Shown here: piece after piece, positions 1-46,145 of the stretch
Layout: the number at the start of each line of letters is the position of its first letter
Position numbering within the stretch: the first letter of the stretch is position 1
DNA from: a virus
DNA: 46,145 nucleotides
Virus record (IMG/VR): IMGVR_UViG_3300015264_000012
Coordinates: 1 to 46,145 of that record
Reading direction: 5' to 3' (one strand)
The notes under the pieces: generated by a model
What the model was told of the DNA's origin: nothing
The model's input: only the letters and a program-made list of their open reading frames with translations
Database searches by the model: none
Translations under genes and position numbers: made by a program

Positions 1-77
1 ACCAATGTGGCTCTAATGCTGTCACCGACGAACAAGAACAGGCTATTAACGAAGTCCTTAGCCAGCACTTTCTTTCT
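1..77. repeat. Terminal direct repeat, left copy (circular overlap)
   Basis: These 77 bases are identical to positions 46069-46145. The reading frame of the nuclease gene that begins at 45885 continues without a break through the right copy into position 3 here, so the two copies represent one genomic segment. A length of 77 equals a common assembler k-mer size, which points to an assembly overlap on a circular or circularly permuted genome rather than a biological terminal repeat. The unit genome would be 46,068 bp. Confidence 0.95.
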
Positions 78-797
78 AACCCTCAACCTATCGAAGAATA
101 TCGAAACCTTGAATATGCACAACAAACAATCAAAGGATACAACAGCTTGTATGGTAATGAGCCTTTTACCGTCCTCAAAACAGGAAAAGGAAATCCATTT
201 GTGGAGGCATCATTTAGTTTTCCTCTTGGAAGCGTACAAAATACTCCAGTATACTTCTCCGGGAGGATTGACCTCGGCTTCTCAAATAATGAAGGAGAAT
301 GGATACTTGACCACAAAACAAGCTCACAGTTTGGTCAAAGCTTTGAAGACGAAATGGCCATTACCCCCCAACTTATAGGTTATTGTTGGGCGTTCCAGCA
401 GGCTTTTGGCCGTAAGCCATTAGGCTATTGGGTCAACGCTATCCGGTCTCGCCCTCCCACAAAAGACGAGAAGCGTAAAATGGAGTTTGGCGAAAAAGGT
501 AAGCCCCGCACCGATAACTATAAACGCCTCTACTACTATGTCACCGACGACATGATAGCCGAGTGGAAGCAAGACACGATAGAACTGGTGTCAACCTATC
601 TCTGGCACCATGATAAAGCCTTTTTTCCGCGCCACAAGAAGTGGTGCGTGGGCAAATATGGTCAGTGCCAATATTATAGTGTGTGTTCACTACCACGTGA
701 AAGGCGAGAATGGGCCTTAAGTCAAAATGTTTTTATGGATAACACTTGGAGTCCGTTAAACTCCGCTAAAAAACCAAACGAACAGGATAAACTATGA
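1..797 (+). CDS. Cas4/RecB-like PD-(D/E)XK nuclease, C-terminal part (continues from 45885)
   Basis: This is the last 264 codons of a gene that starts at 45885 on the other side of the join; the full protein is about 326 residues. Numbering from that start, the PD-(D/E)XK core is visible as G-R-I-D (Asp152) followed by L-D-H-K-T (Asp165, Lys167). Three cysteines near the C-terminus (277, 284, 290), together with Cys26 in the N-terminal part, match the four-cysteine iron-sulphur cluster of Cas4/AddB-type exonucleases. In this family the enzyme resects DNA ends. It overlaps the next gene by 4 bp (ATGA) and lies just upstream of a Sak4-like ATPase, so a role in phage recombination is likely. No CRISPR components accompany it. 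Confidence 0.85.
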   Translation, partial: QCGSNAVTDEQEQAINEVLSQHFLSNPQPIEEYRNLEYAQQTIKGYNSLYGNEPFTVLKTGKGNPFVEASFSFPLGSVQNTPVYFSGRIDLGFSNNEGEWILDHKTSSQFGQSFEDEMAITPQLIGYCWAFQQAFGRKPLGYWVNAIRSRPPTKDEKRKMEFGEKGKPRTDNYKRLYYYVTDDMIAEWKQDTIELVSTYLWHHDKAFFPRHKKWCVGKYGQCQYYSVCSLPRERREWALSQNVFMDNTWSPLNSAKKPNEQDKL

Positions 798-994
798 CAG
801 TCGATACTAAGAAAAAAGCAATCTTCACTCGTATAGAACTATTCGCTTACCTAAAAGAATATATTGAAAAGAACACTACGGAGGAAGTCGAAGTGCTTGA
901 CTACGAAACCATATATAACCAAGAACTAAAGCAAATGGAACTTCATGTTCCTTATAAGGTAATTAGCCATGCTGCTCAACCCATTCAAGTATGA
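794..994 (+). CDS. Hypothetical protein, 66 aa
   Basis: A small, charged protein with no recognised domain, rich in Glu and Lys, with no membrane segment or cysteine motif. It is placed between the Cas4-like nuclease and the Sak4-like ATPase, overlapping both by 4 bp, so it is surely co-translated with the recombination genes. A role as an accessory subunit is possible but only inferred from position. Confidence 0.75.
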   Translation: MTVDTKKKAIFTRIELFAYLKEYIEKNTTEEVEVLDYETIYNQELKQMELHVPYKVISHAAQPIQV

Positions 995-1824
995 CTTACA
1001 AGCTAATACGCGAGGGCAGATTCGGCCCCGGCAAGACATGGAAGACCGGCGCAATCGTTAACACTTATCCCAAGCCCATGCTAGTACTTGAACTCGACTC
1101 CGGCGGTCTCGACATCATCTCAGCCGTGGCGCCTAGTCGTGCTGACTATATCAAAACCGATATAACAAGCAAAGACATAAAGACCATCACGACGCCGGAC
1201 GAGCTTATCTCATTACAGGCTAAAACTACCGTCGAACAAGCCATTATAACCTGTTATGACTTTGGTAATAAGAAGTCAAAAGCTATCTCGGATGCTTTCG
1301 AACCACAAGCTGATAGCGATTCTTTTCCACACTTTATAAAGGTGGCTAATCTAGTCCTTACTAAGCCTTGCCCTTGGAAGACAGTTGTTCTCGATAACAC
1401 CACAAGCCTCTCCAACATTATTATGGGTAAGCTTGCCGCTGTGAACAAAGGCATCTTCTCCGATGCCCGTAAGTGGAGTCCCGCAATCGGTGACAAGATT
1501 AAAGCTGTTATTGCGGAGTTCACTTGCTTACCTTGCCATTTCGTAGTAATAATGCACGAAGCTACTGACAAGAACGAAACCACTGGCGAGATTCGTACTG
1601 AGCCAGCGATTTACTCAGCGTATCGACAGCTAGTAGGAACTGTCCTAAGCCAATTCTTTTACCAAACCAAGAAGAACGGTAAGCCCGTTATCATTACTAA
1701 CGATAATGGCTTTATCAAAGGTCTAGGGTCGAGGTGGCCAGAAGTACCGAACGAATGTGGTGTAACCTTTAACGAGTTATACGGTAAAGCCGTAATCAAC
1801 GGAGAAATAGAGAAACCAACATGA
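991..1824 (+). CDS. Sak4-like / AAA_24 family ATPase
   Basis: The 277-residue protein has an N-terminal Walker A (G-R-F-G-P-G-K-T, residues 9-16) and a Walker B strand ending T-V-V-L-D-N (Asp135). This is the layout of phage AAA_24/Sak4 ATPases, RecA-core proteins that stimulate single-strand annealing and recombination. The length is typical. Neighbours support the call: a Cas4-like nuclease upstream and a possible ssDNA-binding protein downstream. It overlaps genes on both sides by 4 bp. A general NTP-binding protein is the main alternative; the recombination role is from family knowledge and context. Confidence 0.8.
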   Translation: MTYKLIREGRFGPGKTWKTGAIVNTYPKPMLVLELDSGGLDIISAVAPSRADYIKTDITSKDIKTITTPDELISLQAKTTVEQAIITCYDFGNKKSKAISDAFEPQADSDSFPHFIKVANLVLTKPCPWKTVVLDNTTSLSNIIMGKLAAVNKGIFSDARKWSPAIGDKIKAVIAEFTCLPCHFVVIMHEATDKNETTGEIRTEPAIYSAYRQLVGTVLSQFFYQTKKNGKPVIITNDNGFIKGLGSRWPEVPNECGVTFNELYGKAVINGEIEKPT

Positions 1825-2129
1825 AAACGAAACAAAAAAAATATAAAATAAAAACCAATGTTTGGTCGTATGTTGATAAAAATGCTACTGCACATCAACA
1901 TCCTTGGGAGAATCACAAAACCAAAGAATCGGCTTGGAGAGGTGGAGTCAACGCTGGTAAGATTGAAGCCGTCGATAACGCTAACCAACAACTTAAAGAA
2001 GAAAACGAAAAGCTTAGAAAGAGTGTTGAATCAAGCCGTCTTGAATCTCTTAGAGAGATATGCCAGTCAGGAGCGACTATTATCGACGCGATGAGCCATG
2101 CTCTTTTAAGCTACGATAAAAACCTATGA
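1821..2129 (+). CDS. Hypothetical protein with C-terminal coiled coil, 102 aa
   Basis: No family recognised. The N-terminal part is Lys/Trp/His-rich and basic; residues from about 55 onward (N-Q-Q-L-K-E-E-N-E-K-L) look like a coiled coil. It overlaps the ATPase upstream and the next gene downstream by 4 bp each, so it belongs to the same translationally coupled run. The position suggests a small partner of the recombination or replication machinery, but nothing in the sequence proves it. Confidence 0.75.
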   Translation: MKTKQKKYKIKTNVWSYVDKNATAHQHPWENHKTKESAWRGGVNAGKIEAVDNANQQLKEENEKLRKSVESSRLESLREICQSGATIIDAMSHALLSYDKNL

Positions 2130-2482
2130 GCGATAACAACAACCAACCCACTCCCGAACAACGCCGTGCTATGGTGGATGCCGCCTTAGCCTCGTTTAAG
2201 GACAAGCACAAGCCCACCGCGCCAACTGAAGAAGACTTAATCATCTATCGCGCTATGGAAGTCGCCGCCAAAATCGATAAGATAATGAAAGAGATTATTC
2301 GTACCGACAAAGCTCGTGGTGGCACTTTCAATGTGGGTAGCGCAGGCTCAACCTCGATAAAGCTCTACTGCGATGAGTTTATCAAGTGGCCAAAGGACGA
2401 ACTCGTGTTCCTTATCACGGTAATGCATAACGAACAACTCATGGATAATATTGCCGAAGCCGATAGAGCAGGCTTACTATGA
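2126..2482 (+). CDS. Hypothetical protein, 118 aa
   Basis: Unrecognised soluble protein. It has a Pro/Gln-rich N-terminus, a predicted helical centre and no cysteine motif or membrane segment. It starts at an ATGA overlap with the upstream gene. The 51 bp before the next gene are A-rich and could encode only a 21-residue peptide that I do not count as a gene. Confidence 0.75.
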   Translation: MSDNNNQPTPEQRRAMVDAALASFKDKHKPTAPTEEDLIIYRAMEVAAKIDKIMKEIIRTDKARGGTFNVGSAGSTSIKLYCDEFIKWPKDELVFLITVMHNEQLMDNIAEADRAGLL

Positions 2483-2533
2483 TTTTCCCTCAAAACACCA
2501 CAAAGCAAAACAAACAACATAAAGTAAAACAAA

Positions 2534-2980
2534 ATGACAACTGATAATGACCCTCTCAACGAAGACCTGACGATGCTCGACACATCGTTTCCATTGCTGG
2601 CTGGAGACATATACGACCTCAAGGTCAACAAGGCCGAGCTAATGACGAACGATGCGGGCACGGTCAAGCTCGAATTATCGACAACCCAACCCGCCAAGTC
2701 CAACAAGGGCGAAGACCTCTCCACGGGGACGAAGGTGTTTACTAACGTTAACACCAACCCAACCGGTAAAAGTACCCTCGAAATGGTTAAGAGGTCTGTC
2801 GCCTCAATTATCCAAGCCTCACAGCTTGGCACCAAGACTCTTAATGAGTTCAAAGGAGCAGTCAAAACCCTTGAGGGCAAGGTGCTACGTGCTCGCGTCA
2901 TCATCGAACCCGAAGGCACTGGCAAGGACGGAGTCTTCCGCAAGGCCCGTAACGGCGTAGCGGAGTGGATTAAACAATAA
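2534..2980 (+). CDS. Possible ssDNA-binding protein (DUF669-like), 148 aa
   Basis: The sequence is a beta-rich, acidic N-terminal half followed by a segment ending in a G-K-V-L-R-A-R-V-I-I-E pattern, then G-T-G-K-D-G-V and a C-terminal N-G-V-A-E-W. Small proteins of this kind commonly follow AAA_24/Sak4 ATPases in phage operons and are thought to bind single-stranded DNA. That role is inferred from gene order and a weak resemblance to DUF669-type proteins. It starts with its own ATG after an A-rich spacer and is followed by a structured non-coding stretch. Confidence 0.6.
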   Translation: MTTDNDPLNEDLTMLDTSFPLLAGDIYDLKVNKAELMTNDAGTVKLELSTTQPAKSNKGEDLSTGTKVFTNVNTNPTGKSTLEMVKRSVASIIQASQLGTKTLNEFKGAVKTLEGKVLRARVIIEPEGTGKDGVFRKARNGVAEWIKQ

Positions 2981-2992
2981 CACCTTAAACAA

Positions 2993-3095
2993 CTTCTCGG
3001 CTTGCCGAGCGGACATCGTGCCGCCATGTTCATAGTACGTGGTGGTAATCTTTCAATCCGTACCGAGGGAAGCACGTAGTTAACCTCGGCCTTAT
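2993..3095 (+). ncRNA. Structured intergenic RNA element with three hairpins (possible terminator)
   Basis: The 120-bp gap between two genes holds three stem-loops in a row. The first is CTCGG-CTTG-CCGAG (2996-3009). The second has a 9-bp stem, 3021-3029 with 3037-3045 (two G-T pairs), and a 7-nt loop. The third is CCGAGG (3063-3068) with CCTCGG (3084-3089), followed by an AT-rich run. The last hairpin could act as a terminator or an mRNA processing site. Such a gap is exceptional in an arm where genes otherwise overlap. It is not a tRNA: there is no coherent cloverleaf. Confidence 0.4.
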
Positions 3096-3100
3096 TTTAT

Positions 3101-3487
3101 ATGCTAAACAAAATCGTAATCGAAGTCATCCCCCATGACAAACAACGCTACCCGACAGTCGGCGACTGGTATCGTGACGAGAACAACGACCTTGTTATTA
3201 AGGTCTCTGACCTCGGCGACCGCCGCTACGAAGCCCTTGTTGCCATCCATGAGCTTGTCGAAGTCCTTTTGTGTGATGAAGCTAATATTGACCAGAAGGT
3301 TGTCGACGACTTTGACATGGCTTATGAGAAGAACCGGCTACCTAGTGATAAAAGCGAACCGGGTGACGACCCCAAAGCACCATACTACTTTCAACACCAA
3401 TATGCCTCGTTAATAGAGAGAATGCTTTCGGCATATTTCAAGGTTGACTGGGAGAAGTATGCCGATGCTGTAGAAAAAGTACTATGA
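3101..3487 (+). CDS. Zincin-like protein with H-E-L-V-E motif, 128 aa
   Basis: The centre of the protein reads A-I-H-E-L-V-E-V-L-L-C (about residues 49-59). This resembles the helix of zinc metallopeptidases but has Glu instead of His at the third position of HExxH. A later F-Q-H-Q-Y could provide another ligand. The fold may be an inactive or altered zincin; no peptidase activity can be claimed. It overlaps the ATP-grasp gene by 4 bp, which suggests a functional pair. Confidence 0.6.
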   Translation: MLNKIVIEVIPHDKQRYPTVGDWYRDENNDLVIKVSDLGDRRYEALVAIHELVEVLLCDEANIDQKVVDDFDMAYEKNRLPSDKSEPGDDPKAPYYFQHQYASLIERMLSAYFKVDWEKYADAVEKVL

Positions 3488-4710
3488 AAATACTTGTAGC
3501 AGATAACGGACTATGTCTTGAAGCCGCCATCACACTATCCAAAGCAGGCCACACCGTCGGATACTCTACTCAATGGGAGGCAGACTTTCCAGAGCATGGC
3601 ACGTTTATCGGCAAGGGATTTCCAGGCATCGAGCGAGTAGATAACTTCGCAACCGCTTTAGCACGAAGCGATATGCTAGTCTGTTTCGATACATATAGTC
3701 AGTCCCGTTGCCAACTAGCTAAGGACGTCGGAAAGCCGTGCTTTGGTGCTAAAGGAGCTGAACGACTTGAGCAAGACCGAGTCCACATGAAGCATCTTCA
3801 AGAAAAGCTTGGACTACCAACTCAGAAATGGAAAGCCATTACCGGTATTAACAAGCTAATTGAGTACCTCAAAGTAAATAAGGACTGTTGGGTGAAAGCG
3901 TCAGGACGATATCGTGGCCTAGTAGAAACCTTTCATCACGAAGAATGGAACACTACTCGGTCAATGAAGCTTGGCCAACTCCTAATCGACTTCGGCCCAC
4001 AAGCCAACTATGTTGAGTTCCTTGTCGAAGACCCTGTTGGGGAATGTGAGCCGGGTTGGGATGGCTTTAATATCCACGGCATATATCTTTCGCCTTTTAT
4101 GATAGGCTACGAGGCTAAAGACGAGTCATATATCGGTCACGTCACCGACAAAATGCCTGCCGCCTTCAAGGACATCACGGAAAAGCTCTCGACTCTGTTT
4201 AAACATGAAAACACTTCCTCATTGGTGTCTTTTGAAAGCCGTATCACAAAGGATAAAAAGTCTTACCTTATCGACCCTTGTATCCGTGCTCCACATCCTC
4301 CTTTGGCCGTGGAGTTAGAGATTTTCACGAACTTTGCCAAGCTCGTTACAGAAGGTGCCTTAGGAAAGGCTACGCCTATCAAGCATACCTATCCCTATGG
4401 TGCAGCCATTGAGATAAAGTCTTCATGGGTGGACACGCACTGGTGCGAGCTTTCATTCCCTGCGAAGTATCGACCCTTGGTCAAGCTTCAAAAGGCTTGC
4501 ATGGTGGACGGCAAGTACTGGGCCTTGCCGGGAAGCTTTGTGATAGCTACGTGTGTCGGCTTTGGCGACACGATGGAAGAAGCAGCGAAGACCGCGAAGA
4601 AAGTAGCGGGTGAGTTCAAAGCAGAAGGACTCTACTATGATGCTGCTAGTCTGGACGAGCTAGTTAACAAGAAAGTCCCAGAAGGCAAAACCTATGGCAT
4701 CGACTTCTAA
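3484..4710 (+). CDS. PurD-like ATP-grasp ligase, 408 aa
   Basis: The N-terminus (M-K-I-L-V-A-D-N-G) has a Rossmann-like preATP-grasp domain resembling glycinamide ribonucleotide synthetase (PurD). The middle shows W-V-K-A-S-G-R-Y-R-G, fitting the ATP-binding lysine and glycine-rich loop. The metal-binding region is S-F-E-S-R-I-T followed by L-I-D-P-C-I-R-A-P-H. The length is close to PurD (about 420-430). ATP-grasp enzymes join an acid to an amine or thiol through an acyl-phosphate. Because the surrounding genes include methyltransferases and a zincin-like protein rather than purine genes, I infer a nucleotide- or peptide-modification role rather than purine synthesis. The substrate is unknown. 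Confidence 0.7.
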   Translation: MKILVADNGLCLEAAITLSKAGHTVGYSTQWEADFPEHGTFIGKGFPGIERVDNFATALARSDMLVCFDTYSQSRCQLAKDVGKPCFGAKGAERLEQDRVHMKHLQEKLGLPTQKWKAITGINKLIEYLKVNKDCWVKASGRYRGLVETFHHEEWNTTRSMKLGQLLIDFGPQANYVEFLVEDPVGECEPGWDGFNIHGIYLSPFMIGYEAKDESYIGHVTDKMPAAFKDITEKLSTLFKHENTSSLVSFESRITKDKKSYLIDPCIRAPHPPLAVELEIFTNFAKLVTEGALGKATPIKHTYPYGAAIEIKSSWVDTHWCELSFPAKYRPLVKLQKACMVDGKYWALPGSFVIATCVGFGDTMEEAAKTAKKVAGEFKAEGLYYDAASLDELVNKKVPEGKTYGIDF

Positions 4711-4714
4711 AGCT

Positions 4715-4936
4715 ATGAGAGTCCTAAATACACCTAATGCTAAATTCGACGAGCTTCTTTCTGGCGACATCGAGGTTACGGTGTTCGCTGGCCGCAACAA
4801 AGGCGAGGTTTATGCTAGGGCTTTTAACAAGGAGCGTGACACAAATAACGACCTTGATGGTTATAACACCGCCCTGCTTAGATTCACAATCCCCAAAGAA
4901 AAACGAGAGCTAATTGCAATGTTTTTTAAACTATGA
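4715..4936 (+). CDS. Hypothetical protein, 73 aa
   Basis: Unrecognised small protein. I chose the ATG at 4715 because it lies 5 bp after the upstream stop and fits the C-T-A-T-G-A junction common in this arm. An in-frame ATG at 4694 would add seven residues overlapping the ATP-grasp gene. The sequence has a basic centre (F-A-G-R-N-K-G-E-V-Y) and looks like a compact alpha/beta domain. Confidence 0.65.
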   Translation: MRVLNTPNAKFDELLSGDIEVTVFAGRNKGEVYARAFNKERDTNNDLDGYNTALLRFTIPKEKRELIAMFFKL

Positions 4937-5121
4937 CCTTTACAAAATGCGACCAATGTGGTAAAGATTATGACGGTGTTCTAATACACCTTCACGGGCA
5001 CTTCGCAACGGCAAAAGCAGGTATACTTTTACCACGTCATTCTTTTGACTTTTGTTCTAAAGAGTGCTTGGTCAAATGGCTACAACAAGCTAACTTCACA
5101 GGACATTTTACTGAACTATGA
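4933..5121 (+). CDS. Small zinc-ribbon-like protein, 62 aa
   Basis: Two Cys pairs are visible: C-D-Q-C near residues 6-9 and C-S-K-E-C near residues 41-45, with histidines between them. This is a treble-clef/zinc-ribbon-like arrangement found in many small phage proteins. It overlaps both neighbours by 4 bp. The function is unknown; nucleic-acid or protein binding is plausible. Confidence 0.7.
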   Translation: MTFTKCDQCGKDYDGVLIHLHGHFATAKAGILLPRHSFDFCSKECLVKWLQQANFTGHFTEL

Positions 5122-5276
5122 AGAAAACACACTGGCCTTGGATTGGTCGTATAGCTCTTTGTGGTCGAATGGCTAAGAGTAGTAATAATAATAAACGTAT
5201 TGCTTGCATAACAAAAACCGGATGGGCTAAGGAATCCGACTATCCAACATGTAAGACTTGCCGTAAAAAACTATGA
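5118..5276 (+). CDS. Small Cys-containing zinc-binding-type protein, 52 aa
   Basis: A 52-residue frame opens with ATGA overlapping the upstream stop and closes with TGA overlapping the ATG of the ParB-like gene, so both junctions match the coupled style of the arm. The protein is basic and contains a His and Cys early (T-H-W; L-C-G-R) and a Y-P-T-C-K-T-C-R ending. That H/C...C..C pattern is seen in short phage zinc-binding proteins. The function is unknown. Confidence 0.65.
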   Translation: MKKTHWPWIGRIALCGRMAKSSNNNKRIACITKTGWAKESDYPTCKTCRKKL

Positions 5277-6481
5277 AAATACTAATAAACCAAATAGAGA
5301 TAGGTGACAGGCAGCGAGTAGAGTTAGGTGACATGACTGGCCTAGTCGATTCTTTCAAAGAGCTTGGCCAGATAGTTCCTATTACCGTTTATAGACCCAT
5401 CAATAGCAGTCATGTTGGTTATGTGCTTGACACTGGTCGTCGAAGGCTAGAAGCCGCCAAGCTTCTAAACTGGACTGAAATAGAAGCTCATTATGCCGGA
5501 GAACTTACTCCTTTAGAAAAGGAGGAACGCGAACTAGATGAAGACATCCGTCGCAAAGACCGAACCTGGTGGGAGAAAGCCATAGCGATGAAACGTCTAT
5601 GGCATCTTAAGAAGGTCTCGTCTGAGGACGGATGGACAACTAAGAAGATGTCAGCCCTTGTTGAGGTATCGGATTGGTCGGTCTCTGCCCTGCTTCGACT
5701 CGCTGACTATCCCGTCGAAGAACTAAAAAAGTATCCTGCCGCGAACCCCGCGTACAAGGAACTAATCCTACTACCACAAGAACGAGCCGCCAATGCTGAG
5801 ATAGAGCGACGGCGACAACTAGCAGCACCCATTATCGCTAATGGTGCTGTTAGCGTTGCTAACCCAACGGAGCCAGAGCAAGCTCTCGAAAAGGTTGTCA
5901 TCAAGCTCCAATACGAACCAAACGACTTCAAAATGAACAAGCTCGACGATGCCTCGGTTGACCTCGCCATAGCGAACTACCTTGACACCGACGACATCCC
6001 CGTTTTGGATAGAGTCCTGTCGCCTACCGGCTACGCTGTTGTCTTCCTTCGACCAATGCAATGGGACGAAGCAGGATTCTTCTTTCGTGACCACGGGTTC
6101 AACGTCATGCCATTTCCTTTGGTGTGGAACCAGTTAGTCTCAGCCAAAGACACTCGCTGGCCTTTCCTCGAAACATGGCGGGCAGGCTTAGTCGTCACCA
6201 AGAACAAAGAAATCAAGGCTATCAACCCTGCCACGGCTGTCATGCAAGCCATGGTTAATGATGGCAACATACCGTTTGGCGTAGTCCAACATGTCTGTAA
6301 AGCCCTTATACTGCAAGACAAGCCCGTCGTCATTATCAACGGTGTAATGCCTCATGAGGTTGCTCAGTGTGGCAATATTCCGGTGTGGTTTGAGGCTGAC
6401 GAACTTAAAAGGGTGGAAAAGATTAAAGCTCTTACCGAGTACTATCAGGATAACGTGCCCGGCGTGGAGGTCGTCATTTGA
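5273..6481 (+). CDS. ParB-like nuclease/N-terminal domain fused to a degenerate DNA methyltransferase, 402 aa
   Basis: Residues 1-90 form a ParB/Srx-type domain: an N-terminal I-x-x-G-D-R-Q-R segment, then V-L-D-T-G-R-R-R-L-E-A (51-61), the conserved phosphate-binding motif. A helical middle (about 95-150) resembles the ParB helix-turn-helix. The C-terminal half resembles N6/N4 DNA methyltransferases in outline (S-V-D-L-A-I-A-N-Y-L-D; V-L-S-P-T-G-Y-A-V-V-F-L), but the catalytic D-P-P-Y is replaced by A-N-Y-L. The methyltransferase half is thus probably inactive and may serve in recognition. An active methyltransferase with intact D-P-P-Y follows at once, so the two may work as a pair. Confidence 0.7.
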   Translation: MKILINQIEIGDRQRVELGDMTGLVDSFKELGQIVPITVYRPINSSHVGYVLDTGRRRLEAAKLLNWTEIEAHYAGELTPLEKEERELDEDIRRKDRTWWEKAIAMKRLWHLKKVSSEDGWTTKKMSALVEVSDWSVSALLRLADYPVEELKKYPAANPAYKELILLPQERAANAEIERRRQLAAPIIANGAVSVANPTEPEQALEKVVIKLQYEPNDFKMNKLDDASVDLAIANYLDTDDIPVLDRVLSPTGYAVVFLRPMQWDEAGFFFRDHGFNVMPFPLVWNQLVSAKDTRWPFLETWRAGLVVTKNKEIKAINPATAVMQAMVNDGNIPFGVVQHVCKALILQDKPVVIINGVMPHEVAQCGNIPVWFEADELKRVEKIKALTEYYQDNVPGVEVVI

Positions 6482-7071
6482 AACCCTACTCCATCCACCA
6501 ACGAGCCTCGTTCTTCAACGAATCCTTCCCTCATCTAAACCCCCTTCACGTCGACACCGTAGCCTCGAAGCCCTTTATAGTAGGATATTGGTTTCTTGGT
6601 GGCGGCAATATCTCACAATTCTATGGTTCATACACAACCGAATATTTACAGCGTATACAAAGTATATTCCCCGACGCGGGAAAAGTTATACACCTCTTTA
6701 GTGGCTCGATGCCTGCTAGTCCAGATTACACTAGGGTTGGTCAAGACCCAACAGGCCAGTATAAAAGCGACCTCGAAATCGACGCTGAACAGTTATCTTC
6801 GCACCTTAAATTTAACCCTGATTTAATATACGCAGACCCTCCGTACAGTGTTGAAGATGCAGAGCACTACAAGATAGGCTTAGTTGACCGTCGCAAGGTG
6901 GTTAGCGAGTGTGCTCAGGTATTACAGCCGGGAGGCTATCTAGTGTGGCTCGACACTGCCCTCCCATTATTCCAGAACAAAGAAATCAACATGGTCGGAG
7001 CGATTAATTATATCCGTTCGACTGGAAATCGATACCGTTGCATAACACTCTTTCGTAAACCACTGCGATGA
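6478..7071 (+). CDS. DNA methyltransferase (N6-adenine/N4-cytosine type), 197 aa
   Basis: The catalytic motif is clear: D-L-I-Y-A-D-P-P-Y at about residues 114-122. A motif I-like strand (V-I-H-L-F-S-G-S) lies about 40 residues before it, and a V-L-Q-P-G-G-Y-L-V-W-L strand follows. The protein would methylate an exocyclic amino group using S-adenosylmethionine. It is short for the class and has no obvious target-recognition domain; the ParB-fused pseudo-methyltransferase upstream could supply one. The start is TTG in a TTGA overlap with the upstream stop; the next in-frame ATG lies well inside the domain. Confidence 0.75.
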   Translation: MKPYSIHQRASFFNESFPHLNPLHVDTVASKPFIVGYWFLGGGNISQFYGSYTTEYLQRIQSIFPDAGKVIHLFSGSMPASPDYTRVGQDPTGQYKSDLEIDAEQLSSHLKFNPDLIYADPPYSVEDAEHYKIGLVDRRKVVSECAQVLQPGGYLVWLDTALPLFQNKEINMVGAINYIRSTGNRYRCITLFRKPLR

Positions 7072-7391
7072 CTATCTACCGAGTTATGACCCCAACTTTC
7101 ACCGCCGCGCTTATCGTAAGTGGTGACACTGTGTTACAAGCCGGCCCAGTTTTATCATGGACTGTCGGCGAACGCTTCATCATGGTTCGCAACCACTGCA
7201 AGGCTAAGGGCTGGCAGATACAACCTTTAATACAAGACAATCCTCCCGCGTGGTTCGAGCTTGACAACATCGCCTACGAGCTACACTGGCATGAGGGCAA
7301 TATAACTCGTATCACTGAACATAAGCGTGACGGCGAATGCCGTGACCTAAGATATAGCGAACTACCTGATATACTCAAGAACCTACTATGA
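7068..7391 (+). CDS. Hypothetical protein, 107 aa
   Basis: Unrecognised protein with several tryptophans and an alpha/beta appearance, no cysteine motif and no membrane segment. It sits between the methyltransferase and the polymerase genes, with 4-bp overlaps at both ends, so it is part of the same expression unit. Confidence 0.7.
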   Translation: MTIYRVMTPTFTAALIVSGDTVLQAGPVLSWTVGERFIMVRNHCKAKGWQIQPLIQDNPPAWFELDNIAYELHWHEGNITRITEHKRDGECRDLRYSELPDILKNLL

Positions 7392-8416
7392 TTGTCCCGA
7401 ACCGTTTTCCAACGATTCAATCCCAACGAAGAATAGCATTAATTGGAGAGTCACCCGGTAGCGACGAAGTAAAACAAGGTGAACCTTTTGTCGGCATGTC
7501 CGGCAGGTTCCTCGCCTCTTTACTATCCAAAGCCGGAGTCAGCCGCGAGTCGTGCTTCCTCGGCAACGTATCACAACACCAACCACCCGGCAACGACATC
7601 TCACTCTTTAAATGGGATGGCCCGGAAATCAGGGCCGGGTTATATCAACTAAAACAAGACCTTGAAATATGGAAACCAAACATCGTAGTGCTACTAGGAA
7701 ACGTCCCGCTAAAGGCAGCAAAGGATGTGACTACTCTCCACAAATTAAAGCCGCAATCGTATCGCTTCAAAAATACTGCATGGCGTGGGAGTCTGTTCTT
7801 AGCAAACGAAGAAAGTCCGGTAAGCGGCTTTAAATGCCTATCAACCTACCACCCCGCTTACGCCCTTCGAGATTATGAAGTCACTCCACTACTATACTTT
7901 GACCTCGTTCGAGCAGTCGAAGAATCCCTTACTTCAACACTCGTTCTTCCAAAACGAGAGTTTGCTATTGACCTATCTGCTAGTGAAATAATCTTTCGCT
8001 TACAGAATATTAGAGAACTTAAATTAAAAGTGGCAATAGATATTGAAGGAGGCATCGACTCTATGTCGTGCATATCATTTGCAACTTCTCCATACAGGGC
8101 TTTCATAGTTCCTTTCTTCTTTAAAAACGGTACTAGGTGTTTTACTGAAATAGAACAAGTCGCTATATGGAGAGAGCTTATATTAACACTGGAAGACCCT
8201 AACGTCTATAAGATTTTACAGAACGGCTTATATGATAGGTTTGTTCTTCACTATTCTTATCGCATAAGAGTGCGAGGAGTAACCGACGACACCATGGTCA
8301 AGCATTGGGAGTTATTTTGTGAATTAAAAAAGTCGCTTGCTGTTCAAGCGAGTATTTACACGAGAGAACCATATTGGAAACACGAAGGAAAGGCTGAAGA
8401 ATGGCAAGGGAAATAA
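7388..8416 (+). CDS. Split DNA polymerase, N-terminal piece: UDG-like domain plus start of 3'-5' exonuclease
   Basis: Residues 15-180 form a family-4-like uracil-DNA glycosylase domain: G-E-S-P-G (20-24), G-E-P-F-V-G (31-36), N-V-S-Q-H-Q-P-P-G-N and Y-H-P-A-Y (about 153). A DnaQ-like exonuclease begins near residue 210 with Exo I (A-I-D-I-E-G) and Exo II (N279, D283 in N-G-L-Y-D-R-F). The coding sequence then runs into the HNH insertion and stops after the foreign residues G-K. UDG-like domains at the front of family A polymerases are known from phage SPO1. The rest of the exonuclease and the polymerase resume at about 8783 in the same phase. The piece alone lacks Exo III. Confidence 0.85.
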   Translation: MIVPNRFPTIQSQRRIALIGESPGSDEVKQGEPFVGMSGRFLASLLSKAGVSRESCFLGNVSQHQPPGNDISLFKWDGPEIRAGLYQLKQDLEIWKPNIVVLLGNVPLKAAKDVTTLHKLKPQSYRFKNTAWRGSLFLANEESPVSGFKCLSTYHPAYALRDYEVTPLLYFDLVRAVEESLTSTLVLPKREFAIDLSASEIIFRLQNIRELKLKVAIDIEGGIDSMSCISFATSPYRAFIVPFFFKNGTRCFTEIEQVAIWRELILTLEDPNVYKILQNGLYDRFVLHYSYRIRVRGVTDDTMVKHWELFCELKKSLAVQASIYTREPYWKHEGKAEEWQGK

Positions 8417-8796
8417 TACTAACTCAAGGATTCGTAGCTATCGTTGATGACGAAGATTACGAGAAAATTAACTCGGTTAACTGGTGCTACTCACATGGAT
8501 ACGCCTATCGAAAGAAGGATGGACGCACTTGTTACATGCATAAGGAGATTCTTAATGCAAGTATGGTTGACCATATAAACGGTAATAAACTTGACAATAG
8601 AAAGGCCAATCTAAGGTTAACTGATAAATCTTTAAACGCCCTTAACAGAAATGTAAGCGGGTTTACTATATTACCAACAGGTAAATTTAGGGCACAACTT
8701 AAAATTAGAGGTAACTATATAAACAAAGTATTCAACACCCAAGCCGATGCTGTTTCATGGCGCGAACAAAAGAAAAAGGAATATGGAGCAGCGTGA
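8401..8796 (+). CDS. HNH homing endonuclease (HNH_3/AP2-like), 131 aa
   Basis: The core is H-K-E-I-L-N then V-D-H-I-N-G-N-K-L-D-N-R-K-A-N-L-R, the HNH_3 signature of phage homing endonucleases. It is followed by G-K-F-R-A-Q-L and a V-F-N-T-Q-A-D-A segment that resembles the AP2-like DNA-binding tail of this group. Its ATG uses bases of the upstream polymerase piece and its stop lies within the downstream piece, so the inserted segment is essentially the ORF itself. No room remains for a separate group I ribozyme. It probably spreads by cutting uninterrupted polymerase genes and being copied in by repair. Confidence 0.85.
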   Translation: MAREIILTQGFVAIVDDEDYEKINSVNWCYSHGYAYRKKDGRTCYMHKEILNASMVDHINGNKLDNRKANLRLTDKSLNALNRNVSGFTILPTGKFRAQLKIRGNYINKVFNTQADAVSWREQKKKEYGAA

Positions 8797-10423
8797 CCGA
8801 ACATTCTTCGAGTACTGCTGTAAGGACTCTTGCGTCACTTACGAAATTAGTGAGCACCTTGATAATAAGTTGAAGGGTGCCTCGTTAGAACATTATAGGC
8901 TGAACATAGCCTTACTAAATCCCCTGCTTGATATGGAGATGCGTGGCATACGCTATGACATCGAGGGTGCAGCATCGCGGCGAGCACTTTTACAGACTAA
9001 GATGTATGAAGCACAAGCTAGGTTGAATGCTTTAACAGGTTATTGCTTTGACTGGAAAAGCCTAGCCGCCATTCGACAGCACGCTACCGAGCTAATGAGC
9101 AAGAAGAAAGGTGGCATCTTAAAACCCTATATCGAGGCGGCTGAAAGGCTTAACAATCTTGTAACAATGCCCAACCCTTCGCTCGCCTCCATCGGCGAAA
9201 TCGAAGACCTTCTCGATAAGTCGCTCAATGTCGGCTCGACCTCGTTCCGCGACTATCTCTACACCACCCTACAACTCCCACCCCAATACAACGAAGATGA
9301 AAAGAAAAACCAAGTCCTTACCGCTGACTACGAAGCCCTCCTTAAACTATCTAAGCATCTTAGTGAACAAAAAGAAAGTATTGCGTATCAAGTTATCCAA
9401 CTCGCTATCCAGATTCGTGCTCTCCAAACGAGGCAAGGAATGCTTGCTATCGCCGCAGATAGTGACGGTAGAATACGTTGTGGGTACAACATTGTTGGCT
9501 CGGAAACGGGTAGAATTACCTGCTACACTAGTCCCACAGGAAGTGGATACAACTTACAGACGATACCAAACTATGACCACGTGGATGACGCGCCAGGTGG
9601 AGTACTAGGTGACCGTGACCTGTTCTTAGCGGACGAAGGATACTGGTTATTCCAATGCGATTTATCTGGAGCTGACGGCTGGACAGTTGCCGCATACTCC
9701 GCCATGCTTGGTGACCGCACGTTACTAGATGACTTACAAGCCGGTTTAAAGCCTGCAAAAATCCTTGCGCTAAAGCTTCGAGACTATAAGGTTAATTTCG
9801 ATGAGCGAGAATCCCTTAAGGCGGTCATGCATATTATCAAGAAAGAAGACTGGGATTATTTTGCGTGTAAGCGTGTGTATCATGGCGCCGACTATCTTGA
9901 AGGAGACATCACCATTAGCCGTAATATTTTAAAAGATAGCGAAGGCAAACTATTCATGCCTCCAAAAGAATGCAAGCCGTTAAAGGAGTTCTTCTTTCAG
10001 CGATACCGAGGGGTTAAGCTATACCATAACTGGATAGCTACTCAGCTTCGTAGCAGGGCTGTGCCTAGCCTTACCGCCGCTAGTGGGCAAACCCGACGAT
10101 TCTTCGACCGCGCTGATAATATTCTTCCCAAGGCTGTTGCTTTTGAGCCGCAAGCCGTAACAACTTATGCAACCAATCTCGCTATGTATAACCTATGGAC
10201 TGATAAAGAAAACCGCAGCGGAACAAAACTGACAATTCAACCGCTTCATACTATACATGATGCGTTAATGGGGCAGTTTCCCAAAGAATACACTAAATGG
10301 GCTGTAAAGCGTATTAAAGGGTATTTTAACAACACTATCCATATTGCAGGCCAGCCCATAGTTATCCCCTACGAGGGCAACTATGGCTCCTCATGGGGTA
10401 ACTTAAAAGAAGGAACAATCTAA
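8783..10423 (+). CDS. Split DNA polymerase, C-terminal piece: Exo III and family A polymerase domain
   Basis: Just after the HNH stop the protein reads E-Y-C-C-K-D-S-C-V-T-Y-E-I, the Exo III motif (Y-x3-D) missing from the upstream piece. Polymerase motifs follow: motif A F-Q-C-D-L-S-G-A-D (Asp293), motif B C-K-R-V-Y-H-G-A-D-Y (Lys363) and motif C I-H-D-A (His492, Asp493). I chose ATG 8783 because the sequence becomes polymerase-like there; ATG 8747 would add twelve residues that are antiphase to the endonuclease gene. With the upstream piece (342 aa) the total is close to an intact UDG-type polymerase. If functional, the exonuclease site must be assembled from two chains. Confidence 0.85.
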   Translation: MEQRDRTFFEYCCKDSCVTYEISEHLDNKLKGASLEHYRLNIALLNPLLDMEMRGIRYDIEGAASRRALLQTKMYEAQARLNALTGYCFDWKSLAAIRQHATELMSKKKGGILKPYIEAAERLNNLVTMPNPSLASIGEIEDLLDKSLNVGSTSFRDYLYTTLQLPPQYNEDEKKNQVLTADYEALLKLSKHLSEQKESIAYQVIQLAIQIRALQTRQGMLAIAADSDGRIRCGYNIVGSETGRITCYTSPTGSGYNLQTIPNYDHVDDAPGGVLGDRDLFLADEGYWLFQCDLSGADGWTVAAYSAMLGDRTLLDDLQAGLKPAKILALKLRDYKVNFDERESLKAVMHIIKKEDWDYFACKRVYHGADYLEGDITISRNILKDSEGKLFMPPKECKPLKEFFFQRYRGVKLYHNWIATQLRSRAVPSLTAASGQTRRFFDRADNILPKAVAFEPQAVTTYATNLAMYNLWTDKENRSGTKLTIQPLHTIHDALMGQFPKEYTKWAVKRIKGYFNNTIHIAGQPIVIPYEGNYGSSWGNLKEGTI

Positions 10424-10600
10424 GTGCCTTACACTAAACAAGAGATAGACCTTATAAAGAAACGAAAGTGGCAGGAAGAAATTATCCGTGATATGGCTGA
10501 GGCTATGTTATCCTATGGCTGGATATTTCCAGAACACATTCGTTTAAAAGTCTGCAATAACATAATGAAAAAACAGTTAAAGGATGAATGGCTTACTTGA
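10424..10600 (+). CDS. Hypothetical protein, 58 aa (GTG start)
   Basis: A 58-codon frame begins with GTG directly after the polymerase TAA and ends 13 bp inside the next gene. It encodes a basic N-terminal helix (K-K-R-K-W-Q-E-E) followed by an amphipathic segment and one cysteine. No other gene fits this interval, and the tight junctions support it being real. The function is unknown. Confidence 0.55.
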   Translation: MPYTKQEIDLIKKRKWQEEIIRDMAEAMLSYGWIFPEHIRLKVCNNIMKKQLKDEWLT

Positions 10601-11802
10601 AAGATTTTATTCTCCGCTACTCAGGAAACGAATGTCCAGAGTCCTTTCTTCACTGGAGCGCATTAGCATTGCTGTCGGCCTCACTAGGCCGTAAAGTATT
10701 CTATATGCACGGAGAAGATTTTATAGTCTACCCTAATATATATGTTGGCCTTGTCGGCACCGCTGGTAGTGGTAAAAGCACCGCTAAGGGCTTCACGAAA
10801 CGGCTATTCATGGAGCTATTCCCAACCCGCATGATAAGCTCTAGTATACAAAGCCGCGAAGACATTATCCAGAAAATGGGTTCGGACGAATGCCTCGAAA
10901 CCTGGTCTATCATCCAAGGCGACCGCAAGATTATCAAAGAACACCGACCTTTCTTCTTAATAGTAAATGAACTCTCAAACTTTCTCTCTGTGGATATGCG
11001 TAAGATGGTTGACTTCTTGGTTGACATCTTTGACGAGAATTACTTCTCTACTGGCTTTAAGAACGCCGCATCACAAACCTACAACAGCCCGTATATGTGT
11101 ATGCTCGCATGTGTTCAGCCAATATGGATTATGTCAAACCTTAAACTGGACTTGTTTTCTGGCGGTCTTGGCCGCCGTCTTATTCTGGTGGTGGACGAGA
11201 AGAAGGAGCTAGTTGACGAACCATTTGTCCCGGCTGGTGGAGTCGAAGCCTTAGCACGAGTAAAGAACCACTTGCTAAAAGTAAATAATGTCCAAGGCCA
11301 ATTCGAGCGAACCGCTGCTGCCCGTTCATGGTGGAAGAAGTGGTATCACGACCCTAAGAGGTTTAACCGTGAAGACCCTATCATACAGCAATTCCATGAG
11401 ACAAAGTCTATCATGCTTATCAAGGTCGCTATGTTGTTATCGCTAACCGAGGAACCTTTCAAGCTGCTCATCGACGAACAACATTTCGAGATGGCGCGAC
11501 ACCTATTAGATGCCCTTGAACCTAAAATACAACAGCTAACAGGCGGAATAGGTAGGAATGAACTAGCCTCAGTAGCCCAAGGTATCTTGTTATCGCTACA
11601 AGGCTCGATGGACGGAAGGCTAACCCGGAAGAAAGTAGAGCTACTTCACTATCGGAACACACCCAATGGTACAAGAGGTCTTGAGGAAATCTTCGTCCAC
11701 CTACAAAAGACTGGCCAGATGGCGGTATCGAGGGTGGGCGAAGTCGAGTTCTTCTGGATGCCGGAAGCTTATCGGAAGTTTATGGAAGGAGAGAAGAAAT
11801 AA
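10588..11802 (+). CDS. DUF3987-like replicative ATPase/helicase-type protein, 404 aa
   Basis: The N-terminus (F-L-H-W-S-A-L-A-L-L-S-A-S-L-G-R) and Walker A (G-T-A-G-S-G-K-S-T, residues 57-65) match DUF3987/YfjI-type proteins, which act in phage and plasmid replication as helicase- or primase-associated ATPases. A Walker B-like strand reads F-F-L-I-V-N-E-L-S, and G-G-L-G-R-R-L could be an arginine-finger region. No separate primase or DnaB-type helicase is seen in the genome, so this is the best candidate for the replicative motor. It lies directly downstream of the polymerase. Confidence 0.75.
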   Translation: MAYLKDFILRYSGNECPESFLHWSALALLSASLGRKVFYMHGEDFIVYPNIYVGLVGTAGSGKSTAKGFTKRLFMELFPTRMISSSIQSREDIIQKMGSDECLETWSIIQGDRKIIKEHRPFFLIVNELSNFLSVDMRKMVDFLVDIFDENYFSTGFKNAASQTYNSPYMCMLACVQPIWIMSNLKLDLFSGGLGRRLILVVDEKKELVDEPFVPAGGVEALARVKNHLLKVNNVQGQFERTAAARSWWKKWYHDPKRFNREDPIIQQFHETKSIMLIKVAMLLSLTEEPFKLLIDEQHFEMARHLLDALEPKIQQLTGGIGRNELASVAQGILLSLQGSMDGRLTRKKVELLHYRNTPNGTRGLEEIFVHLQKTGQMAVSRVGEVEFFWMPEAYRKFMEGEKK

Positions 11803-12020
11803 TGCAAGCTATCGAAATATCTTTACTATTAATCTTGGTGTCCGTCGTGGCTTTTGCCCCTATATTCATTGCTTGTTTGTTTGTTCCTTGGGGTTCCCTA
11901 GCTCACGACGCAAAGCAGCACGAGCACGAAGCCGAGCTTGGTCAAGACGAAGATTCAACTTCTTCTGAGAAGTCTCAGGCTGCGCCATCAACGGACGAAT
12001 CATCTTTTCATAGTTCGTAG
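11802..12020 (+). CDS. Small single-TM protein, 72 aa, antisense overlap with the giant gene
   Basis: The frame starts with TAATG overlap at the stop of the ATPase gene. The first 30 residues are a strong hydrophobic helix (I-S-L-L-L-I-L-V-S-V-V-A-F...), then an acidic Ser/Glu-rich tail. The last 155 bp are antisense to the 3' end of the 1758-residue gene. The TM part and junction argue for a real gene; the tail may be constrained by the opposite strand. It is the last gene of the rightward arm. Confidence 0.5.
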   Translation: MQAIEISLLLILVSVVAFAPIFIACLFVPWGSLAHDAKQHEHEAELGQDEDSTSSEKSQAAPSTDESSFHSS

Positions 12021-15000
12021 CAAGGAGTTCTTGATAACGTTTCGACTCATCTTGAGTCAGCGGTATTTTCTCCTTAGACTGGGTAAGCTCGCTCTCATAC
12101 CCCGCTAACGAAAGCTTTTTATCAGCAAGCCACTTCTGGACATCATCCGGTAAGGCTGCCTGTAACTCGTCCTCACGTTCAAAATCCCGCCACAAGGCTT
12201 TCACTGCGGCACTCCTTTTGGCCAACTCGTCTTGAACTGGCTTGGTCTTGTCAAGCTGCTTTTGTACGGAGGCACGCTGCGACACGGTGAGCTTTTCATA
12301 ATCTAAGCCGTATTGTTTTTGCGCTTCTTGATTTGACCTTTCATAGAACGACTCACTACCAGCAGTCTTAACCCCAATAGGCTGTAACAAGCCCTTTTCC
12401 TTACCAGCGAAGAACGAAGCCACTGTCGGGTTAACATTCTTCAAAGCCGCTATCACATTGTCGCCATAGTTTTCAGGATTACGACTAACAAGATAACCAC
12501 TTACGTCTCGTCCTGTCCCGATAATCTTTCCGGCTGATATAACCGGCCCTGCCCAAGGATGCACAACCCCGGTAAAGATGTCATTCATTGCGGCATGAGT
12601 CCAAGGCTGGCCGCTTTCGATACCCTTCACGGCGGATTGCACCCCCGAAATACGAAGGCCACGACGAAGAAGAATCATTTGTAAGGGGTCGAAGTATCTA
12701 TGTTTCCCGTTGGGGTCGTCAGTCCCCAAGTCTATCGCCCCAACTGGTATCGAGGAGTCGCGGCCAAAGGGCTTGCCAGTTAGGGTAAGGTTTGCTACTA
12801 CAGGCACGGTAAAAAGGGTCGTCATTAGCCCGACACCCTCGATAAGTCGAAGCTTTGCCCACGCTTGGGGATTAGCAGCACGAAGGCCGGGGTTAACCAA
12901 CAAGCGTTGAAAAGCCAAGCGATTAAAGTTCCTGCCCGCCACAACGAAAGGAGATACTCCAAGGTTTCTTGCTGCCGCCTGAAACTTCGTCATTAACCTA
13001 TCATTATACTGGCCCATTCGGTTGATAAACTCTCGCCTACCGGTATCGCTATCCTCGACGAGCTTTCTATCTACAAGGTTAGAATACATATCATTCAAAG
13101 CAAGCCTGCCAGCCTTGTCCACAAACTCAATCATCTTGCCACTATAAAAGTTGGGGTCAAACCATCTAGCCGTCCCACCCTCAACACCTAACTTCTCAAG
13201 CCCTTTAGTGATTAACCCAGAGGACTTAGCCGTGCCACGCAACGCGCCTATCTTGGCTAGGTCAGCTACCACGTGCTGTGTTTCAGGCTTGTCCATGATG
13301 ACTTTAACGAGGTTACTCGCCACACGGCCAATGGTGTCTATCTCCCTGACCCCTAAAGCACGGCGGAGAATGTCACCGACAGCACTCTTTCCTCCCTGCG
13401 ACCCCATTATCGAGGCTATCATGTTGACAGTGTGGAAGGTCACATCCGTCGGGCCAGCTACTTGAACATCCGTTGCGATATCCGCTACATGCCCTAGTGC
13501 TCCTTTTTCCCACTGAGAATCCGTCTGCAATGCTGCTTGTAGTTCGCCAGCGAGGTCTTGTCTGACCCAGAGATTTTGGGGTGCTTCGCTTCTCCGTCTC
13601 TCAATAGGAATCTTGACAGTCTTTTGACCGCCGATAGTTGGCGAGGGGATACCGGGCCTGTCAGCAATAGCCAGTCCTTTTGCAACATACGCATCATATA
13701 GTTGTTGTTTCGTGTATTCTTCATAGTTAGCGGTTATCATGCGCTCGGCAGTCTTGGCGTAGTCGAATTGGTATCGCTCTGCGGTGCCTTTCGCCTTCTT
13801 TGAAAAAGCCGATGAACGCTGCAATGGGTTAGTAAGGCCGCTCCTGCCGCCACCGATGCCAGCGAACTGCCGGGCTGCTTGTTCATCATCACCAAACATC
13901 GCTTTGAGATTAACGAATGCACCGGTCTCTCTGCCTAGTGCGGCGAGCTTTCCACCGACTCCAAGATGCTGTGACTCGGCTTGCTTTTGTACTGTCGCTT
14001 TATGAATCTCGATAGCTTGTCGTATCGCTGGGTCGTTCTTTGCATCGGAAAGCTGTTTCACCGTTTTAAATGGTGAGCCTTCCATTCCTACCACGGTGGA
14101 TGTCGCTCCTTTTATCGCACGAAGCCTGTCCTCAATTAGCACGGCGTCGAGCTTGGCCCGAAACACTGGGTCGTTTCGTCTATCACCTAGCACATCACTA
14201 GCCAAAGCTCTTGCCTCGGCAGGTGCAGCAATCTTAGCCGATGCATAATGAATTAGCTTGTTTCCCACTTCATCGCTTGCTGCTACTGTTCGCGGTGCTG
14301 ACTCACCAGCCCATTTAGCCACGGTACGTGATAGCTTCTCTCGCCATCCCACGGCTTCGTCCATCACACGACGTGCTGGCTCGTCTCGGCGAAGCTTATT
14401 AAAGGTATCCTCGATATTGCTATGAATGTTCTCACGCTCCGTCCCAACTTCCATCATAGAGTCGAAGACGTGGTCGACAACGGAACCGCTCTTAATCCCA
14501 AGCAAGTCCTTTATCGAGTCCACTATCCTAGTAAAGACCGACTTGCCCTCGTAAGGTAGCTCGCTAAGAACCTTTCGGATAGCGGGGTTCGAGAAAATCC
14601 CAGCCATAAACTCACCCTTATCCTGCATCGCATAAGCGAACTCGCCCATGTCGCCAGGTTCGTTTCTATCAAGAGTCATATCTTTCGGTATCTTGCTCTT
14701 GACGAAATCCATTAGGTCTTGGATGTGCTGACTAGCTTTAATCTGCGTGTCTGTTCTTGGATACTCTATCTGCCACATCGTAGCGGCGTGAGTAGCTTCA
14801 TGTAACGACCTTTGTACTAAGCTATGTCCAGTGTCGCGGTCGGCGGCAAGGTTAATCTGGTGCGCCACACCCTCGTAGTTGGCTCGGCCAACCTCGCTTG
14901 CCTCCGGGGAAACCTTTGCGGTGGCTAGGACATGCTCGAAGTTGTCTGAGAGGAACTTAGCAAGAGCGGATTGGTCTTGACCAAACACCTCTGGTTTGGA

Positions 15001-17142
15001 GGCTATATTCGATACCAAGTCATGCGCCGACATGCCATCACGAAGTCCTAGTTGGTCGTGCTCGGCTTGTATGTGCTCTGGTGCTGACTGCTTCGCCTCC
15101 GCAAAAGAGAACGAACCCGGCTCATTCTTATCAAACTGTTTACCAGTCGTCCAGTCATAGTGAAACTTAACCTCTTGACCCTTTTTAAGAAGCCAACTTT
15201 CAACAGCATTTTTCTGCTCCGTGGTTGGCTCTTGATGCCACGATACCGTCTTAAGCTCGCTATTATACTCCCAACGGTCTTGACCACGGTATCCATAGTC
15301 CTCGTGACTATGACCACGAGAATCAATTTTAGAACCTTGCACATCACCAAGCTGGTTAGCCTTACCGAGAAAGTCTTCAAAGGGAGCCTTTTGTTTCGGC
15401 TCCCTTTTTTGGTCTAACAAGCCGCTTTGCCCCTTTTCTTCTTTTTGGACTTCGCCACTTTTATCACCTCCTTTTAATTGTGTAGCAAACTGCGCCGCCA
15501 TTGTTTTGTTAGCAGTGTCGGATTTAGTTTGCAAAGCATCTCTTTCAAGCACCTCGTCTTGGGTAGGATTAGTAAGCTGTTTAAGCTGTTGTAACCGGGC
15601 TGCTTGACCGGGTTCGTCTTTACTAAACCACTCGTCGTGGTCTAATACTTGTAAACCTCTTTTATTAAGCCAAGAATCTACTGCATGTTTAGATTCATCA
15701 CTTACTTTACTAGTCCAGGTCACCACTTTAGAATCTGTATCATATCTCCACCTATCCCCAGCCGTTAATCCTAAATCACTATGTTCGGCTTCGTGGTTAT
15801 CCCTAGATAATTCAGTGCCATTAACAGCTTCGTTATATACGTTTCCAATATAACGGTCAAATGTTGGTGTGCCTAGTTTCCTCGGCTCGCCCTTCTCAAA
15901 CGGCCCAGTGGCGCTCTGCTCGGACACAGACGGGGTTCTTGTTTCCGGCTGTTTGGACGGAACGCCACTGAGCTTTAAAGGATAGTCTGGTTGTGTTTCG
16001 GGAGTGACCTGTTTACCGGTAGCGGCTTGCCTAGCACTAGGTATGCTGCCTGCTTCTGCCTCGCTACCGAAAGAAACCTTACCACGAGTCTCGTCTATAG
16101 GCGGTTGAACTAAATCAGGATTAGTTAACGGTAAGCGTGGGCCTTGTTGTTCTCCAATCAAGCCGGGTCGTTCAGGCTGACGACTCAGCAATGCTACGCC
16201 TTGTTGCGCTGGCTTGACACGTTGTTCTTCTTCACGGAACGACTCAGCCTGTCGACGAAGGGTAGCAGCTTTATCTAATTGCTGTTGCTTCCATTCCTCG
16301 GTAGCAGTCTTATTCTGTGCTACTCCTTGCTCTATAGTGTCAGCCGCGAAGTGAAGGTTATCGGCTTTTGACACTTCTGCCGTTGAAAAAGGAAGCTCGA
16401 CCCTAGGAGTGGGTGCATCGCTAACTGCTTTCATCCCCACTCCTGTCATACCAAGGTTAATCCCAAGCTGTGCTAACCCTTGAAGCTTTTGTTCTGGTGG
16501 CATGTTGGGGTCGCGGAGCTGTTGTACCGTGTCGAGGACTTGTCCCGGTGCTTGTGCTCCCATTGAGCCAACGAAAGCTTTGCCGAGAAGTGCTTTCTGC
16601 CCCAAAGCTTCTGCACCAGCGAACGGCAGGGTAGCTAGGTTTTGCGGGGTGGTCAAACCGCTAATCGTCTCACCGCCAGCATTCCTCAACGCGGTAAGAA
16701 TATCCACTAACGGGCCTTGCACGGCATTAGGTAGCCCGGTTTGGCCTAGCGACTGAGCGACATCGCTAGTTGTGACTGGCTGAATAGGTAACGCTGGCTG
16801 TTCATACGGACGAAGTGGAACTTGTTGGATACCAGTCGAAGGAATCGAATAAGCTATCTGGTTTTGAATGGTATCGGGTGCACGAAGAAGGGTGTCAACG
16901 GGGTGAGCTAATGGGGTAACAACATAATCTCCTATTGCACCAAGGCCACCCATCAACTTGCCCATAAACGGGCTATTACCAAAACCTGACCTACTGTTAA
17001 CCTGGTCTTGAATCTGCTCCCTCGTTAAATGTGGTCTTTTCGAGGCGGTCTTGTTAGGGCTGCTAATAGCACTAGGCTGGAAATCAATAGGCTTTGCATC
17101 GCTAGGAACAAAGTCTATTGCGGGCTGAAAGTCAATATCCAT
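11866..17142 (-). CDS. Giant polyvalent / ejection-type protein with HEXXH domain, 1758 aa
   Basis: This is the largest gene and the last of the virion arm, the position of T7-gp16-type internal virion proteins. Residues 1-400 are Pro/Gln-rich and flexible. Two related segments at about 445-510 and 600-670 share a D-R-W-x-Y-x-x-x-x-K-x-V-x-W core and A-V-x-S-W-L-x-K-x-G ending, and A-E-H-x-x-L-G-L recurs at the start of a third place (about 690). A metallopeptidase motif H-E-A-T-H is at 781-785, with a downstream G-E-F-M-A-G-I-F glutamate as a possible third ligand. The C-terminal third is helical with a hydrophobic stretch near 1430-1455, like large polyvalent-protein domains. Probably injected with the DNA; no lysozyme domain is evident. 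Confidence 0.7.
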   Translation of the reverse strand: MDIDFQPAIDFVPSDAKPIDFQPSAISSPNKTASKRPHLTREQIQDQVNSRSGFGNSPFMGKLMGGLGAIGDYVVTPLAHPVDTLLRAPDTIQNQIAYSIPSTGIQQVPLRPYEQPALPIQPVTTSDVAQSLGQTGLPNAVQGPLVDILTALRNAGGETISGLTTPQNLATLPFAGAEALGQKALLGKAFVGSMGAQAPGQVLDTVQQLRDPNMPPEQKLQGLAQLGINLGMTGVGMKAVSDAPTPRVELPFSTAEVSKADNLHFAADTIEQGVAQNKTATEEWKQQQLDKAATLRRQAESFREEEQRVKPAQQGVALLSRQPERPGLIGEQQGPRLPLTNPDLVQPPIDETRGKVSFGSEAEAGSIPSARQAATGKQVTPETQPDYPLKLSGVPSKQPETRTPSVSEQSATGPFEKGEPRKLGTPTFDRYIGNVYNEAVNGTELSRDNHEAEHSDLGLTAGDRWRYDTDSKVVTWTSKVSDESKHAVDSWLNKRGLQVLDHDEWFSKDEPGQAARLQQLKQLTNPTQDEVLERDALQTKSDTANKTMAAQFATQLKGGDKSGEVQKEEKGQSGLLDQKREPKQKAPFEDFLGKANQLGDVQGSKIDSRGHSHEDYGYRGQDRWEYNSELKTVSWHQEPTTEQKNAVESWLLKKGQEVKFHYDWTTGKQFDKNEPGSFSFAEAKQSAPEHIQAEHDQLGLRDGMSAHDLVSNIASKPEVFGQDQSALAKFLSDNFEHVLATAKVSPEASEVGRANYEGVAHQINLAADRDTGHSLVQRSLHEATHAATMWQIEYPRTDTQIKASQHIQDLMDFVKSKIPKDMTLDRNEPGDMGEFAYAMQDKGEFMAGIFSNPAIRKVLSELPYEGKSVFTRIVDSIKDLLGIKSGSVVDHVFDSMMEVGTERENIHSNIEDTFNKLRRDEPARRVMDEAVGWREKLSRTVAKWAGESAPRTVAASDEVGNKLIHYASAKIAAPAEARALASDVLGDRRNDPVFRAKLDAVLIEDRLRAIKGATSTVVGMEGSPFKTVKQLSDAKNDPAIRQAIEIHKATVQKQAESQHLGVGGKLAALGRETGAFVNLKAMFGDDEQAARQFAGIGGGRSGLTNPLQRSSAFSKKAKGTAERYQFDYAKTAERMITANYEEYTKQQLYDAYVAKGLAIADRPGIPSPTIGGQKTVKIPIERRRSEAPQNLWVRQDLAGELQAALQTDSQWEKGALGHVADIATDVQVAGPTDVTFHTVNMIASIMGSQGGKSAVGDILRRALGVREIDTIGRVASNLVKVIMDKPETQHVVADLAKIGALRGTAKSSGLITKGLEKLGVEGGTARWFDPNFYSGKMIEFVDKAGRLALNDMYSNLVDRKLVEDSDTGRREFINRMGQYNDRLMTKFQAAARNLGVSPFVVAGRNFNRLAFQRLLVNPGLRAANPQAWAKLRLIEGVGLMTTLFTVPVVANLTLTGKPFGRDSSIPVGAIDLGTDDPNGKHRYFDPLQMILLRRGLRISGVQSAVKGIESGQPWTHAAMNDIFTGVVHPWAGPVISAGKIIGTGRDVSGYLVSRNPENYGDNVIAALKNVNPTVASFFAGKEKGLLQPIGVKTAGSESFYERSNQEAQKQYGLDYEKLTVSQRASVQKQLDKTKPVQDELAKRSAAVKALWRDFEREDELQAALPDDVQKWLADKKLSLAGYESELTQSKEKIPLTQDESKRYQELLATNYEKMIRPLMAQPETSQKKLNLRLDQARLRARAALRRELGNPKEQTNKQ

Positions 17143-17987
17143 TACTGAGTATATCCTTGTTTCAAAGCTTCTTGAAGCTGTTCTTGTGGTATGAATCCGG
17201 GTTTACCAGAAGGGTCTTTCACGGCAACCTTACCAGAAGGAGCACCACCAGTCGGTGTCGACATACCTTGTTTAAGCTTGTTACCGAAGTCAACAATCTG
17301 TTCAACCGATGCATCCGGGTTATTCTTGATAAACGATGCCATTGCTGACGAAGGATTGAAACCACCAGTCCCACGAGGTTGAACTGGGCTAGTCACAGCA
17401 TTCGCTAACGGCGATACTCCGGGTGGCACATAGTCCGTTACTCCCGGTGCTTGGCTAACAATGCCACGATTCATAATATTACCGAGAGCATCCGTTTGGA
17501 TATTGTTAGCAGGGATATTCCTTGGGGTAATAAAGCCTTCCATCCCCGTTGCGGCAGCAGCGTTAGCAGGGTCGACCTTAGCTCCAGGTTGACCTAATCC
17601 CGAAGCACCTGTCGAAACCACCCTTGTTATCAAGGTAGCAAAGTCCTTCATGTCTGAGGGACTAGCATGGGCTAAAAGGTCGCCCATAGCTTTATAGGCA
17701 TTCGTTTTATCGCCGGTGGATAATGACTGAGCGAACGTCGCCGCCGCTTGATTCATCAAGGGTTGGTTGGTGTTCTGCTGGTTAAGCTGCGCGGCTTGGG
17801 CATTATATAACCCGGCGTGTGCTCCAAGCTGCGATATGTTCGCGTTGCTCTCACGCTGGTCTTGCAACATTTGAAGCTGTCGCATCCTCATCAAGGGTTG
17901 TTGCTCCAGTATTCCGGCTACCTGGTTGCCGAATCCGGCACCAAAGTTAGCTGCGTCCGCCCACGGGCTAGTTCCTACGAGTGGCAT
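17142..17987 (-). CDS. Putative internal virion protein, 281 aa
   Basis: Residues 1-110 are helical and Gln/Met/Ala-rich (Q-P-L-M-R-M-R-Q-L-Q-M-L-Q), and the rest is Gly/Pro/Ser-rich, ending G-F-I-P-Q-E-Q-L-Q-E-A-L-K-Q-G-Y-T-Q, which resembles a short C-terminal docking helix. It lies between the gp14-like genes and the giant gene, as ejection proteins do in T7-like phages. It joins the giant gene by a 1-bp TAATG overlap. The role is inferred from position and composition. Confidence 0.6.
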   Translation of the reverse strand: MPLVGTSPWADAANFGAGFGNQVAGILEQQPLMRMRQLQMLQDQRESNANISQLGAHAGLYNAQAAQLNQQNTNQPLMNQAAATFAQSLSTGDKTNAYKAMGDLLAHASPSDMKDFATLITRVVSTGASGLGQPGAKVDPANAAAATGMEGFITPRNIPANNIQTDALGNIMNRGIVSQAPGVTDYVPPGVSPLANAVTSPVQPRGTGGFNPSSAMASFIKNNPDASVEQIVDFGNKLKQGMSTPTGGAPSGKVAVKDPSGKPGFIPQEQLQEALKQGYTQ

Positions 17988-17993
17988 AATAGT

Positions 17994-18620
17994 TTAATGT
18001 GGTGTTGCAAATCCGAATGGGCCGGTCGAGCCGACTCCGTTACCGCTAAACCAAGGACTCCCTTTTCCAAAGAGTCCGCCACCGTTATAAGCTCCATATA
18101 TACCGGCTAGACCACCAGCACTTGATAGCAGCGAGCCTAGCCCAGCAAGACCTTGCTGTGACTGCGCGGCTTGCTGTAACTCTAATGGCAACACCCCGGC
18201 TGATGCTTGAGCGTTACCACTAACGACTCCAAGATTCTGCTGCGCCAAAAGATTTTTGATGGCTTGTTGCATTGAGAAGTTATTATAGCCTTGTAACGGG
18301 GCTGCGGACTGATTAAACAACTGGTTTCGAGTTGTCTGCTCTGCTGTCGTTGGCTGGTTAGTCAGTGGAATAGACTGGATGTTTTGATACTGTTGTAACG
18401 CCTGATTCGTACCTTGTTGTAGCTGTTGCTTCGCTACTTGTGGTGTCGACTGTCCTAATGACTGATTAAAAAGCTGCTTACCCTGTTGCTGAAACTGGGC
18501 TTGTCGCTGTAGCTCGGCGTTCGCAGCACTATTCTCAGCCGCACCGGTGTCCGACGCTGCCTTAGCGGAAGCCGCCGTGCCTGCTAATGTCAAGCCAACT
18601 GCTAAAGCTTCTAGACACAT
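17994..18620 (-). CDS. gp14-like internal virion protein, 208 aa
   Basis: It begins Met-Cys, followed by a hydrophobic Ala/Gly/Thr helix (A-L-A-V-G-L-T-L-A-G-T-A-A-S) and then a long Gln/Asn/Ala-rich helical region, with a Gly-rich hydrophobic tail. This is the profile of T7 gp14 and relatives, ejected proteins that form a channel in the host outer membrane. It is the second of two tandem Gln-rich proteins starting Met-Cys. Confidence 0.6.
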   Translation of the reverse strand: MCLEALAVGLTLAGTAASAKAASDTGAAENSAANAELQRQAQFQQQGKQLFNQSLGQSTPQVAKQQLQQGTNQALQQYQNIQSIPLTNQPTTAEQTTRNQLFNQSAAPLQGYNNFSMQQAIKNLLAQQNLGVVSGNAQASAGVLPLELQQAAQSQQGLAGLGSLLSSAGGLAGIYGAYNGGGLFGKGSPWFSGNGVGSTGPFGFATPH

Positions 18621-18621
18621 A

Positions 18622-19233
18622 TTATTTATTTACTAGGTTAACCGAGTTACCAATACCACTATACCCTTGATATGGGTTAAGATACTGACGAGCAAAGTTG
18701 TTATATTGGTTAGCTTGCTGATTAGCTCCATATATAGAAGCAAAGTTACCAAAGAGGTTACCAATAGCGGGGAAAGCGGAAGGTGCTGCGAACCTTGAAG
18801 CTGCCGCTAAAGCTTGTTGGGTTGTCGCACCCGGGTTAGCTGAGGCTTCAAGCTGACTAATAAGATTCGACTGTTCCTGTCCAACTTGAGACTGAAGGTC
18901 TTGCGCCTGTTGAATGCCGGTGTTCGCTATGTTTTGCTGTTGCTGACCTGTATAAGAGGCTAGTTGTGCTTGTTGGTCTCTCGCCGTCGTTGACTGTGAC
19001 AACCCACGATTCGCCAACCCAAAGGCTTGCTGGTTTTGCTGGTTTTGAGTTTGTTGTTGAAGATATGGCAAAGCATAATTATAATAAGCTTGTGCTCGTT
19101 GTTGATAAAACTGCGGGTCGAATCCACTAAAAACTTGGTTAATCTGGCCAAGACCTTTAGTAATGTCAGCTTGTTGCTGTTGTTGCTGCTGCCGAGCTTG
19201 GTCGCCCGCGTTGCTGCCGCCGCCAAAACACAT
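18622..19233 (-). CDS. Gln-rich internal virion protein, 203 aa
   Basis: It starts M-C-F-G-G-G and soon has a run of seven glutamines (residues 15-21), then several further Gln-rich blocks. The low-complexity DNA is visible as CAA/CAG repeats around 19165-19195. Overall character and position resemble gp14-type ejection proteins, paired with the next gene. The start lies in an A-T-A-A-C-G-A-T-A-T-G context shared with the gene at 20970. Confidence 0.6.
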   Translation of the reverse strand: MCFGGGSNAGDQARQQQQQQQADITKGLGQINQVFSGFDPQFYQQRAQAYYNYALPYLQQQTQNQQNQQAFGLANRGLSQSTTARDQQAQLASYTGQQQQNIANTGIQQAQDLQSQVGQEQSNLISQLEASANPGATTQQALAAASRFAAPSAFPAIGNLFGNFASIYGANQQANQYNNFARQYLNPYQGYSGIGNSVNLVNK

Positions 19234-19237
19234 ATCG

Positions 19238-19609
19238 TTATAGTTTCTTTATGAAGATTGTTGCCTCACCGACCGATTCATACCCCAGCCCCGTCAAGAC
19301 ATCATGGAACGGTGAGTCTTTCTGACACGGGATACAGATTAAGCTACCTTGACCGACCCGTAAGGCTAATTCGTTCTCAGCAAGACTTAGCGTGGTCAAG
19401 CTATCTCGTTGCGTGACTCGGTCTTTATCCATCCATGAAAAGATAGTTGGCACGCAACCAAGACTATAATACCCTACTATCGTCTGGTCTTTCTCCACAA
19501 TATGGGTCGGTGCTATCACACCATGCCCATCCACTTTTGCTGCTGCCTCCAACACCCTAAGGTCATCCTGCTTCGCCAGCCTTACCCATGTTAGTCTCGA
19601 CGAAATCAT
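19238..19609 (-). CDS. GNAT-like acetyltransferase-type protein, 123 aa
   Basis: The order of elements (R-L-A-K-Q-D-D-L near the N-terminus, V-G-Y-Y-S-L-G in the middle, and C-terminal F-H-D-V-L-T-G-L-G-Y-E-S-V-G-E-A) matches the GNAT fold, in which the last helix and strand bind acetyl-CoA. The acetyl-CoA loop itself is not well preserved, so it may be structural. GNAT-like proteins are found next to tail and internal virion genes in T7-like phages. It overlaps the nozzle-type gene by 4 bp. Confidence 0.5.
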   Translation of the reverse strand: MISSRLTWVRLAKQDDLRVLEAAAKVDGHGVIAPTHIVEKDQTIVGYYSLGCVPTIFSWMDKDRVTQRDSLTTLSLAENELALRVGQGSLICIPCQKDSPFHDVLTGLGYESVGEATIFIKKL

Positions 19610-20970
19610 CCTTCTTTTCCTTCCTCGAAGTAGTATATTAAACTTGACAAGGTTGCGGCATTGGTATCAGCCTTACTGGTAGCGCGAATCTTAAAGAAGT
19701 TCCCGTTACCAGTAACCTTTATCGAGCCAAAATCAAAAGAGCTATGAGTCAATGACCCTACCACTTTTGTCAAAGACTCATCCACATAGTCCACGCCGAA
19801 TGCAAAATCCCATGTTCCTGTTAGTGCTACGTCCATTCCACGTGCAACCTTCGCATGTCCCGGCTTTTTACAATCTAGCCACGGAGTCTCGACGATACAC
19901 TGAGTTTTATCAAAGGTGTTGTTATTAGTTCCTCCATACTGTAAAACCACCTCATCTGTATTAGAGGACTTTGCAAGTACATACACCTGTCCCTTAAAAA
20001 TAAGAAACTTTTGAGGCACAAAGGTTAACACGTTACCAAAGCTATCTGTGTAGGTGCAGGTATAAATTGACCACGCGATAATCTTACTTGCTGGGAAGTA
20101 TGATAGCACATATATCTTCCCGTTAAGGTAGCACCAATACCGGTTCGACTGTGGCTCAACCACTGCACAACTCGCAATAGCTAATGAGATAGGCCAGTTT
20201 TGAATACTAAGAGCATTAAGGTCATCCGTTACAAGGCTATCCACCGACGAGCCAACATCGGTTACAACAGCGTTTAAACTACTATCCCGTACTCGTAAGG
20301 AACGAAACCCGGTATCCGATAGATATATAACATCTAATTCTCCAATACCCTGCGCTGATAACGGGGCTATTGTGCCGGTGTTCTCCAAGGTCTGCACCCT
20401 ATTATATTGTGCTGGGTCAGCATTAACCTGCCATATTTGTATCGAGTGCCGCATGAAGACTGCAAGCTGACCTTGATAGATGTTAAGCCCTTGCACTATC
20501 TCTTGAGTGCTTTCTTGATTTTGCACGTTAACCTGCCCCGACCCAGTGTCGGAGCGACTATTCCATAACGTCGGGTCATTAATGGCCGAGAAAGCAAAGC
20601 CGTTACCGTCACCCGTGTAAAGCTTGGTGTTCATCGTTAACAGCGGCATCGCATAAGGAGCGAATGGTACTCCAAACAAAAGGCCAAAGGTGAGAACATA
20701 ACTAGCCTCACCTAAAAATAATGGTGATTGGCCAAACCATTGTCCTTGCCAGATGTTGAAGGTGTTTCCTGAAAGAGAGTTTAAAAACAAGTCACCCGTT
20801 CCTACTGATAATACTTGGCTCACGTTAACAATATCAAACTGGTATGCGTCGGTTAACGAGAACGCATTGTTAAACTTAACTTGATATGTTTGGCCTTGTC
20901 CAGCCACACCCGCTACCCCTCCCGCCATGCTTTTTGAGGTTAAAAGATATGTTACGTTAGTGGTCGGCAT
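19606..20970 (-). CDS. Nozzle/tail-tube-B-like tail protein, 454 aa
   Basis: A beta-rich protein with repeated blade-like segments. Features such as L-A-V-F-M-R-H-S-I-Q-I-W and L-D-V-I-Y-L-S-D-T-G-F-R-S-L are typical of the beta-propeller of podoviral nozzle (T7 gp12) and P22 gp10-like proteins. It has no methionine-rich leader or export signal. It follows the 535-residue protein, whose N-terminus resembles the start of nozzle proteins, so the two may be parts of one ancestral nozzle. Confidence 0.6.
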   Translation of the reverse strand: MPTTNVTYLLTSKSMAGGVAGVAGQGQTYQVKFNNAFSLTDAYQFDIVNVSQVLSVGTGDLFLNSLSGNTFNIWQGQWFGQSPLFLGEASYVLTFGLLFGVPFAPYAMPLLTMNTKLYTGDGNGFAFSAINDPTLWNSRSDTGSGQVNVQNQESTQEIVQGLNIYQGQLAVFMRHSIQIWQVNADPAQYNRVQTLENTGTIAPLSAQGIGELDVIYLSDTGFRSLRVRDSSLNAVVTDVGSSVDSLVTDDLNALSIQNWPISLAIASCAVVEPQSNRYWCYLNGKIYVLSYFPASKIIAWSIYTCTYTDSFGNVLTFVPQKFLIFKGQVYVLAKSSNTDEVVLQYGGTNNNTFDKTQCIVETPWLDCKKPGHAKVARGMDVALTGTWDFAFGVDYVDESLTKVVGSLTHSSFDFGSIKVTGNGNFFKIRATSKADTNAATLSSLIYYFEEGKEG

Positions 20971-20974
20971 ATCG

Positions 20975-22582
20975 TTATGGTGTGATTACAAGGGATACTA
21001 TTTGGGACTTAACACTTACGGCAGCTGTGTCGGTAACGGTTAAATGAGCTGTTCCATTAATAGGTCTTTGCTTAGATGTGTCAATAAAGGCACTAAATGT
21101 TGAGCTTGCTGTAGTGGGTGAGTTCACAGTCCAATTATTTCCGAAAGAATTAACTATCTCCCAAAGATAGGTGTAAGGAGGTTTTCCACCACTTGCTACA
21201 CCCGTTATTGGCCCAACGGTTTTTATGCCTGTGTTTTGGTGCGCTGCAAAGACAACTTGTAATGGCGACACTGATACTGCAAGACCGACGCCGGTGTTTG
21301 TTGAGCCGCTTGTGCCGGGAGCGACAGCAACGGTACCAGCAGTGGTCACCGCAAGATTCGCGGGCACAGCATCGTTACTATTACGAACGAGCTTACTAAC
21401 TCGAACCGTGGTAGTGCCGGAAACCGTTGAAGCTGTATAACCAGATGTGCCATGAAAGGCTACTATGTTAGCGGCGACCGCGGCAGCGAAGGTGATGTCG
21501 GTATCACTAACACCCCTTGTTACTGTGCCGCTCATTATCTGTGTTGCTCCTGCAAGAATCCCGGTGCAGGTGTCGCCGTTAACCGAACCAGTGAATTTAA
21601 ACGAAGCATCATCAACACACATATCGCCAACGGTTGTGACCTGCACCACGTACCCATTATCCGCCACTCCTTGAGAAGCATTATCCGCGATGGTGACCAT
21701 GTTAGCATTTGCGACTGCTGAGTACTGTGGCGTGCTTATCCCAAGATTTATCTTATAAACAAGGTCTGCGGCGGTCTGGTTATTATTAATAGCGTCGAAC
21801 GCCGTCCCCGTTCCAGCAGAGTCATTAAAAGGTAAAGTCGGCACTGACCCTGTCGTGTTATAAATCTCGACTCCGTTAACTTTAACACTCGTTATCCCAC
21901 CACTTAGCGCACTCGACCCGCCAGTTATTTGAAATCCACCCGTGGCTGCCACTGCTGGTATCTGAGGAACAGAAGAATAAAGCTGGGTTGTGGTGACCAG
22001 ACCTGTCGACCCCGAACCCATTACGAGAATAACACTAAAATTAACTCCGGCTTGAGACCAAAATTGAAATGAGGCAAAGCCACCAGCCGTGGTCACCGCT
22101 GAGGTAAAGAATCCCGGCAGAGCCGCTATAAGGTTTGCAAGATTCTGTGCCAGTGTAGTCTGGTTCGTAGTCAACACCTTTCCATTAACGCTCTCTGCCA
22201 CCAGAGTACTATTATAAAACGGCCATGTTAGCGAGCTATCAAAGTTAGCTAGAACGAATGCTAAACCATTAAATTGGGTGGAATTAATATACCCCGTCAT
22301 GTTTCCGCCAGCAGGGTCTATTAGCCTTTGATAAACTATACCCGTCGGCATTGTGGGCGGCGCAATGCTACCAAAAGATACAAGACCAGAAGTCGTGGCT
22401 TCAAGACCATAAACCTGTGAAGGAAGTTTCGCAAATAACGAAAAGGCTTTCCGCTTCTCAATCTCACCGCCTTGGTTGATATGGCCATCCGTTAAAACGG
22501 CTAACGAACCGGGCTGCGAGGTTAACTCGTTTCTCCTAGTATCAAGCCCATATTTAAAGTTACTAATCTGTAAGTAGCTCAT
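20975..22582 (-). CDS. Nozzle-type tail protein N-terminal part with Ig-like repeats, 535 aa
   Basis: The first 55 residues (Y-G-L-D-T-R-R-N-E, then L-A-V-L-T-D-G-H-I-N-Q-G-G-E-I-E-K-R-K-A-F) match the start of podoviral nozzle/tail tubular B proteins. The rest is Thr/Val/Gly-rich beta-sandwich sequence, ending with an Ig/PKD-like domain (P-P-Y-T-Y-L-W-E-I). It is likely exposed on the tail and may bind host surface structures. It overlaps the lipoprotein gene by 4 bp. Confidence 0.6.
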   Translation of the reverse strand: MSYLQISNFKYGLDTRRNELTSQPGSLAVLTDGHINQGGEIEKRKAFSLFAKLPSQVYGLEATTSGLVSFGSIAPPTMPTGIVYQRLIDPAGGNMTGYINSTQFNGLAFVLANFDSSLTWPFYNSTLVAESVNGKVLTTNQTTLAQNLANLIAALPGFFTSAVTTAGGFASFQFWSQAGVNFSVILVMGSGSTGLVTTTQLYSSVPQIPAVAATGGFQITGGSSALSGGITSVKVNGVEIYNTTGSVPTLPFNDSAGTGTAFDAINNNQTAADLVYKINLGISTPQYSAVANANMVTIADNASQGVADNGYVVQVTTVGDMCVDDASFKFTGSVNGDTCTGILAGATQIMSGTVTRGVSDTDITFAAAVAANIVAFHGTSGYTASTVSGTTTVRVSKLVRNSNDAVPANLAVTTAGTVAVAPGTSGSTNTGVGLAVSVSPLQVVFAAHQNTGIKTVGPITGVASGGKPPYTYLWEIVNSFGNNWTVNSPTTASSTFSAFIDTSKQRPINGTAHLTVTDTAAVSVKSQIVSLVITP

Positions 22583-23025
22583 AGACTAAACTCGTGAGTA
22601 AGCCGGTTATAAGTCTTGACACGGTAAAAATCCATCCGATTTGTCGTAGTGATTTGAAACACCGTATCGGTTGTTCCACCAAGACTTTGCCAGCTTGGAC
22701 TATCAAGACTTGTCGAGTGCATCACTATAAACATCACATTGCTTAAAGAGTTCACTAAGTTAGTATCATAGTATTGCCATGATAGAGTAAATGTCCTTGG
22801 AACAGGGCTAAAAGCAGAGGCGACTTGAACAAATCTTGAAGGCACGGCGACCACTCTTGTCGGGTTTATATCCGGCTGCCATGAGTTGCTAATAACATGA
22901 GGGGAGTTATTCTTGTTTACCAAGGCTTTATCCATTACGCATGACGGCATCACCAGTATGAAAAGCCAAAGAACACCACAAGCTAGCGTGGTTAACAACC
23001 AGCTTGGGATGTCGCTCCTTTTCAT
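22579..23025 (-). CDS. Putative lipoprotein with FN3-like C-terminus, 148 aa
   Basis: A signal sequence (W-L-L-T-T-L-A-C-G-V-L-W-L-F-I-L-V) is followed by M-P-S-C (Cys29), a plausible lipobox. The C-terminal half contains V-M-H-S-T-S-L-D-S-P-S-W and M-D-F-Y-R-V, a beta-sandwich pattern I associate with exported proteins of Verrucomicrobiota. It is a candidate for the outer-membrane spanin role or for surface alteration, but neither is shown. It lies between the barrel-like protein and the nozzle gene. Confidence 0.55.
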   Translation of the reverse strand: MKRSDIPSWLLTTLACGVLWLFILVMPSCVMDKALVNKNNSPHVISNSWQPDINPTRVVAVPSRFVQVASAFSPVPRTFTLSWQYYDTNLVNSLSNVMFIVMHSTSLDSPSWQSLGGTTDTVFQITTTNRMDFYRVKTYNRLTHEFSL

Positions 23026-23037
23026 GAGTGTTGAAGG

Positions 23038-23577
23038 TTACCAGCTGGGAGGCCGCACGGAGAAGCCGCCAATATAGGTTTGACCGGGACGAGTAGATAT
23101 GTTACCCACGCCGCCTGATGCAAAGATATGCCATGACGATATAGAGATGTCCTTGGTCAAGCCTACAAAGGACTGAGCACCTACCGCATGACTATGCAGG
23201 TCAAGATACGGCCCTGTCTCAGCCCATGTGTAAATCTTACCGACTAATGGTGCTGACCATGTAGTGCCAACGTTCCAGTTAATAGTGGTATCGTAAAAGG
23301 TATGGTCGAGGTAGGCGACACCGAATCCGACACCCATGTTATTGTTGATAGGATAAACGACATCAACTAAGGCACCTACTTGGTGTTGGTTATAAAGAGC
23401 ATACGAGCCGACGCGAAGACCCTTGCCAAAGTAATTCGTGGCATCCTTAAAAAACGCACCGAAATCATTGGCGAGTTGTCCGAATCCGCCGGGTAACTCT
23501 GAGGTCGTGTTTGTTGTTTGTGCTTTAACACTTGTTAGGGTTGCTAACAAGACTGCTATAGTGATTATCTTTTTCAT
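23038..23577 (-). CDS. Small outer-membrane beta-barrel-like exported protein, 179 aa
   Basis: A clean signal peptide (M-K-K-I-I-T-I-A-V-L-L-A-T-L-T-S-V-K-A, cleavage after A19) precedes alternating Gly/aromatic strands (V-G-F-G-V-A-Y-L-D-H; I-F-A-S-G-G-V-G-N-I), as in small outer-membrane barrels. The protein ends in W, similar to the C-terminal aromatic signature. It overlaps the holin candidate by 4 bp. A phage-coded outer-membrane protein could block further infection or help lysis; this is inference. Confidence 0.6.
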   Translation of the reverse strand: MKKIITIAVLLATLTSVKAQTTNTTSELPGGFGQLANDFGAFFKDATNYFGKGLRVGSYALYNQHQVGALVDVVYPINNNMGVGFGVAYLDHTFYDTTINWNVGTTWSAPLVGKIYTWAETGPYLDLHSHAVGAQSFVGLTKDISISSWHIFASGGVGNISTRPGQTYIGGFSVRPPSW

Positions 23578-23798
23578 GGTTTTATTTCCGTGGTTGGAGG
23601 TTTAGATATAAAGGTTGTATCTTGAATCGAATCGGCGGGATGCTGTGCCATGTAAAGCAACATATCCTTACCAATCAAAGCAAGAGTAAGGATGCCTGCT
23701 TGCTTCCAATTAACTCCTATTGTAAGGGTTGCAAGGCCGGTGGCGAATGCTGTCGCCACGGCCACCACTAATCCGCGTTTCCATTGTTTCCAGTTCAT
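23574..23798 (-). CDS. Holin candidate, two TM helices, 74 aa
   Basis: Short basic N-terminus (M-N-W-K-Q-W-K-R-G) followed by two hydrophobic segments, about residues 10-28 and 34-50, and a polar tail. That size and layout fit a class II holin, which makes lesions in the cytoplasmic membrane to time lysis. No endolysin domain is recognisable next to it. The start is an ATG in C-T-A-T-T-A-T-G, as for the gene starting at 17987. Confidence 0.6.
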   Translation of the reverse strand: MNWKQWKRGLVVAVATAFATGLATLTIGVNWKQAGILTLALIGKDMLLYMAQHPADSIQDTTFISKPPTTEIKP

Positions 23799-23807
23799 AA
23801 TAGTTGT

Positions 23808-24098
23808 TTAATGCCTAAAGAATATATACCGTAGTCCTTCTGCTACCGCACCAAGCCCCGCCAACACCCCTGCGGCTTTCCACTTCCATTCGTTTTGAGT
23901 CGCGTCCAGCCGCTCAACCTTTTGTTTGATACCTTGTTCTTTGGAATCTTTTTCACCATACAGGTCGTCGTGATGTTTTAAAACCGTGGCAATCAATCCC
24001 GGCGGGGCCTTGGGGTCGAGTGGATTGCCCACCAACGCCTCATGAATGTCATCGAGCTTTTGCGAATGTTCCTTGGTGAATGAATAGGTCTCAGGCAT
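23808..24098 (-). CDS. Coiled-coil protein with C-terminal TM (XhlA-like), 96 aa
   Basis: I chose ATG 24098, which overlaps the receiver gene by 8 bp; a longer upstream frame runs inside that gene and is not supported. The middle is a heptad-like coiled coil (K-Q-K-V-E-R-L-D-A-T-Q-N-E-W-K-W-K) and the end is one membrane helix (A-A-G-V-L-A-G-L-G-A-V-A-E-G-L). This resembles XhlA-type hemolysin/holin-associated proteins. It lies beside the holin candidate, so a lysis role is likely. Confidence 0.55.
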   Translation of the reverse strand: MPETYSFTKEHSQKLDDIHEALVGNPLDPKAPPGLIATVLKHHDDLYGEKDSKEQGIKQKVERLDATQNEWKWKAAGVLAGLGAVAEGLRYIFFRH

Positions 24099-24525
24099 TG
24101 GGTTTAAGGGTTTCAAAGATGTTGTCCAAATCCGACGCCTTGATGGGTTTGCGCCAGAAAAACTGCGGGCTGATTTCGAGCAGCTTCTCTCGTATCGAAA
24201 CATCATCATATCCAGTCATCACGATGATTGTCTGGTCGGGTTTCGTTGCCTTGACACGCTTGTAAACATCAAATCCATCACCCTCAATAAGCCTCACATC
24301 AAGAAACACGATGTTAAACTCGTTATTCACAATTATGTCAACCGCTGTGGATTCGTTAGAACACTCAACCACTTCAACCTTATACCTACTTAATAGATTT
24401 TTAAGAAGAAACCGGTCTGCCGCATCATCGTCCACAATAAGGATACGAGGAACACGAGTTAAAACGACTAGCTTCTTTTTAAGAAACTCTGTTGAGTCAT
24501 TTCTGCCCTGGAAGTTCGCGGTCAT
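24091..24525 (-). CDS. Stand-alone CheY-like response-regulator receiver protein, 144 aa
   Basis: All receiver-domain residues are present: acidic D32-D34 (I-V-D-D-D), phosphoacceptor Asp76 (V-F-L-D-V), Thr104 (V-M-T-G) and Lys126 (W-R-K-P-I). The domain covers about residues 25-144 and there is no output domain. The first 24 residues are a polar extension. It is joined by ATGA overlap to the lectin-like gene upstream. In bacteria such proteins take a phosphoryl group from a histidine kinase; no kinase is coded here, so a host kinase would be the source, or it acts as a decoy. A receiver protein in a phage lysis/tail cluster is unusual. Confidence 0.85.
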   Translation of the reverse strand: MTANFQGRNDSTEFLKKKLVVLTRVPRILIVDDDAADRFLLKNLLSRYKVEVVECSNESTAVDIIVNNEFNIVFLDVRLIEGDGFDVYKRVKATKPDQTIIVMTGYDDVSIREKLLEISPQFFWRKPIKASDLDNIFETLKPNA

Positions 24526-24905
24526 TGGTATGGTATGGCCATGTAGTCCACGGTAGTATTTCCCGTGATTCCAGCGCTTAAGGATATTGTGAACCCATTG
24601 GTTGTCTTGCTGGTTGCCGCGGCAGAAACCGCTGAAGCAATGTTTTGGTCGAATGAAATAGCCACATAATAGTTCGTGCCCGTGGTGGTTGGGAATGCTG
24701 AGGCAAACGTGACGGCGACGCTGGTGGCAAGGTTGCCAATATTTGTCACTCCGGCACGATAGCGAATGCTGGTAATGGCATCGCCGTTGCCAAGATGAGT
24801 GCCATTGAACGAAGTTCCGATAGTTGACCCGGTGTAGTTGGTTTGCGTTCTCCCAATCCAGACCAACAAACCCAGAAAACCGATTAGGATGATTACTTTT
24901 TTCAT
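24522..24905 (-). CDS. Exported lectin/tail-knob-like beta protein, 127 aa
   Basis: A signal peptide (M-K-K-V-I-I-L-I-G-F-L-G-L-L-V-W) is followed by a beta-rich domain: S-I-R-Y-R-A-G-V-T-N-I, A-V-T-F-A-S-A-F, N-Y-Y-V-A-I-S-F, N-G-F-T-I-S-L. This pattern is seen in H-type lectin-like and fibre-tip domains. A Sec signal on a fibre domain is odd, because virions assemble in the cytoplasm. It directly follows the beta-helix protein gene, which also has a signal peptide. Confidence 0.55.
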   Translation of the reverse strand: MKKVIILIGFLGLLVWIGRTQTNYTGSTIGTSFNGTHLGNGDAITSIRYRAGVTNIGNLATSVAVTFASAFPTTTGTNYYVAISFDQNIASAVSAAATSKTTNGFTISLSAGITGNTTVDYMAIPYQ

Positions 24906-24906
24906 A

Positions 24907-26721
24907 TTATTTCACATTGGCGTCCACGGTGAATGTTCCTAATGGCGAGAGCGTCACATTGGCGTCCTTTAATCTGTTGGCCATATTGCCTCCAAGTATT
25001 CCAACATTCTGGGCCGTGGCTGAGAAGATGCTCTCGGAATTGGTTGGTGCAATAATGACGCAGTTCTGCAAAAATAGCCCGTTGGTATCAACAATGACTG
25101 GATAATTCGTTGCGCCCACGCCTGCCGAATTGTCAATCGTCATATTCTTTAAATAAACCTGTCCATTATTGGTCAGTCCACCTGACCCGGTCGCATTGTT
25201 GTAAAACACCGGAATGCCACTCGGCACATGACAATCGCCGCCCTCAATGTCCACCCGCTGCTGTCCCTGGAACAAAAATCCTCCCGTGGCTGAAACTCCG
25301 CTCGCTGTCGCGTCATATTCCAAGACGTTCATGTGAACCGATGAGTTTCCATTTGTATTACCACCACCCCATGTCTTCAACCACCATCCCCCATTTGCGG
25401 TAATCTTATGTCCAGTGAGCCATGCATTTGCCGTCCCTAGAACGGTGATATTATTACCGCCAACTTTATCGTCTGAAATCTTTTGAAAATTAAGATAGTT
25501 GTATCCGCCCTGAAATGTCACGCATTCACCGGCATATGCGTTGCTACAATGCAACCAGTCGACGTTATACCACGACCGATAAACCGCATCCATCGCCGGC
25601 GTGTTGGTGGGTGCGGTCGAAGTGTAAATCTTGGACTGCATATCAGGGCAGGTTAGGAAGAAATTATTCGTGTGAATAATGCTGTCAGACGGTTCGCCAG
25701 ACCATTCCCCATACTGAAACATTGGGCCGATTTTTTTCCCAACCATGCTCACATCCCCAAATCCCCACACAATGGCGTCATCAACGTTGGTGTATTGCGG
25801 ATAAGTCCATGTCTGGCTATTAGTGACATACGAAACGATGTTGGTTCCTGGAATGATATCATCAAAGTCTATCATCGCATTCGTGCATCCGAGAATGTCC
25901 AATACCCTACGACCTGCCACAGAGTTATGGTCTTCGATTGTCCAAGTGCCAGTTGACCAGCGCAACACCGTCCCCGGATTCGTGATGCTCACGTAATCCA
26001 AAAAATTTGTTGAGCCTAGAAATGTCGGATGCTTGTTTGTCCCAAAACCAGAAGTCACTACCGAGACATTTGTTCCAATGTTGATATAGAAATTGGGCTT
26101 TCCGGTGATTCGGTTGGTAATCGGGCCAATCGAGTCATCCATGATGGGTTTCCATGAACTCGCCACTGTGTCATCCACAAAATTGCTCATCAGCACGGTT
26201 CCAACAAAATCCAAATTAACCCCATTGCTGAGAATCTGAATCTGGTTGGTGTAAAGCCCTGCCCAGATATGCACCGTGTCACCCGGTAAAGATGCCTGAA
26301 CTGCCGCCTTTGGCGTGGCAAAGGGAACAAACCCGCCACGAACTGCTATCGAGTCATTTCCATTTGGCGCAACATCAGTATTCTGATTGAAAAGAATTCC
26401 ATTGATGGCTGAGGCGCTAATATTCGTCAGCCCGGAGCCGTTGCCAACAATACCTCCTCCGACTCTTATCGTTTGATTATTGGTAAAGTCACCGTTTGGT
26501 AGAAATTGAGACCTTACAGTGCTATTTGAATCGCCAATTGAAAGTGCAGAAGACAACGGCCCGGACGAAACAATGGTTGTGTTTGTTCCTATTCCATTTA
26601 GTTGCTGAATACCATTTGTTGCCCCACCACTACCCCCACCCCCTTGTGGATACGGCCCGCTTAAAGGCTGTGACCTAGCCACAAACGAAACCAATAACAA
26701 AAACAATAAAAGCTTTTTCAT
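24907..26721 (-). CDS. Exported right-handed beta-helix (pectate-lyase-like) protein, 604 aa
   Basis: The signal peptide (M-K-K-L-L-L-F-L-L-L-V-S-F-V-A-R-S-Q) is followed by a Gly-rich linker and a G-N-G-S-G-L-T-N-I-S segment, common in proteins of Verrucomicrobiota-type hosts. The beta-helix begins at F-A-T-P-K-A-A-V-Q-A-S-L-P-G-D-T-V, the classical pectate-lyase-like opening, and continues with Asn/Gly-rich coils to the end. In other podoviruses such proteins are tailspikes that degrade surface polysaccharide, and the position fits. The signal peptide argues for secretion, so the site of action is uncertain. Confidence 0.6.
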   Translation of the reverse strand: MKKLLLFLLLVSFVARSQPLSGPYPQGGGGSGGATNGIQQLNGIGTNTTIVSSGPLSSALSIGDSNSTVRSQFLPNGDFTNNQTIRVGGGIVGNGSGLTNISASAINGILFNQNTDVAPNGNDSIAVRGGFVPFATPKAAVQASLPGDTVHIWAGLYTNQIQILSNGVNLDFVGTVLMSNFVDDTVASSWKPIMDDSIGPITNRITGKPNFYINIGTNVSVVTSGFGTNKHPTFLGSTNFLDYVSITNPGTVLRWSTGTWTIEDHNSVAGRRVLDILGCTNAMIDFDDIIPGTNIVSYVTNSQTWTYPQYTNVDDAIVWGFGDVSMVGKKIGPMFQYGEWSGEPSDSIIHTNNFFLTCPDMQSKIYTSTAPTNTPAMDAVYRSWYNVDWLHCSNAYAGECVTFQGGYNYLNFQKISDDKVGGNNITVLGTANAWLTGHKITANGGWWLKTWGGGNTNGNSSVHMNVLEYDATASGVSATGGFLFQGQQRVDIEGGDCHVPSGIPVFYNNATGSGGLTNNGQVYLKNMTIDNSAGVGATNYPVIVDTNGLFLQNCVIIAPTNSESIFSATAQNVGILGGNMANRLKDANVTLSPLGTFTVDANVK

Positions 26722-27503
26722 TCAGGTAGATAGGTTCCGCGAACAGTTATATCATTACCAGCCGGGGCAGTCAACACCCCGGCTGTTGTGCTTGCCTTGA
26801 CCACACAAAGGGTGTTTAACGCGTACGCTGCCGTCTGCCTCATAGGATGAAAACCACTATTGTTACCAAAGTTTAAGGTTAAAGTGTCTCCGGCTGTTAT
26901 TGGATAATCTTGTCCTAGTAAGGGCTTGTCGTTGTTGGCTGCAATGTGTGCAAAGATTTGTATTCGCGTGGTGGTTGCCCCAACAGCATTAGAGCATTCT
27001 AGTTTTAAAAGCTCATTAATTCCCCCAGCCCATATTACGCGACTTTTTATTAAAGTAGTTAAATCACCAACCACCGTGGGAGCTATCGGCACCACCGTTC
27101 CATCTTGAGTGTTACCACTCTGACTGGTCATCTTGTTAACCGTCTCCATCTCCCAGTCTTCGAGGGTGACAGAAAGTTCCATATTACCACCAGCATAAGT
27201 GGTAAAGACTTCGTTAGTCGAGGAAAGAGTAAACAATAACCCATTGGCTAGGGCGGGCAGGGTAAAGTTATCATCTATGTATTGCCATAGAAAGCCGGTG
27301 TTGGCTAGTAACTGTAAGGAGCGAATCGGTATCGAGACTCCGCTTGATAAGTTCGCGGCTAAAAGGTCATGAATCTGCAAGTATGCCGGAGCGGTTCCAT
27401 CAAGATAACCTTCAAACTTCTCCAATACAAGGGTCGCTGGTATCGGAACAGGGACTTGGTAATTCGCTACTGCTGTCTGAAAGGGGAATGTTCGTGATTG
27501 CAT
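26718..27503 (-). CDS. Virion structural protein of unknown type, 261 aa
   Basis: A beta-rich protein with no export signal and no recognised domain. It contains alternating hydrophobic strands (A-N-Y-Q-V-P-V-P-I-P; M-E-L-S-V-T-L-E-D-W) and a C-terminal G-N-D-I-T-V-R-G-T-Y. It lies between the adaptor and the beta-helix protein, where fibre-attachment or head-completion proteins are found. It overlaps the beta-helix gene by 4 bp. Confidence 0.6.
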   Translation of the reverse strand: MQSRTFPFQTAVANYQVPVPIPATLVLEKFEGYLDGTAPAYLQIHDLLAANLSSGVSIPIRSLQLLANTGFLWQYIDDNFTLPALANGLLFTLSSTNEVFTTYAGGNMELSVTLEDWEMETVNKMTSQSGNTQDGTVVPIAPTVVGDLTTLIKSRVIWAGGINELLKLECSNAVGATTTRIQIFAHIAANNDKPLLGQDYPITAGDTLTLNFGNNSGFHPMRQTAAYALNTLCVVKASTTAGVLTAPAGNDITVRGTYLPE

Positions 27504-27504
27504 A

Positions 27505-28572
27505 TTAGTGAGAAGCTATGATTATCATTGGGACGACTTTCTTTTTAATCTCTGGTTCTTGACCACCGCCGAAGACGACATGAGAGGTGCGGCGAGGATA
27601 GGCTGCTCTAACATAGTTAAGCCTTGATTGGGCTTTTTGAAGCTTTAACGGGGCGTCTTGTTGTTTGTTACGAGTAAGAATCTCGGCGGCGGAGAACAAC
27701 ACTATCATTAAGTCATCAAGGTCGGCGGTGTCGGTGTCAGCTATCAGGGGTGAGATGTTTCGTTGACCGGTGAATCTTACTGTTTGTGACGACGCCGGTA
27801 TCGGCCATATCTCGAATAGGGTTACTTCGGCGGTGTTATAAGTAGGAGGGGCAGCACCTAGGGTAGTGTCAGCGGCGACATCAGTAGCGGTCGTAGTAGT
27901 GTTATCCGCTATCGTCTTGAGGAAGAAAAAGGTTGAACCGCCAGTCTTGGTTCGATAGATGTTACGAGCAGTCACCACGCTAACATTCGTTCCGCCGAGA
28001 CCTTGCTGCATCACCACTTGTGGTGCGATAGGGATATTTGTTAGACTAATTCCTTGGTTGGCTAGGTTCGCTGTTGTCACTGATGGCCCAACCGAGGTCT
28101 CCCCGAAAGCCGAAACATAAGTCACGGCATATTGATATATACCTGTTAACCCTACACCTGATATAGCTTGGTTTGGAGCGGTCAAAGGCGGAACCACTTC
28201 GGCTTGGTTAGCCAAGGCCCATTTTTGTATTGGGTCGTTTTGGCTACCTATGTCGCTATCAGTTGTATTTAGTTCTTCATCGTCAATACCGATTTCAAGA
28301 GGTTTCCATGTTGTTGACCATTTTACATATACTCGTGGCGCACGTTCATAGTTAATATTCGGTAAGGAAAGGTATCTCACTTGAGGGTTCACCGTCACAT
28401 CATACCTCACTTGAAGGTTCGGCCAATCATACTCCACCGCCAACCACGCTTGCATGTTAGCAAGCACTTGGTTATAGGTTGCAGTGATATCAGTATTAAT
28501 CAATGTCAAGGCATCGCCAACCTCGGCTTGTAACATGTAGCGCAGTAGGGCAAGTGGTGTTCCGCGTGCCAT
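27505..28572 (-). CDS. Head-tail adaptor / tail tubular A-like protein, 355 aa
   Basis: The N-terminus is helical (L-A-L-L-R-Y-M-L-Q-A-E-V-G-D-A-L; Y-N-Q-V-L-A-N-M-Q-A-W-L-A-V-E-Y-D-W-P), as in P22 gp4/T7 gp11 adaptor proteins that sit under the portal. A beta-sandwich insertion (Y-Q-Y-A-V-T-Y-V-S-A-F-G-E-T, an FN3-like pattern) occupies the middle, and helices return at the end (L-M-I-V-L-F-S-A-A-E-I-L-T-R-N-K). This inserted Ig-like domain makes it larger than the classical adaptors. Gene order (portal-capsid-adaptor) agrees. Confidence 0.65.
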   Translation of the reverse strand: MARGTPLALLRYMLQAEVGDALTLINTDITATYNQVLANMQAWLAVEYDWPNLQVRYDVTVNPQVRYLSLPNINYERAPRVYVKWSTTWKPLEIGIDDEELNTTDSDIGSQNDPIQKWALANQAEVVPPLTAPNQAISGVGLTGIYQYAVTYVSAFGETSVGPSVTTANLANQGISLTNIPIAPQVVMQQGLGGTNVSVVTARNIYRTKTGGSTFFFLKTIADNTTTTATDVAADTTLGAAPPTYNTAEVTLFEIWPIPASSQTVRFTGQRNISPLIADTDTADLDDLMIVLFSAAEILTRNKQQDAPLKLQKAQSRLNYVRAAYPRRTSHVVFGGGQEPEIKKKVVPMIIIASH

Positions 28573-28577
28573 TTTAG

Positions 28578-29003
28578 TTAGGCGTTGACGACGTAATCCT
28601 CACGATTCTCGCTAGGGAAAGACCGATTAGCGGGTCGTTCTGGAGCCTTACCTGTGGACTGGAAGGCCAATCCCTCTTGAATCCCGGCCTCTTTAAAGGT
28701 TTCCGGCACCGTTGGATTACGGCCCGGAAACAGCTTCTCAACGAATTTCGCATTATAGATTCGTTTTAACCGTGACACTTCCTCTAACGGCGTGCGGTCA
28801 CGAAGGATAGTCTTTTCGTCGTCCTTGGGGTCAAGCTCTCTGACCTGTGCTTTGCCAGAAGCCTTAAGGTCGATGATGCAATCTGAACCCACGTTCATGT
28901 TATGCATCTCTTGTAGCACCTGGGCCTCGGCTGGTGTGATGTCGTGTTTTTCCACTGAGGAACCAAAGTGGTTTAACACGACCCGACATTTAGCTATTTG
29001 CAT
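28578..29003 (-). CDS. Hypothetical virion-arm protein, 141 aa
   Basis: The start at ATG 29003 follows the upstream stop in the TAATATG arrangement common on this strand; a GTG at 29030 would overlap the previous gene by 26 bp. The protein has a short beta start (M-Q-I-A-K-C-R-V-V-L-N) and a charged, mostly helical remainder. It resembles small head-associated proteins in position only. The function is unknown. Confidence 0.65.
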   Translation of the reverse strand: MQIAKCRVVLNHFGSSVEKHDITPAEAQVLQEMHNMNVGSDCIIDLKASGKAQVRELDPKDDEKTILRDRTPLEEVSRLKRIYNAKFVEKLFPGRNPTVPETFKEAGIQEGLAFQSTGKAPERPANRSFPSENREDYVVNA

Positions 29004-29004
29004 A

Positions 29005-29718
29005 TTAGGGACTGGTTGCGGTGAATCCACTTAGAGTCACCGAGTTAACGATGATACCAGCGGAAGAACTGGTGTTGTTAGCAGCCACAGTCAAGAGACG
29101 AATCCTTCTAGCACCCGCGGTAAACGAGGCTGGTAGGTTCGTAGTAGCTGTTATTCCATTCGTGATAGCAACAATAGTCCAAGTGAATGAGTCATTTGTA
29201 GTATTGTTGCCATAAGACTGAGAGATATTACCAAACGATGTATCGCATTGCCTTACGAATATCAAGGTAAGGGTATTCGATGAGCTTGTGTTAGGTGTGA
29301 TGACGTTCGTCGGGTTCGTCCCAAGCTGAAACGCATTCTGGTTTGGAGCAAAGAATATATTTGTCCAGTTAGCCATGAGCGTTACACAGACATTAGTTTG
29401 AACTTGACCAACACTATCAGCAGCCATATTACAATCCTCGGCCCAGCCATCATTAATATTAATGGTATTGGTTACGACGGTTGTCCCATTAGTCACGAGC
29501 ACACTATTTGTAAAGCCCGACTGAAGGTTCGCTCCAGCCCGACTGATATAGAACACCCCGATTTCGCCATTCGTTACGGTCGTGTTGTTAGACACTATAA
29601 GTTGTTGCCCGTGGATGAATGTTTGAGTCTGGTGGCTAGCAGAGCCACGACCTAAAAAGGCCAAAGCCATCAAGCCAACCACGATGAATGCAATGATTAG
29701 TTTTTGCTTGTTAGTCAT
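29005..29718 (-). CDS. Membrane-anchored or exported Asn/Thr-rich beta protein, 237 aa
   Basis: The N-terminus M-T-N-K-Q-K-L-I-I-A-F-I-V-V-G-L-M-A-L-A-F is a signal anchor or signal peptide. The rest is rich in Asn, Thr and Ser with alternating strands. It stands directly after the capsid gene, where decoration proteins occur, but the export signal does not fit a cytoplasmic decoration protein. It starts in the context A-C-T-A-A-T-A-T-G. Confidence 0.6.
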   Translation of the reverse strand: MTNKQKLIIAFIVVGLMALAFLGRGSASHQTQTFIHGQQLIVSNNTTVTNGEIGVFYISRAGANLQSGFTNSVLVTNGTTVVTNTININDGWAEDCNMAADSVGQVQTNVCVTLMANWTNIFFAPNQNAFQLGTNPTNVITPNTSSSNTLTLIFVRQCDTSFGNISQSYGNNTTNDSFTWTIVAITNGITATTNLPASFTAGARRIRLLTVAANNTSSSAGIIVNSVTLSGFTATSP

Positions 29719-29729
29719 ATTAGTATCCT

Positions 29730-30776
29730 TTATGCGACAGAGTAGACACCGTTACAGTTAAGCTGCGTAGCCTCTAGGGTTCCTGTCCACGTCATGCTCT
29801 TAAGGAACACGAAGTAGTTATAGGGTCTGGTCGGCATCCTTAGCTTGTTTTCCTCACCCTCCATTGGACGGAGACGGATACGACGGGTATCCAACACATA
29901 GCAGTACTTGGAAAGGCCGAGGTCATCAAGGGTGGGGTCATAGTCAAATGTACCCAGTCCTTTAAGGCGCATCTTAGCCATGCCGAAGTCAGTCTTGCCC
30001 TCATTAACCCATCCACTATCGGTGTAATAGCCCTTCTCGCCAACCTCTAGTTCCAAGGCAACAATGAAATCGCTACCACAGAGAGCAACGTTAGGCTTAC
30101 CTTGATAACGCATTAACTGGCGTAGCTCGGTACGGAGGAAACGTGTGAGAGTTTGGTTAGCGCCGGAAGCGGCGATGTTCAAACTAACACGATGCCTCCA
30201 CCAAAAGTAGGTTGCCCGGTTAAGGCCACCTGTGGTGCCAACTGAGGGGTCCCCCGTAGTCAAGATAGACTGGATACCGGGAAACACCTTCGCATCCTGA
30301 GTGCCATCCTTCCAACAGGTCAGGTTAAAGGCTCGTGCCCACGACTCAGTGAAGTCATCAAGCCGATTTTCCAATAACCCAGTCAGGCGAGTCGCTGCGG
30401 AATCAGAGTGCTCGGAGGTCTTCATATCATCGGTAACGGATATATCGTCCTTTTTCAACTCGGTTTCGCTTATCCATAGTCCTGCGTGCATCTCCTTCCA
30501 AGGATACTGAGCACGTAGAATGTTAGATGCACCCGCAAAAGTGAGGGCATCGTCTTCCTGAAAACCGGAGAAGAACCCCGCGGTATCAGACATATAGGCT
30601 CCTTGTACAGGGGAGCTGACCTGGATATTTCCACCAGGAAACGTCTTTTGTTTTTCACGAAGAACACGGACAAGCGGACGCTCTTCCATAGTCTGTGGGA
30701 GCGTCTTGCCCCTTACATAATAAGTAAGCGCGGCATTGACGATGTCGTTCGCTACTGTTAATCCTAATGCAGCCAT
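29730..30776 (-). CDS. Major capsid protein (HK97-like fold), 348 aa
   Basis: It lies directly after an acidic scaffold gene and after portal, the standard order. The sequence has an N-terminal arm with A-A-L-T-Y-Y-V-R-G-K-T-L, a helical spine region and many beta strands with conserved-looking W and G positions. The size (38-39 kDa) is typical. It was called from size, order and overall likeness to podoviral coat proteins, not from a specific signature. Confidence 0.75.
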   Translation of the reverse strand: MAALGLTVANDIVNAALTYYVRGKTLPQTMEERPLVRVLREKQKTFPGGNIQVSSPVQGAYMSDTAGFFSGFQEDDALTFAGASNILRAQYPWKEMHAGLWISETELKKDDISVTDDMKTSEHSDSAATRLTGLLENRLDDFTESWARAFNLTCWKDGTQDAKVFPGIQSILTTGDPSVGTTGGLNRATYFWWRHRVSLNIAASGANQTLTRFLRTELRQLMRYQGKPNVALCGSDFIVALELEVGEKGYYTDSGWVNEGKTDFGMAKMRLKGLGTFDYDPTLDDLGLSKYCYVLDTRRIRLRPMEGEENKLRMPTRPYNYFVFLKSMTWTGTLEATQLNCNGVYSVA

Positions 30777-30792
30777 TTTTAGTTATTGTTTC

Positions 30793-31821
30793 TTATGCAC
30801 GACCTTGAGCAAGGACATGTTTTGTTACCTCAGAAAGGCTTTTAAACTTTGTTATGTCAGTATTGTCGTGCGAGTTCGTTTGAGAACCATTTGACGACAG
30901 GCTCGGCTTAGTTTGCCGGGGTCGAGGACGAAAGGATTGGACAGTCTTGTTAACAGCGTCATAAGCTTTTTCAGCGAGAGCTACGAACTGGTCAGGGGTT
31001 TGTGGTGGATTAGTCTGTGCGAGCTCCTTAAGCTTTAACACAACTAGTTCGTACTTCCCGTCCGGGGCGTCGTTTTTCTTGGGAGCAAAGTCTGGGTCAT
31101 TACCCCGCTTCGACATATCCCACGAGTTGAGAGCAGCGGTGCGAGCACTCGAAACCTGTTGCTCATAGGTCTGTTGAGACCGTGAGTTAACATGTTTTAA
31201 GTTCTCCTGTTGTGCTCTTAACGACGCGATTTCTTTAGCTCTTGCTTCAGTGATTGTGCCCTCGGTTACCTCGTTAGCGAGGTCGTTAGGCAGCTTTCCA
31301 TCCTGATACTTGTCGAGGTAGTCTAGCGTCGGCTGCAACATCTTGCGGGCCTCCGCTGGGTTATTATTCAACAAAGCGAGGAGCTTTAGAGCCTCGGTTA
31401 CCTGTTTTGGCTTGATAGCGTTTGCCTGACAATATTCATTGAGGGCAGTAGCCTGTTCAACTAAGGGCTTTGCTCTTTCGTATTGTTGGTTCGCGCTATC
31501 ACGCTCCGATAAAACCTCTTTGATACGTTGGTCACGTGGAGACTGTTTACTATCCTTATCGTCTTGGGCGGCGGGTTCTTTGTCACCGTCCTTTTTGGTC
31601 TTATCATCGGTTTTATTAGCATCGCTAATATCACCTTCATCGGAGGTTGACGAGTCCTCATCGCCCTTCGCTTTGTCGGTCACAGCAGCTATCGCTGCTG
31701 CTAACGAAGCAGGTTCTTTTCCGTCTTTATCGGTCGACGAATCCGATTGGTCTTTTACGTCCGTAGATTGGGACGAATCATCCACTTTGTCTTTTACGTC
31801 CTCGTTATTTTCATCAGGCAT
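30793..31821 (-). CDS. Scaffolding protein, 342 aa
   Basis: The first 110 residues are extremely acidic and polar (Asp, Lys, Ser repeats such as D-K-V-D-D-S-S-Q-S-T-D-V-K-D), followed by long helical/coiled-coil sequence and a short basic C-terminus (R-P-R-P-R-Q). This composition is characteristic of scaffolding proteins, whose basic C-terminal helix binds the capsid. It lies between portal and capsid genes. No protease domain is visible. Confidence 0.8.
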   Translation of the reverse strand: MPDENNEDVKDKVDDSSQSTDVKDQSDSSTDKDGKEPASLAAAIAAVTDKAKGDEDSSTSDEGDISDANKTDDKTKKDGDKEPAAQDDKDSKQSPRDQRIKEVLSERDSANQQYERAKPLVEQATALNEYCQANAIKPKQVTEALKLLALLNNNPAEARKMLQPTLDYLDKYQDGKLPNDLANEVTEGTITEARAKEIASLRAQQENLKHVNSRSQQTYEQQVSSARTAALNSWDMSKRGNDPDFAPKKNDAPDGKYELVVLKLKELAQTNPPQTPDQFVALAEKAYDAVNKTVQSFRPRPRQTKPSLSSNGSQTNSHDNTDITKFKSLSEVTKHVLAQGRA

Positions 31822-31828
31822 AAATTAT

Positions 31829-33913
31829 TTAGCCGCCGTTATTTTGAGGATTCGGCGGCGGTGGGCCTTGTTTGGGATTGCCTTGTGGCCCTTGTTGCTG
31901 CGACGGCGGCATACCCCCACCCATTTGTGGTAACTGCACCGGGAAAAACTTCGAGACATCGAGTTGGTCATCTAATCTTCGTACTCCTTCCTCTATAACG
32001 CCTATCGGGTTAGCCCCTGCTTGGACGAGTAATGGGGCGATTTGCTGGAAGTTCGAGACATCCAACGCTTTGTTAGGACGACCAGACGATGCAGCCAATG
32101 TTTCAAGATAGATTGCATTTATAAAGTCCTCTTTTTGTTGGGTCGGCCATACAGCTCCCGGCCCAACGATTCTTTTGACTGTTTCGGTGGAAAACTCTTT
32201 AAGCATTGCAACACCGCTCACATTAGCAAGCCATGTTAGCAAGTCGTCAAGGTCATCAACGTTCGATGACGACATTGTTAACCGACTTTGTTCCGCGATG
32301 TTTCCTACGGTAGCAGTTACATTTGGTTTCGCGGGGCCAAGATTGGCCTCCTGTTGGCCTACCGCTTGTAGAATATCTTGGGTTAATGGAGCGGTGTCAT
32401 AAATAGCAGGGTCGACTGGGATTTTGGGAACGGGTACGATAACCTTTGTGACATCAGTACCAACCGGGATTTGCTTTAAGAAGATGATTTCGTTCGGCAC
32501 CGCATTTTTAATGACATCCTTATCGGTCTCGGAGACTGTTCCTTCGCCAGCTATGTAGTTTGGTTGGTTAGCCTTACGATGAGCACGTAGAGTCTCGCGG
32601 GTGCGGTTCCATTCTTTCTGGGCAGACTTCATTAGGTCAACATCACTCGGCGGATAGATAGAAGCCTTCGTGGTTGGGTCGGATTCCACGTCATTAAACA
32701 TGATAGCGCGGATAGGCCAGAAGCCCGGCACGTCGGGATAGACTGGTTCAGGCTCGCTAACATATTCTTTCCAGCCATTGACGAGATGAAAGCATGATTT
32801 CGTCCGCTTATCATAGACTTTCCATAAACAGACTAGGTTTTTCTGTTTAACATCCGGCTGTCCATCGTCGTTAATAGCTACTAATTGTTCTTGGCCTGTT
32901 TCGCTATAGGTTTGCACCCCGTCACCGGTAAGGCTTATCTTAATATCGGTTTCAAAGAGAGCGTTGACCTCGTCGAGCGGCACGATAAACTCCTCGACCA
33001 CCCAGTTAGCTCCAACAAAGCCTTTGAGGTTGCGGCAGTTGGGGTCAACTATAATAGCGGTCGAGGAAGGGAAGTGGTACTCAAGGCGTTCGTTAAGCTC
33101 CATCTGTTCACCACGCTGTAGCGAGGCACCAAGGCTTTCCGTGAGAAGTCTAATCTGCTCGACGGTGGCATCACAGTAGTCAAGTTCTTTGGATTCGAGC
33201 TTCTCGACGAGGTGTTTGATGCGTTGGCCTCGGTCAAGAATGGTGTTGCCTAAAGTACCATTGTCATCGGTCGGGCCATCGAACATTCTTTCAAACTGGA
33301 CACGAACATATCCAACTCCGCAGGTGCATATCCTACGAACAAGCTGTTTAGCTTGAAGCTTGAACTCAACATCTTGAGAGTCAAGCTGATATTGGAAAAG
33401 GATTTCGAGGGTCTTTCCAACTTTGTCAAGCATTGCTTCCCATTGTTTTCCGTGGGCGAAGTCCATCATTAGAGCCTGAGATGCGATGTCTAATGGGTTC
33501 GTCATCATGCCAACCATGGCTTGTTGGAGCGACTCGACTTGGCCATCCCATACTTGGAAGTCAAGCCTCTTTCTCCTCCGTGCTACCGACTTGGGGTCGC
33601 GGGCATAGAGAATAGCGACCTTTTGATTGATTGTCCTAATGGTCATGTTAGCAACATACCTATCATCTTCGATGGTGTTTTGTCCGGCCCATTGTAACCC
33701 AGAGGCGAAGCTCATATTGTCGCGCATCCGTTTGAAGGCATCACCGAACTTCTTCTTAGCGTTGTTAATACGGGTAGTCCATTGCTTGACCGCACGCTTT
33801 TGTGCCTCTTTGAGGTCATCGGGCTTTATATCGAGCTTGGGCTTTTCGGCACCATCTTGTTGCGGTGCTTGCTCGACCGACTCGCGTTGAGGTTGTTCAA
33901 GCTGTTCGGGCAT
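31829..33913 (-). CDS. Portal protein, 694 aa
   Basis: The protein has a Gln/Glu-rich N-terminus, then a helical wing (W-T-T-R-I-N-N-A-K-K-K-F), a long central region with T-E-S-A/L-T-E-S-L-type helices, and a Gln/Pro/Gly-rich tail (Q-M-G-G-G-M-P-P-S-Q-Q-Q-G-P-Q-G). Length and position after TerL fit large podoviral portals (P22 portal is about 725 residues). It would form the dodecameric DNA channel at one capsid vertex. The C-terminal tail is less ordered than in P22. Confidence 0.8.
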   Translation of the reverse strand: MPEQLEQPQRESVEQAPQQDGAEKPKLDIKPDDLKEAQKRAVKQWTTRINNAKKKFGDAFKRMRDNMSFASGLQWAGQNTIEDDRYVANMTIRTINQKVAILYARDPKSVARRRKRLDFQVWDGQVESLQQAMVGMMTNPLDIASQALMMDFAHGKQWEAMLDKVGKTLEILFQYQLDSQDVEFKLQAKQLVRRICTCGVGYVRVQFERMFDGPTDDNGTLGNTILDRGQRIKHLVEKLESKELDYCDATVEQIRLLTESLGASLQRGEQMELNERLEYHFPSSTAIIVDPNCRNLKGFVGANWVVEEFIVPLDEVNALFETDIKISLTGDGVQTYSETGQEQLVAINDDGQPDVKQKNLVCLWKVYDKRTKSCFHLVNGWKEYVSEPEPVYPDVPGFWPIRAIMFNDVESDPTTKASIYPPSDVDLMKSAQKEWNRTRETLRAHRKANQPNYIAGEGTVSETDKDVIKNAVPNEIIFLKQIPVGTDVTKVIVPVPKIPVDPAIYDTAPLTQDILQAVGQQEANLGPAKPNVTATVGNIAEQSRLTMSSSNVDDLDDLLTWLANVSGVAMLKEFSTETVKRIVGPGAVWPTQQKEDFINAIYLETLAASSGRPNKALDVSNFQQIAPLLVQAGANPIGVIEEGVRRLDDQLDVSKFFPVQLPQMGGGMPPSQQQGPQGNPKQGPPPPNPQNNGG

Positions 33914-33942
33914 GGTGCTTTGCGATGCGAAGCGTCGCGGGC

Positions 33943-35571
33943 TTAGTAGTCTAGTTTCCTAATCTCAGTCTCGCGGGCTTGTTCGCGTTCATTCTCTTTA
34001 ATCCATTTGAACGTGGGTCGCCATGGTGCGGTAGGGTCGAAGGTTGCTACCGCAACCTGCTTTGATGGCTTCGTGATTCGCTGCAAGCCCATTCCGATTT
34101 CGCTAAGCGCGGCGATAAAGTCGTCATGTAGACCGGCATCGAAGGTAAGGAGTTCGTGCAAGGCATCCGCCCACCATGTAGCGAAGGCAGGAAACCTTAT
34201 CATACCCATTTGCATACGACCTTTTATTGCCTGTGCTCTAATACGAAGGTCACGCTTTGAGGTTGTTTCCTCGATAGTGAAATAGGTTTTCCTTTCACGA
34301 CACCTTTTATAAAGGAACGGGCCAATCGAGGAAGTGATATGCTCTTTGCCTGCCCACCATGAGATAGGTTTGCGCCGATTTACCATATCAATCATGGCTT
34401 CGACTACCTCGCCAGTATTAGCTCGCTTCCACCAGACATCAGGGAGAACCCATATCACGTCGTTAACATCAACACCGATAGGGATTAGGCACGTCCGGTC
34501 AGCGGCCTCTCGTAATGAAACGGCATGGTCAGACCCGATATAGTATCGCAAGTCTTTAGGAAGCTCGTCAACCTTATAGTAGTATGGTTCTATCCATGAC
34601 CGCTGGAAGTAGTCACCACTTTCAGGTGTTGGCCTTTGTTGGTAAAGCCCACTAAAGGTTCGAGGGTCTTGCTTGGCGGTGTCAATGATATTCTGGTTAA
34701 ACCACTCTGGCCAGAGAAGCTCACCAGTCTTCCGACCCAATACATCATCATCCTCTGCAATGAGGGGTAGACGGATAACCTCCCACTTCTCTGACTCGTT
34801 TTTAAGGATGCGGCCAACGAGGTCATCCTCATGGCGACGGTTAGCAATGATGACTTGGAAGGCATTAGGCTTAAGGCGAGGCTTGAAGTCATTAAGATAC
34901 CAGAGCCACTGAGTGTCGCGGTATAGCTTGCTATCGGCGTCCTGCTGTGTCCCGATATAGTCGTCAATCATTGCTAGGTCGGCGCGATGCCCGGCGATAC
35001 CAGCATTAACACCTGCACAGAAGTACCGACCACCCTTAGAGGTTTCCCATTCACCAGCAGCTTTACTATCCTTGGCGAGAGAGATGTTTAAAATGTTTTG
35101 CTTCTCGTCGATAAGGTTACGGCATCGACGCCCGAAACCTTCAATGAGAGTGTAGCTATAAGAGCAGGCAAGCACGGTATGGTTAGGATGCTTGGCGAGA
35201 TAGTGCGGTGGAAATAACACAGACGCGTAGGTGCTTTTCGCTGAACCTGGCGGCATGTTAATAATCAGGTGCTTGGTGGCTGTGCCGTCCTCGATAGCTT
35301 GGAGCTTTGAGATAAGTAGTTCGTGATGTTTCGCGGGAGCTTGACCAAGGAATGACATCACATGACGGCACCATTGCAAAAAGCTACGGCGCATCTCACG
35401 TCGAGCTAAGAGCACCGCAGCAGGGTGTGGTTTAACCTGTACGGTATTTGCCAGTTGGGAACCTTCGGTTCCCGGAGGGGTCTCTTTGCCGCCTTTAGCG
35501 GCGGACTCAGTTTTTGTTAATGAGTTTTGCAAGCTCTGAATCGGGAAGGGTTTCAGGGTCGACGTTGGCAA
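33943..35571 (-). CDS. terL: Terminase large subunit, 542 aa
   Basis: Walker A is P-P-G-S-A-K-S-T (residues 107-114), Walker B ends A-M-I-D-D. The RNase H-type nuclease starts at Y-I-G-S-D-H-A-V-S and includes a late H-D-D-F-I-A-A-L, giving the acidic triad. It packages DNA into the procapsid by ATP hydrolysis and cuts it. The start is uncertain: the longest frame begins with TTG and overlaps TerS by 65 bp, and no ATG occurs before Met60; a GTG near residue 53 is possible. The clear domain part begins near residue 55. Confidence 0.9.
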   Translation of the reverse strand: MPTSTLKPFPIQSLQNSLTKTESAAKGGKETPPGTEGSQLANTVQVKPHPAAVLLARREMRRSFLQWCRHVMSFLGQAPAKHHELLISKLQAIEDGTATKHLIINMPPGSAKSTYASVLFPPHYLAKHPNHTVLACSYSYTLIEGFGRRCRNLIDEKQNILNISLAKDSKAAGEWETSKGGRYFCAGVNAGIAGHRADLAMIDDYIGTQQDADSKLYRDTQWLWYLNDFKPRLKPNAFQVIIANRRHEDDLVGRILKNESEKWEVIRLPLIAEDDDVLGRKTGELLWPEWFNQNIIDTAKQDPRTFSGLYQQRPTPESGDYFQRSWIEPYYYKVDELPKDLRYYIGSDHAVSLREAADRTCLIPIGVDVNDVIWVLPDVWWKRANTGEVVEAMIDMVNRRKPISWWAGKEHITSSIGPFLYKRCRERKTYFTIEETTSKRDLRIRAQAIKGRMQMGMIRFPAFATWWADALHELLTFDAGLHDDFIAALSEIGMGLQRITKPSKQVAVATFDPTAPWRPTFKWIKENEREQARETEIRKLDY

Positions 35572-36067
35572 CAGTCAGAGGCTGGTTAGGCTTACCAAGG
35601 AAGCGGTCTAGAATGGCTTGGCTGGCACCGAGTTGGACTGATTCGCTGTTAGCTGTCTCACTAAGATTAATTAGCTTATGAACGGCATCGGTCGCAGCAC
35701 CCTTAAGAAGCTCTCGAAGTTCGTCACGGCCAGCATCTCGAAGTTCCTCAGCAAGGCGTTCTCGCGCCCAAGGTTGGCGGAGAACATTTGATATATAAGA
35801 CGGGGCTTTATCAAGGCGGCGACCGATTTCTGAATAGTTAAGCCCTTGAGCATGAAGGAAAACCATGAGACGATGTATTGGACGCTCTTTAGTTATTTCT
35901 ATTTGAGGGTCGATATCGTTAAAGAAGCCGTCTTCAAGTCCGGCATTAACGCCCCCATAGCGAGGAGTCTTATTAAGAGTGTCGGCAACAACATTAGGAT
36001 TACCATGACGCTCAGCCTTTGCCAAGGTCTTGATAGCTAACTCGTTAGCTAGGCTTGTTGCTTCCAT
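35507..36067 (-). CDS. terS: Terminase small subunit, 186 aa
   Basis: A helix-turn-helix-like segment is visible at about residues 62-90 (L-N-Y-S-E-I-G-R-R-L-D-K-A-P-S-Y-I-S), followed by long helices for oligomerisation. This, with position just upstream of TerL, supports a DNA-recognising small terminase. I chose ATG 36067; a TTG at 36091 would add eight residues. It overlaps both the upstream small ORF and TerL. Confidence 0.75.
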   Translation of the reverse strand: MEATSLANELAIKTLAKAERHGNPNVVADTLNKTPRYGGVNAGLEDGFFNDIDPQIEITKERPIHRLMVFLHAQGLNYSEIGRRLDKAPSYISNVLRQPWARERLAEELRDAGRDELRELLKGAATDAVHKLINLSETANSESVQLGASQAILDRFLGKPNQPLTVANVDPETLPDSELAKLINKN

Positions 36068-36182
36068 AGGGTTGGAGGTCTTGGGCGGCAAGGACTTCAG
36101 CGAGGGTGGCGGGCTTTACCTCGACGGTCTCGGTCGAAGGCTTGCTGGCTTGCTTGTTGATTTCTACGCATTGCTCGCTCAT
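36045..36182 (-). CDS. Small leader ORF before TerS, 45 aa, possibly leaderless
   Basis: A 45-codon frame starts with ATG 36182, only 6 nt after the -10 hexamer of the promoter at 36189-36217, so transcription would begin at or next to its ATG (a leaderless start). The peptide is polar, with E-V-K-P-A-T-L-A-E-V-L-A-A-Q-D-L-Q-P-Y resembling a short helix. Its end overlaps TerS in another frame, which could couple their translation. It is the first gene of the virion arm. The function is unknown. Confidence 0.5.
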   Translation of the reverse strand: MSEQCVEINKQASKPSTETVEVKPATLAEVLAAQDLQPYGSNKPS

Positions 36183-36188
36183 AGGGAT

Positions 36189-36217
36189 ACAATAGATTGT
36201 GGCCTGCTGATTGTCAA
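36189..36217 (-). promoter_or_regulatory. Sigma70-like promoter of the leftward virion arm
   Basis: Reading the minus strand, TTGACA (36217-36212) is a perfect -35 and TATTGT (36194-36189) matches the -10 consensus at four of six positions; the spacer is exactly 17 nt. It directs transcription into the small ORF and then TerS and the whole virion arm. It is the only strong promoter-like sequence I noticed upstream of this arm. Confidence 0.65.
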
Positions 36218-36226
36218 GCCACAATC
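36195..36226. repeat. 9-bp inverted repeat over the promoter (operator candidate)
   Basis: GATTGTGGC (36195-36203) and GCCACAATC (36218-36226) are perfect inverted copies separated by 14 bp. One arm lies in the promoter spacer, next to the -10, and the other just upstream of the -35, so a dimeric protein bound here would cover the -35 element. This looks like an operator, but no repressor gene is identified. Confidence 0.5.
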
Positions 36227-36936
36227 GGTAGATATTTCGTGGAGTCGATACGGTAGACGGGCTTGGCTAAATCGCTATAGGATTCGATATGAGCGATTTT
36301 GATTGAAAAATAATACCCAAGCATCATGGCGGCTCCGCGCCTCTTAAATCGCCTTATAGGAGTTCCTCGTTCTGCAAAAATGCAAGCGAGTTCCGCCAAA
36401 GTGCTATTAGCATAGCTAACATAACTTATCGAGAGGTCTCAGGTTTTTACGCGATGTGTGGGAGGGGTCCCCTACTGGAAGCCAGTGCGCCTGCACGTGT
36501 GGGGGTGGCGGGGTACGGGCCGTCGTGCAGCATGGCGGCCACGGGTGCTACGGCCTCCGTAGAACCACGGACGCTGACTGGCACGGGCCATGCTCACACA
36601 TACGTAGGCGTACGCCTATCCGCCAGCCATGCGAGGTCGGGCGCGCTGTCCGCTAGCATTACCGATGCCATGGAGCCTAGCCAGCCAGTATGTATTAGTA
36701 CGGAACCATCCCATCCTATTGGCCGGACGGCATAGTTCTTGCTGGCTTGCTCGTTCCATCCAGCAAGCATCTCCAATGCCATCACGGCTTGTAATTATGA
36801 AATATACTTTAAAAAAAAAGATCGCATTGCCAAGTAAGCCCTGCTATCTTGATGCCTCAGTATCAAATATGGTTCGCTCCTGAATGCAGGCAAGCGAATG
36901 CTCCTTGAAATAAAAATCGGATGAAAGGATAATACT
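36227..36936. other. Intergenic control region with palindrome-rich block
   Basis: About 700 bp with no convincing gene. At 36408-36420 there is a small TTAGC-ATA-GCTAA hairpin. From about 36440 to 36790 the sequence becomes visibly richer in G and C and packed with palindromes: GGGGTCCCC (36464-36472), CACGTG (36494), a 14-bp palindrome TAGGCGTACGCCTA (36605-36618), GCGCGC (36641), GCTAGC (36652) and CCATGG (36668), plus CTTGCTGG/CCAGCAAG arms (36738 and 36760 onwards). Several open frames here look like artefacts of composition. It lies between the divergent arms, so an origin or control role is likely. Confidence 0.55.
36738..36751 (+). repeat. CTTGCTGGCTTGCT repeat copy
   Basis: This 14-mer also occurs at 36141-36154 in the same orientation and at 38059-38072 inverted. 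The outer two copies share a longer 19-bp match (36138-36156 with 38057-38075). One copy is within the small leader ORF and two are in non-coding DNA, all within 2 kb around the divergent control region. Confidence 0.6.
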
Positions 36937-37275
36937 ATGGGCGATAGCTCGAAAGTAGTTAAGGTGAAACCCTTGGTTGGACCTAGCAAAGCTGCAATCG
37001 AATGGGTTCTCGGAAAGCAACAATCTGCTTCAAAAAAATGGGATGGAGCAGCGCACGAAGCCGGTTTATCAAAGTTGGCAGAAGGCTTCTTCGATAATGG
37101 TGATTCTGTTCTTGTTGAGAACGAAAAAGGCGAACCCGTTAAAGTATTCAAGCGTAAAGCCTTTTGCATCGAGTTACACAATGAACCTTGGGGTTATGCC
37201 TCGAATATGCAAAAGCGATTAATTAGCCTCGGATTAGTATCGAGAGATTCCGTTAGCGACGAATACGCTGATTAA
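36937..37275 (+). CDS. Hypothetical early protein, 112 aa
   Basis: The first gene of the rightward arm. It has a recognisable ribosome-binding site (GAAAGG) and starts in the context A-A-T-A-C-T-A-T-G shared with several other leading genes. The protein is basic, with a helical centre (A-A-I-E-W-V-L-G-K-Q-Q-S-A) and no known domain. Its position immediately after the control region suggests immediate-early expression. Confidence 0.75.
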   Translation: MGDSSKVVKVKPLVGPSKAAIEWVLGKQQSASKKWDGAAHEAGLSKLAEGFFDNGDSVLVENEKGEPVKVFKRKAFCIELHNEPWGYASNMQKRLISLGLVSRDSVSDEYAD

Positions 37276-37279
37276 TCTT

Positions 37280-37645
37280 ATGGCTAATCCTAAAAATGAA
37301 ATAGCCCAATCGGTTTCCTTTCAAACTGGCGAGGATTTACTCGCTAGTTTGTTAGGAAAACCGGTAAAGCTGAAAAGCGAAGTTAGCTCGAAACAAGTTT
37401 CAGAACTAGCAAGATTGTTAGAAGCTAATTATGAAACTACGAAAGTAACAAATATTACAACGGTTCAAACGATAACTAGAAAACCAATTGAACCGATATT
37501 GAGAAAAGTGCGAAAGAAATTCGTTGAAGAAGAGGTCGAAGTTTGTGGACTATGCGGTGGAAAAAACCATAGATGTAATTGGAAAAAGTTGCATAACATT
37601 ACTTCGATTAAAGTGATTAAACATGAAGTAAACGAATACGATTAA
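37280..37645 (+). CDS. Hypothetical early protein with C-terminal zinc knuckle, 121 aa
   Basis: The C-terminal part has V-C-G-L-C-G-G-K-N-H-R-C-N-W, a compact C-x2-C-x4-H-x-C arrangement that would bind zinc. The N-terminal half contains Lys/Leu-rich helices. It is the second and last gene before a terminator, so the two form a short early transcript. DNA or RNA binding is plausible. Confidence 0.75.
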   Translation: MANPKNEIAQSVSFQTGEDLLASLLGKPVKLKSEVSSKQVSELARLLEANYETTKVTNITTVQTITRKPIEPILRKVRKKFVEEEVEVCGLCGGKNHRCNWKKLHNITSIKVIKHEVNEYD

Positions 37646-37650
37646 ACCAC

Positions 37651-37686
37651 AAAAGCGATTAGGTCTAAAAAACTTAATCGCTTTTT
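37651..37686 (+). terminator. Rho-independent terminator after the two early genes
   Basis: AAAAGCGATTA (37651-37661) pairs perfectly with TAATCGCTTTT (37675-37685), giving an 11-bp stem with a 13-nt loop and a run of T residues. It lies 6 bp after the stop of the 121-aa gene. Confidence 0.85.
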
Positions 37687-37702
37687 CTTCGTTCTTAATA
37701 GC

Positions 37703-37889
37703 GTGGTTTGTGGTAGCGTGGTTTTTACCTAGAGGCTATTTCATAGCTAGGAAAATTATTCCTAGTTGAGATATAAGGTATATCTATGTATTGTATATAT
37801 ATGAATCAAATATGATATACCCCCACTAGGAAATATTTGCCTATCCCCTCATACCCCCTGCCCCCTAGAACCACGCTACCACAAACCAC
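37703..37889. repeat. Long 21-bp inverted repeat flanking AT-rich DNA
   Basis: Positions 37703-37723 and 37869-37889 are perfect reverse complements (21 bp), separated by 145 bp. The spacer begins A+T-rich and ends with C-tracts. The arms contain the word GTGGTTTGTGG followed by TAGCGTGGTT. No transposase or target duplication is seen, so it is not an insertion sequence. Confidence 0.85.
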
Positions 37890-38031
37890 TCGATTGAGGT
37901 CCTCGCTCCGCTCGGATTCAGCCGCCAGCATTACTTTGTGAGTAGTATTGGCATAATTGAAAGTAGCAGCCGCCATGCCTTGCCCTTCGCTGCAAGCAAG
38001 AGCCATGCCATGATTTGCAAGGCTTTAGCTC

Positions 38032-38052
38032 CGAAATTGCAAAGCAATTTCG
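38032..38052. repeat. Hairpin CGAAATTGC-AAA-GCAATTTCG
   Basis: Perfect 9-bp stem with a 3-nt loop, not followed by a T-run. It lies 160 bp upstream of the next gene and 5 bp before the 19-bp repeat copy; it may be a binding or processing site. Confidence 0.7.
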
Positions 38053-38056
38053 ATGC

Positions 38057-38075
38057 CAAGCAAGCCAGCAAGCCT
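38057..38075 (-). repeat. 19-bp repeat, inverted copy of 36138-36156
   Basis: Exact 19-bp reverse-complement match to 36138-36156, containing the 14-mer also found at 36738-36751. The three copies surround the early genes and the palindrome-rich block. Confidence 0.65.
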
Positions 38076-38212
38076 CAAATATATATGCACCAAAGCGAAA
38101 TAAATCCCTGGCACCATTCATATAAGGAGCTAGAATGCTCAATGCCAGCTTCGCACCCATTCAGGATGCATCGCAGATCGCGAGCGAAAGGCGCGGTCGA
38201 AAGCAAAATACT

Positions 38213-38635
38213 ATGAACCACGACTACAATCATAAGACTCTTGGGAAGCTTTGCAACCTAGCAAAGGATGAGTCTGTCAAGCTTGCATGCGAAGGAATGC
38301 AGGGTAAGCTTAGAGGTGCTAACCCAGTACGATGTATGGAACGTATCATTGAATCCGTTCTACCTATCATTGAAAACCTTCCCGCCAAGCTTGTCGGCGA
38401 GCTACTTGCAACCCATATAGCAGTAAGTGAGTTCTCTGATGTAGTGCGAGCCTTTAACGAGTCCCGCGCTCAAGATAAACCCTCCATGCCGGACAGCCTC
38501 GTTAATGCCATCATCGCCGAAATACAAGGAGCCATTAGCGGCGAAGTCAAAGTCAAGATAGTTGACCTTAACCAGCATCACACTCCGACGCCCGACCGCC
38601 ACGATAACGGCGAACAACATTCGCAAGCGATATGA
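38213..38635 (+). CDS. Hypothetical early protein, 140 aa
   Basis: I chose ATG 38213 because it follows a GAAAGC/GAAAGG-rich leader and has the A-A-T-A-C-T-A-T-G context; a longer frame from 38135 runs through non-coding DNA. The protein is helical (L-C-N-L-A-K-D-E-S-V-K-L-A; I-I-E-S-V-L-P-I-I-E-N-L-P) with a polar His/Asp-rich tail. No family recognised. It is the first gene of the second early run. Confidence 0.75.
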   Translation: MNHDYNHKTLGKLCNLAKDESVKLACEGMQGKLRGANPVRCMERIIESVLPIIENLPAKLVGELLATHIAVSEFSDVVRAFNESRAQDKPSMPDSLVNAIIAEIQGAISGEVKVKIVDLNQHHTPTPDRHDNGEQHSQAI

Positions 38636-38748
38636 ACAAAAATAGCAAGCGTAGGGCAGCCCAACACCGTCTTACCTGCCGTAAAGCAGACCATTGGCCT
38701 ACTAAGGGTTACAAGGCAAAGTCCAAACCCTTCCCAAGGTTCAAATGA
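38632..38748 (+). CDS. Very basic small protein, 38 aa
   Basis: Starts by ATGA overlap with the previous stop and ends overlapping the next ATG. The peptide is Lys/Arg-rich (N-S-K-R-R-A-A-Q-H-R-L) and could bind nucleic acid. Both junctions follow the coupled pattern, which supports translation. Confidence 0.5.
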   Translation: MNKNSKRRAAQHRLTCRKADHWPTKGYKAKSKPFPRFK

Positions 38749-38816
38749 ACAAAAAAGTAATCGAAGCATTCGCGGCAGCCATCATTAAAGTGGCTTTTAG
38801 ACTAAGACTAAAATGA
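38745..38816 (+). CDS. Tiny amphipathic peptide, 23 aa
   Basis: ATGA overlap at both ends. The peptide has an Ala/Ile/Val-rich helix (A-F-A-A-A-I-I-K-V-A-F) ending in Arg/Lys. Very short, so it could instead be a coupling ORF that carries ribosomes to the next gene. Confidence 0.35.
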   Translation: MNKKVIEAFAAAIIKVAFRLRLK

Positions 38817-39319
38817 CCCTTAACCCCACAATCGAGCGACCAGACGACCGGCATAAGATGTTGGCCTTGTCCGCCATGACGTTGTGGGGTTTTACTTTCA
38901 CGCCACACGCTGCTAGAGATATGGTTAGCACCCCCAAAACAAGGTGCACTTTGGACGTACGGGACAAAGCATCTAAGGCTAGCAAGGGCAACCGTAAGCG
39001 TTGGCGTGTTCCTCTTGGCTTGGCAGACCATTTCAACGAAATGCAACCGCAGCCTTTCTCACGGTCTGCCAAGCCTCTTCTTGGTACTGGATACAAAATA
39101 AGGAGCATGTCAGTGCTTCCCCAGGCAAAGTCCAGCGGCCTGACAGCCGACAAGACCACCAGCGGTGTTAAATCGCTGGTTATTACTTTTCCTCACTCCC
39201 TCTTCATAACACGTGGGGCCGCCGCTACGGATTGGAAGCTTGATGCTGCTTGGGGTGGAGTGAGGCTTCGTGTCTTGGATGACCCCATTAATCAAGCAAC
39301 GGCGGCATTTCGATTATGA
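38813..39319 (+). CDS. Hypothetical protein, 168 aa, DNA rich in inverted repeats
   Basis: The frame is open between two ATGA junctions, which supports it, but the protein composition is atypical for the arm (Ser, Arg, Pro scattered, few obvious core strands) and no domain is recognised. The DNA holds three perfect inverted repeats: 10 bp (38822-38831 with 38882-38891), 13 bp (39017-39029 with 39063-39075) and 9 bp (39191-39199 with 39257-39265). It may be a coding gene with structured mRNA, or partly a structured RNA. Confidence 0.5.
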   Translation: MTLNPTIERPDDRHKMLALSAMTLWGFTFTPHAARDMVSTPKTRCTLDVRDKASKASKGNRKRWRVPLGLADHFNEMQPQPFSRSAKPLLGTGYKIRSMSVLPQAKSSGLTADKTTSGVKSLVITFPHSLFITRGAAATDWKLDAAWGGVRLRVLDDPINQATAAFRL

Positions 39320-39621
39320 ACGAACAAGACAAACCAAAAGCCTTCATCAGCGGTGAGATGATACAGTGGACTTTAAAGCACAAGCTTATAGTGAGAAATG
39401 GCTTAGAACACTGGCGGTGGATTAACAAACCCATGGTACGACCTATCACCGGCCTACCTCATTCGTTCGGTCGCGCTATGATAACCAATGGTATTTTGGT
39501 CTATATCGAACTAGGCAATGATAGCCTTTATGTCGGGCATTGGTCGGACGACCTAGTCGAAGGAATGAAGACTATCAGCAAGGCTGCTAAGTCCGTCCAT
39601 AATATAAGTGAATATTTCTAA
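39316..39621 (+). CDS. Hypothetical protein, 101 aa
   Basis: Tryptophan- and Gly-containing alpha/beta protein (H-W-R-W-I-N-K-P; V-Y-I-E-L-G-N-D-S-L-Y-V-G-H-W), no known domain. It starts by ATGA overlap and is followed by a 41-bp spacer with GAAAGG before the next gene. Confidence 0.7.
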   Translation: MNEQDKPKAFISGEMIQWTLKHKLIVRNGLEHWRWINKPMVRPITGLPHSFGRAMITNGILVYIELGNDSLYVGHWSDDLVEGMKTISKAAKSVHNISEYF

Positions 39622-39662
39622 TTCGGTTAACAAACAAAACAACGAAAGGCCATAACAATACT

Positions 39663-39941
39663 ATGACGACAAACGCAAAAGTATACACCCTTTGCAAAAT
39701 ATGTGGTGTCGACCAAGGCGGAGCATATGCCCTAGCAAAGCATCGACGCGAAGCGCATCCTGACCAACTTCGTAAGAGCAGGGTTGTAGTCACGGCCAAC
39801 GAATCCGCCTTTAACAAGCTGCTTGACGCCAAGAAACAGATGATCGACGCCCTAAAAGGTCTCGAAGCTGAACGCGACCAACACCAAGCCCGCATACTTG
39901 AAATCGACAACATCCTAGCCGCCAGCAAAAAGTGGCAATAA
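39663..39941 (+). CDS. C2H2-like zinc finger with coiled coil, 92 aa
   Basis: Residues 11-32 show C-K-I-C-G-V-D-Q-G-G-A-Y-A-L-A-K-H-R-R-E-A-H, a C-x2-C-...-H-x4-H finger. From residue 50 onward a coiled coil follows (L-D-A-K-K-Q-M-I-D-A-L-K-G-L-E-A-E). It has a good GAAAGG site and the A-A-T-A-C-T-A-T-G start. It may be a DNA-binding regulator. Confidence 0.7.
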   Translation: MTTNAKVYTLCKICGVDQGGAYALAKHRREAHPDQLRKSRVVVTANESAFNKLLDAKKQMIDALKGLEAERDQHQARILEIDNILAASKKWQ

Positions 39942-39946
39942 TCAAA

Positions 39947-40333
39947 ATGATAATCGAACAAGAACGATTCGAGGCTTGGCTGTTTAGTCAACCAGACAAC
40001 CGTAAGTGGTTTTTCTTTGATAATACAGGTTGCTGCCTTGCTTCTTTTATTAAGGAAACAACTAACGCACAATATGTCACTGTTGGTGGTTGTACTTATA
40101 CAGTGGATGACTTTACCGGAACACTTCCTACATGGGCTGGAACAGAAACTTTTTTCTCTAAAGTAGACCGCCGCCGTGATTTCACCGCCTCCAAAATTAA
40201 ACAAGCGTTCTCACGACTTTTCCCCTCTCAAATGGAAAACATCGAACAGCCGATGCCACCAACCAACGACGAACAGGCTGTCTCTGTTCAAAGTGATGTT
40301 AGCGCCGCTAACACGACCGCTCAAAAAGAATGA
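39947..40333 (+). CDS. Hypothetical protein, 128 aa
   Basis: I chose ATG 39947; a GTG at 39932 would overlap the zinc-finger gene by 10 bp. The protein has an aromatic N-terminus (W-F-F-F-D-N-T-G) and a polar C-terminal tail rich in Gln, Ser and Thr. It overlaps the next gene by 4 bp. Confidence 0.65.
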   Translation: MIIEQERFEAWLFSQPDNRKWFFFDNTGCCLASFIKETTNAQYVTVGGCTYTVDDFTGTLPTWAGTETFFSKVDRRRDFTASKIKQAFSRLFPSQMENIEQPMPPTNDEQAVSVQSDVSAANTTAQKE

Positions 40334-40974
40334 AAACAGAATACGTTGCATTAAACCTTGACCTGCCAAAGGGCGTCAAGGTAAAACAGTACGAACACCT
40401 TGCCGAGATTAGCAAGGATGCAGGCTCCGAGGCTAAGGTTGTAGATATTGTCAACAAATATCTACGCCAGAAAGGGCCATTGGTCAAAGCGAGGGACTTT
40501 CTCGCCACCGAGTGTGAGAAACGTTCTACCTTTCCCGCCAAGACCAAGACTGTTGAGACCACTGCCGACGACGGAACCAAGTCTACCTCAACGGTCTGGG
40601 AAGAAACAGAGAACAAGTATCTCGAACGCTTCGTCGCCGCCGTCACCAAAGCCGAGTTCACCGTCGATGGCGTCGAACCCACCGAAGTCTCAGCATACCA
40701 ATACCTGCAAGGTATCGCCGATGAAAAAGAATTCGAGTGTAATGCCGCCGTCGTTGAGCGCGAGTCCAAGCCTAAGACCCCGCCCAAATACGCTCTCGAT
40801 GCCGCCGATACCATTATCAAGAACGGCTCGATGGCAAAGTGGGCCGACAAGTTCAAGAAAGCTGGCATAGAACATGCCGACTTTCAGACTGGCAATCCCG
40901 AAGCTGACCGTGCTGCTCTCGCTTGGGCCGTCAAGGAACGCGAAGACCGTAAGGCCAAGACCGAGTACGTCTAA
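40330..40974 (+). CDS. Hypothetical protein, 214 aa
   Basis: A charged, Lys/Glu-rich protein with mixed helices, no cysteine motif and no membrane segment. It has repeated T-E-Y-V at its start and end (M-K-T-E-Y-V and A-K-T-E-Y-V). It is the largest gene of the early run and is followed by a strong hairpin. The function is unknown. Confidence 0.7.
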   Translation: MKTEYVALNLDLPKGVKVKQYEHLAEISKDAGSEAKVVDIVNKYLRQKGPLVKARDFLATECEKRSTFPAKTKTVETTADDGTKSTSTVWEETENKYLERFVAAVTKAEFTVDGVEPTEVSAYQYLQGIADEKEFECNAAVVERESKPKTPPKYALDAADTIIKNGSMAKWADKFKKAGIEHADFQTGNPEADRAALAWAVKEREDRKAKTEYV

Positions 40975-40986
40975 GGCGAACAATAC

Positions 40987-41007
40987 CCGCATCCCTTTGG
41001 GATGCGG
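40987..41007 (+). terminator. Hairpin with 9-bp GC-rich stem after the 214-aa gene
   Basis: CCGCATCCC (40987-40995), TTT, GGGATGCGG (40999-41007) is perfect. No T-run follows, so it is not a standard terminator; it may be a partial terminator or protect the upstream mRNA. Confidence 0.5.
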
Positions 41008-41044
41008 TAGTTGCTCTCCTAACCAAAAAACGAAAGGTAAAACT

Positions 41045-41518
41045 ATGCCGCCAGTGAAAGAAGAACAACCACAATCGGTAGTCATCCAAGAGGCTCCGGC
41101 TTGTGTCGTAAAACAGGATGCCGCCGTTCCCGACCTCCACGAAGGCTCGTTTGCAAAGCTGTTACGAAAGGTTAAAGATGCAATAGCACCAGAGTTTGCC
41201 CGAGTCCGATACGATGCCAACCGCAAAGCATGGGCTGTCCTCGATAATGACAACGAACCAATTCGTCACCTTGACTATGGTGTTATGGAGCACGTCGTTT
41301 TCGAGGCAATCGACATGAAGGTACCGGGTTGCCACGGCATGTTTATGGGAGTTGCGAAAGGATACCTCAGGTCTAACACCTACGGCAAAGACTCTATGGG
41401 TTATCGCAACATGTCCTTCGACGGTCGTGGCGCATTCCGCAACACAGATGGCGACCAGATTAAATCCGCTTCGTCGTTGCGGCTTCTACAAGACCGCCGA
41501 GCCTTATACAAAGACTAA
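41045..41518 (+). CDS. Hypothetical protein, 157 aa
   Basis: I chose ATG 41045, which has the GAAAGG site; a longer frame from 40874 runs back through the hairpin and the previous gene. The protein has a helical centre and a C-terminal Gly/Asn/Arg-rich part (S-F-D-G-R-G-A-F-R-N-T-D-G-D). No family recognised. Confidence 0.7.
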   Translation: MPPVKEEQPQSVVIQEAPACVVKQDAAVPDLHEGSFAKLLRKVKDAIAPEFARVRYDANRKAWAVLDNDNEPIRHLDYGVMEHVVFEAIDMKVPGCHGMFMGVAKGYLRSNTYGKDSMGYRNMSFDGRGAFRNTDGDQIKSASSLRLLQDRRALYKD

Positions 41519-41519
41519 A

Positions 41520-42209
41520 ATGATTGACCCGTGGTATCACCCTGAACCAGAGTATACGACAGAGCCAATCAACTATTCTATTAAAATGACCAAACTACAT
41601 CATCAAATAGTCCAACACTTGCTACCTGTCTGCCTCGCCACCACTCAAGCTATGAGGAAGAAGTTTGGGGACGTGACGTTAGAGGACAAGCTCACCGACA
41701 AGCTTAAAGAGCAGAACAAAAAGAAATGGGGAATCATAGATGATAACTATAAACGTTTCGTTTATGAGACGTTAGCAGAGGTAACAGGTAAACCTGAGCT
41801 ACTAACGATAATGAATTCTGGAAGTAGCATTATATATGACCCTTTATCAATTGTCATAGTCGTCAACAATGAAAACGGAAACCTTGTTGGCCAAGGCCTC
41901 GCCGACCTTAAAGCTGGCTATATTGTAATGCACGGAGCTAACCACCGCTTTTTAGATAAAGGAGGAAGGTTTGACCGAACTGCTTTCAATTATTACGAAG
42001 ACCAACCAGCTTGTGTTCGTCTCGCAACCGACACCGAGGTCGAAATAACCCTTGAAAGCCTTAACCCTGCTCAAATCCGCACTGTGCTCTCTAATGACAT
42101 CTTCGCCGCAGCCTTGGCACCGTTGCTCGAAGAAGTCTACGACGAGAAGAAGGACGAAGCCGAGAAGGGCAAAGAGGCATCGACTCTAGACGAGCTACTC
42201 AAGAAATAA
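41520..42209 (+). CDS. Hypothetical protein, 229 aa
   Basis: I chose ATG 41520, one base after the upstream stop; the longer frame from 41352 lies inside the previous gene. It is a helical protein with a beta-rich centre (S-I-V-I-V-V-N-N-E-N-G-N-L-V-G-Q-G-L) and an acidic Lys/Glu-rich end. The function is unknown. Confidence 0.7.
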   Translation: MIDPWYHPEPEYTTEPINYSIKMTKLHHQIVQHLLPVCLATTQAMRKKFGDVTLEDKLTDKLKEQNKKKWGIIDDNYKRFVYETLAEVTGKPELLTIMNSGSSIIYDPLSIVIVVNNENGNLVGQGLADLKAGYIVMHGANHRFLDKGGRFDRTAFNYYEDQPACVRLATDTEVEITLESLNPAQIRTVLSNDIFAAALAPLLEEVYDEKKDEAEKGKEASTLDELLKK

Positions 42210-42210
42210 T

Positions 42211-42423
42211 ATGGCCACGTCATCAAAGAAAGAAGAAGATATGGAACGAAAACTTAAAGGTTTTCTTGGCTTTGATAGACGAGAACATATCAAAAGAAAT
42301 GTCTGCGTTCCCGCCCCTATAGGCTGTGGCGGGCCTGCCAACGAGTTCAAAGATGAAATATCACGCCACGAATACACTATTAGCGGTTTGTGCCAAAAAT
42401 GTCAAGATTCAATCTTTGGTTAA
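42211..42423 (+). CDS. Zinc-binding phage protein of the I-S-G-L-C-Q-K-C-Q type, 70 aa
   Basis: The second half has C-V-P-A-P-I-G-C-G-G and then D-E-I-S-R-H-E-Y and I-S-G-L-C-Q-K-C-Q-D, two Cys pairs in a layout common to a family of short phage proteins of unknown role. It starts two bases after the upstream stop. Probably a zinc ribbon. Confidence 0.75.
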   Translation: MATSSKKEEDMERKLKGFLGFDRREHIKRNVCVPAPIGCGGPANEFKDEISRHEYTISGLCQKCQDSIFG

Positions 42424-42424
42424 A

Positions 42425-42760
42425 ATGTCCTCACAAGAACCATTCCGTTTCGACTACCGATTTGGTTGGGTAAGTTCTACCTGGCCCATACCGAGGGGTA
42501 AGCCGTTAACCAACAGGCGCATCACCGCTTATCAACGACTCGGCTTCTATGGCAGCGGGTTAAAGCTACCGCCCCGTGATGATGCCCGTCCCTGCATCGC
42601 ATGTCAATCCAAGCTAGGCACTCGCTACTGCGACTACGACTACATGCCTAGCGCCGGAGTATGGTGTCTGTCGTGCCGTTCAATTTACAAAGCTAAACGT
42701 GATAAGGAACGCAAACTACGTCTCGCGCTTAAAGAAAGGATTAAGAATGAGTATGTCTAG
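42425..42760 (+). CDS. Zinc-finger-type protein, 111 aa
   Basis: I chose ATG 42425, two bases after the previous stop; an earlier in-frame start at 42326 lies inside the previous gene. C-I-A-C (about residues 58-61) and C-L-S-C pairs would bind zinc; the C-terminus is Lys/Arg-rich (Y-K-A-K-R-D-K-E-R-K). This resembles HNH-like or DNA-binding zinc proteins, but no HNH motif is visible. Confidence 0.65.
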   Translation: MSSQEPFRFDYRFGWVSSTWPIPRGKPLTNRRITAYQRLGFYGSGLKLPPRDDARPCIACQSKLGTRYCDYDYMPSAGVWCLSCRSIYKAKRDKERKLRLALKERIKNEYV

Positions 42761-42935
42761 CCAAAAAGCATTAGAAGCAATACAAAACTATTATCCCGGC
42801 GCAACCATCGTCGAACTCCCCGGCAACCCCAACATCATCGGCCATTTTGCCTTTCGTGTCGATGACAACCTCGTCACTATCAGCAACGAAGGTCTCTATG
42901 AAGAAGATGAGATAGTTCACGACCCAACGATATGA
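42747..42935 (+). CDS. Hypothetical protein, 62 aa
   Basis: I chose ATG 42747 with GAAAGGA upstream. Acidic C-terminus (L-Y-E-E-D-E-I-V) and a beta-rich core (A-T-I-V-E-L-P-G-N-P-N-I-I-G-H-F-A-F). No domain recognised. Confidence 0.65.
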   Translation: MSMSSQKALEAIQNYYPGATIVELPGNPNIIGHFAFRVDDNLVTISNEGLYEEDEIVHDPTI

Positions 42936-42991
42936 CAAACAAATATACTGACCCATTATTGGAACAGGCTTACCGAGAAGGCTGTATATAA
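42932..42991 (+). CDS. Very short ORF, 19 aa
   Basis: ATGA overlap with the previous gene; the peptide (M-T-N-K-Y-T-D-P-L-L-E-Q-A) has no features. It may be a coupling ORF or simply chance. Confidence 0.25.
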   Translation: MTNKYTDPLLEQAYREGCI

Positions 42992-43043
42992 GTGCGCGCC
43001 AGCTTCACGAGAATCATCTAGCCAGACCTCGATTATTAATCAC

Positions 43044-43100
43044 ATGAGAATGCTTGCCAAACAAGCCCTCTCCGCAACCGACAAGGAGGACGGGAAATGA
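43044..43100 (+). CDS. Very short ORF, 18 aa
   Basis: Its stop overlaps the ATG of the next gene; it contains the GGAGG site of that gene. It may only couple translation. Confidence 0.25.
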   Translation: MRMLAKQALSATDKEDGK

Positions 43101-43225
43101 GTATAGCAGCAGGAGCACTGGTACTCGCATTTCTGGGTATATTTCTCGCTTTCATGGCGAATATGAGATTGGACGATGTCGAAGAAGAACTCAAATCCAA
43201 AAAGGAGACCAAACGCGATGAGTGA
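43097..43225 (+). CDS. Small single-TM protein, 42 aa
   Basis: A hydrophobic N-terminal helix (A-G-A-L-V-L-A-F-L-G-I-F-L-A-F) is followed by a charged tail (D-D-V-E-E-E-L-K-S-K-K-E-T-K). The AAGGAGG site upstream is the strongest Shine-Dalgarno sequence I saw. It overlaps the next gene by 8 bp. Type and partner unknown. Confidence 0.6.
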   Translation: MSIAAGALVLAFLGIFLAFMANMRLDDVEEELKSKKETKRDE

Positions 43226-43493
43226 ATGCACGCAATGTGGAACAAAATTTGTCGGCACACCGGAGAATCCACCACAACCGGGACTTTGTAAATATTGTGA
43301 GATTATGCTACTTAAAGAGCAAGTAAGCGAACTTGAGCAGCAGCTTGAGAGGTTGGTGGAGACGGCCAGTATATTCGTTAATAATACTCTGAGAGTGCGT
43401 CGTCATTTAGGTAACAGTGTTGGAGATATGAGAATGAATCTACATGAACAATTCACCTCCGCCCGCGCACTCTTGGAGAAGGGGAAGAAGTGA
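43218..43493 (+). CDS. Zinc-binding coiled-coil protein, 91 aa
   Basis: Starts at ATG 43218 with AAGGAG upstream. C-T-Q-C-G and C-K-Y-C form a zinc ribbon in the first 30 residues, then L-K-E-Q-V-S-E-L-E-Q-Q-L-E-R-L is a clear coiled coil. It probably dimerises. The function is unknown. Confidence 0.7.
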   Translation: MSECTQCGTKFVGTPENPPQPGLCKYCEIMLLKEQVSELEQQLERLVETASIFVNNTLRVRRHLGNSVGDMRMNLHEQFTSARALLEKGKK

Positions 43494-43738
43494 AAACAAT
43501 TGCAATCGTAGAGTTCATCATAATAATCGTTCTTTTAAGTCTCTTATCTGACAAAGACGAACCTGCATACAAATATCAACCAAGCGACGACTTAATCGAT
43601 TGCTGGATAGAGAGTGGCCTTATTGAAGGAGAATTATATGGAATAGAGTTATCAAAAGGGTGGATTACCAATCAATATTCAATTAAAGAAATGCGACTTA
43701 AAATTAGACCAAAGGACACCCATGACAAACCAAACTGA
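43490..43738 (+). CDS. Small membrane protein, 82 aa (GTG start)
   Basis: Starts with GTG overlapping the upstream stop. The N-terminus is one membrane helix (I-V-E-F-I-I-I-I-V-L-L-S-L-L), followed by a soluble acidic part. It overlaps the next gene by 17 bp. The function is unknown. Confidence 0.65.
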   Translation: MKTIAIVEFIIIIVLLSLLSDKDEPAYKYQPSDDLIDCWIESGLIEGELYGIELSKGWITNQYSIKEMRLKIRPKDTHDKPN

Positions 43739-44129
43739 GTTGGAAGTTTTACAGAAATCAGGCATTACAATAGAGTGTATTCGGTACGGCAATAGTAGTG
43801 AAGTTTTCCTGTCGCAAAAATTTTTACAGCAATTCGATGTCAGTTCCTGGCCTACCTTGTTTAAAAATGTGTGGGATTATGATGGTCCCGGCATAAATAG
43901 AAGTATCTTTAGCTATAATGGTAAAAGAGTGGGACTAAGTCATTGGTCAGACAATAATTCTATTTCGGTGGAGTTATATCATCCCATGACAAAATATTGG
44001 CTATCAATTCTTCAACCAATTTGGGATGAACAAAATATTGGTAAATGTAGAACTTGTAATGGTACTGGCTGGGATGGGATAGGATATATATTTACTTGTG
44101 TTGATTGCGGAGGAACAGGAAAGAAATAA
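43722..44129 (+). CDS. Protein with DnaJ-type zinc finger, 135 aa
   Basis: The C-terminus has C-R-T-C-N-G-T-G-W and C-V-D-C-G-G-T-G, two C-x2-C-x-G-x-G elements as in the DnaJ central zinc finger. The first 100 residues are unlike DnaJ and have no J-domain. The start sequence is nearly identical to that of the gene at 44156. Confidence 0.7.
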   Translation: MTNQTELEVLQKSGITIECIRYGNSSEVFLSQKFLQQFDVSSWPTLFKNVWDYDGPGINRSIFSYNGKRVGLSHWSDNNSISVELYHPMTKYWLSILQPIWDEQNIGKCRTCNGTGWDGIGYIFTCVDCGGTGKK

Positions 44130-44155
44130 AAGTAAAATTAGTTGACTAAATATTT

Positions 44156-44446
44156 ATGACAAACCAAACTGAATTACAGGAGGCGGTAAGTAGTTTAAAG
44201 TTGCATCTTAATTTTCAATGTGAATCAGAATTACGATTAATCCTAACCGCCCTCGCCGACGCGCAGAAGGAGCTTGAAGAACTACGTAATCATCACAACG
44301 TATTCGTAACTGGCGATAAAGACTTGACTGCATTTGCAGAGGCCTTGGCCAAAGAGCGCGACCTAGCCAACGAGCGGCTGGCGAAGGTGGAGAAAGAGTT
44401 ACTAGTATATACTAATCCGGCTAGTCAATCTAATCAAAGTAGCTAA
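44156..44446 (+). CDS. Coiled-coil protein, 96 aa
   Basis: The sequence is mostly helical with heptads (A-D-A-Q-K-E-L-E-E-L-R; E-A-L-A-K-E-R-D-L-A-N-E-R-L). It begins M-T-N-Q-T-E-L like the previous gene, and the first 20 bases differ at only one position from those at 43722. The function is unknown. Confidence 0.7.
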   Translation: MTNQTELQEAVSSLKLHLNFQCESELRLILTALADAQKELEELRNHHNVFVTGDKDLTAFAEALAKERDLANERLAKVEKELLVYTNPASQSNQSS

Positions 44447-44453
44447 TAATAAA

Positions 44454-44549
44454 ATGAACCTCGCTCTCGGCGGCTTCCTACTCGGCGCGACTTGCATGGC
44501 AATAGCGTTTATCGTGTTCCTAGCAAGGCATTACAAGAACAAGAATTAA
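44454..44549 (+). CDS. Tiny TM protein, 31 aa
   Basis: A single hydrophobic helix (G-F-L-L-G-A-T-C-M-A-I-A-F-I-V-F-L) with a basic end (R-H-Y-K-N-K-N). It fills the gap between two genes almost exactly, which supports it. Confidence 0.5.
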   Translation: MNLALGGFLLGATCMAIAFIVFLARHYKNKN

Positions 44550-44550
44550 C

Positions 44551-45069
44551 ATGACCAATCCCATCCGCCACTCTCACCGCCAGTCAACATGGCTTGAATA
44601 CGCCCCCTTTTTCAAGACCGCACTCGAAGCCTATCCTAACGCTATCCATATCGAACCCGTCGCCAAGACTATCGCTACCTTCGCCTCTGGTATGCGGGCA
44701 GCACGCGAGGCCAAGAACATGTATAGCTATCCATTTTTCGGCAAAGAACACGAGGCAATGTGGCGACAACATGCCGCCGAACTAATCTTCTCGATGCAGG
44801 GTAACGAAGTGGTAATCGGCCCTAAGGCATCGGTCCTTAAAAAAGCTTCGTCTCTAGTTGGAGTCAAAACCGACGGCTGCATAGTTGATATGTCTGACCC
44901 GAATAACCTCGATATGTTATGCAAGCTGCTTAGTAAAAAAGCTTTCTCCCCTGTGCCGATATTCTACGTGACTTTAAGAAACCAAATGGACGCAGATTAT
45001 CTTGAACAACATTATAATGTTGCTCTAACCCCTCACCCAACCGATAAAACAAAATGGCAGATTATTTAA
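44551..45069 (+). CDS. Hypothetical protein, 172 aa
   Basis: An alpha/beta protein with no recognised domain. Some parts (T-F-A-S-G-M-R-A-A-R-E-A-K) look helical and V-P-I-F-Y-V-T-L-R a strand. It starts one base after the tiny TM gene. Confidence 0.7.
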   Translation: MTNPIRHSHRQSTWLEYAPFFKTALEAYPNAIHIEPVAKTIATFASGMRAAREAKNMYSYPFFGKEHEAMWRQHAAELIFSMQGNEVVIGPKASVLKKASSLVGVKTDGCIVDMSDPNNLDMLCKLLSKKAFSPVPIFYVTLRNQMDADYLEQHYNVALTPHPTDKTKWQII

Positions 45070-45075
45070 CAACCT

Positions 45076-45501
45076 ATGTCTAAGCCTGTTAATCCTTACG
45101 AACACCTCCCCGACGACCGCGAGTCCACGACCCGCACCATGACCCTCGTTAGCAACGAGGATATCTCAGCAATACGTAGCCTAAATCCCAAAATGCCTAT
45201 CCAGACCGTCGTCGCCATCCTCTTTCATCGCTTCGTCCAAAAACTAAAACAACTAGACTTATCTTATGACCCAGACCGCCTCGACCTCGCACTTAACACC
45301 GCCGACATCGACTTCACCTTCCTTGCAGGAAGCGGAAGCCCCATTGTTGGAGACCAACCCCACCGGCCCACCATTGATAACCCTAACGGATGTAGAACTG
45401 GCGGAGTGGCACGCCAGTCTAAGAACACTGGTGACCTCGCCGCCAGCCTTAGCAGCGCACCTAAGAAAACCGTCGTCGGCAAAGGAAAAGCAACCAAGTA
45501 A
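45076..45501 (+). CDS. Hypothetical protein, 141 aa
   Basis: The N-terminal 75 residues (S-N-E-D-I-S-A-I-R-S-L-N; T-V-V-A-I-L-F-H-R-F-V-Q-K-L-K) look like a folded helical domain; the rest is low-complexity Gly/Ser/Lys. The second half is overlapped by another long frame at 45266, in a different phase. Confidence 0.65.
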   Translation: MSKPVNPYEHLPDDRESTTRTMTLVSNEDISAIRSLNPKMPIQTVVAILFHRFVQKLKQLDLSYDPDRLDLALNTADIDFTFLAGSGSPIVGDQPHRPTIDNPNGCRTGGVARQSKNTGDLAASLSSAPKKTVVGKGKATK

Positions 45502-45523
45502 AGACATATCGGAATACCAATGA
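45266..45523 (+). CDS. Overlapping frame, 85 aa, possible dual-coding gene
   Basis: This frame lies almost wholly inside the 141-aa gene in another phase but ends by ATGA overlap with the MazG gene, as real genes of the arm do. Its C-terminal half (V-E-L-A-E-W-H-A-S-L-R-T-L; P-P-A-L-A-A-H-L-R-K) looks more protein-like than the other frame. It has no clear ribosome site; an internal start or a frameshift would be needed. Confidence 0.35.
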   Translation: MTQTASTSHLTPPTSTSPSLQEAEAPLLETNPTGPPLITLTDVELAEWHASLRTLVTSPPALAAHLRKPSSAKEKQPSKDISEYQ

Positions 45524-45888
45524 AGGCCAAACAATTTATTGAATGTTCACACTCTAACATGGTAAGCCATCTTGCCAAGTCAGGACGACTTATCAAAGCT
45601 GAGCTAACTAGGGATGACTGTCACCTAATCCACATGATTCTTGGTATATGCGGTGAGTCAGGAGAGCTTCTCGATGCTGTTAAGAAAGCAGTCATCTACC
45701 GCCAAGACCTTGATAAAGATAACGTCGAAGAAGAATTAGGAGATATTGAGTTCTACCTAGAAGGATTTCGACAAAGGCTTGGTATAAAACGCTTAGACAC
45801 GCTCCGAGCTAACATAAAAAAACTTAAGAAGCGTTACCCTTTTTACTATACAAATAAAGCAGCAAAAGAACGAAAGGACAAAGCTTGA
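45520..45888 (+). CDS. MazG-like nucleotide pyrophosphohydrolase, 122 aa
   Basis: Residues 43-80 hold G-E-S-G-E-L-L-D-A-V-K-K and E-E-E-L-G-D-I-E-F-Y-L, the two metal-binding halves of the MazG helical fold. Such enzymes split nucleoside triphosphates to monophosphates and pyrophosphate; phage versions are proposed to remove unusual nucleotides or alter (p)ppGpp. It overlaps the Cas4-like gene by 4 bp. Confidence 0.85.
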   Translation: MKAKQFIECSHSNMVSHLAKSGRLIKAELTRDDCHLIHMILGICGESGELLDAVKKAVIYRQDLDKDNVEEELGDIEFYLEGFRQRLGIKRLDTLRANIKKLKKRYPFYYTNKAAKERKDKA

Positions 45889-46145
45889 ACCTTCCACCAC
45901 TTCGTCTAATAGATGGTTGTATTATAATCGATAACTCTTCGTTAGAGTTGCTACAAACCTGCCCACGTAGCTTTGAGTACTCCTATTTAAGGCAGCGTGT
46001 CAAGTCATCTGATAGACCAGCCCTCAACTTTGGTGGCGCACTTCATCTCGCCCTCGCCTATCGCTATAACCAATGTGGCTCTAATGCTGTCACCGACGAA
46101 CAAGAACAGGCTATTAACGAAGTCCTTAGCCAGCACTTTCTTTCT
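45885..46145 (+). CDS. Cas4/RecB-like nuclease, N-terminal part (continues at 1)
   Basis: Starts with TTG in a TTGA overlap with the MazG stop. The opening L-E-L-L-Q-T-C-P-R-S-F-E-Y matches the usual start of Cas4/AddB-type nucleases, with Cys26 as the first iron-sulphur ligand, followed by F-G-G-A-L-H. The last 77 bases of this segment are the terminal repeat, so the gene continues in phase at position 3. Confidence 0.85.
   Translation, partial: MNLPPLRLIDGCIIIDNSSLELLQTCPRSFEYSYLRQRVKSSDRPALNFGGALHLALAYRYNQCGSNAVTDEQEQAINEVLSQHFLS
46069..46145. repeat. Terminal direct repeat, right copy
   Basis: Identical to positions 1-77; see the left copy for interpretation. Confidence 0.95.

Follow-up and report, generated by a model that had tools for sequence, protein, structure and literature searches.

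The question raised by this locus is whether a viral DNA polymerase gene was split by an HNH endonuclease gene, and whether its two halves reassemble or the virus pays with its proofreading activity. The window, i.e., the whole stretch of DNA that was analysed, is a virus record of IMG/VR with a length of 46,145 bases. It carries a direct terminal repeat of 77 bp, corresponding to a circular genome length of about 46.07 kb, and given this repeat the window is a complete phage genome, circular or terminally redundant. The relevant features are the following:

1-77, second copy 46069-46145, no strand: direct terminal repeat, exact match, 77 bp
7388..8416, plus strand: N-terminal polymerase piece (piece 1), family-4-like uracil-DNA glycosylase (UDG) domain and first part of the 3'-5' exonuclease, 342 aa
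8401..8796, plus strand: HNH endonuclease ORF, 131 aa, Pfam HNH_3, phrog_99
8414..8416, plus strand: first of nine in-phase stops between the polymerase pieces
8747..8782, plus strand: 12-codon upstream extension of the piece 3 frame, inside the HNH ORF; counted from 8747, piece 3 has 558 aa
8783..10423, plus strand: C-terminal polymerase piece (piece 3), Exo III and thumb, fingers and palm of family A, 546 aa

The three ORFs at 7388-10423 overlap in series. The HNH ORF shares 16 nt with piece 1 and 14 nt with piece 3 (counted from the ATG at 8783), and, therefore, it fills the gap, as the initial annotation had claimed. The further claim that the polymerase pieces are in the same phase but separated by stops also held: they share one frame, nine in-phase stops lie between 8414 and 8720, and the HNH ORF is in a different frame. 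The sequence AAGGA is found immediately 5' of ATG 8783. In contrast, no ribosome-binding site was seen before ATG 8747, and the extension from 8747 to 8782 has no counterpart in relatives. ATG 8783 is thus the more probable start of piece 3, ATG 8747 is merely the first ATG of the frame, and the extension is unlikely to belong to the translated polymerase. A hairpin of 13 bp is predicted at 8747-8794 and spans the start of piece 3, but it is not significant against shuffled sequences (z -1.5). It could conceivably mask the start codon until the HNH ORF is translated, a suggestion that remains tentative, because the hairpin is no better than shuffles.

Piece 1 is 50-62% identical to the N-terminal half of intact relatives. 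It matches Pfam UDG (6e-20) and, narrowly short of the cutoff of that model, Pfam DNA_pol_A_exo1 (7e-5); NCBIfam UDG family 4 matches at 5e-23, below the curated cutoff. Piece 1 also carries the motifs Exo I (D,E) and Exo II (N,D). Piece 3 begins a few residues upstream of Exo III (YCCKD) and matches Pfam DNA_pol_A (8e-14). Its polymerase domain has the equivalents of D621, K691 and H820-D821 of the intact relative L007, i.e., the motif A D, the motif B K and the motif C D. The placement of UDG, Exo I and Exo II upstream and of Exo III downstream, proposed from sequence alone, is thus confirmed by the ORFs, Pfam and the motif residues. No second polymerase gene was found in the window genome, and an intact copy elsewhere in this genome is excluded. 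Two genes 5' of the polymerase, at 5273-6481 of the window, a ParB-like protein is encoded, and a ParB-methyltransferase-like protein is found in the equivalent place in several relatives (L004, L076, L098).

An intact gene was searched for in relatives, as had been proposed initially, and it was found. The gene is uninterrupted in L002, L003, L004, L006 and L007, which are 52-62% identical to the window, and also in the more distant L101, L103, L104 and L105. The intact relatives read ..YTDEPYYKxERKSxDDxTFFEYCCKDS.. through the break site. Because the close relatives keep the gene intact through exactly this point, a chance arrangement is rejected. In the tree the window is nested within the intact group with a support of 100/100, and, therefore, the break is derived. 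A split form without HNH was not found among the close relatives of the window.

The break maps to residues 328-330, approximately, of L007, in a surface loop that connects the Exo II region to the Exo III helix. The fold was examined on intact L007 and not on the window protein. The AlphaFold model of L007 (pLDDT 84.6, pTM 0.79) is predicted to be Klenow-like, with Foldseek TM scores (target) of about 0.7-0.8 to Klenow and Bst Pol I, and in this model the break lies in a lower-confidence stretch that is preceded by a short helix (323-327) and followed by the long Exo III helix (331-355). The claim of a cut in the exonuclease active site held, therefore, only in part. A loop is interrupted and not a motif, but the active-site residues do fall on two chains, four of the six on chain 1 and two on chain 2.

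The inserted ORF matches Pfam HNH_3 above the cutoff (3.7e-6) and the HNH family phrog_99 (4e-21). HNH_3 is its sole domain, and a Hint (intein) domain is absent. Its C-terminal part resembles an AP2-type DNA-binding segment, judged by eye only. The GC content is 37% in the insert versus 43% and 46% in the flanks. Two close relatives of the HNH ORF at other loci, L012 and L013, are free-standing and overlap another gene at its end. No match to Rfam intron families was obtained across the window region, even at the relaxed threshold of E<=5, and nothing relevant was detected at the relaxed threshold in L073, L076, L008, L009 and L092 either. In the search for a target-site duplication only a 6-nt repeat was found. 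By its layout, the insert is likely a free-standing homing endonuclease, with cleavage and copying of an empty allele being inferred. Four observations together support the proposal that the HNH endonuclease made the split: the gene is intact in relatives, the window is nested among them in the tree, the insert is low in GC, and an intron signature is missing. The role of the HNH as the cause of the break remains an inference.

The relatives of the window HNH ORF led to L073 and L076, whose UDG polymerase is likewise broken in this loop and has an HNH gene and a DUF1937 gene lying between its halves. The polymerases of these two loci led on to L096-L098 and L107-L121, and some of these further members also carry HNH and/or DUF1937 between the halves. 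In a wider survey the best 80 of 174 IMG/VR contigs were kept, and both halves were present in 78 of them (66 distinct). In all 78 the polymerase is split at this same loop, ahead of Exo III. Nothing is inserted in 19 of the 66 distinct contigs, in which the halves overlap by 1 or 4 nt, while in the remaining ones gaps of 3 to 1702 bp separate the halves. The gaps contain HNH_3 proteins (L134, L151, L152, L167, L201), endonuclease VII-like proteins (L172, L188, L195), a weak LAGLIDADG match below the curated cutoff (L186) or unrelated small genes. In L117, the 3.3 kb between the halves are filled by a ribonucleotide reductase gene (L117:2010-3770; barrel domain, 1e-106) and other ORFs.

The split polymerases form a monophyletic clade (100/100) that does not include the window, and a single origin for the splits of the window and the clade is rejected (p-AU 6e-6). 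Thus, the same loop has been broken independently at least twice. The recurrence and the fixation of the break are shown, and they go beyond what the initial annotation could know. Chain 1 in the largest subgroup typically ends with ..TIKRD[A/D/E/N], and chain 2 in the clade starts with M[RK]II[RK]T; the window has neither this tail nor this leader. In L159 the halves are in frame and separated by only one TAG and one more codon. A model of the read-through protein predicts a Klenow-like fold (pLDDT 85.3, pTM 0.79), in which the break is disordered at 361-372 and the leader forms a strand at 374-377. This is a single-chain model and no proof of chain association. Relatives of the split polymerase were not found in a scan of bacterial genomes, and the split clade is unreported in the open-access literature that was searched (subscription papers were not covered). 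An apparent intein, seen by eye, interrupts motif B of the C-terminal half of the split polymerase of L098 (L098:3762-6188; GHG/CLTADHEVLTPNG ... GN/SNYLGQP), for which Pfam shows solely an interrupted DNA_pol_A domain.

The six DEDDy residues are kept in every aligned split member; in the window, D, E, N and D are on piece 1 and Y and D on piece 3. The examined polymerase residues are likewise kept in all aligned split members, with the exception of the motif B Y, which is F in L076. Pairwise dN/dS values in the split clade are about 0.07-0.19 in the Exo I-II part. The first 60 codons of chain 2, which comprise the Exo III segment, have values of mostly 0.04-0.16, close to those of the polymerase part (0.02-0.12); several of the dS values are saturated. 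The main argument for reassembly is, therefore, that purifying selection acts on both halves of a site that is useful only when they are joined. Of the two outcomes that had been envisaged for the split, reassembly or a cost in proofreading, the evidence favours reassembly, based on the conserved residues and the purifying selection in the old clade and on the plaque-forming phage Kuura (PMC9959647, see below). However, the conservation seen in the old clade is no proof of a working enzyme after the recent split in the window. At 35 otherwise invariant positions of its Exo I-II part, the window has five private changes, versus 1-2 at 31-33 positions in relatives. This excess is not significant (p = 0.22), so that faster evolution of the exonuclease in the window was not established, and it gives at most a faint hint of relaxed or compensating change.

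Within the old clade, endonuclease genes are gained and lost at the junction. The C-terminal halves of L113 and L115 are 97.6% identical, and an HNH ORF of 177 aa is present at the end of chain 1 in L113, but not in L115. When L113:4120-5030 was compared with L115:1990-2430, a divergence of 25-31% was observed in the final 157 bp that precede the insertion, whereas the background on this side varies (1-22% per 100 bp). This peak at the insertion would fit homing with co-conversion. L154 has only the 5' part of the HNH gene that is whole in L167, and the polymerase halves of the two are 85% identical; here the endonuclease decays, while the split persists. Also in L096 (L096:40-2161) an HNH ORF was observed, which starts with the chain 2 leader (MKILDTLTLEKDMAEGNLNVSE), and the C-terminal half behind it has its own copy of the leader. 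The HNH gene of L096 entered the chain 2 leader in a second round of insertion, with leader duplication. Several endonuclease families have clearly arrived at the existing junction in the old clade.

Several known systems resemble the window in part. Split genes of phages have been reviewed (PMC2988022), namely nrdA (Aeh1, mobE), gene 60 (T4, mobA) and gene 43 (phages 25 and 44RR). Gene 43 of the Aeromonas phages 25 and 44RR (43A/43B) is also a phage replicative polymerase in two cistrons, and an endonuclease is associated with it in phage 25; the 43A and 43B proteins of this phage co-purify with polymerase activity (Petrov, Ratnayaka and Karam 2010, as reviewed in PMC2988022). It differs in being a family B polymerase with a seg endonuclease, whereas the window has a family A polymerase with UDG, an HNH gene and a break between Exo II and Exo III. 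The split of nrdA in Aeh1 also affects a critical region of an essential gene and is due to a free-standing homing endonuclease, as inferred for the window, and the two NrdA chains form an active enzyme (PMC2988022), but this enzyme is a ribonucleotide reductase and not a polymerase. The MEP401/MEP402 polymerase (PMC10580990) is of family A and encoded by two ORFs with a small ORF between them, and this split is common to most group I relatives. In contrast to the window, the break is within the polymerase domain, the inserted ORF is of unknown family, and no UDG was reported. I-HmuI of SPO1 and I-BasI of Bastille are HNH homing endonucleases in phage DNA polymerase genes. They reside inside group I introns that splice out, and no intron was found in the window; I-BasI is cited in PMC10580990.

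A counterpart in an isolate is that of the Caulobacter phage Kuura (OQ067476, PMC9959647), which is a cultured, plaque-forming phage. The break in its UDG polymerase (Kuura_029 and Kuura_026) falls in the same loop, but two small ORFs without recognised domain and no HNH lie between the halves, and it is a member of the old split clade. The N-terminal half is annotated as hypothetical protein and the other half as DNA polymerase, and in the sections of PMC9959647 that bear on it only one DNA polymerase is named for Kuura. UDG polymerases that are split at other places were also observed. In the Vibrio phage VS-ABTNL-3 (L092:906-4040) the break is within the polymerase domain and an ORF of 184 aa of unknown family lies between the halves, and in MW202554 (L009:1294-3931) the split follows Exo III and a NrdR-like zinc-ribbon ORF is found in between.

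Four other explanations were weighed against a homing-endonuclease split with reassembly. The split could have abolished proofreading, so that piece 3 alone acts as an exonuclease-minus polymerase, while piece 1 is kept for its UDG or is decaying. The separation of the Exo III helix from the exonuclease sheet speaks for this, and so does the small surplus of private changes that the window shows in its Exo I-II part, which is not significant. Against it stand the six exonuclease residues, which are intact across both window pieces, and the purifying selection on both exonuclease halves in the old clade, and, therefore, a loss of proofreading is considered to be unlikely. Alternatively, the HNH ORF could reside in a self-splicing intron or an intein, and splicing would yield one full polymerase, as for I-HmuI and I-BasI. 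Group I introns that encode HNH proteins do occur in phage DNA polymerase genes, and the whole insert folds slightly better than shuffled sequences (z -2.2). However, the ORF occupies the entire gap and leaves no room for a group I intron core outside of it, no Rfam match was obtained for the window or the five related loci, and 19 relatives have overlapping halves with nothing inserted. A group I or group II intron was thus rejected. An intein was rejected as well, based on the missing Hint domain, the frame that differs from that of the polymerase and the in-phase stops. Splicing of either kind is all but excluded.

It could also be argued that the polymerase gene was in two pieces beforehand, owing to some other event, and that the HNH gene invaded it later. 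Different endonucleases do reach an existing junction in the old clade, and a similar ambiguity has been stated for gene 43 of phage 25 (PMC2988022). Yet there is no HNH-less split among the close relatives of the window, and the HNH ORF fits the gap exactly, which makes a prior split improbable. The last alternative is an assembly artefact, or a rare variant in a population with an intact polymerase. It is favoured only by the fact that the window is one metagenomic contig, without reads in which a mixed population could be examined. In contrast, the genome is complete with a terminal repeat, the HNH ORF is open and intact, and similar arrangements are present in many other contigs and in one isolate, and thus this alternative is very unlikely.

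The preferred explanation remains that a homing endonuclease split the gene and that the halves reassemble as a two-chain polymerase with a shared proofreading site. It is regarded as likely, with a probability of roughly 0.8. A free-standing HNH homing endonuclease gene would have entered a UDG-fused family A polymerase gene in the loop just before the Exo III helix, and the insertion would have turned one gene into three overlapping cistrons. The ribosome may terminate piece 1, translate the HNH ORF and re-initiate at ATG 8783 for piece 3. The two chains would then fold and associate as one Klenow-like enzyme, in which the exonuclease site is assembled from D, E, N and D of chain 1 and Y and D of chain 2, and such breaks can become permanent. 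It is shown that the insertion is present and is recent relative to the intact relatives, that the residues are conserved, and that a lineage of independent origin has the same break in fixed form, with both exonuclease halves under selection. The translational coupling, the association of the chains and the exonuclease activity are inferred, and the claims are made without transcript, protein or activity data. A bolder reading, which we favour only by a narrow margin, is that a widespread phage lineage has an obligate two-subunit family A polymerase, whose proofreading site is shared between the chains and which arose when a homing endonuclease was inserted and the split became fixed afterwards. 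The TIKRD tail and the M[RK]II[RK]T leader, a beta-strand, would be an interface that evolved after the split, and the window would represent an independent first step.

Splits of essential phage genes by homing endonucleases were already known, but the cases are few. New are the UDG-fused family A type, a break located between Exo II and Exo III, its independent recurrence and the large fixed clade with or without a mobile gene. In one loop of one polymerase family at least two independent breaks and repeated invasion by several endonuclease families are seen, and one of the breaks is permanent in a large clade. The annotation of phage genomes is also concerned, as the hypothetical protein of Kuura exemplifies. 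The set of intact genes, freshly split genes with HNH, split genes with other inserts and seamlessly split genes makes the path from a selfish insertion to a stable two-subunit enzyme testable, and the readout would be a proofreading site that is present only if the chains reassemble.
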